A DNA stretch of 44,570 nt from an uncultured Chlorobiaceae bacterium (lineage in GTDB: Bacteria > Bacteroidota > Chlorobiia > Chlorobiales > Chlorobiaceae). Of this stretch, positions 1-44,570 are shown in pieces; position 1 is the stretch's first letter; every line of letters begins with the position of its first letter. A program made the translations under genes and the position numbers. Location of the stretch: the NCBI GenBank assembly GCA_903836465.1, contig CAILRB010000067.1, positions 1-44,570 of the forward strand, read 5' to 3'. Under the pieces are notes generated by a model. That model worked only from the letters and a program-made list of their open reading frames with translations, did not search any database and was not told the origin of the DNA.

Positions 1-58
1 CTTTCACTACTGCCACACTCAGCGCTTCATGGGTGCACTCAATCGCCAGAATATTCAT
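1..58 (-). CDS. tsaB: TsaB, N-terminus only (tRNA t6A modification)
   Basis: Only the first 19 codons lie in the window; the gene runs off the left edge. The start ATG at 58 is followed by a beta-strand of the kind that opens TsaB/YeaZ proteins (M-N-I-L-A-I-E-C, then A-L-S-V-A-V-V). The ATG overlaps the TGA of the preceding tsaE gene by four bases (ATGA), so the two are translationally coupled. TsaB is the inactive Kae1-like partner of TsaD in the complex that makes threonylcarbamoyladenosine at position 37 of ANN-decoding tRNAs. TsaE is a known partner, which supports the call despite the short fragment. Confidence 0.75.
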   Translation of the reverse strand, partial: MNILAIECTHEALSVAVVK

Positions 59-495
59 CGAACAAAGCGTTTAATAATAATGCGACGGCTCTCATCGCCA
101 GCATACTCAAGAGAGACCGTCAGCGTATAGAAAGATGCGTATTCGGTAAATCGCTCGGCCCACTCCACAAAAGAGAGATCACCGCTGGAGAGATATTCAT
201 CAAAGCCGATCGCTTCAAGCTCCCGAAGCGACTCAATTCTGTAAAGATCAAAATGGTGCAGCACCACCTCTTCACCCGCAAGCGATCCCTGATAGATATT
301 GAAGAGTGAAAAGGTGGGGCTGGAGAGCTGCTCAGAACAGTTGAAAAACTCCGTAACTCCCCTCATGAAAACCGTTTTGCCCGCTCCAAGCTGGCCAGAG
401 AGAGATATAATCTCACCTGGTTGCAGACTTGCTGCAAACTGCCGGGCAATCTGGCGCGTCTCATGCTCTGAGTGAGAGAGAAACTCTTCAGTCAT
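55..495 (-). CDS. tsaE: TsaE, ATPase of the t6A tRNA-modification complex
   Basis: This is a small P-loop ATPase that binds TsaB-TsaD and is needed for multiple rounds of t6A synthesis. The Walker A motif G-Q-L-G-A-G-K-T is at residues 34-41, followed by the family pattern S-S-P-T-F-S and an H-H-F-D-L-Y-R strand. A late V-E-W-A-E-R motif matches the TsaE/YjeE C-terminal signature. Length is about 146 residues, normal for the family. I chose ATG at 495. A TTG at 525 would also be in frame but would overlap the upstream DUF1015 gene by 23 bases, while 495 leaves a 7-base gap. The stop overlaps the tsaB start. Confidence 0.9.
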   Translation of the reverse strand: MTEEFLSHSEHETRQIARQFAASLQPGEIISLSGQLGAGKTVFMRGVTEFFNCSEQLSSPTFSLFNIYQGSLAGEEVVLHHFDLYRIESLRELEAIGFDEYLSSGDLSFVEWAERFTEYASFYTLTVSLEYAGDESRRIIIKRFVR

Positions 496-502
496 GGGCG
501 GG

Positions 503-1777
503 TCAGGCAATCGAATTAAAGACAAGGCCTGTCATAATTTTAGGATAGAAAAAGGTGGATTTCTGCGGCATCACCTCTCCCGTCTCCGAAACGGCCAGCA
601 CCTGCGACACCGTCGTCGGCTTGACCACAAATCCCACCTGCACCCTGCCTGAATCCACCGCCTCAAAAACCTCGCGGTCATCATGGACGTAAACAAGATT
701 GCTCTGTTTTGCCATGGCCTCCTGGGAGATGCCAAGCAGTTTTCCCAGAATAAGATCGTGCAGAAGAACCAGACCAAGGCTCTTCAAGGCTTCCGGACGT
801 GATGGATCAACCAGTGTATCAGGATTACTCTTCAGGGTTATTCCAACAACTGAACCCGTGGTAACCACACCATAGGTATAGTTTGACGGCTCCTGGTCAA
901 AAAAGTGTTTGAGTTCAGCCCTGTCATGGAGGTCGGTCAGGGTAAAATGTTCCTCAAGAGCTACCCGTAACGTAGCAATATCAAAATTGGTCAGAGTGTG
1001 TACCAGCCTGTGAATCGGAAAAATAAGCAGCCCTTCGTCATGAATGTTGGCGAGATAGGTGAGAATAAAGTTATAGGGCTCCTCACCGGTATGAGAGGGG
1101 TTTGCCGCTGCACGCTCATTACGATAGTTGACGCCGGTATCGTAACGGTGATGACCATCGGCAATATAGACGACCCGCTCTTGCAGCGTCTGCTGGAACT
1201 GGCCGACCAGTGACGGATCGGTAATTCGCCACATCCGGTTTTTCACCCCCTGAAACTCTGCATCAATCACAGGCTCATTGGACTCTGCAAAGCTTTTCAT
1301 CAGTCGATCAACATTTTTGCTTTCGTCGGCATAGAGTCCAAAAATGCTGCTGATATTGGTTTTGGTTTTTCTGAAGAGGTTGAGGCGGTCTGCCTTTGGG
1401 CCTGAAAGAGTTTTTTCGTGGGGCAGCACCTTTTTTTCCGCAAAATCATGCAGATGCATAGCCGCAAAAAAACCGCACCGGGTATGTGAAACACCGTCGA
1501 CATCATCAAAAGTCTGAAAATAGGGGTAGATCGCAGGCTCGGGATCATGCTGAAGCTCTCCCGACTCAAGCCACTCTGCAAGGTGTAACGCTGCCGCTTC
1601 ATAGGGGTCAGCCTCCTTCGGAAGCTCGAGCCTTATGGCATTGAACGGAGAGCTGTTGTAAAGCTGCTGCTGAAACGCAGGAGAGATAACATCGTAAGGG
1701 GGGCAAATCAGCCCGTCAGCACTCTTGAGTAATTCGGGATTATATAAAACCCCTTTAAAAGGAATAATTTCAGGCAT
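503..1777 (-). CDS. DUF1015 family protein
   Basis: A 424-residue protein resembling the DUF1015 family (PF06245). The start reads P-F-K-G-V-L-Y-N, then a C-P-P-Y-D-V-I-S motif near residues 25-32. Further on are H-E-K-T-L-S-G-P-K-A-D-R near residue 120 and V-Y-I-A-D-G-H-H-R-Y-D-T around residue 205; both are hallmarks of the family. The biochemical function is not established; the family is often annotated as a putative HTH or SpoOJ/ParA/ParB-related protein on weak grounds. It lies 7 bases upstream of tsaE and about 24 bases downstream of scpA on the same strand, so it is probably co-transcribed. Confidence 0.85.
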   Translation of the reverse strand: MPEIIPFKGVLYNPELLKSADGLICPPYDVISPAFQQQLYNSSPFNAIRLELPKEADPYEAAALHLAEWLESGELQHDPEPAIYPYFQTFDDVDGVSHTRCGFFAAMHLHDFAEKKVLPHEKTLSGPKADRLNLFRKTKTNISSIFGLYADESKNVDRLMKSFAESNEPVIDAEFQGVKNRMWRITDPSLVGQFQQTLQERVVYIADGHHRYDTGVNYRNERAAANPSHTGEEPYNFILTYLANIHDEGLLIFPIHRLVHTLTNFDIATLRVALEEHFTLTDLHDRAELKHFFDQEPSNYTYGVVTTGSVVGITLKSNPDTLVDPSRPEALKSLGLVLLHDLILGKLLGISQEAMAKQSNLVYVHDDREVFEAVDSGRVQVGFVVKPTTVSQVLAVSETGEVMPQKSTFFYPKIMTGLVFNSIA

Positions 1778-1801
1778 AACTAACTAACAATTAGAATATT
1801 A

Positions 1802-2536
1802 TTAACGGGAGGAAAACCCGGTTCGCAGCGAAATCCAGAAATCGTCATGGCCATCCTTTACCAGCACGATTATCCGTCTGTTTTTACACAGCTCAAGGAC
1901 TGCAAGAAACGTTACCACAAGAATAAGGCGTTCGGTGACGCCCTCAAGCACTGAAAGAAAAGAGAGCTCCCGCTGCTCCTGGAGTCTCAAAAGAATCATG
2001 GCAGTCTGCTCCTCAATCGTTACCGGCGCATCCATGACATTGCGCGTTGCGGGACGGGGCAAGTTCTCAAGCACAGACTTGTAGGCCTGCATGAGATGGT
2101 AGAGTGTTGGCCGATGAACCAACTCATCCAGCTCATCAATAACCCTGGGTTCAAACTCCTCAAAAAAGCCGCGGGCAAAATGGTTTTGGCGAACTTCGGC
2201 AAGCTGAGTCAGTGCACTTGCAGCCTCCTTGATGCGTTTATATTCAAGCAACCGCTGGACAAGTTCACGCCTTGGATCAAACTCATCGGTTTCGGCCTCA
2301 TCCTGAACCGGATGCGGAAGAAGCATTTTCGCCTTGATGCTCATCAGCATGGAGGCCATGTAAATAAAATCAGCAGCTATTTCAAGGTTGAGATTGCTGA
2401 CATCATGGATATAACCAATAAAATCCGAAGTAATTTTTGAAATCGGAATATTATAGATATCCAGTTCATCACGCCTGATAAAAAAAAGCAGCAGATCAAG
2501 CGGCCCTTCAAATTCCTCAAGGCTGATCCTGAACAT
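1802..2536 (-). CDS. scpA: Segregation and condensation protein A (ScpA)
   Basis: This is the kleisin subunit of the bacterial SMC-ScpAB condensin, which bridges the SMC heads during chromosome segregation. The N-terminus matches the conserved ScpA opening (E-F-E-G-P-L-D-L-L-L-F-F-I). It is followed by L-D-I-Y-N-I-P-I-S-K-I-T, the helical A-A-D-F-I-Y-M-A-S-M-L-M-S-I-K-A-K-M-L-L-P segment, and a C-terminal winged-helix region. About 244 residues is typical. I chose ATG at 2536; a TTG two codons earlier is the alternative. No scpB is adjacent. The stop is about 24 bases before the DUF1015 gene. Confidence 0.92.
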   Translation of the reverse strand: MFRISLEEFEGPLDLLLFFIRRDELDIYNIPISKITSDFIGYIHDVSNLNLEIAADFIYMASMLMSIKAKMLLPHPVQDEAETDEFDPRRELVQRLLEYKRIKEAASALTQLAEVRQNHFARGFFEEFEPRVIDELDELVHRPTLYHLMQAYKSVLENLPRPATRNVMDAPVTIEEQTAMILLRLQEQRELSFLSVLEGVTERLILVVTFLAVLELCKNRRIIVLVKDGHDDFWISLRTGFSSR

Positions 2537-2718
2537 TAACAAGTGGTTCTGTTAATAAGAGTAACCATAAGCAAGATAGAAAAAGCGGGGGTACATGTAC
2601 AAATAAACACCGGTGAAAACAATATTGCACCGTACGAAGAAAAAGTAAACTTTAACTTTCCCGAAAACTTCCTTATTTACAAACAGATACCGTTGAAACT
2701 TCCGTCGCATCACTATCA

Positions 2719-3300
2719 ATGAAAAGGACTTTGCGTTGTATTACTGTTGCAGCAGCCGTTATGCTTCTGTTGACCAGCATCGGGCTCGCTGAATCAGCCA
2801 ACAGTTTTTTCGATCAGGGATTTGAAAAGCACCAGCAGGGCGACCTTGCAAAGGCAATCAAATTATATACCAAAGCCATCAATGACAACCCGGCTTTTGC
2901 CATGGCGTTCCAGATGCGGGGTATTGCACAGCAACAGTTGAAAAAATATCCTCAAGCCATTGATGACTATTCAATGGTCATAACATGCGGTGAGCCGTAT
3001 TTCAAGGCTGTCGGTTACTATAACCGGGGAATCGTAAAAAACATAACCGGAGACTTTGCCGGAGCCATTCCCGATTTTTCACAGGCTATTGAACTCGACA
3101 AAAGAATGGCTGCTGCTTTTTTTCACCGGGGGATCGCCAAAAGCAAAACCGGTGATTTGGCTGGACAAAACGAGGACTTCTGTCAGGCGGCTCATCTTGG
3201 CGACGTCGATGCTGAACGGTGGCTCAACACCTATTTTCCGGAATGGAAACATCCACCGCCCCCTCCACCAAAACCTACTCCCACAGAGGGCCCGACATAA
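2719..3300 (+). CDS. Secreted or periplasmic TPR-repeat protein
   Basis: A 193-residue protein with a signal peptide: K-R near the start, a hydrophobic stretch at about residues 8-23, and an Ala-Glu-Ser cleavage region. About four tetratricopeptide repeats follow at residues 29-160, each with the G-x-x-x-x-A-I-x-D/K-Y-x-x-A-I pattern. The C-terminus is proline-rich (a run of six prolines near residue 180). Such proteins are protein-interaction scaffolds; no enzymatic residues are visible. It stands alone between divergent scpA and convergent glnB, so genomic context gives no partner. Confidence 0.8.
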   Translation: MKRTLRCITVAAAVMLLLTSIGLAESANSFFDQGFEKHQQGDLAKAIKLYTKAINDNPAFAMAFQMRGIAQQQLKKYPQAIDDYSMVITCGEPYFKAVGYYNRGIVKNITGDFAGAIPDFSQAIELDKRMAAAFFHRGIAKSKTGDLAGQNEDFCQAAHLGDVDAERWLNTYFPEWKHPPPPPPKPTPTEGPT

Positions 3301-3322
3301 GATATTGTGACTGGTGGTAGAT

Positions 3323-3360
3323 CAGCGCGTCGGACAGGGTTAACCCTGCCCGTTTCGCTG
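3323..3360. terminator. Possible convergent hairpin terminator between the TPR gene and glnB
   Basis: A perfect 14-base palindrome (cagggttaaccctg, 3335-3348) is nested in an outer CAGCG/CGCTG arm pair (3323-3327 and 3356-3360). It lies in the short gap between two convergent genes. There is no clean T-run on either side, so the terminator role is inferred from position and symmetry only. Confidence 0.35.
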
Positions 3361-3374
3361 AAATGAAAAGCTTC

Positions 3375-3716
3375 TCAGATAGCCTTTCCCCCTCGCTCTC
3401 TGGTTCTGATGCGTATACACTCTTCAAGTGGAGCTATAAATATCTTTCCATCACCAATCTCACCGGAGCCGTGACTTGCTGCATTGATGATGGTATCAAC
3501 AGTGATATCGACAAACTCATTGTTGACTGCGATATCAATTCTGATTTTCGGAATCAGATTAGGCGCTATTTTCTGGCCACGGTAGATATCAATATCTTCC
3601 TGCCTGCCATGACCAGTTACCCTGCTGACAGTAATTCTTGTTATATCGGCCTGAATCAGAGCCTCACGAACATGGTCGAGCCTGTCCGGCTGAATGATTG
3701 CTGTTATCAGTTTCAT
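3375..3716 (-). CDS. glnB: PII nitrogen regulatory protein (GlnB/GlnK family)
   Basis: A 113-residue PII signal protein. These trimers bind ATP/ADP and 2-oxoglutarate and gate AmtB-type channels or regulate nitrogen enzymes. The opening M-K-L-I-T-A-I-I-Q-P and the T-loop start G-H-G-R-Q are typical, as is the C-terminal ATP-binding R-x-R-x-x-E-R-G-G. The T-loop keeps the I-Y-R-G tyrosine (Y45, aligned to Y46 of E. coli). It has isoleucine where E. coli carries the uridylylated Tyr51, and it is one residue shorter. Covalent uridylylation at that site is therefore not possible. It lies 9 bases downstream of amt and is surely co-transcribed, which points to control of the ammonium channel. Confidence 0.93.
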   Translation of the reverse strand: MKLITAIIQPDRLDHVREALIQADITRITVSRVTGHGRQEDIDIYRGQKIAPNLIPKIRIDIAVNNEFVDITVDTIINAASHGSGEIGDGKIFIAPLEECIRIRTRERGGKAI

Positions 3717-3725
3717 TGCAAAAAA

Positions 3726-5060
3726 TTAGTTAAGGTTGATAAGACCGTATCCATGCTCACCGTGCATGCTGTGATCAAGACCGGACATTTCATCAATTTC
3801 AGAGATACGCAGACCGATTGTTTTTTCTACCAGGAAAAGAAGAATAAAAGAAACGACTGCGGCATAACCAATGGTAACGCCTACGGCCGTAGCCTGAACA
3901 CCAAGTTGCTGCCATACTGTCCAGCTCTTGTCGAGCGTTTTGGCGGCAGCATCAGCCATCCATGCCGGACGGATGAAAAAAACCAGAGCCAGAGCGCCAA
4001 CAATTCCTCCAACACCATGAACACCAAATGCATCAAGACTGTCGTCGTAGCCAAGCTTGTTCTTGATCAAAATAGCACAATAACAGAAAATTGCTGCAAG
4101 AGCGCCGAGAGCAAGCGCGCCTGAAGGCTGCACAACCCCAGCAGCAGGCGTTATGGCCACAAGACCAGCTAAAATACCTGAAGCAACACCAAGACTTGTC
4201 GCTTTGCCATGCTGGAACATTTCAATGATCATCCAGGTAAAGGCTCCTGATGCTGCCGCCATCTGTGTAACCGTCAGAGCTCTTGCTGTTGCGAGATCGC
4301 TGGCAATAGCACTGCCGGCATTGAACCCGAACCATCCTACCCAGAGCAGACCAGCACCCATAAGAGTCATCACAAGATTGTTCGGATGCATGACGTTGTT
4401 TGGGTAAGCGCGCCTTTTGCCAAGATAGAGCGCAGCAACAAGTGCGGTAACACCTGAAGAAATATGAACAACTGTACCACCAGCAAAGTCAATGGCCCCG
4501 GCAGCCCCGAGGTTAAACAGAAAACCGTCGGCAGCCCATACCCAGTGACAGATCGGGCTGTAGACAAAAATGCTCCACAGGGCGATAAACACGGCATATC
4601 CCTTAAAATTAACCCGCTCAGCAAAAGCGCCAGCAATCAGCGCAGGGGTAATGATGGCAAATTTCCCCTGAAACATGGCAAACACATATTCAGGAATATG
4701 CGTCGGCATGATGGTTTCATCAATACCCTGTAACATGAAATACTTGTTATCCCATCCCACCAAACCGCCCAGAATACCGGGGCCGAAACTCAGCGAATAG
4801 CCAACCATCGGCCAGAGCACTCCAATAACCACCATGGCACCAAAACTGTGCATCATGGTACCAAGCACATTCTTTGTCCTGACAAGACCGCCATAAAACA
4901 TGGCAAGCCCCGGAACCATCAGTAAAACAAGTGCTGTTGATGTCAACATCCATGACGTTGTTCCAGTGTCAGTGACTACCTCTCCTGCTGCATGAGCGGT
5001 ACCATGAAACAACGATACCGCCATCAGGAACAGCAGTGCCGTGAAAAGTTTTTTCCTCAT
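3726..5060 (-). CDS. amt: Ammonium transporter (Amt family)
   Basis: An inner-membrane ammonium channel with about 11 transmembrane helices. The mature protein begins after a cleavable signal peptide (M-R-K-K-L-F then a hydrophobic core ending A-H-A-A). Family motifs are seen: M-L-T-S-T-A-L-V-L-L-M near the start, F-Y-G-G-L-V-R-T-K-N, the D-F-A-G-G-T-V-V-H-I-S-S-G signature, and F-G-V-H-G-V-G-G-I-V-G with the second pore histidine. I chose ATG at 5060 (about 444 residues) because it starts the signal peptide. An open frame upstream to 5141 adds a hydrophobic segment with no support. The gene is followed at once by glnB, the classic amt-PII pair. Confidence 0.93.
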   Translation of the reverse strand: MRKKLFTALLFLMAVSLFHGTAHAAGEVVTDTGTTSWMLTSTALVLLMVPGLAMFYGGLVRTKNVLGTMMHSFGAMVVIGVLWPMVGYSLSFGPGILGGLVGWDNKYFMLQGIDETIMPTHIPEYVFAMFQGKFAIITPALIAGAFAERVNFKGYAVFIALWSIFVYSPICHWVWAADGFLFNLGAAGAIDFAGGTVVHISSGVTALVAALYLGKRRAYPNNVMHPNNLVMTLMGAGLLWVGWFGFNAGSAIASDLATARALTVTQMAAASGAFTWMIIEMFQHGKATSLGVASGILAGLVAITPAAGVVQPSGALALGALAAIFCYCAILIKNKLGYDDSLDAFGVHGVGGIVGALALVFFIRPAWMADAAAKTLDKSWTVWQQLGVQATAVGVTIGYAAVVSFILLFLVEKTIGLRISEIDEMSGLDHSMHGEHGYGLINLN

Positions 5061-5262
5061 AATTAGATTGTGATAAATTAATGGAACCTTAATAATTAAT
5101 ATTAACAACAAATATGTAGTTAATATTTTAACCAAAAACAAAAATTCAACATCTTTTATTACGGAAAGGAAGATTTTTCGAATAAATGCAACAATTATGC
5201 AGGGGAATATTCAGTGAAACAGGGAGATTTCTTGAGCTATTTGCAAAGAGTGTAACGGAAAA

Positions 5263-5292
5263 AGCCAGACAGAAGGTTTGCTCTGCCTGGCT
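5263..5292 (-). terminator. Rho-independent terminator of the thioferritin gene
   Basis: Arms AGCCAGACAGA (5263-5273) and TCTGCCTGGCT (5282-5292) pair with one mismatch around an 8-base loop. Read on the minus strand, the hairpin is followed by a run of T residues. It sits about 23 bases after the stop of the Dps-like gene at 5316. Confidence 0.8.
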
Positions 5293-5315
5293 TTATTGAT
5301 GGCAGGGGGAAACAG

Positions 5316-5813
5316 TTACTGCCTGAAGAGAAAAACACCAAGATCTTCGAGAAGAGCCTGAAGATCCTCTTCATGTTCGACTTCGTCCTGGAGAATCTGT
5401 ACCGCAATATTGTAGGTAACCGGGTCCTTGAGCCCGACCTCCTCAATGATACTGTTATAGACGTTGATAGCACACTGCTCGCCCGCAATGTTCTGTTCAA
5501 GTATCTTTTTCACAAAAGGATCATCAGGTGACGCATAGCCACAGTTCGACAGCGTAAACCAGTCGAGCGGACTTGAAGCCGGTTTTCCTCCAAGCTGAAT
5601 AATTCTTGTTGTCAGCATATCAGCATGACGAAGCTCATCAGCAGCATGCTGCAGAAGTTCGGCAATCGCAGCATCCTTCATTGGCCCCTGCACCACCTTT
5701 GCTCCAATCCAGTACTGATAATAGGCAAGCCATTCGTCAGCAAACGCCTTGTTGAGCAGCTCAAGAACACGGGGAAGATGCTCTCCAACAATTTCACGTC
5801 CTCTTGTACCCAT
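5316..5813 (-). CDS. Dps-like (DPSL / thioferritin) ferritin-family protein
   Basis: A 165-residue four-helix ferritin-like protein. Likely metal ligands are E27 (D-E-W), E60 and H63 (D-E-L-R-H-A-D), E112 (A-G-E-Q-C), and E144/H147 (D-E-V-E-H-E-E-D). Two cysteines, C91 in the N-C-G-Y motif and C114 in E-Q-C, match the paired cysteines of Dps-like thioferritins known from archaea and anaerobic bacteria. Those proteins form 12-subunit cages that consume peroxide while oxidising iron. The DPSL assignment is by motif; an ordinary bacterioferritin is less likely because of the cysteine pair and short length. The gene is monocistronic with its own terminator. Confidence 0.8.
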   Translation of the reverse strand: MGTRGREIVGEHLPRVLELLNKAFADEWLAYYQYWIGAKVVQGPMKDAAIAELLQHAADELRHADMLTTRIIQLGGKPASSPLDWFTLSNCGYASPDDPFVKKILEQNIAGEQCAINVYNSIIEEVGLKDPVTYNIAVQILQDEVEHEEDLQALLEDLGVFLFRQ

Positions 5814-5851
5814 ATTATTTTTTACTCCGTTTTGTCAGTTTATCAACCAGC

Positions 5852-6793
5852 TTATTTTTTGTGTTCTATAAGGTCCGCAAGAGCATCGGACAGATTCGGA
5901 TAGAGAAAAGGAAAATGTTGTGCCATCAGAAATCCGGGCTTTATATTCTGACCTTTGACTGCGTATTCTGCTCCTTCACCCATCAGAAGATGAACGACAA
6001 AATCCGGCACCGGCAGTTGGGCCGGCCTGTCGAGAACAGCCGCAAGCGCCAGAACGAACTCCTTCATGGAAACAGGGGTCGGACTGACCAGATTAATTGC
6101 TCCACGGTAAAGAGGATTATCAAGTGCCTCAAGAATAGCGTCAATTTCATCATCAATATGAATCCATGAAATGCATTGAAGGCCTGAACCAATGAGGCCG
6201 CCAAGGAAAAAACGGAAGGTAGGAAGCATCTTCTGCAACATGCCGCCTTTTGTCGATAAAACAATGCCCGTTCTTAACAGGACGGTACGCAAGCCGCTCT
6301 TTTCGGCGACTATCGCTTCCTTTTCCCAGTCAATACAGATTTTAGCAAGAAAATCTTTCCCCTCTGGACCCGACTCGTCCATTGACGGAGTATCATCACA
6401 GCGTAAAAACGAGCCATAGTAGCCAATGGCAGATGCCGAAATAAAAACCTTTGGTTTTTCAGGAGCAGCAGCAATTGCCGAAACAATATGCCGGGTACCG
6501 AGAATTCTTGAGGCATAGCACTCATTTTTGTGCGCTTCGGTCCATCGGCTTTCAAGCAGGGGTTTGCCTGCAAGATGAATCACGGCCTTCGCTCCGCTGA
6601 TAAAACCGGTCCATTCGCCACTTTCCCTACCCGAATCCCACTGAACATATTCCTCAGCGCCAGGGATATTACGGGCGGCCACTACCGGTACACGAGCCAG
6701 GACAACAACTTTTTCGCCCCTGGCAATCAGTTTCAGGGCAAGTTCAGTCCCGATGACACCTGTCGCTCCAGTGATAACAATATGTCCTTGCAT
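5852..6793 (-). CDS. TIGR01777 family sugar-nucleotide epimerase-like protein (SDR, DUF1731)
   Basis: A 313-residue extended short-chain dehydrogenase-like protein. The Rossmann motif is T-G-A-T-G-V-I-G-T-E-L near residues 8-18, a V-I-H-L-A-G-K-P-L motif is near residue 70, and S-A-S-A-I-G-Y-Y-G near residue 117 carries the YxxxK-like region. A C-terminal DUF1731-like segment has L-P-V-P-D-F and L-M-G-E-G-A. This is the YfcH/SulA-like family, found widely in bacteria and plastids. Its substrate is unknown; some members affect cell division. It lies between the thioferritin gene and glmS on the same strand with short gaps. Confidence 0.88.
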   Translation of the reverse strand: MQGHIVITGATGVIGTELALKLIARGEKVVVLARVPVVAARNIPGAEEYVQWDSGRESGEWTGFISGAKAVIHLAGKPLLESRWTEAHKNECYASRILGTRHIVSAIAAAPEKPKVFISASAIGYYGSFLRCDDTPSMDESGPEGKDFLAKICIDWEKEAIVAEKSGLRTVLLRTGIVLSTKGGMLQKMLPTFRFFLGGLIGSGLQCISWIHIDDEIDAILEALDNPLYRGAINLVSPTPVSMKEFVLALAAVLDRPAQLPVPDFVVHLLMGEGAEYAVKGQNIKPGFLMAQHFPFLYPNLSDALADLIEHKK

Positions 6794-6834
6794 AATCTTA
6801 TGTCATTTTAGAATGAAATAACAAAACATTTCTC

Positions 6835-8679
6835 CTACTCAACGGTAACCGATTTCGCAAGATTTCGTGGCCGATCAACATTACACCCCCGAAGCGTAGC
6901 AATATGATAAGCAAGAAGCTGCAGAGGGATAACCGTCAGAAGCGGCGTGATCGGCCCGGATGCCTGGGGAATATAGATCACATGTTCGGCAAGACGGCTG
7001 ATTTCCTGATCACCTTCATTGGCAATGGCAATAACCCGGCCTTTACGGCTGCGTACCTCCTCAATATTACTGAGAATCTTGGTGTAGGTATTGTCACGGG
7101 TGGCAATAAAGATGACAGGCATATCCTCGTCAATCAAAGCAATCGGCCCATGTTTCATTTCGGCTGCGGGATAACCTTCAGCATGAATATAGGAGATCTC
7201 CTTAAGTTTCAGGGCGCCTTCAAGAGCAACAGGAAAATTGAAGCCACGACCGAGATAGAGAACATTTTTTGCATCCTTGAAGCGTTCCGCAATGGATTTA
7301 ATCTGGCCGTCGAGTTCAAGAATACGTGCAGCTTTTTCAGGAATTGACACAAGCTCTTTAAGGTTCAGCACAATTTCCTCATTGGAAATGGTTCTTCCCT
7401 TGCTCAGCGCAAGAGCCAGCATATAGAGCATAATCACTTGAGCGGTAAAGGCTTTGGTTGAAGCAACACCAACCTCAGGCCCCGCATGGGTATACATTCC
7501 ACACAGCGTTTCACGGGCAATAGTAGAACCCACAACATTACAGATACCCATGACAAGGGCTCCTTTTTCCTTGGCGGTACGAAGCGCCGCAAGGGTGTCA
7601 GCGGTTTCACCCGACTGAGAAATAACAATAACCACATCATCGACACCCACAATCGGATTGCGATACCGGAACTCTGAGGCATAGTCGACCTCAACTGGAA
7701 TACGGGCAAACTCCTCGATCAGATATTCACCGATAAGACCGGCATGCCAACTCGTACCGCAGGCACAGATAACGATGCGCTTTGCCTGCTTCAGACGATC
7801 GAGGTAATCTTCAATCCCGCCAAGACAGAGACGCCCCTCCTCAAGGCGTACGCGCCCCCGCATGACGTCGTGCATGACGGCAGGTTGTTCAAATATCTCC
7901 TTGAGCATAAAGTGCTCGAAACCGCCTTTCTCTATTTTTTCCAATGAAAAATCGAGCTCCGTCACGATCTTTTCCTGTTCGACATTCTCAATCGTCTTGA
8001 TAGAATAGCCCTCCCTTGTCACCACAGCAAGCTCGCCATCAGAAAGATAAACCACCTTGTTGGTATGTTCGACAATAGGAGCCGCATCCGAAGCAATAAA
8101 GAATTCACCAATACCAATACCGATCACCAGTGGACTGCCCTTGCGTGCAACAACAATCTTGTCAGGCTCACGCGAAGAGATGACACACAGACCATAAGCA
8201 CCTTCGACATGACGAAGGGCACTTCGGGTGACCGTTTCCAGGTCAAGCGACGGCTCACTCTTCCATATCCTGTCAATCAGGTGTACCAGTACCTCAGAAT
8301 CAGTTTCACTTAAAAAAACATAGCCCTGGGAAACAAGCTCCTGTTTCAGTGCCGAAAAGTTTTCGACAATACCGTTATGAATGACCGCGATATCCCCGGC
8401 AGCATTCAAGTGGGGATGAGCATTGCGGTCACTGGGTTCACCATGCGTCGCCCATCTGGTATGACCGATGCCCAAAGTCGCGCCAGGCATCTCTTGCCTG
8501 AGCGTATGAGTATCGGTTTCAAGCCCACCAACACTGCCTTTCTGCTTCATCACCGAAAGAGTGCCATTCAGCAAGGCAATTCCTGCTGAGTCGTAACCCC
8601 GGTATTCAAGCCGTTTCAACCCTTTCAGAAGTACCGGAGCTGCATCCTGCCAGCCTATATATCCAACAATTCCACACAT
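6835..8679 (-). CDS. glmS: Glutamine-fructose-6-phosphate aminotransferase (isomerizing)
   Basis: Makes glucosamine-6-phosphate from fructose-6-phosphate and glutamine, the first step to UDP-GlcNAc for peptidoglycan and LPS. The N-terminal nucleophile Cys2 follows the initiator Met (M-C-G-I-V-G-Y-I-G). The glutaminase domain continues with R-L-E-Y-R-G-Y-D-S-A-G and H-T-R-W-A-T-H-G. Two SIS sugar-isomerase domains follow, with C-G-T-S-W-H-A-G, S-Q-S-G-E-T-A-D-T and A-E-M-K-H-G-P-I-A-L-I. The C-terminus ends L-A-K-S-V-T-V-E, the conserved tail reaching the active site. At 614 residues it is full length. No glmS ribozyme is seen upstream. Confidence 0.97.
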   Translation of the reverse strand: MCGIVGYIGWQDAAPVLLKGLKRLEYRGYDSAGIALLNGTLSVMKQKGSVGGLETDTHTLRQEMPGATLGIGHTRWATHGEPSDRNAHPHLNAAGDIAVIHNGIVENFSALKQELVSQGYVFLSETDSEVLVHLIDRIWKSEPSLDLETVTRSALRHVEGAYGLCVISSREPDKIVVARKGSPLVIGIGIGEFFIASDAAPIVEHTNKVVYLSDGELAVVTREGYSIKTIENVEQEKIVTELDFSLEKIEKGGFEHFMLKEIFEQPAVMHDVMRGRVRLEEGRLCLGGIEDYLDRLKQAKRIVICACGTSWHAGLIGEYLIEEFARIPVEVDYASEFRYRNPIVGVDDVVIVISQSGETADTLAALRTAKEKGALVMGICNVVGSTIARETLCGMYTHAGPEVGVASTKAFTAQVIMLYMLALALSKGRTISNEEIVLNLKELVSIPEKAARILELDGQIKSIAERFKDAKNVLYLGRGFNFPVALEGALKLKEISYIHAEGYPAAEMKHGPIALIDEDMPVIFIATRDNTYTKILSNIEEVRSRKGRVIAIANEGDQEISRLAEHVIYIPQASGPITPLLTVIPLQLLAYHIATLRGCNVDRPRNLAKSVTVE

Positions 8680-8765
8680 ATTTTCTTACTTACTTTATTA
8701 ATCCTTATCAATTGCAATGGAGCGACACAAAACCCTCCTGCAGATTCACCGGAGAGCTCTCTGAA

Positions 8766-9602
8766 TTATAACACAAGCCTCATTTCATTATGAATTTTTG
8801 AAGCCTCATCAGCAACAGCCTTTTCATAATCATCAAGAGATGAAAAGGATCCAGCATCGCCTGCTGAGGGATAAATAAGAGCCCGGCTGACATTGATAAC
8901 AGCACTTTGCCTATTGCCATCAACACCAAGATTCACTGCTGCCTGAAGCGATCCCCCTTGGGCACCAACACCGGGAATAAGCAAAAAAAGGCCCGGAGCA
9001 TCACGACGTATCTCTCCAAGCAAATTGCTTTTAGTAGCACCAACAACAACGCCGCCGTTTCCGTTCCTGCTCCATAAAGCGACCTTGCCAAGCACAGAAC
9101 GGTAGAGCTGAGTGCCGTCCGCCATCTCACGCTCCTCAAAATCCACCGATCCCTCATTTGAGGTAAGGCAAAGCACAAAGATCAGTTTGTCCTCATAGGC
9201 GAAAAAAGGCTCCAGGGAGTCAAACCCCATGTAAGGGGCAACGGTAAGAGCATCAAAGCGCCAGTGATCAAAAAAAGCCTGCGCATACATTTTGCTGGTA
9301 TTCCCGATATCCGCCCGTTTGGCGTCCGCAATCGTCATACACCCTTCAGGAATCAGGCGAAGGGTTTGTTCCATATCCAGCAATCCCGCAATACCTCGCG
9401 CTTCATAAAAAGCAGTATTGATCTTGTAGGCTATAGCAACGTCCGATGTCGCCCTGATAATCGAGCGATTAAACTCAAGCACGGGGTTTTGATATACTGA
9501 AAACACCTGCGGGATTTTTCGGGGATCGCTGTCAAGCCCGACACACAACAGTGACTTCAGTGCTGCTATCCTGCTATTTGCCTTGTCCCGAACTGAACTC
9601 AT
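8766..9602 (-). CDS. pyrF: Orotidine 5'-phosphate decarboxylase
   Basis: Last step of UMP synthesis. This is the longer (type 2) PyrF of about 278 residues, with an opening C-V-G-L-D-S-D-P. The catalytic D-A-K-R-A-D-I-G-N-T segment lies near residue 92, followed by V-A-P-Y-M-G-F-D-S and a C-terminal L-L-I-P-G-V-G-A-Q-G-G phosphate-binding loop. I chose ATG at 9602 because AGAGG lies about nine bases upstream. The in-frame ATG at 9611 would have that sequence touching the start codon. It lies 86 bases upstream of glmS on the same strand and may be co-transcribed. Confidence 0.95.
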   Translation of the reverse strand: MSSVRDKANSRIAALKSLLCVGLDSDPRKIPQVFSVYQNPVLEFNRSIIRATSDVAIAYKINTAFYEARGIAGLLDMEQTLRLIPEGCMTIADAKRADIGNTSKMYAQAFFDHWRFDALTVAPYMGFDSLEPFFAYEDKLIFVLCLTSNEGSVDFEEREMADGTQLYRSVLGKVALWSRNGNGGVVVGATKSNLLGEIRRDAPGLFLLIPGVGAQGGSLQAAVNLGVDGNRQSAVINVSRALIYPSAGDAGSFSSLDDYEKAVADEASKIHNEMRLVL

Positions 9603-9844
9603 AATCGACATCCTCTGCTGTTATAAAAAATCAAACGTGCATAAATTAAGCCAGGAAAAACTCCGCCCGGCCAACATGAAACTTATAGCTATAGAAATAC
9701 ATTTCAAGTCTGAGCAATATATAATATGTTTTCTTCCGAGATGCTTCATTAAATGGAAGAATCCCGTAAATTGGGTTTGTTAAGTCTCGCGAACGGTGAA
9801 TACGCTCCTGAGTCGCATTATATTATAACCATGATTACTGATTG

Positions 9845-11938
9845 ATGGCAAAAAACACAATTAAACCTTCAAATCCCTATAAAAACCAACCGGAAAACAA
9901 CCTGCCACGGCCGAAATTCCCGATAATGTATTATGTGGTCGTGATTGTTCTTCTCATAGGAGTGCAGCTTGCCTTTTTCTGGTCAGGCTCAACACAGGAG
10001 ATCCCCTACAGCACCTTCCGCAAACTTATTGCCGAAAACCAGGTCGTCTCAGTAAAGATATCACCGGAAAAAATCTATGTCAAGCTCAAGCCTGGCGCAG
10101 AAACAGGTTTGGCCGTAAAAGGTTCGCAAAAAGAGGGCCCCGGCATATCATTTCCTCAATCCACATCAAAACAGGATGAAATTATTGTCAATCCAGTGCG
10201 TGATGAGGGTCTGATTGAGCTGCTGGAAAGCAAGGGGATCAAATATCAGGGTCTGCCAAGCAGTACGTGGATCAGCGAACTGCTGCAATGGATAGTGCCT
10301 TTCGGCTTGCTTATCGGCATCTACTTCTTTGTTTTCCGACGTATGGGCGCACCTGGCTCCCAATTCATGAATATCGGCAAAAACAAGGCTGCGCTCTACG
10401 AAAACCTTGATGAACACACCCGCATCACCTTCAAGGACGTGGCAGGTCTTGACGAAGCAAAGGCCGAGGTCATGGAGGTGGTCGACTTCCTCAAGGATCC
10501 AAAAAAATACACAACCCTCGGCGGCAAACTGCCAAAAGGAGTGCTGCTCGTCGGTCCTCCGGGTACCGGGAAAACCCTGCTGGCAAAGGCTGTTGCCGGA
10601 GAAGCTGATGTGCCGTTTTTCAGTATCAGCGGTTCAGACTTTGTGGAAATGTTTGTTGGCGTCGGCGCAGCAAGGGTGCGCGACCTTTTCAAGCAGGCAA
10701 AAGAGAAAGCGCCGTGTATTATTTTTATTGATGAAATTGATGCTGTCGGCAGAAGCAGGGGAAAAGGGGCTATGATGGGTGCCAATGACGAGCGGGAAAA
10801 CACCCTCAACCAGTTGCTTGTCGAAATGGACGGTTTTGCAACCGATAAGGGTGTCATTCTTATTGCCGCCACAAACCGACCTGACGTGCTTGATTCAGCC
10901 CTGTTGAGACCAGGCCGTTTCGACCGCCAGATCATGGTTGACAAACCGGACCTGAAGGGACGTATTGATATTTTCAAGGTACATACCAAAGATCTTTCAC
11001 TTTCAAAAGACGTCAATCTGAAAGCGCTTGCTTCGCAAACCCCAGGATTTGCAGGAGCAGAAATCGCCAATGCCGCCAACGAAGCAGCCTTGCTTGCTTC
11101 TCGACGCAACAAGAAAAGCATTGAGATGAAAGATTTTGAAGATGCCATTGAACGTTGCGTGGCAGGACTTGAAAAAAAGAACAAGGTGATCAACCCGCGT
11201 GAAAAGCAGATAGTCGCCTATCATGAAGCAGGACACGCCATTGTCAGTTGGATGATGCCCGACAACGATCCTGTCCAGAAAATTTCAATCGTCCCGAGAG
11301 GAATGAGTGCACTCGGCTATACCATGAACATTCCCCTTGAAGATCGCTATCTCATGACAAAAAGTGAACTTCTTGGCCGCATCTGCGGCCTCCTTGGCGG
11401 ACGTATTGCAGAGCTGATTATTTTCAGCGAAATCTCAACGGGAGCGCAGAATGACCTTGAAAAGGTTACCAGTATAGCCTACAACATGGTCACCGTCTAT
11501 GGCATGAGCGATAAACTCGGAAACCTTTCATTCTACGAAAGCAATAATCCATACTACGGCGGACCCGGCATTGACAAAAAGTATGGCGAAGAAACAGCAC
11601 GACTTATCGACAGGGAAGTCATGAGCATCGTTGAAGAATCACGCATGAAGGTGATGAATCTGCTGACACAGAATCGGCACAAACTCGAGCAACTTGCCAG
11701 CGAACTGCTTTTAAAGGAGATGCTTCAGTATTCCCAGATTGAAGAAATTCTTGGTAAGCGTCCTGAGGGTCTTTTTCCCGTGCACATTGAAGAGGAGAGC
11801 TTGCTGGAAAATGAGGATGGGAACCAGGAAAAGTCAACCGTTCAGAGCAATAGTGAACAACTCACCGACAAAGAACAAGCAGAGCTTGAGGAGGCCGTTG
11901 CAAGACTTAAGCAAGGAAGGATAATACAGGAAAATTGA
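9845..11938 (+). CDS. ftsH: ATP-dependent zinc metalloprotease FtsH
   Basis: A membrane-anchored AAA+ protease that degrades misfolded membrane proteins and regulators. Two transmembrane helices (about residues 28-47 and 148-164) flank a periplasmic domain. The AAA+ Walker A G-P-P-G-T-G-K-T is near residue 236 and Walker B F-I-D-E-I-D near 294. The second region of homology (A-T-N-R-P-D...R-P-G-R-F-D-R) follows, and the zinc site H-E-A-G-H is at about residue 460. The total of 697 residues is slightly long, with an acidic Gln/Glu-rich tail. ATG at 9845 is preferred over a TTG at 9842. A perfect hairpin terminator follows 11 bases after the stop. Confidence 0.97.
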
Positions 11939-11949
11939 AGAACGAAGCA

Positions 11950-11988
11950 TAACAGAAAAAGGCAGGGAGGCCCTGCCTTTTTCTGTTA
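11950..11988. terminator. Bidirectional hairpin terminator between ftsH and tRNA-Val
   Basis: An 18-base perfect inverted repeat (11950-11967 and 11971-11988) with a 3-base loop. The stem contains an A5 tract on the left and a T5 tract on the right, so on both strands the GC-rich core is followed by T residues. It therefore serves ftsH (+) and the convergent tRNA (-). Confidence 0.9.
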
Positions 11989-11993
11989 TGATG

Positions 11994-12067
11994 TGGGTCC
12001 CGAGGGAGTCGAACCCCCGACCTACTGGGTGTAAACCAGTCGCTCTAACCAACTGAGCTAGGAACCC
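11994..12067 (-). tRNA. tRNA-Val (anticodon UAC)
   Basis: Reverse-strand cloverleaf. The acceptor stem GGGTTCC pairs with GGGACCC and the discriminator is A. The D-arm contains AGCTCAGTTGGTTAGAGC. The anticodon stem ACTGG/CCAGT holds the loop TTTACAC, giving anticodon TAC (valine, GUN codons). The T-arm has GGTTCGACTCC. No CCA is encoded after the discriminator, so it must be added by the CCA-adding enzyme. Length is 74 bases. Confidence 0.95.
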
Positions 12068-12227
12068 ATTACTGCGGCCATAATTATAACATAAATCTAC
12101 AGAAAAGCAAAACGAAAAACGCACTGCATCACCGTGAACAAGGCTGGTTATTTGTATGCCTTCACGAAAAAGCATAAATTCAGGCCGATAATTTATCCGC
12201 AACTCGGTAATTTTTTACTTACTCATT

Positions 12228-13376
12228 ATGAGATCATTATCCATCCTTGGCAGCACCGGCTCAATCGGACTCAGTACTCTTGATGTTGTCAGACAGCACC
12301 CTGAAAAATTCAATATTGCCGGCCTGGCCGAAGGTCATGATGTGGCATTGCTTGCCGAACAGATCAAAGAGTTCCGGCCTGAGGCTGTTTCCGTCAGGGA
12401 TGCTGATTCGGTACAAAAGCTGCAAGCTCTCCTTGGCTCTCACAAACCAGAAATCTTTTACGGTCTCGAAGGAGCAGCGGCCATTGCCTCCGCCGAAGGA
12501 GTGGATATGGTGGTGTCGGCCATTGTCGGAGCCGCAGGCCTTGTACCAACCGTGAGTGCAATCAAGGCTGGCAAGCATATCGCCCTGGCCAACAAGGAAA
12601 CACTTGTCGTTGCAGGGCAGCTTGTGTCTGATCTGGTAAAAAAACACAACGTGAAATTGCTGCCGGTTGACAGTGAGCACTCTGCCATCTTTCAGTCACT
12701 TGCTGGCCACCGTGCAGAAGATGTTGAGCGTATCATCCTGACTGCATCAGGCGGGCCATTCCGCAACACCTCTGCCGAAGAGCTGAAAAATGTCAAGCTT
12801 GAACAGGCACTGAAACATCCGCAATGGACAATGGGTGCTAAAATCACCATTGACTCCGCAACCATGATGAATAAAGGCCTTGAGGTTATTGAAGCTCACT
12901 GGCTCTTTAACATGCCTGCCGAAAAAATCGGCGTCGTCGTGCATCCCCAAAGCATCATTCACTCTATGGTCGAATATATTGACGGCTGCGTCATCGCTCA
13001 GCTTGGCTCACCCGACATGCGCGCCCCGATAGCCTATGCCTTGTCCTGGCCGGAACGCTGCGAAAGCGGTATCCACAAGCTGGATTTGCCAAAGATAGGG
13101 ACATTGACCTTTGAGGAGCCTGATATGGTGCGCTTTCCAGCGCTTCGCCTTGCCTTTGATGCACTGAATGCCGGACGGACGTATCCTGCCGTACTCAACG
13201 CAGCAAACGAGATCGCCGTAGCAGCCTTCCTTGACAGGAAAATTGGGTTTACGGAAATCGCGGCAACCGTCGACAAAACCATGCAGGCTCACGAGCCTTA
13301 CACGCCGGTCGAAATCGAAGAATATCTCCAGGCAGACCGCTGGGCCCGTGAAACCGCAAAAAAAATTATTGCTTAA
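12228..13376 (+). CDS. dxr: 1-deoxy-D-xylulose 5-phosphate reductoisomerase
   Basis: Second step of the MEP isoprenoid pathway: DXP to MEP with NADPH. The nucleotide-binding motif G-S-T-G-S-I-G is at residues 8-14. A-N-K-E-T-L-V lies near 121, the metal/substrate motif [10 protein letters not shown] near 146-155, S-G-G-P-F near 180, and [14 protein letters not shown] near 215. Length of 382 residues is normal. No strong Shine-Dalgarno is visible. It heads a run of same-strand genes (rseP, prfA and two more) with short gaps. Confidence 0.97.
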
Positions 13377-13447
13377 ACCTGAACCAACTGAAACAAGAGG
13401 GGGCATAACAGCAACTTCTTGCTTTTTTATTGAAACAAAGGATTGTC

Positions 13448-14809
13448 ATGGATTTTCTGAGTACAATATTTTTTTTCATTGTTGCCATTTTCATTCTGGT
13501 CACCGCCCATGAACTTGGCCATTTTCTGACCGCGAAACTTTTCGGCATGAGGGTTGACAAGTTTTACATTGGTTTTGACTTTTTGGAAAAGCGACTCTGG
13601 AGAAAGAAGATCGGAGAGACTGAGTATGGCGTCGGAGCCTTTCCGCTCGGCGGCTATGTGAAGATAGCCGGTATGGTCGATGAAAGCCTTGACACCGATT
13701 TTCAGAACTCGGAGCCGCAACCCTGGGAGTTCAGGGCAAAACCGGTCTGGCAACGCCTGATCGTGCTCGCAGGGGGAGTGGCGATGAACATGATTCTGGC
13801 TACAGTAATCTTTATCGGTATAACCCTTGTCCTTGGAGAATCCCGCACCAGCGTCAACAATCCTGCCTTTGTTGAAAAAGGATCAGTGTTTGCGTCCATG
13901 GGCATGAAGACGGGTGACAGGCTGCAACTGGCAAACGGCAAACCCCTCGATAGTTGGGAGGAGGCTCTTGATCTCGAACTTTTCACCGCCCGATCGCTCA
14001 ACTACACAATCCTTCGCGAGGGAAAAAGCGTCACCATTGTGGCTCCGTCAAACATCATGTCGAGCATCAATAAACAGAAGAGCCTCGGGATACGCCCGAT
14101 AGTCCCGCCTGTCATAGACGAAGCTCTTGAAAAGATGCCCGCAAAAAATGCAGGAATACAATCCGGCGCACTCATTACAGCAATCAACGGAAAAAATGTC
14201 TCCGACTGGACAGAGGTCGTGGGAATTATCTCTGCGAATGCCGGCAAGCCTATCAGTATACGCTGGCAACACCTTAAAGCAACTCAAGGCAGCAAAAGCA
14301 ATGCGGAAATCATTCTTTCCCAAGGCGAAACATTCATCACTACTGTTATACCCAACACATCAGGCAAAATAGGTATCTCACTGAAACAGACGATTGAAAC
14401 TGAACGAAGAAAACTCAATATTGCAGAATCGATAGTCAGTGGAATCAAACAGACCTGGAAAATGAGCTCCATGACTGTTCAGGGATTTGCCAAAATTTTC
14501 ACTGGCGAGGAAGATTTCCGCAAATCGGTCGGAGGCCCGATCAAGATTGCCAAAATCGCAAGCCAGAGCGCCGAACAGGGGCCTGTCAGCTTCCTTTATT
14601 TTCTTTCCATGCTCTCCATCTCACTGGCGATCATCAATATGCTGCCGGTTCCGGCTCTTGACGGCGGGCAATTCGTACTGAATGGTATTGAAGGCATCAT
14701 CCGGCGGGAACTTCCCTTCGAAGTCAAAATGCGTATCCAGCAAATCGGCATGGCGCTCCTTTTTGCACTTTTTGCATACATACTTGTCAACGATATTTTA
14801 AACCCCTGA
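13448..14809 (+). CDS. rseP: RIP metalloprotease RseP (site-2 protease)
   Basis: An inner-membrane zinc protease that cleaves transmembrane anchors such as anti-sigma factors and signal-peptide remnants. The catalytic H-E-L-G-H is at residues 21-25 in the first helix. Two PDZ-like regions follow (about 125-180 and 210-300), the second with A-G-I-Q-S-G-A-L-I. The second metal motif [11 protein letters not shown] is at about 397-407 and a final helix ends the protein. I chose ATG at 13448, which has AAAGGA six bases upstream, over an in-frame TTG at 13430. About 453 residues is normal. Confidence 0.95.
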
Positions 14810-14827
14810 GGCAAACGCCCGGAATCA

Positions 14828-15901
14828 ATGCTTGAGAAACTGCAATCCATAAAAGAAAAACACCTCGATCTTGAACAATTGCTTGCCGACCCAAAAGCAG
14901 CAAACGATCAAGATCGTTTCCGAAAGCTCAACAAGGAATACAGCGACCTCAAGGAGATTGTACAGGCTTACGACCAGTACGCGCAAAAGAAATCAGAGCT
15001 TGATGCGTCACGGCAACTCCTGAAAGAGGAGAATGACCCAGACATGAAAGAGCTGGTGCAGGCAGAAATCAATGAGCTGCAGAAAAAACTGCCCGAGCTT
15101 GAACAGCATCTCAAGGTACTGCTTCTTCCAAAAGAGGAGGCCGACTCACGCAACGTCATTATAGAGATAAGGGCTGGCACCGGAGGAGAGGAGGCGGCAC
15201 TCTTTACCGCAGATCTGACTAGAATGTACCAGCGGTATACCGAACAGCAGGGATGGAAATGCCACACGCTTCACTTCAATGAAAGCTCCGTGCCCGGAGG
15301 ATTCAGGGAGATGACCCTCGAAGTGAGCGGAAACGATGTCTATGGCACCATGAAGTATGAAAGCGGCGTACACCGGGTGCAGCGAGTCCCTGACACTGAA
15401 ACACAAGGGCGTATTCACACCTCCGCCGTCAGTGTGGCCGTACTGCCGGAAGCAGAGGAGGTTGATGTTGAAATCCGTCGTGACGATCTGAGATTTGATA
15501 CCTACCGGAGTGGAGGAAAAGGGGGGCAGAACGTCAACAAGGTTGAAACTGCCGTAAGAATCACCCATATACCCAGCGGCATTGTCGCCGCCTGCCAGGA
15601 GGAACGTTCCCAGCTCCAGAACAAAGAGCGGGCGATGCAGATGCTTCGCACCAAGCTCTACGACATCCAGCTTGCAGAGCAACAACAGCAACGGGCTGAT
15701 CTGCGCCGTTCGATGGTAACAACCGGAGACCGGAGCGCTAAAATCCGCACCTACAACTACCCGCAGTCACGCGTAACCGACCATCGTATCGGCTTTACAA
15801 GCCACGCCCTTCCTCAGATACTTCAAGGCGATCTGCAGGAAATTATCAATGCGCTCAAAATGCATGACCAGGCCGAACGGCTGCAATCCGAACTGCTGTA
15901 A
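14828..15901 (+). CDS. prfA: Peptide chain release factor 1
   Basis: Recognises UAA and UAG and releases the finished peptide. The peptidyl-hydrolysis motif G-G-Q is at residues 232-234 within [15 protein letters not shown]. The stop-codon recognition region reads [10 protein letters not shown], where the usual RF1 tripeptide is P-A-T or P-x-T; here it is P-D-T, so RF1 rather than RF2. Length 357 is normal. No programmed frameshift is present, consistent with RF1. It starts 18 bases after rseP. Confidence 0.95.
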
Positions 15902-15925
15902 ACAAAAAAGGGGAACCGCGACAAC

Positions 15926-16540
15926 ATGGAAATGGAAGCAACAGGAAAAAGCAAAGGAGACTGGATATTACACGGGGAATTTCAACAGACCGTTGCCTAT
16001 CTCTCAGACCACAAAAAGATGCTTGGGTTCAACCCCTTCTGCCACAGCGTAGAACTCACAGACACCGAAAACGTCTATAAATGGCTCTTTCGAGTTACCG
16101 ATCCGCAAAACAACCCCTTTGATGTGATCTTTTATGTCGAGCAAACTGAAGAGCCTCTTCTGGAGCTGCCGGAACATATCGAACACACTGACACTACCAG
16201 GCTCTCAGAGGAGATCATCAATCTCTACACGGTTGGAAAAACGATCCGCTGGAAACACCATCCGGTTGCTGACCAGATTGATGATCCAGCCAGGTACCTT
16301 TTTGAAGGAAAAGCCTTTGCCAACATGAAGATGCGCCCTGTAGAGAGTGAAAAAACCAGGGTTCAGCTTGATTTAAAAATTGATGTCCGCTTTATTCTCT
16401 ACCCGGCATTCCGGATTGTCCCTCAACCGATTCTCCACGCCATGACCAATGCCGCAATATCCATTATCATGCAGGCATCAACCAACTCAATGTTTCACTC
16501 CATTACCAAAGACTTCAACAACACCATTGAGAACCGATAA
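15926..16540 (+). CDS. Conserved hypothetical protein, possibly DUF1997/SRPBCC-like
   Basis: A 204-residue soluble protein with no signal peptide or membrane helix. The body is a run of alternating beta strands, with a later amphipathic helix (I-S-I-I-M-Q-A-S-T-N-S-M). The overall look is like the lipid-binding-type DUF1997/SRPBCC proteins of photosynthetic bacteria, but no motif is decisive and I treat this as a guess. It sits 24 bases after prfA and 14 bases before a nitroreductase, probably in the same transcript. Confidence 0.6.
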   Translation: MEMEATGKSKGDWILHGEFQQTVAYLSDHKKMLGFNPFCHSVELTDTENVYKWLFRVTDPQNNPFDVIFYVEQTEEPLLELPEHIEHTDTTRLSEEIINLYTVGKTIRWKHHPVADQIDDPARYLFEGKAFANMKMRPVESEKTRVQLDLKIDVRFILYPAFRIVPQPILHAMTNAAISIIMQASTNSMFHSITKDFNNTIENR

Positions 16541-16554
16541 AAGGAGAGTGACCT

Positions 16555-17070
16555 ATGGACTTTTATGATCTTGTTACAAAACGCTGCAGCATCCGCAGCT
16601 ATGAGCGCAACAAAGCTGTTCCCGATGATGTGCTCCGCAGGATTCTCAACGCAGGAAGAGTTGCCCCTTCAGCAGCGAACCTTCAGCCATGGCGCTTCCA
16701 TGTCGTTCAGTCGGAGAAGATGCTTCAGAAAATCTACTCCTGCTATGCACGCGGCTGGATTCAGAGCGTGCCCTGTTTCCTGATTGTCTCCGGCAACCGC
16801 GACGAAGCATGGGTTCGCAGAAAAGATGGCTACAACTCCATTGAAACTGATCTCACCATTATCATGGATCACCTTGTGCTTGCTGCAACCTTTGAAGGCT
16901 TGGGAACCTGCTGGATTGCCGCATTCGATCCTGACATGCTTCGCGAAGCGCTTCACCTCAAGCCGAATGAAGAGGTTTTTGCAATGACACCGCTCGGATA
17001 TGCACCACCTAATGCCGTGCATTTCCCAACATCAAGAAAATCTCTCGATGAGATAACCGAATTTCTATGA
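16555..17070 (+). CDS. Nitroreductase family protein (FMN-dependent)
   Basis: A 171-residue protein of the nitroreductase/BluB fold. The conserved opening is K-R-C-S-I-R-S-Y near residues 9-16, followed by A-P-S-A-A-N-L-Q-P-W-R-F near 37-48. These supply FMN phosphate and flavin contacts. A later G-L-G-T-C-W-I-A-A-F pattern around 116-125 is typical of the NfnB-like branch, as is the P-L-G-Y-A-P-P near 150. The substrate cannot be read from the sequence. A clear GGAGAG lies upstream of the start. Its stop nearly abuts the convergent lipoprotein gene. Confidence 0.88.
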   Translation: MDFYDLVTKRCSIRSYERNKAVPDDVLRRILNAGRVAPSAANLQPWRFHVVQSEKMLQKIYSCYARGWIQSVPCFLIVSGNRDEAWVRRKDGYNSIETDLTIIMDHLVLAATFEGLGTCWIAAFDPDMLREALHLKPNEEVFAMTPLGYAPPNAVHFPTSRKSLDEITEFL

Positions 17071-17071
17071 G

Positions 17072-17575
17072 TTATTGAATTTTTGCTTTGGAAAGAAATA
17101 TGGATTTATCAACTTTCGAAAAAAAGTTCTGATAGTATTTCTCGTCACTGATTTGCGTAACACGCATCACTCCGCCTCTGTTATTCATCACTTTATTGGT
17201 AAAATTAATGCGCACCCGGATCTGTTTACCAAATTCAGTGATATTTACTGAGGCATCCGTGATACTGTTTTTTTTGTACTCCGGGTGGTCGGTAAACGCT
17301 CTTGCAAAAAAAGACTCCGTGCTATTTTCAACATCCACCTCTTTCTGAGCCGTTAAAAGCCCTAAATCAATATTGGCCTGCTGAACAATAAACCCGTCAT
17401 CCTGCAACGCATTCATGACCGCCTTCATCACCATTTTGGTGGAACTCTGGTCATAAGTGCGGGTTTGAAATTCACGTATCTCCAACTGCGTTTTTTCAGC
17501 AACTGGCTGGACTGTTTCACAACCACTTATCGTTATTAGTCCTGCTGCAAGCAAGAGCAACACTACCTTTTTCAT
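17072..17575 (-). CDS. Putative lipoprotein, unknown function
   Basis: About 167 residues with a type II signal peptide: M-K-K, a hydrophobic core, then lipobox I-S-G-C at about residues 16-19. The body resembles small conserved lipoproteins with a D-D-G-F-I-V-Q-Q motif and strand-rich C-terminus; no enzymatic motif is visible. I chose ATG at 17575. A GTG at 17587 overlaps the upstream stop but places extra residues before the signal peptide. It follows the SmpA-like lipoprotein gene closely, so the two probably act together at the cell envelope. Confidence 0.75.
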   Translation of the reverse strand: MKKVVLLLLAAGLITISGCETVQPVAEKTQLEIREFQTRTYDQSSTKMVMKAVMNALQDDGFIVQQANIDLGLLTAQKEVDVENSTESFFARAFTDHPEYKKNSITDASVNITEFGKQIRVRINFTNKVMNNRGGVMRVTQISDEKYYQNFFSKVDKSIFLSKAKIQ

Positions 17576-17586
17576 AGTTATCTTCA

Positions 17587-17988
17587 CTAAAATTTACTGC
17601 TGTGGTAAGAATAGTCGCTTATAACACCTTTTGTAAACTTTATAATAACGGTAAGTGTCCTTTGTGTGGTTGCTGCGGCTCCAGCTTCTCTTCCTCCTGT
17701 AAACAAAGACAATATTCCGCCGGTTCCGGTTGAATACGATGCTTCTGAAGCTATTTTATCATAAATCCAGGTTTCAACTCCATCCCTGTCTTTTGAGACA
17801 ATGTTGGGGGAACCAAGAATTTCTGCAACCTCAGCCTGGCTCATCCCCTTTCTTATATCTTTCTGCACTATTCCAACCGTCACTTCTCTACCCTGTGATG
17901 CCGGAAGCTGATCGGCATGATTTGCAGCAGTCATAGTACACCCGGCAAAAACTAACGAAATCAAACCAGTAACAACTAAAGCTTTCAT
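17587..17988 (-). CDS. SmpA/BamE-like small lipoprotein
   Basis: A 133-residue lipoprotein with signal peptide and lipobox V-F-A-G-C (Cys16). The mature part contains I-R-K-G-M-S-Q-A-E-V-A-E-I-L-G-S-P around residues 46-62 and W-I-Y-D near 78. This is the pattern of the SmpA/OmlA (BamE) fold, which binds outer-membrane partners. A glycine/serine-rich insert (S-T-G-T-G-G-I-L) is unusual. Function is by fold resemblance only. It is the first gene of a two-gene minus-strand unit whose second gene starts within 12 bases. Confidence 0.75.
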   Translation of the reverse strand: MKALVVTGLISLVFAGCTMTAANHADQLPASQGREVTVGIVQKDIRKGMSQAEVAEILGSPNIVSKDRDGVETWIYDKIASEASYSTGTGGILSLFTGGREAGAAATTQRTLTVIIKFTKGVISDYSYHSSKF

Positions 17989-18238
17989 TGTTGTTTGTGA
18001 CGTTTAGTGAACGTAAAAATACCGATATTATCCTTTTAAACAGAGTACATCAGGGCTCTGTAAAACCACTGTTTTAATATAACGATTACATCCTTTTTCG
18101 CGTAAGTATTTTACCCTCTCATCAATGCCCCAAATAAAGGTTTAAAAAAAGCTGCCAACACTGAATTATCAGTCAACCAGAACGGTTACGTGTAAATATC
18201 TGAAACTGCGAACGAAACTTGCCAGTACTGGAGCTATT

Positions 18239-19444
18239 ATGAGAACAATCGTTTTTACCGGAAAGGGCGGCGTAGGCAAAACTTCCATAGCCGCTGCGAC
18301 AGCCGTAAAGGCGGCATCCATGGGCTTTAAAACCCTCGTTATTTCGACAGACCCTGCACACAGCCTCGGCGACTCCTTCGACCTTGAGCTGGGCCCCTCT
18401 CCCCTCAAAATTGCCGACAACCTCTACGGTCAGGAGGTAAGTGTCTACGGTGATTTGACGCTGAACTGGGAAATAGTCCGTGCGCACTTTGCCCACATCA
18501 TGGAGGTGCAGGGAATCAAGGGAATCTATGTCGAAGAGATGGGCGTCCTTCCCGGTATGGAGGAGCTCTTCTCACTTTCCTACATCAAACGATACAACGA
18601 ATCAAAAGAGTACGACCTGCTTGTCGTTGACTGCGCCCCGACCGGTGAAACCCTGCGGCTTCTCTCTCTGCCGGAAACTTTCGGCTGGATGCTGAAGATG
18701 ATAAGAACCCTCGAAAAATTTGTGGTTAAACCGGTGATACGTCCCCTGTCAAAAAAAATCAGCCGGCTTCATGATCTTGTTCCCGAAACTGAGGTCTATG
18801 ATCAGATCGAACACCTCTTCACCTCTGTAGATGGCATCATCGACCTGCTCTCGGATGGAACACAAACAACGGTGCGGCTTGTCATGAACCCCGAAAAGAT
18901 GGTTGTCAAGGAGTCCATGCGTGCGCTCACCTACCTGAATCTTTACGGCATCACCGTTGACCAGGTCGTCATCAACAGGATCTTCATGGATGAGGTTGAC
19001 GGAGAGTACTTTAACGAGTGGAAAACCATTCAGCACAAATATATTGAACAGATTGAGCGCTCTTTCGCTCCCATTCCAATCACGAAAGTTCCCCTCTTCC
19101 GCCGGGAAGTGCTTGGTCTTGAAATGCTGAAAACCGTCGGCGATGTGGTCTATGGAGATAAAAACCCGCTTGATATTTTCTATCGAGAGGAGCATACTGC
19201 CATCACAAAAGTCAGTGAAGGACACTATATCATGAAGCTGCGCCTGCCGTTCGCCTTCGACAACAAAATGGAAACCAACGTCCTCCAGCTTGGCGACTCG
19301 CTGACCCTGAGAATCGGCAATTACCAGAAAAACGTGATTCTTCCGGTCTTCCTTGCCGGTATGCGGGTTGCAGAAGCCATCTATGAAGATCAATGGCTGA
19401 AGATTGAGTTCAGGAAAAAAGAGACGGCAGCATTACCAGGATGA
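18239..19444 (+). CDS. ArsA/Get3-family ATPase with C-terminal HSP20-like domain
   Basis: A 401-residue single-ATPase-domain ArsA/GET3 homologue. The deviant Walker A G-K-G-G-V-G-K-T is at residues 8-15, the switch I motif [10 protein letters not shown] near 39-48, and [10 protein letters not shown] near 129. Residues about 320-395 match the ArsA_HSP20 domain. Arsenical resistance is unlikely because no arsB, arsR or arsC is near and the C-x-x-C arsenite site is not apparent. In green sulfur bacteria such ATPases are multicopy and of unclear role, perhaps in membrane-protein targeting or metal handling. It sits 119 bases upstream of iorA. Confidence 0.88.
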
Positions 19445-19563
19445 GCGCCTGAGCACTTCATAACAGTTAAAAAAAGGGGGATCTGATTCTTCCTGACTGA
19501 TTTCGTTGGCTTCAAAGAGAATTATTTCTCATCTTTGGAGACAACTTTTTCAATGAGCTCACG

Positions 19564-21162
19564 ATGAAACAACTTTTGCTGGGCGCTGAGGCCATTGCGC
19601 TTGGGGCCCTTGACGGCGGAATATCCGGCGTCTATGCCTACCCCGGAACACCTTCGACCGAAATCACCGAATACATCCAGAAAAACAAGGGTGACCGGGA
19701 ACAACCCGTTCGTTCTGCCTGGTCGGCTAATGAAAAGACAGCTTACGAGGCGGCGCTCGGCATGTCGTACGCTGGCAAGCGGAGCCTGGTCTGCATGAAG
19801 CATGTGGGGCTGAATGTCGCCGCCGATGCCTTCATCAACTCGGCCATTACCGGCGTTAACGGTGGTCTGGTGGTGGCTGTGGCCGACGATCCTTCGATGC
19901 ACTCATCGCAAAACGAGCAGGACAGCCGGGTCTATGGCAAATTTGCCATGGTCCCCGTGGTTGAACCTGCATCACAGCAGGAGCTCTACGATGCTGCCCG
20001 GTATGCGTTCGATCTCTCTGAATCCCTCAAGCTGCCGGTACTGCTCCGGCTCACCACAAGGCTTGCGCATTCTCGTGCGGGAGTGGAAGGCACGGCAAGA
20101 GGAACACAAAACCAGCTCAATGCGCCTTATGCTCCGGAACGCTTTGTGCTGATGCCGCATAACGCTCGCCGCCAGTACAACAACCTGCTCGCTATGCAGG
20201 CTGAACTTGAAGAGCATTCGGAACAATCATGGCTGAACCGCCTCATACCCGGAACAGGCACTACCGGCGTTCTTGCGTTTGGCATTGCCTTCAACTACGT
20301 CATGGAGGTACGACAGGCTTATGCCCTCGATTGCCCCGTGCTGAAGATTGGCCACTACCCTCTGCCGAGAAAAAAGATCGAAGCGCTTTTCAACTCCTGT
20401 GAGACTATTCTTGTTGCCGAGGAGGGCTATCCTGTTTATGAAGAGCTGCTGAGAGGATATTTCGGCAACACGCATATCAAGGGACGCCTCGACGGAACAC
20501 TTCCGCGTGCCGGTGAGCTCAATGCCGACAGTGTCGCTCTTGCTCTCGGTCTTGCAAAAAAAGAGGTCATTCCAGTACCGGCCATTATGGTGAACCGCCC
20601 ACCGGAACTCTGCAAGGGGTGTGGTCACCGCGACCTCTACGAAGCACTCAATACGGTGATGAATGCACACGTGCAGCAACACGTTTTCTCCGACATCGGC
20701 TGCTACACACTTGGAGCGCTCGCGCCATACAACGCCATTCATACCTGCGTCGATATGGGTGCTTCCATCACCATGGCCAAAGGTGCTGCGGATGCTGGCC
20801 TGCGACCTGCAGTCGCCGTCATTGGTGATTCAACCTTTACCCACTCCGGCATGACCGGCCTGCTCGATGCCATCAACGACCGCGCGCCGCTCACCGTTAT
20901 CATAGCCGATAACGACACCACCGCCATGACCGGCGGCCAGGACTCTTCGGCAAATGGATCAAGATTGCTGGATATCTGCCGGGGACTTGGCGTTGATGAG
21001 GCACATCTTAAAACCATTATCCCGCTGAAATCGCACCTTGCAGAGAACATTGCTGTACTCAGGGAGGAGATTGCTTGGGATGGTGTGTCGGTAGTTGTTG
21101 CACAACGTGAATGTATTGAAACTGCTGCACGGAAAAAACGGAATCCTGCGGCCAAAGCGTAA
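19564..21162 (+). CDS. iorA: Indolepyruvate:ferredoxin oxidoreductase alpha-subunit, lacking the ferredoxin domain
   Basis: A thiamine-pyrophosphate enzyme interconverting arylpyruvates and aryl-acetyl-CoA with ferredoxin. Domain order is the N-terminal pyrimidine-binding domain (A-Y-P-G-T-P-S-T-E, near 25-33), a transketolase C-terminal-like domain, then the TPP domain. The TPP domain has C-K-G-C-G-H-R-D-L near 350, D-I-G-C-Y-T-L-G near 378, and G-D-S-T-F-T-H-S-G with N-D-T-T-A-M-T-G-G-Q near 420-460. Family members normally continue with a C-terminal two-cluster [4Fe-4S] domain (CxxCxxC). This 532-residue protein stops just before it. The start ATG at 19564 is followed 8 bases after the iorA stop by iorB. 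Confidence 0.92.
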   Translation: MKQLLLGAEAIALGALDGGISGVYAYPGTPSTEITEYIQKNKGDREQPVRSAWSANEKTAYEAALGMSYAGKRSLVCMKHVGLNVAADAFINSAITGVNGGLVVAVADDPSMHSSQNEQDSRVYGKFAMVPVVEPASQQELYDAARYAFDLSESLKLPVLLRLTTRLAHSRAGVEGTARGTQNQLNAPYAPERFVLMPHNARRQYNNLLAMQAELEEHSEQSWLNRLIPGTGTTGVLAFGIAFNYVMEVRQAYALDCPVLKIGHYPLPRKKIEALFNSCETILVAEEGYPVYEELLRGYFGNTHIKGRLDGTLPRAGELNADSVALALGLAKKEVIPVPAIMVNRPPELCKGCGHRDLYEALNTVMNAHVQQHVFSDIGCYTLGALAPYNAIHTCVDMGASITMAKGAADAGLRPAVAVIGDSTFTHSGMTGLLDAINDRAPLTVIIADNDTTAMTGGQDSSANGSRLLDICRGLGVDEAHLKTIIPLKSHLAENIAVLREEIAWDGVSVVVAQRECIETAARKKRNPAAKA

Positions 21163-21169
21163 CAATAGT

Positions 21170-21760
21170 ATGCAGATCAACATTATTCTTGCCGGTGTCG
21201 GAGGACAGGGAATACTCACCATTGCGGCGGTTATCGACCATGCCGCCCTGCAGAGCGGCCTGACCGTGCGCCAGGCTGAAGTTCACGGCATGAGCCAGCG
21301 GGGTGGAGCAGTGCAGTCACACCTCCGGATTTCTGACAAGGAGATATTCTCCGACCTTATTGCGGAAGGAACAGCAAACCTGATCCTCTCGGTTGAACCA
21401 CTTGAAGCGTTGCGCTATCTTCCCTTTCTTGCTCCACAGGGGAGGATAGTTACCTCAACAGATTCCTTTATCAATATGGAGGGCTACCCGACAACGGAGC
21501 AGATTCTTGACGAACTGCACCGCACGAACCATCCGGTGCTGGTCAACGCCGCCGAACTTGCCCGTGAGGCAGGCAGTGTCAGAACATCAAACATGGTGAT
21601 GCTCGGCGCTGCCGCACCGTTCATCGGTATAGCCACCGAAATGCTTGAAGCCTCCATAGAGAAACTCTTTCAGGCAAAAGGGGCCGATATTGCAGCAATG
21701 AACATCCGTGCTTTCCGAACAGGACAAGCGTTATCTCAACTTCAAGCGACAGCAACATGA
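21170..21760 (+). CDS. iorB: Indolepyruvate:ferredoxin oxidoreductase beta-subunit
   Basis: A 196-residue gamma-type oxidoreductase subunit. It opens with a nucleotide-binding-like G-V-G-G-Q-G-I-L-T motif at residues 9-17, followed by [14 protein letters not shown] around 38-51. These are signatures of IorB and related 2-ketoacid oxidoreductase gamma domains. I chose ATG at 21170; the frame is open upstream but overlaps iorA. The stop TGA overlaps the ATG of the CoA ligase (ATGA). Confidence 0.93.
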
Positions 21761-23058
21761 TCTGGAATAAACAGTACGAGTGTATGGAGCGTGAAGAGCT
21801 TCTGAAGCTCCAGGGAGAACGAGTAGCATCAATGGTGAAAAGAGTCTATGACTCGGTTCCATTTTATCGCAAAAAGCTTCAGGAGAAGGGTATCGAGCCC
21901 GGCGACATCAGGACAATTGATGACCTGAAAAAACTTCCCTTTACCACCAAACAGGATTTGCGCGACAACTATCCCTTTGGCCTTTTTACCGTACCGCAAA
22001 CGGACATTGTCAGAATCCATGCCTCCAGCGGCACGACAGGAAAATCAACGGTTGTCGGCTACACCCACAATGATATCCAGATGTGGAGCGAAGTGGTAGC
22101 CCGTTCACTCTCCATGGCGGGAATAGGCAAGTCTGACATGATACAGGTTGCCTACGGCTACGGACTCTTCACCGGTGGTCTCGGCCTGCACTACGGCGCA
22201 GAAAAAGTTGGCGCGACGGTTATTCCCATCTCCGGCGGCAATACAAAAAAACAGCTTCAGCTCATGGAGGACTTTGGCTCCACGGTATTGGCCTGCACGC
22301 CCTCCTATGCTGCCTATCTCGGCGAAGCGCTTGTTGAAGAAAAAATCGACCCAAAGAATATCAAACTGAAAGCGGGTGTTTTCGGTGCAGAACCCTGGAC
22401 CGAAGAGATGCGCTCTCAAATTGAGCAACTGCTCGGCATCAAAGCGTACGACATTTACGGCCTCAGCGAAATCATCGGGCCTGGTGTCTCCATGGAGTGC
22501 CATTGCCAGAAGGGGATGCATATTTTTGAAGATCACTTTATCCCTGAAATCATCAACCCCGAGAGCGGAGAAGTGCTGCCTTATGGCGAGCTTGGCGAAC
22601 TGGTCTTCACCCCCGCGACCAAAGAGGCGATGCCCCTCATCCGCTACCGCACCCGCGACCTGACCCGGCTTCACGCCGACCGGTGTGAATGCGGCCGCAC
22701 GCTGGTGCGCATGGAAAAATGCGTAGGCCGCTCGGACGATATGCTCATCATTCGCGGCGTCAACGTCTTCCCTTCACAGATTGAATCAGTGCTGCTTGAG
22801 ATGAGCGAAACCAAGCCACACTACCTCCTGGTGGTGGATCGTGAGAACAACCTCGACACCCTCGAAATCCGGGTAGAGATTGAAGAGCAGTTCTTCTCCG
22901 ATGAGATAAAAGAGCTTGAGGGGCTCCGCAAGCGGATCAAGGCAAACATCTCCAGCATTCTCGGCATCAGCGCAACCATCCGGCTGGTTGAGCCAGGTAC
23001 CATTGAACGAAGCATGGGCAAGGCGCAGCGAGTCATTGATAACCGTAAAATCAAATAA
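21757..23058 (+). CDS. paaK: Phenylacetate-CoA ligase (PaaK family)
   Basis: A 433-residue acyl-adenylate-forming enzyme that activates phenylacetate or another aryl acetate to its CoA thioester. The AMP/ATP motif S-S-G-T-T-G-K-S-T is near residue 89. The A5-type [10 protein letters not shown] near 233 and the R-T-R-D-L segment near 300 are as in PaaK. A C-terminal AMP-binding domain has [16 protein letters not shown]. It is translationally coupled to iorB. Coupling to IOR suggests the pair runs aryl acetate to aryl-CoA to arylpyruvate, or the reverse. Confidence 0.93.
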
Positions 23059-23062
23059 TAAA

Positions 23063-23491
23063 ATGATTATCAAACAACTCTCGGTGTTTCTCGAAAACAG
23101 GACTGGCCGGCTGACGGAACTGACCGGCATTCTTGCCGCCAACGACATTAACATCTCGGCATTCAGCATTGCCGATACTGCCGACTACGGTATTCTGCGC
23201 ATGATTGTGGGACGACCGGATGCTGCGGCAGAGATACTGCGCAAGGCGGGATTTGCCGTCAAAATCACCGATGTGGTCGGGATGATTATCCCCCACAGAC
23301 CCGGCGGACTGCACAAGGCGCTACAGCTTATTTCAGATAATAACGTCGCCATTGATTACATGTATGCTTTCGCCTCCGGAGAGTGCAAGGCTACCGTGGT
23401 TATCAGGGCGGAATCGCTGCAGAAACTCATTGATGTCCTGCAGGAGCACAAGATGGAGCTGCTTCAGCAAGGGGATGTCTATCAGGTGTAA
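23063..23491 (+). CDS. Tandem ACT-domain regulatory protein
   Basis: A 142-residue protein made of two ACT domains, about residues 1-66 and 68-140. The first has S-V-F-L-E-N-R-T-G-R-L and the second P-G-G-L-H-K-A-L-Q-L-I. ACT domains bind small ligands, usually amino acids, and this stand-alone double form is commonly found beside phenylacetate-CoA ligase and IOR genes. A role as a sensor of aromatic amino acids for the neighbouring enzymes is inferred. I chose ATG at 23063, a few bases after the ligase stop. Confidence 0.88.
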   Translation: MIIKQLSVFLENRTGRLTELTGILAANDINISAFSIADTADYGILRMIVGRPDAAAEILRKAGFAVKITDVVGMIIPHRPGGLHKALQLISDNNVAIDYMYAFASGECKATVVIRAESLQKLIDVLQEHKMELLQQGDVYQV

Positions 23492-23503
23492 CCAACTACC
23501 AAC

Positions 23504-24697
23504 ATGCCAAGGTTTTCAAAAGCCGTTTCATCACTCCGCTCTTCCGAAATCAGGGATCTTATGACCCTGGCTTCAAGACCGGACATCATCTCTTTTGCGG
23601 GCGGAATGCCCGGCAACGATCTCTTTCCTGTCCAGGAGATTGAGGATCTCTTCACAGCGCTCGACATCAAAAAAAAGCGCATCGCATTTCAGTATGGCCC
23701 GACACCCGGCCTTCCCTCACTGCTTGAGTCACTGAGCGGCTTTCTCGAAAAGAAGGGCTTGCCGGTACACACGAACCGGCTGCTCATCACCACCGGCTCA
23801 CAACAGGGGCTCAATCTGCTGGGCAAAGCCTTTATTGATCCCCACGACCCTGTCCTTGTCGAAAATCCCTGCTTTATCGGAGCCCTCTCGGCTTTCCGCT
23901 CCTACGATGCTGAACTGAGAGGAGTCCAAGTTGACCGCGACGGTATTGTCATAGAGACGCTGCAACAGGAGATCGACCAACAAGAGAAGCCTAAATTTCT
24001 CTACATCACCCCCTATTTCCACAACCCGGCAGGGCTGCTCTACAGTTCTAAACGCAAAGAGCAACTTATAACCGCGCTTCAGGGCCGCGATATTCCGCTG
24101 ATTGAGGATGATGCCTACGGCGACCTCTACTTTTACGAAGAGGATCGGGAGCAACTCAAGCCCATCAAAGCGATCAATCCTGAAGGAATTGAGATCTGCT
24201 ATACCGGTTCCTTCTCCAAGATTCTTGGCCCTGGCCTGCGGCTTGGATGGATGCTGGTGCCCGAAGAGATCTACCAAAAATGCGAATTGATCAAGCAGTC
24301 TGCCGACGCCTGTTCGCCGAGCTTCACTCAGGTGCTGGCCGATGAGTTTATCCGCTCAGGCCAGATTTACAGCTATATCGCCACTGTTCGACAGGAGTAC
24401 AAGAGAAGGGCTGCCGCCATGGTTGCAGCACTCAGAGAATACCTTCCGGACTACGTACAGTGGAACGAACCGCGCGGCGGCTTTTACCTCTGGCTCACTT
24501 TGCCGGAAGAGACCGATGCTACGAAAATTGTGCAACTTGCCATTGAGGGAGGCGCGGTATTTGTGATAGGGAAAACGTTCGATCCGGCAGGAAAACGCAA
24601 CAACTCTCTGCGGCTCTCTTACTGCAACAACACTCCGGAGCAGATCGCCGAGGGAATTCCGATTGTGGCAAGGGCGATACGGCAGGTTTGCGGATGA
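23504..24697 (+). CDS. PLP-dependent aminotransferase (class I/II, 2-aminoadipate/aromatic type)
   Basis: A 397-residue fold-type I aminotransferase. The PLP lysine is in S-F-S-K-I-L-G-P-G-L-R-L-G-W near residues 230-243. The N-P-A-G-L substrate-loop motif is near 173, D-D-A-Y near 200 gives the pyridine-nitrogen aspartate, and the C-terminal carboxylate-binding Arg is in L-R-L-S-Y-C. The subfamily (LysN/ARO8-like, without the GntR domain) uses aromatic amino acids or 2-aminoadipate. In this operon, aromatic amino acid to arylpyruvate exchange is the fitting role. It ends the operon and faces the sigma-54 activator tail to tail. Confidence 0.9.
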   Translation: MPRFSKAVSSLRSSEIRDLMTLASRPDIISFAGGMPGNDLFPVQEIEDLFTALDIKKKRIAFQYGPTPGLPSLLESLSGFLEKKGLPVHTNRLLITTGSQQGLNLLGKAFIDPHDPVLVENPCFIGALSAFRSYDAELRGVQVDRDGIVIETLQQEIDQQEKPKFLYITPYFHNPAGLLYSSKRKEQLITALQGRDIPLIEDDAYGDLYFYEEDREQLKPIKAINPEGIEICYTGSFSKILGPGLRLGWMLVPEEIYQKCELIKQSADACSPSFTQVLADEFIRSGQIYSYIATVRQEYKRRAAAMVAALREYLPDYVQWNEPRGGFYLWLTLPEETDATKIVQLAIEGGAVFVIGKTFDPAGKRNNSLRLSYCNNTPEQIAEGIPIVARAIRQVCG

Positions 24698-24705
24698 CTC
24701 GCTCC

Positions 24706-26802
24706 CTATTGATATCGCTTGCTCAATCCAAGCTTCTCAATCCGGGAATAAAGCGTCTTCGGATGCAGGGCAAGTTGCTCAGCAGCTCCACCTACTCCAC
24801 TCACTCTTCCTTTTGAACGGCTGAGAGCATCAAGAATCAACTCTCGTTCCATCACGGTCACCTCGTGTTCAAAATCACGCATGGTTCTGGTATGGCTTGC
24901 GGCAGGTAGTTCTGGTGCCAAAGAAGAGGATAAAATCGTCGAGAAATCCAGCGTTGCACCATCAGAAACAATAACCGCCTGCTCTATCAGGTGAGCAAGT
25001 TCCCGAATATTGCCCTTCCACTCGCGCCCAACCAGGCGATTCATGTCGCTCTCCCGGAAAGAACGAAGAGGTTTGCCGAACTCTTTTGAAAACTTTGCGG
25101 CAAAATGGGCGGCAAGCATGGCAATATCTTCACGACGTTCACTCAGCGGCGGAATGGCAAGAGGGAAGACGTTGAGTCGGAAAAAGAGATCCTCACGGAA
25201 GCGCCCTTCGGCAACCTCACGGGCAAGATCGCGGTTTGTCGCGGCAATCACACGAACATCAACCTTGATCACCTGTTTTCCTCCAAGCCGTTCAAGCTCG
25301 CGCTCCTGAAGCACACGCAGCAGCTTTGCCTGTAACTCAAGCGGCAGCTCACCGATTTCATCCAGAAAAATAGTCCCACCTTCAGCGAGCTCAAACTTGC
25401 CGATCCGCCGTTCCGTGGCACCGGTAAAGCTCCCTTTTTCGTGACCGAAGAGCTCTGACTCAATGAGAGGAGCTGGCAGTGTTGCACAGTTGATCTTGAT
25501 GAGCGCACGCTTGGTGCGGGCTGAAAGATTGTGCAGAGCCCGGGCAAACAGCTCCTTGCCTGTTCCGGTTTCACCCTGAATCAACACCGTCGCATCAGTA
25601 GGGGCAACCTGGCTGACCCTGCGCAAGACCGCCAAAAGGGAAGAACTTTGACCGATAATCTCTTCAAAATTATGCGAAGCATTGATCTCTTCAATAAGAG
25701 AGGTCCGCTCACCCTCAAGTTTTCGGCGTAACTCGTCAATCTCTTCAAAAGCAAGAAAGTTCTGCAGGGCCAGAGAGAGCTGAGGCACAATCAGACCTAC
25801 CGTCACCTGGTCATGCTCTTCAAACGACCGGGAGGTATCGGAGATAATCAGCCCGGCACGACTGCCCGGCGTATCCCAGAGCAGAACCGTCAACAGGGAA
25901 CAGATGCCGAATTTCTCCCTGACATGTGCCAGAATTCGGTACTCACGGCAAAGCTGAAGAAAGGATTCACCACAAAAACAGCCGGGACTGGTAATGAGTG
26001 AAAAACTCTCCCGGGCTATCTCCTCAAAATCCTCAAGAGCAAGCACCTGCTGCGAGGAGACCGGAACAAAACCTCCACCATGTTCACGCATGAAATTGTC
26101 GTAAAGACGATAGGCGCCATCCGCCCCCATCACGCGAATACCAAGAAAGGTACAAGGCACCAGTTTTTCAATCTGCTCGCAGACCGCGAGCAGCATCCGG
26201 TTGCGATCCTTGATGGTAAGCAGAGCATTGTTGACTGCAAGCTGCATGACCGTCTGCGCTTCGCGCTGCCGAAGCTCCTCATAAGCGAGCGCATTACTGA
26301 CCGCCACGGCGACAGGCGATGAAAGAGTTGCCAGAAGCTCTTTATCGCTCTCAGACCACTCTTTTTCATCCTTTGACACAAAACAGAGAAACCCGATCAC
26401 CTTGCCTCCGGTTCGCAGCGGAGAAAGAGCTACCTGCCGCATACCAAGATCGTAGAGTATCTGCGGCAGGGGAAGATCCAGAGGATAACGCTCAAGCGAC
26501 TCCTCGATACTGATCACCGAAACCGACTGATCGGCAAGATGCGGCTCAATCCACGAGTCGGCAATCAGTCTTTTTTTGCGATCAAAGCTCTCTGGAAGCT
26601 GAAAACGGAGCATTTCAAAAAAAACGTTGCTGTACCGCCTCTCTTTGTCAAAGGTGATAATGGCAGCGGAATCAAACTCAAAAACAAGACGCAGCTTGTC
26701 CGTAACCGTCCGGAAAAGCTCCTGGGGATCACGGATAGAACCGACTGCATCGCCAATATATTGCATCAGCTTATGGGCCTCATGGACGGAAGAACTGCTC
26801 AT
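24706..26802 (-). CDS. Sigma-54-dependent activator with GAF domains (FhlA-like)
   Basis: About 698 residues. Two N-terminal GAF sensor domains (about 10-165 and 180-355) precede a short linker. The AAA+ domain has Walker A G-E-T-G-T-G-K-E near 408, the sigma-54 contact loop G-S-F-T-G-A (usual form G-A-F-T-G-A), and Walker [11 protein letters not shown]-terminal Fis-type helix-turn-helix ([15 protein letters not shown]) binds DNA. No receiver domain is present, so it senses a small ligand directly. I chose ATG at 26802; the open frame continues upstream to 26916 through unlikely coding sequence. It is divergent from the tolC operon, which has a sigma-54 promoter. Confidence 0.92.
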
Positions 26803-26836
26803 GACACAAGAAAATATGAATGATATTCCTGAAACG

Positions 26837-26879
26837 TCGGAACACATAGTACAGAAAATTCTGAACTTTTCGGAACACA
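26837..26879. promoter_or_regulatory. Candidate upstream activator sites for the sigma-54 regulator
   Basis: The 10-mer TCGGAACACA occurs twice in the same orientation, at 26837-26846 and 26870-26879. The spacing is 33 bases, about three helical turns. A perfect palindrome CAGAAAATTCTG (26852-26863) lies between them. They sit roughly 100-140 bases upstream of the predicted transcription start of the efflux operon, the usual place for enhancer sites of sigma-54 activators. They also lie just upstream of the regulator gene, so they could mediate autoregulation. Binding is inferred. Confidence 0.55.
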
Positions 26880-26950
26880 AGGGATCGAAAATGCGGGAAG
26901 CTACGCTGTAAAGCACTGATGTAACTGATTATTCCTGCAGTCCTGATTTC

Positions 26951-26966
26951 TGGCACATAAATTGCT
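26951..26966 (+). promoter_or_regulatory. Sigma-54 (-24/-12) promoter of the tolC-uspA-emrAB operon
   Basis: TGGCAC-ATAAA-TTGCT matches the RpoN consensus at every key base. The GG (26952-26953) and GC (26964-26965) doublets are separated by exactly 10 bases. The predicted start is near 26977, 33 bases before the chosen tolC ATG. A sigma-54 activator is encoded divergently next to it. Confidence 0.85.
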
Positions 26967-27009
26967 GATTAATAGGAGGAACAAACATAACGGAACAAAC
27001 CATAGCTCG

Positions 27010-28344
27010 ATGATAAAGAAGAGTAGACTGGCCAGAACTGCAAGTATCGCAGCAACAGCACTGATGTTGTCATGGTCAGGAGCGGCAGGCACCGTAAAAG
27101 GGTCAGGAGAAGCTCCGCTTACCCTTGAAACAGCAATCCATCTTGTCCGCGAAAACAATCCTGCACTGAAAGCAGCGGCTGAAGAGATGAGTGCGGCTGA
27201 CGCAAGGGTCACCCGGAGCAGAAGCGCTTATTTCCCCCAGATCACGGCCAGTGCCGGATATACCTGGCTTGATCCTGTTTCCGAGGTAAGTTTTGGCGGA
27301 GGCGCTCCGCTGCAATTCATGCCTCATGACAACTACGATGCCAAAGTAACCGCACGGGCAACCCTGATCGATTTCGGAAAACGGGGCAACAATGTCGATC
27401 TTGCACTGACAGGGAAAAAAACGGCGGAACACTCGCTGGAACTGGCTCGCCGTGAGCTCTCCTGGCAGACCGTGCAGCTCTTTTACGGCATATTGTTTCT
27501 CCACGAAAATCTCCGGGTAGAAGAAAAACAGATTGCTGCACTCAATAAAGCTCTGGAGTACACAACAAAACGATATCAGGCTGGAGCTGCAACCCCGTTT
27601 GATCTCTTTTCAACGAAGGTGCGCATCGCTGCCGCACGCAACAGAACCCTTGATCTGGAACATGAACTTCATCGCAGTGAATTAACCTTGCGCCGACTGA
27701 CCGGGATCGCAGAAAATGCACTGCTGACGCTCCATGGATCGTTTGCTGTTACCCCCACAGGTGGCCGTGCAGAGTCCGGACTTGTCGCTCAGGCTCTGGA
27801 GCAGCGCCTCGAGCTGCAACTTTCCAAAGAGAATGAAACAGCGGCAAAATTGCGTCGTTCACTTGCCGCAAAAGAGGGGATGCCCGTCGTTACGGGAAGT
27901 ATCTCCTATGGAACCACCAATGGCTACCAACCTGATATTCATGAAATGCGCAACAACGTTTCTGGAAACCTGCACCTCGAGATTCCGCTCTTTACCGGTT
28001 TTCGTACCAGTGCGGAGCGGCAGGAAAGCGCGGCCCAGCTCCGTGCCGCAACCCAGCGAAGGCTTGATACCGAACAGCAGGTGAAAACCGATGTTGCAGA
28101 AACACTACACGCCCTCCAGACCGCTTCGGAAAAGATGACAACGACTGAAGTACAGGTACAACAGGCTGAGCTGGCCGCAAAACATGCCAGGGCCCGTTAC
28201 GAAAACGGCATGGCAACAGCGCTTGATCTGCTTGACACTGAAGCCTCCCTTTCCCAGGCAGAACTTGCCCGGCTGCAGGCCGCTTATGCTTATGTCTTGA
28301 ATAACTATACCCTGAAACGAGTCACCGGGGAAATCTTCTGGTAA
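27010..28344 (+). CDS. TolC family outer-membrane efflux protein
   Basis: About 444 residues with a signal peptide (K-K-S-R then a hydrophobic core ending A-G-T). Two outer-membrane efflux protein repeats follow, rich in long helices. They carry the T-L-E-T-A-I-x-L-V-R-E-N-N-P-A-L start, Y-F-P-Q-I-T-A-S-A-G-Y, and in the second half I-P-L-F-T-G-F-R-T and A-R-Y-E-N-G-M-A-T-A-L-D-L-L. These are classic TolC/OprM patterns. I chose ATG at 27010, since the sigma-54 promoter at 26951-26966 would make the TTG at 26962 untranscribed. It is the outer-membrane exit for the EmrAB pump encoded downstream. Confidence 0.9.
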   Translation: MIKKSRLARTASIAATALMLSWSGAAGTVKGSGEAPLTLETAIHLVRENNPALKAAAEEMSAADARVTRSRSAYFPQITASAGYTWLDPVSEVSFGGGAPLQFMPHDNYDAKVTARATLIDFGKRGNNVDLALTGKKTAEHSLELARRELSWQTVQLFYGILFLHENLRVEEKQIAALNKALEYTTKRYQAGAATPFDLFSTKVRIAAARNRTLDLEHELHRSELTLRRLTGIAENALLTLHGSFAVTPTGGRAESGLVAQALEQRLELQLSKENETAAKLRRSLAAKEGMPVVTGSISYGTTNGYQPDIHEMRNNVSGNLHLEIPLFTGFRTSAERQESAAQLRAATQRRLDTEQQVKTDVAETLHALQTASEKMTTTEVQVQQAELAAKHARARYENGMATALDLLDTEASLSQAELARLQAAYAYVLNNYTLKRVTGEIFW

Positions 28345-28345
28345 A

Positions 28346-28774
28346 ATGGAACTACCACTGAAAAAAATTATCTGCGCTGTGGATTTTTCCGCCGCATCCG
28401 ATGCCGTCGTTCGATATGCTGCTGCAATGCATTGCACCGGTGCAGAACTCATGGTACTTTATGTCGCGCATGGAGCCGAGAGTGAGGATGGCATGTTAAG
28501 AAAACACCTGCATGAATTCTCGCGCTACAGTGATATGCTTTCCGGCAACAAGGTAAGCGCCCTCTTTACAGTGCAGCACGGTGAACCTGCAGCCGCTATT
28601 CTCAACTATGCAAGAGAGCACCATGCTGATATGATTATCCTTGCCTCCCACGGCAACACCGCCATAGCCCGTCTGCTGATGGGAAGCACTGCCGAATCGG
28701 TTATGCGCCAGGCATTGTGCCCCGTCGTCATTCTGAAAACACCTGACAACAACAAAGACCATGGAACAACCTGA
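28346..28774 (+). CDS. Universal stress protein (UspA family)
   Basis: A 142-residue single Usp domain. It begins K-K-I-I-C-A-V-D-F-S, with A-D-M-I-I-L-A-S-H-G near residue 94 and L-M-G-S-T-A-E-S-V-M-R-Q-A near 109-121. The ATP-binding G-x-x-G-(9x)-G-S/T pattern is only partly kept (first glycine of H-G-N-T-A present, the second replaced). Placement inside an efflux operon is unusual: the ATG follows the tolC stop by one base and the 3' end overlaps emrA by 14 bases. A role as a stress-responsive partner of the pump is a guess. Confidence 0.88.
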   Translation: MELPLKKIICAVDFSAASDAVVRYAAAMHCTGAELMVLYVAHGAESEDGMLRKHLHEFSRYSDMLSGNKVSALFTVQHGEPAAAILNYAREHHADMIILASHGNTAIARLLMGSTAESVMRQALCPVVILKTPDNNKDHGTT

Positions 28775-29801
28775 ATCAAATAAAATGGCTGAAAACACTC
28801 CTTCCGGAAAAGAAGCGGAAAAACCATCGAACCCGCTGCGTCTCGTGATTATCGGCGTTCTCCTTACCATTGCCCTGATTTGGGGTGGTAGCAGGCTCTA
28901 CCACTCGTTCCTCTACGTTGAAACTGACAACGCCCAGATTGATGGTGATATTTACCCCGTTATTTCCCGCGTTCCTGGCTCCATCGCTGAGGTGCTGGTA
29001 AAGACCAATCAAGTGGTCAACAAGGGCGACACGCTGATTCGTCTTGATGCCGCCGATTACGAGGTACGCCGGGATATTGCTGCCGCTGCATTACTCAGCG
29101 CACAAGCCTCGGTAGAGAGTGCAAGCAACCAGGCAAATGCAGCCAGAGAGGGTGCCAGCGCAGCAGAGGCGACAAGCAGAAAGTTGCAGGCCGACCTGCG
29201 CCGTAACGAAAACCTTCGCAAGCAGGATGTGATTTCACAAGCAGAATTTGATGGGATAAAAGCAGGAGCACAGGCCTCCTCTGCGCAGTATGCCGCCACC
29301 ACCAACCAGTATCAGGCTGCGTTAGCCCAGATACCCTTGAAAAAGGCCGAGGTTAAAAAGCGAGAAGCCGAGTTGCATGAAGCTGAACTGCAGTTGTCCT
29401 ACACAACCATTACCGCCCCGGCTTCCGGTCAGATATCTAAAAAGAATGTACAGCCAGGGCAGTACGTCGCCCCCGGTCAGCAGCTTATCGCACTTGTAGG
29501 CAATCAGGAGCTTACGGTTGTTGCAAATTTCAAGGAGACCCAGCTCGACAAAATAGCCACCGGGCTACCGGTCATTATCAAGGTGGATGCCTACCCCGGA
29601 AAAGAGTTCAAGGGCAAGGTGGAATCGCTCTCATCCGGCACCGGCGCAAAATTTGCACTGCTCCCGCCCGACAATGCCAGCGGTAACTTTGTAAAAGTAA
29701 CACAGCGTGTACCGGTAAAAATCATTTTTACCGAAAAACCTGACAAACATTACCCGCTTGCTGCAGGTATGAATGTCGTGGTCGATGTTAAGGTAAAATA
29801 A
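28761..29801 (+). CDS. emrA: EmrA/HlyD-type membrane fusion protein
   Basis: A 346-residue periplasmic adaptor. It has one N-terminal transmembrane helix (about residues 28-46) and then Y-V-E-T-D-N-A-Q-I-D-G-D, the EmrA/biotinyl-lipoyl-like opening. A long alanine-rich coiled-coil hairpin spans about 110-205. The second lipoyl half has I-T-A-P-A-S-G-Q-I-S and a beta-barrel domain ends the protein. It links the MFS pump to TolC. ATG at 28761 overlaps uspA by 14 bases; a second ATG eight codons later is possible. Confidence 0.9.
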   Translation: MEQPESNKMAENTPSGKEAEKPSNPLRLVIIGVLLTIALIWGGSRLYHSFLYVETDNAQIDGDIYPVISRVPGSIAEVLVKTNQVVNKGDTLIRLDAADYEVRRDIAAAALLSAQASVESASNQANAAREGASAAEATSRKLQADLRRNENLRKQDVISQAEFDGIKAGAQASSAQYAATTNQYQAALAQIPLKKAEVKKREAELHEAELQLSYTTITAPASGQISKKNVQPGQYVAPGQQLIALVGNQELTVVANFKETQLDKIATGLPVIIKVDAYPGKEFKGKVESLSSGTGAKFALLPPDNASGNFVKVTQRVPVKIIFTEKPDKHYPLAAGMNVVVDVKVK

Positions 29802-29821
29802 TCACCGGAAACCATAAACGC

Positions 29822-31441
29822 ATGGCCCAGTCACCACAACAGAACGGCACCGCAGTAGCGGCAATGCTGCCGAATCCCGCACAGACCTACGACACCGGAT
29901 TCCGGAAAATCATCATCACCCTGACGGTGATCGTCTCGGCCATGCTTGAGCTGATTGATACCACCATTGTGAACGTCGCCATTACGCAAATAAGCGGCAA
30001 CCTCGGCGCCAGCATTGATGATGTTGCATGGGTCGTCACCAGCTATGCCATTGCGAATGTCATTGTGATACCTCTTTCCGGATTTCTCGGTAACCTGCTT
30101 GGACGCAGAAACTACTACATTGGCTCAATCCTGCTTTTTACCGTGGCATCGCTGTTTTGCGGCTTGGCTACCGATATCTGGGCACTGGTCTTTTTTCGCT
30201 TTCTACAGGGTATCGGTGGGGGAGCGCTCCTGCCAACATCCCAGGCCATCCTCTATGAAACCTACAGACCCGAAGAGCGCGGCAAGGCCACAGGCATTTT
30301 TTCGATGGGACTGGTTCTTGGCCCAACCATAGGCCCCCTTCTCGGCGGATACCTTGTGGACTATTTCTCCTGGGAGTGGTGCTTTTTTGTCAATATCCCG
30401 ATCGGGTTACTGGCGGCATGGTCCTCCTTCACCTTTCTTAGGGAACCGAAGGTAAAACACTCGGTTTCAAAAATTGACTGGACCGGCATCGGGCTGCTGG
30501 CGCTCGGCATTGGCTCACTGCAATTCATTCTTGAGCGGGGAGAGTCAAAAGACTGGTTTGAAACACCCTATATCACCGGGTTTACCATCATCGCGGTGGT
30601 CGCGCTTGTTGCATTTGTCTGGTGGGAACTTCACACTGAAGAACCAGCCGTTGACCTGCGCGTGCTCGCCCGCAGCCACAACCTGCCCATAGCGGCGATA
30701 CTTACCTTTGTTGTAGGTTTCGGCCTCTACGGTTCACTCTTTGTCTTTCCCGTCTTTGTACAGCGTCTGCTCGGATTTACTGCTTTACTGACCGGACTGG
30801 TACTCTTCCCCAGCGCCATGGTAACCGGCATGATCTCCATGCCGCTCGGCATAGCAATGCAAAAAGGCATCTCACCAAAAAAGCTGATGGCTGTAGGTAT
30901 GGTCGCATTCATCATCTTCTGCTGGGCACTTGGCCAGCAAACCATGCAGTCAGGGGCTTCCGACTTTTTCTGGATACTGCTCCTTCGTGGCCTGGCTCTC
31001 GGATTCATCTTTATTCCTGTCACCATGCTTGCAGTATCAGGACTGCATGGCAAAGACATCGGACAGGCTACCGGTCTCAATAACATGGTGCGCCAACTTG
31101 GAGGCTCATTCGGTATAGCGCTCATTAACACCTTTATCGTCAAACGGGTAGGAGAGCATAGAGTGGAGCTACTCAGCCATCTGTCGCCTTACGACCCGGC
31201 TGCCGTTGCAAGGCTTGATGCTATAAAGCAGACTGCCACCATGAAAAGTGGCCTTTCGCCCGCTGGTGCAGAGTTGGCCGCATTGAACTCGCTTGAGGGC
31301 ACTCTGACTGTTCAAAGCCACCATCTGGCCTACATGGATGCCTTCATGCTTGTCGCTTTGCTGTTCGCAATTGCCTTGCCGCTGCTCTTCTTTATCAAGA
31401 TAAAAAAAGATCAGAAGACCAATTTGTCAGCCGCGCATTGA
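29822..31441 (+). CDS. emrB: EmrB/QacA family (DHA2) drug:H+ antiporter
   Basis: A 539-residue major-facilitator protein with 14 predicted helices. Motifs are M-L-E-L-I-D-T-T-I-V-N-V-A in TM1 (DHA2 signature), the loop 2-3 motif G-N-L-L-G-R-R, R-F-L-Q-G-I-G-G-G-A-L-L-P in TM4, and the antiporter motif L-G-P-T-I-G-P-L-L-G-G in TM5. With EmrA and TolC upstream it forms a tripartite pump moving drugs or aromatic compounds out of the cell. It starts 20 bases after emrA. It is the last gene before the base-composition change. Confidence 0.93.
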   Translation: MAQSPQQNGTAVAAMLPNPAQTYDTGFRKIIITLTVIVSAMLELIDTTIVNVAITQISGNLGASIDDVAWVVTSYAIANVIVIPLSGFLGNLLGRRNYYIGSILLFTVASLFCGLATDIWALVFFRFLQGIGGGALLPTSQAILYETYRPEERGKATGIFSMGLVLGPTIGPLLGGYLVDYFSWEWCFFVNIPIGLLAAWSSFTFLREPKVKHSVSKIDWTGIGLLALGIGSLQFILERGESKDWFETPYITGFTIIAVVALVAFVWWELHTEEPAVDLRVLARSHNLPIAAILTFVVGFGLYGSLFVFPVFVQRLLGFTALLTGLVLFPSAMVTGMISMPLGIAMQKGISPKKLMAVGMVAFIIFCWALGQQTMQSGASDFFWILLLRGLALGFIFIPVTMLAVSGLHGKDIGQATGLNNMVRQLGGSFGIALINTFIVKRVGEHRVELLSHLSPYDPAAVARLDAIKQTATMKSGLSPAGAELAALNSLEGTLTVQSHHLAYMDAFMLVALLFAIALPLLFFIKIKKDQKTNLSAAH

Positions 31442-31482
31442 AGCAACCGTCAGTTAACTATTTTTAGCTATGAGCTAACGAG

Positions 31483-31603
31483 GATTTAGAAGCACAAACC
31501 TGTCAATTAACGATACAGCTTATTAGTTGCAATAGCCTTCAAATTACCACTATCCGCACGTTTGCTTATAGCCCGTCTAACCAACTGGGTGGCCTTCTAA
31601 ATC
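31483..31603. repeat. Short inverted repeat, 10-base arms
   Basis: GATTTAGAAG (31483-31492) and its exact complement CTTCTAAATC (31594-31603) bracket about 100 bases with no open frame. It lies between emrB and the IS1380-type element. It could be a small mobile remnant or chance. Otherwise the gap 31442-31625 shows only a 6-base hairpin at 31464-31478. Confidence 0.35.
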
Positions 31604-31625
31604 TGTATATTTTAAAGTCAGCTAA

Positions 31626-33028
31626 CCTGAATTATTCATCAAAGCAATAAAAAAAGGGCGCTAAAGACATCGTAATTACTTATATTATTGGTAGTTAAAG
31701 TCAATAAATAAGACGCGATATCAATGCAGCCCTTAGAACAGAATATACTCAAACCAAAGAGTACCCAACAAACATTATTTCATTACGATTATACGTCATC
31801 CGTTGCACCGGTCAAAGGTAAAAAAGTTGCCATTGATTTCCAGGGTGGCAGTATCACCAGCGATGCAGGGGTTTTGCTGTTGAGTGAAACCGAGTCTCAA
31901 GTGAGTATCATCTCAAGTCTGTCAAAGTGTATCCATGATTCCCGGCGTTTTTCTTCGATTACTCATTCAGTCAACGACCTGATGACTCAGCGAATCTTTC
32001 AAATTAGTTGTGGGTATGAAGATGCTAATGATTGCAACACTTTACGCCAAGATCCGGCGATGAAAATGGCTGTTGGTAAGTTACCTGATACTGATGGTGA
32101 TTTGGCCAGTCAACCCACCATCAGCAGACTGGAAAACATGATTACTCGCACAGAACTTTATCGGATGGCAAAAGTGTTTCTGGATCAGTTCCTTGCTTCA
32201 TATAGCGAACCACCAGAGATAATTGTGCTTGATTTTGATGATACTGACGATACGGTTCATGGTCAACAACAATTGGCACTCTTCACTCCTTCGACTATCG
32301 GGCAAAAAACTGGAAGTATCCTCGCAAGGTTGTCGCCAAGGTTGAGATAACCGAAAAGGGATTGTTGAACGTTCGTTTTATCAGTACGGAGATGATGAAT
32401 GCCAAGGCCAAGATGCTCTACGAAGACATTTACTGTGCACGAGGCAATGATGAACTCTGCATCAAGGAGCATAAAACGTACACCAAAAGTGATCGTACCT
32501 CCTGTCACCGTTTTCTTGCCAACCAGTTCCGGCTGTTCCTCCATTCAGCAGCGTATGTGTTACTTCACAGCTTGCGTGCCAACGTGTTACCGGGAACCAG
32601 TCTGGCCAAGGCCACCTTTGAGACCATGCGCTTGAAGCTCCTCAAAATAGGTGCCAGAATCATTGAGCGAAAAACAAAGATCAGCGTCCATTTACCAACG
32701 GCATACCCGTATCAGGGAATCCTGTCAAAATGCCTGGCAATTTTTGCTCACCTGCGTGCCCGGCCATCATAACCAGAACGGAGCAGGGGGCGGAATGAAA
32801 ATTGGTTAACAAAAGGCGGCACGATATATTAGGCTGCAAGGGTAGAGTACGCAAACGTGAGCATGCTGAGAGATCTTTTACCTCATTTCAGGTACCCTGT
32901 TTGTAAGGGATGAACCACTGATACTCGATTTCTTCCCTACCATAAACATGAATGGCCAAGATATGCTCGGAGTGGTTTCCATTTTGCCTCAAAATTTTTG
33001 TTCCACAGAGGCTCATGAATAATTCAGG
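31626..33028 (+). mobile_element. IS1380-family element, internally deleted (1403 bp)
   Basis: The ends are perfect 14-base inverted repeats: CCTGAATTATTCAT at 31626-31639 and its complement at 33015-33028. They are flanked by CTAA on both sides (31622-31625 and 33029-33032), a 4-base target duplication as expected for this family. Inside is a broken transposase (31724-32772). The right-hand 240 bases (32773-33014) hold no recognisable gene. With intact ends it could still be moved by a full-length relative elsewhere in the genome. It marks the boundary between moderate-GC core genes and the AT-rich cluster. Confidence 0.9.
31724..32772 (+). pseudogene. IS1380-type transposase, central deletion and frameshift
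   Basis: The first frame (31724-32350) has the family pattern I-D-F-Q-G-G-S-I-T-S-D-A-G near residue 38, Q-P-T-I-S-R-L-E-N, and the catalytic strand I-V-L-D-F-D-D-T-D-D-T-V-H-G-Q-Q-Q. Directly after that point the frame changes. The C-terminal part resumes in another frame as D-Y-R-A-K-N-W-K-Y-P-R-K-V-V-A-K-V-E, running to 32772 with S-C-H-R-F-L-A-N-Q-F-R-L. The segment normally between these, carrying the second catalytic aspartate, is missing (about 90-110 residues by family length). The junction is at about 32275-32300. The product cannot be active. Confidence 0.9.
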
Positions 33029-33121
33029 CTAAATCAGGTGTGAAAAAAAAAGATCCTTTTCAATCTTCTGTTTTTGCAATGGAATGGGCGAATTGCAAAT
33101 GTGCTTAGATGTCAGCATAAG

Positions 33122-34345
33122 CTAAATGTGAGTCATAGTACTAAAGAATTGATCTAATTGATCAAGCCCTTCTTTAACTCTATATTCACCGCCAATACTT
33201 AATCTAAATACCCAAAGATTATTATTGATATTTTCGGGAATAAAAAAGTCACTTCCTATCAAATTCAATTTATATTCTCTTGCTTTATTCAGAAATTCAA
33301 GCGGATTATACAAGTCTTGAATTTTAGGGTCATTAACTTCAATTAGAGAAAAAATAGACCTGCCAGAACACAGAAATTCAACACTTTGGTATTTAGCATT
33401 TAATTCGCTAAAAACATGTTGCTTTAGTTTTATTCTTTCTTTAACCTCTTGAGTAATTAGATTAGGATTGAATCGGTTTAAAGCTTGGATAAGATTTAAG
33501 CCCAGTTTTGCCTGGATATTACTGATCCCACCGCGAGAATTAACAACTAGCTTTTTGAAGTTATTCATCAGTTGCTCTGGACCAATAACATAACCTAACC
33601 TCAAGCCGGTTGCTGCATATTTTTTTGTGAAACTATCTACAATAAATAATCTTAATGGATTAAAATAGTTTCCAATCCAATAATCTTCATCGATAAAGGA
33701 ATGACCAATATTATCAATAATGATATAAAATCCATGTTTTTCAGATAAAGTAGAAATTTTTTCCAACTGAGATTCAGCAATTTTAAAACCAACAGGGTTT
33801 GAAGGGTCATTTAAAATAACTGCTCTTGGTACATTTCCTGTATTTATTTTTTCCTCAATTAGATCACCTACATGGTTAATATAGTTTTTGACGGGATAAC
33901 AGTATAATGGGATCTGATTTACAGATGTTGAATAGAAAACGCTCCAATAAGGAAATGATGGAACTGGATACATTATTATATCGCCTGGGTTACATAACAA
34001 TATTGAAAGATTATATAGCCCATCACATCCTCCATTAGTTAATACATAATTCTCTTCTTTTGTACTCAATTGAAATTCATTAAATACATCAACAATTAAT
34101 AACTTTATTAATTCTATTAATCCGTTATTGCCAGGAAGGTTTGAGAATAAATGAGTTAACCCTAAAGTAGAATCTGAAATTATATTTGGATATATCGCAT
34201 TTAAACCATTTATGTTTTTTATATCACCTATTGCAAAGTTATATTGATCTGTTGTATTTCCTTCCTTTTCAATTGACAAAAAATCATAAATTATTTTAGT
34301 GAAATCTAATGTATTTATATAGCATGATCTTTCTGAAATATTCAT
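33122..34345 (-). CDS. Class I/II aminotransferase of the radical SAM/transport operon
   Basis: A 407-residue fold-type I PLP enzyme. T-N-G-G-C-D-G-L-Y near 103-111 binds the cofactor phosphate, N-D-P-S-N-P-V-G near 179-186 carries the conserved Asn, and Asp211 (I-I-I-D-N) contacts the pyridine nitrogen. The Schiff-base Lys is K241 in S-F-T-K-K-Y-A-A-T-G-L-R-L-G. F-R-L-S-I-G-G near the C-terminus supplies the carboxylate Arg. The usual D-E-x-Y tyrosine is replaced. It resembles histidinol-phosphate/aspartate-type aminotransferases, but the substrate is not readable. It is the last gene of a five-gene operon, starting 4 bases after the ABC gene. Confidence 0.88.
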   Translation of the reverse strand: MNISERSCYINTLDFTKIIYDFLSIEKEGNTTDQYNFAIGDIKNINGLNAIYPNIISDSTLGLTHLFSNLPGNNGLIELIKLLIVDVFNEFQLSTKEENYVLTNGGCDGLYNLSILLCNPGDIIMYPVPSFPYWSVFYSTSVNQIPLYCYPVKNYINHVGDLIEEKINTGNVPRAVILNDPSNPVGFKIAESQLEKISTLSEKHGFYIIIDNIGHSFIDEDYWIGNYFNPLRLFIVDSFTKKYAATGLRLGYVIGPEQLMNNFKKLVVNSRGGISNIQAKLGLNLIQALNRFNPNLITQEVKERIKLKQHVFSELNAKYQSVEFLCSGRSIFSLIEVNDPKIQDLYNPLEFLNKAREYKLNLIGSDFFIPENINNNLWVFRLSIGGEYRVKEGLDQLDQFFSTMTHI

Positions 34346-34349
34346 AAGA

Positions 34350-35927
34350 CTAATTTCTAACTATTGTATAATCCTTAATTAGGTACAAATAATCACAAAC
34401 TTCACTCAAACGTTTATCATGAGATGTAATAATGATCAGTTTTTGCTTTTTTAAAATCTTGAGAATAGATAATAGTCGTTTAAAATTTGTTTCGTCTAGT
34501 CCTGTTGTTGGTTCATCAAATAGCAAAACATACTTTTCACTAAGAATACTCATATATATGCAAAGTATTTGAGCTTCGCCACCGGATAGAGTAATTGCGG
34601 GTTTGTACCAAATATCTGAATCAAAACTAAATATTGGTTCAATATTAAACTTGTTTAGTTTTTGAGATAATTCATTAATAATTAATTTATCATCAATTAT
34701 TCCGAAATTATTTATAGATTTCAACGATATTGACAGGTTTTCGACAAGAGACAAATTTGTGGCTATAATATTAAAAGGATTCTGTTCAATTAGAAATGCA
34801 TCTCTTTCAAATGGGTGCTTACTTACAATGCTTTCATTTTTCAATATAATATCTCCTGAGGTAGGGAATAATTTCCCATTTAGGAGTTTCAATAAGGTTG
34901 TTTTTCCAATACCATTTGAACCTTGAATTATGTTAATTCCATTATCAAAAGAAAAGGAAGCGTTTAAAAATATTTGTCTATTTTCACTCCCTAATTTATA
35001 ACTCATATCGAGATTGGATATAACAATCACGGATTTTGCGTCAGAAGCTTTGTGCGATATTCTATTGATTGAGAATCGGATTTTATCATAGGGAATCAAA
35101 ACAACAAATATAAACGCACTAAATATCAGCTTCCAATAAACAGGGTTTGAAGTATAGAATATTACCAGAATTATTATTATCTGAAAAAATAATGTTCCGA
35201 AAATTGCTTTTACAACAACTGTGTCAAATAATTTAAACCTTTTTGAAATCTTTAGCTTCTCTGATTCAAAAAGTTTATCAAAAGCTAAAAAGGAACCTAA
35301 TGCTACGATTAAAAATTCAAAACTACCACCACTTCTCGCATTACCTTCACTGTGGACGTACAAAAATGCACCTATTCCGTATAGTACAGCAACTAAAAGA
35401 TATGTGATATATGAAATTATGGCCGGATTTTTTGATGTATTAATTAAGTTGTTTGCTCCGAAACCACGTATTTCGACACCAAAGTAAGTTTTGAAAAAAA
35501 AGAAAAACGCACTAACTATTAAGAATTGAAGAATAACAAGCCATAAAGGTATATTTAGAAAATTATTAAATATTGATGTTAAATTTAAAGATATAGACTC
35601 TCCTACCCAAATTACTGAAATTGAATGGGCTGCGAATGAAAAAATAATTCCTACCATAATTGGATTAATCTTGACTATGTAAATCAAAGAGTAAACAATT
35701 GTGGACAGTACAATACTTGTGAGTATTGTAGCTGCTAACGAGATGCTATAAGAACTTGTGAGATTCCATACAATTGCAGCAACAATCCCATTGATAATTA
35801 TTATTCCATCAATACTAATATCCAGAATCTTTAAATAAGAATGTAAAATCCCTATGCCGATAACAAAGGGTAACCATATAAGAGATTCCCTAAATGCAGA
35901 TATTAGTAATTGGGTGAATATTTCCAT
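34350..35927 (-). CDS. Fused ABC transporter permease and ATPase (TrpY-TrpZ type)
   Basis: A 525-residue fusion. Residues about 1-290 hold 8-9 hydrophobic helices of the branched-chain-type permease superfamily. The permease keeps the TrpY-like L-D-I-S-I-D-G early motif and I-N-P-I-M-V-G-I-I-F. Residues about 305-525 are an ABC ATPase: Walker A G-S-N-G-I-G-K-T-T near 335, signature L-S-G-G-E-A-Q near 445, Walker B Y-V-L-L-F-D-E-P near 467, and H-loop T-S-H-D. These are separate genes in ordinary TrpXYZ systems. The ATG directly follows the stop of the radical SAM gene. With the upstream binding protein it forms a complete importer. Confidence 0.9.
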   Translation of the reverse strand: MEIFTQLLISAFRESLIWLPFVIGIGILHSYLKILDISIDGIIIINGIVAAIVWNLTSSYSISLAATILTSIVLSTIVYSLIYIVKINPIMVGIIFSFAAHSISVIWVGESISLNLTSIFNNFLNIPLWLVILQFLIVSAFFFFFKTYFGVEIRGFGANNLINTSKNPAIISYITYLLVAVLYGIGAFLYVHSEGNARSGGSFEFLIVALGSFLAFDKLFESEKLKISKRFKLFDTVVVKAIFGTLFFQIIIILVIFYTSNPVYWKLIFSAFIFVVLIPYDKIRFSINRISHKASDAKSVIVISNLDMSYKLGSENRQIFLNASFSFDNGINIIQGSNGIGKTTLLKLLNGKLFPTSGDIILKNESIVSKHPFERDAFLIEQNPFNIIATNLSLVENLSISLKSINNFGIIDDKLIINELSQKLNKFNIEPIFSFDSDIWYKPAITLSGGEAQILCIYMSILSEKYVLLFDEPTTGLDETNFKRLLSILKILKKQKLIIITSHDKRLSEVCDYLYLIKDYTIVRN

Positions 35928-37043
35928 TTAAAATGATTTTTTAAAATTCGGAACTAATTTATTTGACTCAATAATGTTGATTATATTTTCATAACCAGGT
36001 GAATGATACTGAAATTGAGAATCTATGAAAGTTCCAAACTTTAATTCTTTATAACCTCCTGGCGTTAAACTACAACAGAAATTGGTATATGTAGCTGCAT
36101 GACTTAATAAATCACCAATCATATTATTGTCTTCACGAGTGGTTGCTACCATTTCAGCATAAGGAAAAGCCAAGCGATATAATGCAGCCGCCAACAATAA
36201 TTCTTGATTTGATACTTCAAATCCTTTGAAGTCAGACATACAACCTGCTGTGATTTGAAGTCTTGGGATGCCAATTAATTTTATTTTAAGATTATACTTT
36301 AATTCAAGATACTTACCATGGTCAATTACCATTAATACATCTTCTATAAATTTATTAAGGCCAAACAAAATACCCAAGCCAACTTTTTTCAAACCTGCCA
36401 GAATAGCCCTTTCAACAGCATCAATTCGATAATTGTAATTACCTTTTTTTGTGTTAAGCGGGTGTATTTTTTTATATATATCTTGATTGTAGGTTTCTTG
36501 AAAGTGAATCATTGTATCTTTCTCAGTAGCAAACTGCTTATATTCATCGGTTGATAGAGAATCAAGGCAGAAAGCTGCGCTTTTCCCTTTAGCACGAATG
36601 GCGCTCATCATCTTTCTTAAAAGATTAAGGTCATAACTTACACTACCCGCGACCAATTCTATTGTATTGTATCCAAGTTCACCAAGAATATCTAATTCTT
36701 CAAGAAATGTTTTATAGTTATTTTTGCCTCTGGAAATTACGGTATTTGAAGAAGCCATACCACAATATTTGCAATTATTTTGACATCTTGTATCAAAATA
36801 TATTGGCACAATGAAGCCCACATCATTACAATAATACCTTCTATATTTCATAGATGCTGATAATACAATTTTTTGAATATATATATTATCAGCATTATTA
36901 AGCAAATACGCCGCATCAATTAAATCTATTGGCAATTTGCCGTCAAGTTTGGCTAAAATATTATCAAGAAAGTTTGCTGTATGACCACTCATTAATAGGT
37001 TGGTTATGAGCTTATATCGTTCATCAACAATTTCAGAATACAT
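35928..37043 (-). CDS. ThiH/HydG-like radical SAM protein
   Basis: About 371 residues. The [4Fe-4S]/SAM motif C-Q-N-N-C-K-Y-C has cysteines 87, 91 and 94. Downstream features are those of the tyrosine-lyase branch (ThiH, HydG) rather than BioB: Q-E-T-Y-N at 182-186, then I-H-P with a K-x-x-Y-x-x-R-x-D-A-x-x-R-A spacing, V-G-L-G-I-L-F-G-L near 221-229, I-P-R-L-Q, a T-R-E motif near 302 and a late P-G-G-Y. HydG's C-terminal cluster cysteines are absent. The family cleaves or rearranges aromatic amino acids. No thiazole or hydrogenase genes are nearby, so the product is unknown. ATG at 37043 falls one base after the preceding stop; a GTG at 37064 is possible. Confidence 0.85.
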   Translation of the reverse strand: MYSEIVDERYKLITNLLMSGHTANFLDNILAKLDGKLPIDLIDAAYLLNNADNIYIQKIVLSASMKYRRYYCNDVGFIVPIYFDTRCQNNCKYCGMASSNTVISRGKNNYKTFLEELDILGELGYNTIELVAGSVSYDLNLLRKMMSAIRAKGKSAAFCLDSLSTDEYKQFATEKDTMIHFQETYNQDIYKKIHPLNTKKGNYNYRIDAVERAILAGLKKVGLGILFGLNKFIEDVLMVIDHGKYLELKYNLKIKLIGIPRLQITAGCMSDFKGFEVSNQELLLAAALYRLAFPYAEMVATTREDNNMIGDLLSHAATYTNFCCSLTPGGYKELKFGTFIDSQFQYHSPGYENIINIIESNKLVPNFKKSF

Positions 37044-37044
37044 A

Positions 37045-38040
37045 CTACTTATATATGATTGCACCTTTTAATAAACTGTCAGGAAATGAAATTCCAAATC
37101 TTTTAGCATTGGTAATATTGATGTATATGTTAGCCTTTTCAGCTACTGACATCGGCATTTTAGAAAACTCAATATTATTGATTAAATAGTCTGATGCCAA
37201 TTTTGCAGTCATTTTTCCAACTGTTTTATAGCTAACAGAAGCAGAAGCAATAACTCCTTTTTCTCTGACAGTTCCCTCGTCTAAAGAGAATACTGGTATA
37301 GGTCTTTTGTTCTCAAAAGCTAATTTTACTATTACCGGGGCTTTTACCAATACATTTTTATCGTGAGGAAGAAACATTGCATCTACGCCTTTAAGGAGTA
37401 GTGATTTAGTAACGGAACTTATATCTTCAATATTATTTATAATAGCCATTTCAGTTTCATAACCAGCACTCTTCAGTTCATCAGATAATGTATTTGCAGT
37501 TATTTCTGCATTAAGGTCACTTTTTGTATAAATTATACCCACTTTCCTAATTACACAATTTGATTGTTGAAGTAGTTCCTTACTAACAACATAATAACTT
37601 TTCTTTGGAGTATCACCCACTATGCCAATATTATTAATTCTTGGCGGCTCAATACCAATACTTTTTAGGCTCTCTATTTTACTTGGGTCAGACAACGCAC
37701 TTAAAATTGTTGGAGGTAAATCATTAATGAATTTTGAACTTACTGCAAGCTCACTCATTTGGGTTCCGAATACTACTAATACATCCGGTTTATTTAAAAG
37801 AGCACTTTTTAATACTGTTTCAAAACGAGCGGGATCACCTTCTGCACTGTAATAATTAAATGATATCTCATTTGTATCAATATTGGTTTTAATGCCCTCT
37901 AAATAGTCATTAATGGCATCTATCATTACCGGAACTACTACCGTTAAACGTTTTTTCTTATTATTATTATTTTGACTATTACAACCGCCTATTGAAAGTA
38001 TGATTACAAAGGCAAATAGAATTGAGATGATTTTTTTCAT
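37045..38040 (-). CDS. ABC substrate-binding lipoprotein (TrpX / ABC_sub_bind type)
   Basis: A 331-residue lipoprotein with lipobox S-I-G-G-C (Cys20) followed by an Asn/Lys linker. The mature protein matches the ABC_sub_bind (PF04392) family that serves tryptophan and tyrosine uptake. It has an A-E-G-D-P-A-R-F-E-T segment, P-D-V-L-V-V-F-G-T, a hinge strand K-V-G-I-I-Y-T-K-S-D near 168-177, and G-V-D-A-M-F-L-P-H-D-K-N-V near 215-227. A periplasmic binding role, with the fused permease/ATPase as its pump, is firm; the ligand is inferred. The ATG overlaps the previous gene's TGA (ATGA). Confidence 0.9.
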   Translation of the reverse strand: MKKIISILFAFVIILSIGGCNSQNNNNKKKRLTVVVPVMIDAINDYLEGIKTNIDTNEISFNYYSAEGDPARFETVLKSALLNKPDVLVVFGTQMSELAVSSKFINDLPPTILSALSDPSKIESLKSIGIEPPRINNIGIVGDTPKKSYYVVSKELLQQSNCVIRKVGIIYTKSDLNAEITANTLSDELKSAGYETEMAIINNIEDISSVTKSLLLKGVDAMFLPHDKNVLVKAPVIVKLAFENKRPIPVFSLDEGTVREKGVIASASVSYKTVGKMTAKLASDYLINNIEFSKMPMSVAEKANIYINITNAKRFGISFPDSLLKGAIIYK

Positions 38041-39404
38041 GACAATATTTTTTTTGATTTTATCGAATTGTAATTGTATGAATTATAGTTGTTATAACTA
38101 CTGTAATCCAAATAATTCGAACTATAATTATTAGCGCTTTGATAATAATTATTTGAAGAGAAAAACTCTATTTCAATCTTATTAAATTCCAAAATGAATT
38201 CATGCATAGATTTTTCATCGACAGGATAAAAGACAGGTTTAAGAAGGTCTGATTGATTATTCCATAAAATGTTTTTAGTAAGAAATGCAAGTTTTGTTTT
38301 AGGATGAATACAGATCCCAGTGAATAAGCTAACGCTTTGAGGTTTAGTTTTACGAATAAACTCTAGCGTTTCATCTAAGGTTGATTTTGTTTCGCCCGGT
38401 GCACCTACCAAAATTGAATAACAATATTTAATACCATTTAAATCACAAAGTTCTATTGCGTTTTCAATATCTTGGATTTTGTAATTTTTATTCAAACTAT
38501 GTAACATGGCATTAGAGCCACTTTCGACTGTTAGTTGAATTGGTGGTAATTTTACATTTGTTTTCTTATAGAAATCAAGATATTCCTGTGTAATACCTTT
38601 AGGGTCATGAAAAGCATGCCAGGTGATTTTGATTTTGTTGAATTGGAGTAATTTTAAAATATCAACGGCATTTCTTGTCGGTAAATTAAATACACTATCT
38701 GTAAAATATATTTCTTTAAAACCTAATGCTATTAATTGCTCAATCTCTTCAATCACATTCTTCGGGTTTCTTATTCTAGGCTTGCTCCCCTCAATAACCG
38801 GATAGCTACAGTATGAACAATTTGAGGGGCATCCTCTTTTCGTTTGAACATTTCCTATTACATCTTTATCTACGTATAATGATGTGTTTTTAAGATTTCC
38901 CCTAGTATAGTTCTTATCCCAAAACTCATCTTTGGAAAGCATGGTGTTATATACTTTGCCAACTGTAATAGCTCCCTGCTTATAATCATCGATTAATTTC
39001 ATAATTGCTTTCTCTCCATCACCAGCAATAGCCACATCGCCTTTGCAATACTCTAATACTTCATTAGGGTATAAAGATAATCCCGATCCTCCTAATGCAA
39101 TTATGGTCATTGAATTTATTGAGGGTCTTAAAGTGTTTACTAATTTTTTGATAGTTGGTAAATACCAGTCACCATCTTTAACATCATCCATCACGTTTCT
39201 GATGGAAATTCCAACTATAGAATAATAATTATGACTTAATAATTCTTGTATTGTTTTTTCCCAGTTATTATCATCAATAAATTGAAGATCGACAAAATCA
39301 TAATCAATATTATGAATCAATAATTCTGATGCAATATAATCCAAGCCAATAGGAAAAACCGGATTAAATTTGCTTGGATTGGCATTAATTAATAATAATT
39401 TCAT
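38037..39404 (-). CDS. B12-binding-domain radical SAM protein with Tyr-rich tail
   Basis: A 455-residue protein. Residues 1-140 form a Rossmann-like cobalamin-binding domain that lacks the DxHxxG base-off motif, as in many class B radical SAM enzymes. The [4Fe-4S] cysteines are 192, 196 and 199 (C-P-S-N-C-S-Y-C), followed by F-T-D-S-V-F-N and the V-E-S-G-S motif near 309. The last 40 residues (416-455) are low-complexity, with nine Tyr among Asn and Ser. Such enzymes typically methylate unreactive carbons or rearrange carbon skeletons. It opens the operon, preceded by a 67-base AT-rich gap after the nucleosidase pseudogene. Confidence 0.87.
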   Translation of the reverse strand: MKLLLINANPSKFNPVFPIGLDYIASELLIHNIDYDFVDLQFIDDNNWEKTIQELLSHNYYSIVGISIRNVMDDVKDGDWYLPTIKKLVNTLRPSINSMTIIALGGSGLSLYPNEVLEYCKGDVAIAGDGEKAIMKLIDDYKQGAITVGKVYNTMLSKDEFWDKNYTRGNLKNTSLYVDKDVIGNVQTKRGCPSNCSYCSYPVIEGSKPRIRNPKNVIEEIEQLIALGFKEIYFTDSVFNLPTRNAVDILKLLQFNKIKITWHAFHDPKGITQEYLDFYKKTNVKLPPIQLTVESGSNAMLHSLNKNYKIQDIENAIELCDLNGIKYCYSILVGAPGETKSTLDETLEFIRKTKPQSVSLFTGICIHPKTKLAFLTKNILWNNQSDLLKPVFYPVDEKSMHEFILEFNKIEIEFFSSNNYYQSANNYSSNYLDYSSYNNYNSYNYNSIKSKKILS

Positions 39405-39471
39405 TTTAGTTTTTTATCCCTATAATAAATTTATCAATAACGAGCAGTTTCATTCTAAGCTTTTCTTTATA

Positions 39472-40585
39472 TTAATCGTTCAGGTTTGTTATAAGCATGT
39501 AACATAAATGTTCTAATTCAGCATAAAACTCCATCACTGCTTAAGTTTCTTCCGAAGATATTTTCAAATCACTTTTTGCATAAATTATTTCCTTTAAGGA
39601 TATAAGCATATTATGAGCTTCAGTTCCATATTGTGTGCTTGGATATTATTTGCTATATCTAAGCCTCTGGTTTTATGTGATAAATTAAATTGACTTTCAT
39701 CAGTCAATTCTTTAGTTACAATTTCTGTTATATTTTGATCCTCAAATTCTTTATAAACTAGCCAAAAATCAAATGCTGAAGCAGAGTCCGATGCAATTAA
39801 TTTAACATCTTCTGATCTTTTATTATCGCTTAAAACATCATCGCTATCAGTTTTTTTCTCACTAATATCAGAAATACCACGTATCACACCGAATAAAAAA
39901 GGACTGTTACTTTGTCGATTTTCACATACTTTTGCAAAACTATACCCTTCTGTTTCAACTACTGAAGTATCATTGTGGTGTTCTGTTAATATTTGGCCAG
40001 TTGCTGAATCATAATCTTCAATTATTTTCTTCCCTGAAGCAATATCTCCAATATCAGCTTTTAAATTTTCTAAACTATTCTGTAATTTTTCAAGAATATC
40101 TTTTTTATTAATTATGGATTTCAAATCCCTTTTATTTCTTTCAGCTCTTGCTATTCCTAACAAAGGAATACTTGGAGTAACCGTTTCTGGCCTAACGTTG
40201 AATTTTCTAATTCTGACTTACCCCCTTCATATGAATATATCTTACAAGCAAATATGACATCACCACTTGAAAAATCATGAGGTTTTCTTGAACCGGCGAT
40301 TCCTACAAAAAGTGAAATATCTGGTTCAACTGCTATTAAAGCTCTTTCTGTTTCTAATGTCGCCAAGGTTTTTACTTGACCACATTCTTTTATAAAAATG
40401 GATGCTATATCTCTCCCAGATTGTTTAAAAATGCCCTTTTGATATTCTGTACCATTAATTGCACTATTTTTAATATCGGATAAATGACTTAAAACGGCAT
40501 TATATTCTTCTTTTATTGCTGCGAGGATGACCACTTTTAAGCGCTTCACGAGAATTGATACCGTAGTAAAAAGGCTACACATCAA
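39472..40585 (-). pseudogene. Nucleoside phosphorylase/MTA-SAH nucleosidase-like gene, multiply frameshifted
   Basis: The N-terminal frame (40585 to about 40190) has V-V-I-L-A-A-I-K-E-E-Y, V-G-I-A-G-S-R and G-D-V-I-F-A, typical of MTAN/PNP_UDP_1 domains. It shifts near 40190-40205 into a second frame continuing R-P-E-T-V-T-P-S, then E-T-E-G-Y-S-F-A and V-I-R-G-I-S-D. Near 39615 a third frame takes over (Q-Y-G-T-E-A-H-N-M-L-I-S), runs to a TAA at 39541, and continues in frame past it to 39472. Two frameshifts and a nonsense codon mean it is decayed, unless the assembly is wrong. Such nucleosidases recur as parts of bacterial conflict systems, fitting the TIR gene upstream. Confidence 0.8.
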
Positions 40586-40635
40586 GGAATTCGGTTTGTA
40601 TGACTTGAGATCACGGAGCGACTTGCTGTTGACCG

Positions 40636-40770
40636 CTGAGTTTTGCTCAGGTAGAAAATGTCTTTATCGCAAATGAAGTTCATTCTGTTGTCTGCAATTT
40701 AGTATTTTCGCCTAAAGAAAAGATCATCATTAAGATGGCAAAAGAGCACCCGACTCTCTTACTCACATAA
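40636..40770 (+). other. Orphan open fragment, unrecognised
   Basis: A 45-codon open stretch with no start codon, ending TAA at 40768, in a patch of moderate GC between the nucleosidase pseudogene and the TIR gene. It contains V-F-S-P-K-E-K-I-I-I-K-M-A-K. I do not recognise it. It may be the tail of a lost gene. The gap 40586-40809 shows nothing else. Confidence 0.2.
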
Positions 40771-40809
40771 GGGTGTGGTCAAGTTCATAGGCTATTCTTG
40801 ACTGGCTGC

Positions 40810-42774
40810 TTACAGCAATTCGGTAATTCTGTCGATCAGTGCAAGATATTGCTCTTCCTGCTCTGGTTTTAAAAGTTTGGAGAGCGGTGTATCAGGATCG
40901 TTTACGGCTTGAAATCTTGAGAGCTTACTCTTGCTGAATCGGCACGGCTCGACGATAAGTGACAAAATGGTTGTTCCGCTACTTTGAGCAGACTCAAGGA
41001 GCGATGGCAGTTCGTTGTTCATGATAAAATCGGATGCAAGAAAATCGGCGCTGACCAACATGATGCTGACTTTTGCAGATGCAAGAGCAGCTTCAATTTC
41101 TTTTTGCCATTCCGTCCCGGCTTTTATTCTTGTGTCATCCCACACATCCGCCTCAATTCCCTCGTGCTTCAGTACCTTGAGATGAACCTGTACGCGCTTC
41201 AGATACGCATCGTTTTTGTGTGAGTAACATACAAATACAGTTGTTCTTTCCATAGCAGTGTTCCTGTCTTGATTTGGGTATTTCTGTTTTTCACTTAACA
41301 TTGTTTTTTGCTCCTGATTAGATCCTTGATGTGATTCTGTATTTTTTCTATTCTCATTTGTTAACTTATTAAACTTTTTCATAAATTTAGCCGTAACATT
41401 ACCGTCAAATACAAAATTATCACGCTGTGATTGCGTCTTACTCTTCCAAATCTTAAACTCAAAATATTTTACAAATTTTTTCTTTTTTTCCTCATCATAT
41501 ATAAAATGAAATGAAAGGTAAAATGGATATAAATCAGACCCGTAAGGTGGCACATCAAAATATCCTCCAGCAATTCTTGGTATTCCTAACTTATTATCTT
41601 CATGGGTTCGGTCTATATGAATGAAGTTCCCTGGTTTAAAATCCGTGATATTATGAGTGTGATCATGTATTAAAAGAAAGAAATTTTTTTCCCTAAGATA
41701 TTGTTCAAGTTTATTATTAAATTGCATATACTGATCATCCTTGGTAAATATATCATAGTGGCAATAAATTACTTTAATATCTTTTTTAAAATAAGAATTA
41801 TTATCAGCATGTTCTTCAACCATTTTAATTATTGCATCGTATGCTGATTCTGATATTTCAGGTAAAATTGTTGTATCAATTTTATGAAAACATATATTTA
41901 AAATCGTAATAGGAATTTTTAAATCCCGGATTATTGATGAAGTTATGCCTAATTCGTTGTTATTTTTTCCCTTTCCATTGCTTATATTCCCCTTTTCTAT
42001 TAATTTAATGAACAAGAAATCCTTGTCAGAGCGGCTTTTAGTATATATGAGCTTCGAAACATCTTTTAAACTTGAAAGATTATCAAATATCACTGAAATT
42101 CGATCATCATCATTATTTAACAAATAATCACCTCCAAGTATGCAATAATCAGGAGAATTGCATTCTTTGTTTGTTAAATTTATAGTAATTTTTTTTTCAT
42201 TTAGAGCTCTAAATCCAGGAATATGTATTGTTTTTATAAAAGGTTTGCCAGATAATGCGTGTTGTAAAAATGCATTCTTCTCTAAATCACGAATGTCTTC
42301 TATAATATTTTTACATGTTTCATCTATAATGTCTGTCTCTGAGCTGGTATTGATTTTTTCACAATACTTGCTATTGTGTATATACTTTAAGTTTTTTGTA
42401 TTTTTAATGCCATTAAAAGACTTGCGTATATCATCAATAATTTCAACTGAATCAGATTGAACTCCATTCAGCAAAATCCATGGCTTTCCTATTCCATTTT
42501 CATATAATTCACTTAAAAGACAGTATAAACTGGATCTATTACTGTAATAATTACTAATGAAATCAATTAGAATTAAATCACATTGAAAAGTCGTGCTTTC
42601 CATTTTCTCAAAAAAAGAAACTATATTGCGAATCTGCCCATCATATAATTCAATAGCTTGCAGTTTTCTATTAGTTCCAGCAAGCCTTTCATATATTATT
42701 TTTTTTGCTTCCCTTGAAACTGCTTCCCTATTGTTGTAAAGATAAACAATCTCATTTATTCTGGTTTTATTCAT
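40810..42774 (-). CDS. Multidomain TIR effector-type protein
   Basis: A 654-residue protein. Residues about 511-654 are a clear TIR domain: V-F-V-C-Y-S-H-K-N-D, then W-D-D-T-R-I-K-A-G, S-I-M-L-V-S-A-D-F-L, and N-N-E-L with Glu588 where bacterial TIR NADases have their catalytic glutamate. Residues 1-165 are strand/helix alternating with D-L-I-L-I-D-F, resembling a degenerate response-regulator receiver. The middle (about 170-470) is not recognised. It has L-G-G-D-Y-L, V-I-Y-C-H-Y-D and H-D-H-T-H-N, loosely like metallophosphoesterase ligands. A flexible Gln/Asn/Lys linker (about 475-505) precedes TIR. It lies 8 bases after the GAF/GHKL gene. NAD cleavage as an immune output is inferred. Confidence 0.8.
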   Translation of the reverse strand: MNKTRINEIVYLYNNREAVSREAKKIIYERLAGTNRKLQAIELYDGQIRNIVSFFEKMESTTFQCDLILIDFISNYYSNRSSLYCLLSELYENGIGKPWILLNGVQSDSVEIIDDIRKSFNGIKNTKNLKYIHNSKYCEKINTSSETDIIDETCKNIIEDIRDLEKNAFLQHALSGKPFIKTIHIPGFRALNEKKITINLTNKECNSPDYCILGGDYLLNNDDDRISVIFDNLSSLKDVSKLIYTKSRSDKDFLFIKLIEKGNISNGKGKNNNELGITSSIIRDLKIPITILNICFHKIDTTILPEISESAYDAIIKMVEEHADNNSYFKKDIKVIYCHYDIFTKDDQYMQFNNKLEQYLREKNFFLLIHDHTHNITDFKPGNFIHIDRTHEDNKLGIPRIAGGYFDVPPYGSDLYPFYLSFHFIYDEEKKKKFVKYFEFKIWKSKTQSQRDNFVFDGNVTAKFMKKFNKLTNENRKNTESHQGSNQEQKTMLSEKQKYPNQDRNTAMERTTVFVCYSHKNDAYLKRVQVHLKVLKHEGIEADVWDDTRIKAGTEWQKEIEAALASAKVSIMLVSADFLASDFIMNNELPSLLESAQSSGTTILSLIVEPCRFSKSKLSRFQAVNDPDTPLSKLLKPEQEEQYLALIDRITELL

Positions 42775-42782
42775 AAGTGAAT

Positions 42783-44378
42783 TCAGATTTGAATATGCAG
42801 CTCAACAGAGTTTGTTTTTTTGTTACTATATATATTCAGTTCACAGTTCTCTTGAAATAAATAATCAATTATATAAAATGGAATGCCACAGTACTTTTTA
42901 ACATTACCATCGACTATTTCAATTGGTTTAGGATAATCTATATCTGTGAATATCTCATTAAGGTATTTTGATTGCGGAAATTCCCCATTATCTATTATTT
43001 CAATTATCAAATCACTATTTTTTCTTTTTACGTATGTGCTTATCTTAAATTTCGTTTCGTTTTTTTTGTTCGTTTTTAATAATCTTATGCAATTATCAAT
43101 AGAAAAAATATATATTGAGATCATGGCCTGATGCAAAATGTCGTCATAGAATTCAATACTTTCAGGGCATGTTTCCTCAATTGCTAACTCAAATTCTAAC
43201 TCAATCGTATTATTAATTTTGAATTCTTTTGATATATAGTCAGTGTAAATACTTTTTATATCATGAATTGCACTAGCAATAACATTCTTCACGCTATTAA
43301 TTACTGACCTAGGCCTTATAAGCATAAGATTATAATTCACAAATTCTTTATGGAGTAGCTTCATATACTCATAAAAAGTATTTTGCACTATTTCCGTCTG
43401 AGTTGTCAATTTATCAATTTCACTTTTCAAATCTTTATCTGTTTTTATCAGAATTATTTTATTGATAAATCGTTCTGTTATAATTTTTTGAGAAATAAAC
43501 ATTTTTCTCTGATTCAGAATCAATGCTATAATATGACTTAAATTAATTAGTAATTTTCGATCGTATGGCAGAAAGCCACCTTCAATATCAACTCCAATAT
43601 TTAATACCCCAAGAACTTTATTCTGATAAATCAATGGTATAGTCAACTGGCTTTTTGTCGCTTCAATTACACGTTCATAAAGGTTATGCGTAGGGTTATC
43701 CACTGATTCAACATAGTATGGCATCTTTTTAGATGCTACAGAATCAATAAGAGTTTTTCTGGCACCTATTGTTAATGGTTGATTAGAAAACTTATTAAAC
43801 ACATATTTCTCTTTGAAGAGAGAATTTCCATAATTAATTGCCTTAATGTCAATTCTATTTGCAAATCTCTCGAAAACGCCTATTTCAGTACAATGGGCAC
43901 TGCTATTATATCCTTCAATGAGAATTTTAAGTACATCAATCATACCATCAATATAGTTATTGTTTGATATATTAATTTCAGATATTGCGCCATTGAATTC
44001 TATAATATATCGCTCCCGATGTATTTTAATATTTAAAAGAAAGTTAATTATAATTGCATTTAACAAATGAATCAACGATGAAATAGCATATTTATCAATA
44101 TCAATTTCACTTTTATTGATATCTAGCATAAACACACCATCGGCATCATTTTTAATGCCGATATTTATTATCAGTATATTGCTTGAGAACTCAGCGAAGT
44201 TCTGTATAATATCATAAAATAAGCATTGACTATCTTTTTCTAATAAAATATCTTTTAATAAATCTTGTTTAAGTATTTCGATATATTCTTTTTTTTCAAC
44301 TATTTCGTATGCGGCAAAATGTGATAACTGCTTGGGTTCTGGTGCTTTGTGGCTGTCGTCTTTTTTTAACAACGGCAA
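42783..44378 (-). CDS. GAF domain plus degenerate GHKL-ATPase sensor protein
   Basis: About 531 residues. A GAF domain lies near 160-290, ending L-T-I-P-L-I-Y-Q-N-K-V-L-G-V-L-N-I-G, a common GAF core strand. A helical region follows. The C-terminal 130 residues look like a worn histidine-kinase-type ATPase: L-I-I-E-I-I-D-N-G-E replaces the D-x-G-x-G box, and no H-box histidine is evident. It could be a pseudokinase sensor for the TIR protein that follows 8 bases on. The only start in this frame is TTG at 44378. The frame stays open upstream to 44438, with protein-like sequence (W-W-E-R-D-S-R-T-Y), so the true 5' end may be lost. Confidence 0.65.
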   Translation of the reverse strand: MPLLKKDDSHKAPEPKQLSHFAAYEIVEKKEYIEILKQDLLKDILLEKDSQCLFYDIIQNFAEFSSNILIINIGIKNDADGVFMLDINKSEIDIDKYAISSLIHLLNAIIINFLLNIKIHRERYIIEFNGAISEINISNNNYIDGMIDVLKILIEGYNSSAHCTEIGVFERFANRIDIKAINYGNSLFKEKYVFNKFSNQPLTIGARKTLIDSVASKKMPYYVESVDNPTHNLYERVIEATKSQLTIPLIYQNKVLGVLNIGVDIEGGFLPYDRKLLINLSHIIALILNQRKMFISQKIITERFINKIILIKTDKDLKSEIDKLTTQTEIVQNTFYEYMKLLHKEFVNYNLMLIRPRSVINSVKNVIASAIHDIKSIYTDYISKEFKINNTIELEFELAIEETCPESIEFYDDILHQAMISIYIFSIDNCIRLLKTNKKNETKFKISTYVKRKNSDLIIEIIDNGEFPQSKYLNEIFTDIDYPKPIEIVDGNVKKYCGIPFYIIDYLFQENCELNIYSNKKTNSVELHIQI

Positions 44379-44430
44379 ATAGGTGCGAGAATCCCTTTCC
44401 CACCATTTAAAATTTGATACAGGTAATTTA

Positions 44431-44570
44431 GGGCACCTCTAAAAATTGACTTTTGATACATTATCAAAATGTGGAATACCCATACTATCATCCCAAAGGA
44501 TAGCCCTTTGACCTATTTCTGATGTAGAAATACCTTATTTGTTTTGGACTGGACGCAGTTATCCTATCCC
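44431..44570. mobile_element. Possible end of an insertion sequence at the window edge
   Basis: GGGCACCTCTAAAAATT at 44431-44447 looks like the terminal inverted repeat of IS5-like elements, recalled by pattern only. The rest of the element would lie to the right, outside the window, so its other end and transposase cannot be checked. The remaining bases to 44570 contain no recognisable gene. Confidence 0.3.

Follow-up and report, generated by a model that had tools for sequence, protein, structure and literature searches.

A foreign-looking five-gene operon joins a TrpXYZ-type importer to a ThiH-related radical SAM protein whose substrate is probably not tyrosine

The window, that is the whole stretch of 44,570 nucleotides that was analysed, carries five co-linear genes on its minus strand, running from 39404 to 33122 and bordered by two broken genes:

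38037..39404, minus strand: gene 1, B12-binding radical SAM protein of 455 aa (PF04055, PF02310)
37045..38040, minus strand: gene 2, TrpX-family substrate-binding lipoprotein of 331 aa (PF04392, NF041285)
35928..37043, minus strand: gene 3, radical SAM protein of the ThiH/HydG/NosL superfamily, 371 aa (TIGR02351, HydG models)
34350..35927, minus strand: gene 4, fused TrpY-like permease and TrpZ-like ATPase (ABC_tran, BPD_transp_2)
33122..34345, minus strand: gene 5, 407 aa, PLP enzyme with fold type I from the class I/II aminotransferase family (PF00155)
31724..32772, plus strand: broken transposase (DDE_Tnp_1_4) on the left margin of the low-GC block, profile positions ~161-304 missing
39594..40585, minus strand: broken gene resembling MTA/SAH nucleosidases, split into two ORFs of differing frame, lying between the operon and a TIR gene

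All five genes are intact: each opens with ATG and is free of internal stops. From gene 1 to gene 5, the junctions measure -4 (an ATGA overlap), +1, 0 and +4 bases. The transporter genes (2 and 4) are interleaved with the enzyme genes (1, 3 and 5), the catalytic or signature motifs are complete in all five products, and the composition is uniform across the five genes (GC 29-32%, GC3 21-25%). Five intact, interleaved and nearly overlapping genes are far beyond chance, and their spacing suggests that they are co-transcribed. An earlier note on this DNA had proposed a single operon of five minus-strand genes with an ATGA overlap or gaps of 0-4 bases, had given a domain content for each product, and had remarked that thi, hyd and nos partner genes are absent from the operon; the reading frames and coordinates, the Pfam and NCBIfam profile matches of 5/5 products and the gene content agree with all of this. 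Its labels “TrpX”, “TrpYZ” and “ThiH” are sound as names of families and too strong as names of functions, since all curated equivalog cut-offs were missed and none of the five products reaches the cut-off for any named function.

The operon lies inside a block of 28-34% GC, foreign in composition to the surrounding green-sulfur-type genome (~50% GC), and the synteny shared with congeners stops at a flanking MFS gene. The low GC, the adjoining broken transposase and this stop in synteny make the operon look horizontally acquired. Beyond its other end, the nucleosidase-like gene is divided between two frames, of which the N part corresponds to PRK05584 positions 2-98 and the C part to positions 127-205. 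The neighbouring TIR gene is separate from the operon and has a chimeric look, in a region that is itself mosaic. An assembly chimera was set aside, since past the operon the TIR domain shares 82% identity with its counterpart in a congener and a segment there is host-like in GC. A defence reading was likewise set aside, the PADLOC hits to genes 1 and 4 being general superfamily matches. Elsewhere, the genome encodes a full ThiH of its own (427 bits) on another contig, with ThiG-like and ThiF-like neighbours, and a BchE (754 bits), which makes cobalamin-type chemistry native to this cell type; HydG was not found in the same genome.

Searches for relatives returned no orthologue of genes 1, 2, 3 and 4 in 394, 296, 394 and 296 Bacteroidota genomes, respectively, and none for any of genes 1-5 on viral contigs. 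Among genome contigs, the orthologue search gave only a HydE-like protein, and the phylum of the genome carrying it held no orthologue of gene 3 (194 genomes) or of gene 1 (244 genomes). On plasmids, the hits were confined to distant proteins of the ThiH/HydG and TrpX types, genes 1 and 4 having no match. A riboswitch or T-box that might give a clue to the substrate was sought for the operon and none was found, nor did we find a description of such an operon in the literature; the combination of five genes is previously undescribed.

With respect to the importer, gene 2 matches PF04392 (ABC_sub_bind, 84.5 bits) and the TrpX model NF041285 (121 bits, cut-off 390), and its lipobox cysteine is Cys20. 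Gene 4 matches ABC_tran (66 bits) and BPD_transp_2 (21 bits); its permease half (~residues 1-290) shares 22% identity with a TrpXYZ-type permease from Ilyobacter (E 4e-4), its ATPase half (~300-525) is 31% identical to the ATPase that goes with that permease (E 3e-16), and this second half displays Walker A at 336, LSGG at 447, Walker B at 468 and the H-loop histidine H503. These family matches support the earlier proposal of a TrpXYZ-type importer, a family with aromatic amino acids (Tyr, Phe, Trp) bound in solved structures (PMC6816091). When gene 2 was aligned to 3lkv, 6hni and 3lft, Asp254 and Tyr271 fell at the selectivity positions Glu263/Tyr279 of the tyrosine binder CD0873, and the Trp-selecting Gln was missing. 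Of the TrpX clamp T108, A127, T129, D152 and N233 (S. suis numbering, PMC9382623), the first three are kept as T93, A115 and S117 and the last two are changed to G142 and K228; the ITQxxEHP (EHP) motif of its relatives is lacking as well. The changed amino clamp and the absent EHP motif suggest that gene 2 may bind something other than an amino acid. Hence it is tempting to consider that the operon imports a compound of another kind, for instance an aromatic acid, a vitamin precursor or a piece of a cofactor, which the enzymes would finish or salvage while gene 3 acts on a cell-made amino acid or on a derivative of the import. We hold this to be rather unlikely, given that gene 2 retains Thr93, Ala115 and Ser117 of the clamp together with the aromatic-pocket Tyr271, although gene 5, too, lends it some weight since it may not be a transaminase. 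This protein matches PF00155 (Aminotran_1_2, 90 bits), and its best NCBIfam model, far under the cut-off, is GntC, a PLP cyclodehydratase (93 bits, cut-off 415). The Schiff-base Lys241, ring Asp211, NP motif and C-terminal carboxylate Arg381 are in place, and Gly214, a position read from the alignment, sits where the Tyr of DxxY is expected, a site which we take to be that of the Tyr contacting PLP O3' in aspartate aminotransferase. By its Lys241, Asp211 and Arg381, gene 5 fits the class I/II PLP aminotransferase family, with transamination a predicted activity.

Gene 3 belongs to the superfamily of ThiH (2-iminoacetate synthase, the tyrosine lyase of thiazole synthesis), HydG (the tyrosine lyase that supplies CO and cyanide to [FeFe]-hydrogenase) and NosL (tryptophan lyase). 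It scores 186 bits against TIGR02351 thiH (cut-off 380) and 127 bits against the HydG model (cut-off 312), followed by HydE (58), PylB (48) and the NosL-type model (46, cut-off 400); Pfam reports Radical_SAM and a weak BATS domain, and the solved relatives are 4rtb, 4wcx, 7pd1, 6htk and 4r33. Both marks of the superfamily are found, namely CX3CX2C at residue 87 (C87-C91-C94) and the Arg for the substrate amino and carboxyl groups (R303), groups contacted by the same Arg in ThiH and NosL (PMC9046217). Residues were mapped onto tyrosine-bound ThiH, using the set of tyrosine-binding residues of PMC9046217, through alignments of 25-30% identity, for which single-sequence structure models (pLDDT 37 and 37) were too poor to serve as a check. 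On this map, the substrate Arg300, Thr299 and Tyr80 of ThiH are kept as Arg303, Thr302 and Tyr82, and the spacing from TRE to GGY is 24 residues, unchanged with respect to ThiH and HydG. Three of the four residues of the phenolate crown (T299, R306, S318, S321) are replaced, gene 3 having T302, I309, N321 and C324; the acidic partner E158 becomes C159 and the alternative acidic position 128 becomes V131. R306, S318 and S321 are strictly conserved in ThiH and HydG (PMC9046217) and were kept in nearly all the relatives that we fetched.

The loss of tyrosine-recognising residues suggests that gene 3 probably acts on something new, other than tyrosine; of the aromatic amino acids that the earlier note allowed for, tyrosine is not supported as the substrate. 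A tyrosine reading would have this amino acid imported and split by gene 3 into p-cresol and dehydroglycine, on the way to a thiazole-, glycine- or diatomic-ligand-type product. It can call upon ThiH as the best curated model of gene 3, on the retained Arg303 and Thr302, and on an importer tip like that of CD0873 (PMC6816091), but the replaced crown, the loss of both acidic partners and the absence of ThiG, ThiS, HydE and HydF beside gene 3 render it improbable. The tip of gene 2 resembles a tyrosine binder whereas gene 3 is without the tyrosine residues; these two clues disagree on a single substrate. In the phylogeny, the ThiH rows form a clade without gene 3 (support 99/100), gene 3 stands on a long branch, and its pairing with NosL is weak (56/94); topology tests rejected neither its union with ThiH (AU 0.52) nor that with HydG (AU 0.44). 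Gene 3 would therefore fall outside the ThiH clade, and its placement relative to HydG or NosL cannot be fixed.

Gene 1 matches PF04055 (77 bits) and PF02310 (37 bits), both above cut-off, and has CX3CX2C at residue 192 (C192-C196-C199); judged by this B12-binding plus radical SAM architecture, it is a predicted cobalamin binder. Its best NCBIfam model is TIGR04072 (273 bits, cut-off 360), ahead of BzaD (132), PhpK (128) and the tryptophan C2-methyltransferase model TIGR04428 (93 bits against 500), and an Asn/Tyr/Ser-rich C-terminal tail (~residues 415-455) extends past the TIGR04072 profile. The best solved relative is TsrM (6wte), a tryptophan C2-methyltransferase, which invites an indolic route in which tryptophan would be methylated by the B12 protein and turned into a pyruvate by the PLP enzyme, with gene 3 acting in a NosL-like manner; an indole acid or a side group of the thiopeptide type would result. 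Gene 3 shares a superfamily with NosL and, like it, has no equivalent of R306 (PMC9046217); yet the NosL-type and TIGR04428 scores are far below their cut-offs, gene 3, with its 24-residue spacing, appears to keep a beta8 residue that NosL has not, and the importer carries Tyr271 in place of the Trp-selecting Gln, so that we consider this route quite improbable. That foreign genes of mixed origin were joined fortuitously by transfer, with no common pathway, as the mosaic region with its broken transposase, broken nucleosidase gene and chimeric-looking TIR gene might suggest, is the least credible reading in view of the tight junctions, the interleaving, the uniform composition and the intactness of all genes.

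We tentatively favour, while granting it somewhat less than an even chance, that the operon is a horizontally acquired, self-contained pathway that imports and converts an amino-acid-like substrate other than tyrosine. The lipoprotein and the fused permease-ATPase would bring in an amino acid of the aromatic type, or a near analogue, whose alpha-amino-carboxylate end gene 3 would hold via Arg303; a 5'-deoxyadenosyl radical would take a hydrogen and gene 3 would cleave or rearrange the substrate, the side chain presumably not being a tyrosine bound as phenolate. The B12 radical SAM protein might then methylate the intermediate or alter it in some other way by radical chemistry, and the PLP enzyme might transaminate, eliminate or cyclise it, yielding a small metabolite or a cofactor fragment. 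With more reserve, one may propose that gene 3 founds a new branch among the amino acid lyases of the radical SAM type and acts on a new substrate, as part of a dedicated five-gene pathway of import, radical cleavage, B12-dependent methylation and PLP chemistry whose product would be a small metabolite or cofactor fragment not described before. The earlier claim that no described pathway explains the operon is borne out, with gene 3 outside ThiH and no fitting system at hand; the operon, the importer and the lack of a described pathway survive from that first reading, and tyrosine as the radical SAM substrate is not supported. To our knowledge, the understanding of how radical SAM enzymes break up the carbon skeleton of free amino acids is limited to a few cases (ThiH, HydG and NosL). 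If our interpretation is true, the operon offers a bounded set of proteins (a lyase relative, the importer that goes with it and a pair of tailoring enzymes) for finding a new substrate and product, and the importer is a short cut, as a ligand screen on its binding protein can precede any reconstitution of radical chemistry.

In comparison with known systems, gene 3 resembles ThiH in its whole-length homology, CX3CX2C and QETY motifs, equivalents of Arg300, Thr299 and Tyr80, and GGY at equal spacing, but it reaches half of the curated cut-off, has R306, S318, S321 and E158 replaced, has no thiG or thiS beside it, and resides in a cell that owns a separate ThiH. By simple sequence search HydG is nearest (4rtb, E 2.8e-34); however, gene 3 ends at 371 aa with GGY at 329-331 and is without the C-terminal second-cluster domain of HydG (~463-475 aa), has V131 for the acidic residue at 128, and has no adjoining HydE or HydF in a genome without HydG. 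With NosL it shares equivalents of Arg323 and Tyr90 and the lack of R306, whereas the one-residue deletion at beta8, compared with a NosL fragment, is not seen. Over residues 3-415, gene 1 has a common architecture with BzaD, PhpK, TsrM and TIGR04072 (“lipid biosynthesis B12-binding/radical SAM protein”), and differs from the last by its score below cut-off, the absence of lipid genes nearby and its Asn/Tyr/Ser-rich tail. Gene 5 is like the class I/II aminotransferases and GntC in fold type I, Lys241, Asp211, the NP motif and Arg381, and unlike them in its 93 of 415 bits and in Gly214 for the Tyr of DxxY. Finally, the importer has its binding protein, permease and ATPase families in common with TrpXYZ/CD0873-type systems, as well as Asp254/Tyr271 at the selectivity positions, but departs from them in its TrpX score (121 versus 390 bits), in the EHP motif along with two residues of the clamp, and in the fusion of permease and ATPase into one protein.

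Five open reading frames, each with an ATG start and no internal stop, were found at exactly the coordinates that the earlier note gave, and its labels for all five products agree at the family level with their Pfam and NCBIfam placement. They run in the following order:

38037-39404, minus strand, B12 radical SAM protein (gene 1)
37045-38040, minus strand, TrpX-type lipoprotein (gene 2)
35928-37043, minus strand, ThiH-type radical SAM protein, 371 aa (gene 3)
34350-35927, minus strand, fused permease-ATPase (gene 4)
33122-34345, minus strand, PLP enzyme (gene 5)

The observation of a five-gene operon is sound. Its junctions measure -4 (ATGA), +1, 0 and +4 bases, and importer and enzyme genes that alternate so closely argue for a single functional unit. 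The products fall far short of every curated equivalog cut-off, and can be called members of their families but not orthologues of a named protein. We tentatively favour an operon that imports a compound and converts it.

The lipoprotein belongs to PF04392, whose characterised members bind tyrosine (CD0873), phenylalanine (VC_1101) or tryptophan (SP1069), with selectivity determined by Glu263/Ala and Tyr279/Gln (PMC6816091). Gene 2 carries Asp254 and Tyr271 at these positions, nearer the Tyr and Phe binders than the Trp binder. Of the clamp residues catalogued for S. suis TrpX (PMC9382623), gene 2 retains Thr, Ala and Thr/Ser, while Asp is changed to Gly142 (followed by Asp) and Asn to Lys228 (followed by Asn); it also lacks the ITQxxEHP motif that relatives carry near their N terminus. 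Because the selectivity residues are Tyr/Phe-like, the clamp is altered and this motif is gone, gene 2 may bind an aromatic amino acid, or else an analogue whose amino group is absent or altered. An unusual ligand that is not an amino acid at all, to which the altered clamp lends some room and the Tyr/Phe-like positions little, is unlikely, and is the alternative that survives best. Gene 4 is a fusion in the order permease-ATPase, with a full set of ATPase motifs, and each half matches its free-standing counterpart, permease or ATPase, in an Ilyobacter TrpXYZ-type cluster. Related importers of branched-chain amino acids are known to include similar fusions.

That gene 3 is a true tyrosine lyase is improbable. 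In ThiH, tyrosine is held at its amino and carboxyl groups by R300, E158 contacts its carboxylate (HydG has N there and an acid at position 128 instead), and the phenolate is bound by T299, S318 and S321, with R306 behind; the phenolate-binding residues are strictly conserved in ThiH and HydG (Amara et al., PMC9046217). Mapping by an alignment anchored on both sides, we found R303, T302 and Tyr82 (equivalent to Y80) kept, and C159, V131, I309, N321 and C324 as replacements. The TRE-to-GGY spacing is 24 residues, as in ThiH and HydG, so that the substitutions within this stretch do not come from an alignment slip; position 159 is less firmly anchored, since a one-residue loop deletion comes after it. 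Gene 3 would still recognise the alpha-amino-carboxylate end, with a side-chain end other than the tyrosine phenolate. Tyrosine is thereby disfavoured as substrate, and dedicated import plus radical conversion, the general part of the earlier interpretation, stands as the best available. The genome has a normal ThiH on another contig, beside ThiG-like and ThiF-like genes, so thiamine synthesis does not require gene 3; no HydG was found in the genome.

Gene 1 aligns with TIGR04072 over residues 3-415 (273 bits), followed by BzaD, PhpK and tryptophan C2-methyltransferase, and among solved structures TsrM is the best match. B12 radical SAM enzymes most often catalyse methyl transfer, which we only infer for gene 1. 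The tail past the profile (about residues 415-455; window 38037-38160, minus strand) is Asn-, Tyr- and Ser-rich. An indolic route, to which these tryptophan-enzyme matches are congenial and the selectivity residues of gene 2 are not, is slightly less probable still than tyrosine cleavage. Residues typical of class I/II enzymes are present in gene 5, namely the PLP lysine, the ring Asp and a C-terminal Arg; since Gly replaces the usual tyrosine of its DxxY motif and its best curated match is a cyclodehydratase, transamination is not to be assumed.

Searches of 296-394 genomes across the phylum found no orthologue of genes 1-4. A pattern-based scan over 84,980 species genomes, sensitive to close relatives only, returned no orthologue of gene 3, its one match being a HydE-like protein; in the phylum of the genome with that protein, genes 3 and 1 were not found in 194 and 244 genomes, a weak result for want of a positive control. 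None of the five was found in viral contigs. In these searches the genes were found neither apart nor at all, and they may yet occur together in other genomes. Assembly of the five by chance, against which their tight interleaving speaks, is the least probable reading.

The operon sits in a 2.77-Mb genome that encodes BchE (754 bits), as befits a green sulfur bacterium type of cell, and whose genus is represented by about 65 sampled species; it would be Chlorobium or something close to it. GC is about 45-53% over the left 31 kb and mostly 28-34% from 33 kb onward; GC3 is 21-25% in the operon versus 51-60% in left-hand genes. Around it lie:

31724-32772, plus strand, DDE_Tnp_1_4 transposase with its middle deleted, where the low-GC block begins
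39594-40585, minus strand, MTA/SAH-nucleosidase-like gene split over two frames (profile positions 2-98, then 127-205)
40810-42774, minus strand, 654-aa protein with a C-terminal TIR domain (residues 491-654), 77-82% identical to congener TIR domains
42783-44378, minus strand, GAF-domain protein, 8 bases upstream of the TIR gene, the contig ending just past it

In six congeners the match to the window breaks off at the stop codon of the flanking MFS gene (31441), and none of the six carries the operon there; on the far side the TIR domain is 82% identical to a congener's and GC climbs to 0.47. Genuine insertion into this chromosome is therefore the most likely origin of the block, ahead of contamination. 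A related genus has a TrpXYZ-type cluster (L074:1403-7066; binding protein, permease and 531-aa ATPase) directly downstream of apparently the same MFS gene, in the other orientation and at only 26% identity; this flank is perhaps a shared insertion hot spot. The split in the nucleosidase-like gene reflects either recent decay to a pseudogene or a mistake in the assembly. MTA/SAH nucleosidases cleave by-products of radical SAM reactions, but PADLOC also classes relatives as defence effectors. The TIR protein has a low-GC N-terminal part, unmatched in congeners, and a TIR part of higher GC; it has the look of a product of domain swapping where the island ends, and probably forms one unit with the GAF gene.

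Among known systems, gene 3 scores best against the ThiH model (186 bits), ahead of HydG (127), HydE (58), PylB (48) and NosL-type (46), with HydG, ThiH and NosL, in that order, as its closest solved relatives. Its branch in the maximum-likelihood tree is very long: ThiH sequences group without it (support 99/100), joining it to ThiH or to HydG is not rejected, and it pairs only weakly with NosL. Unlike HydG, it is devoid of the C-terminal domain.
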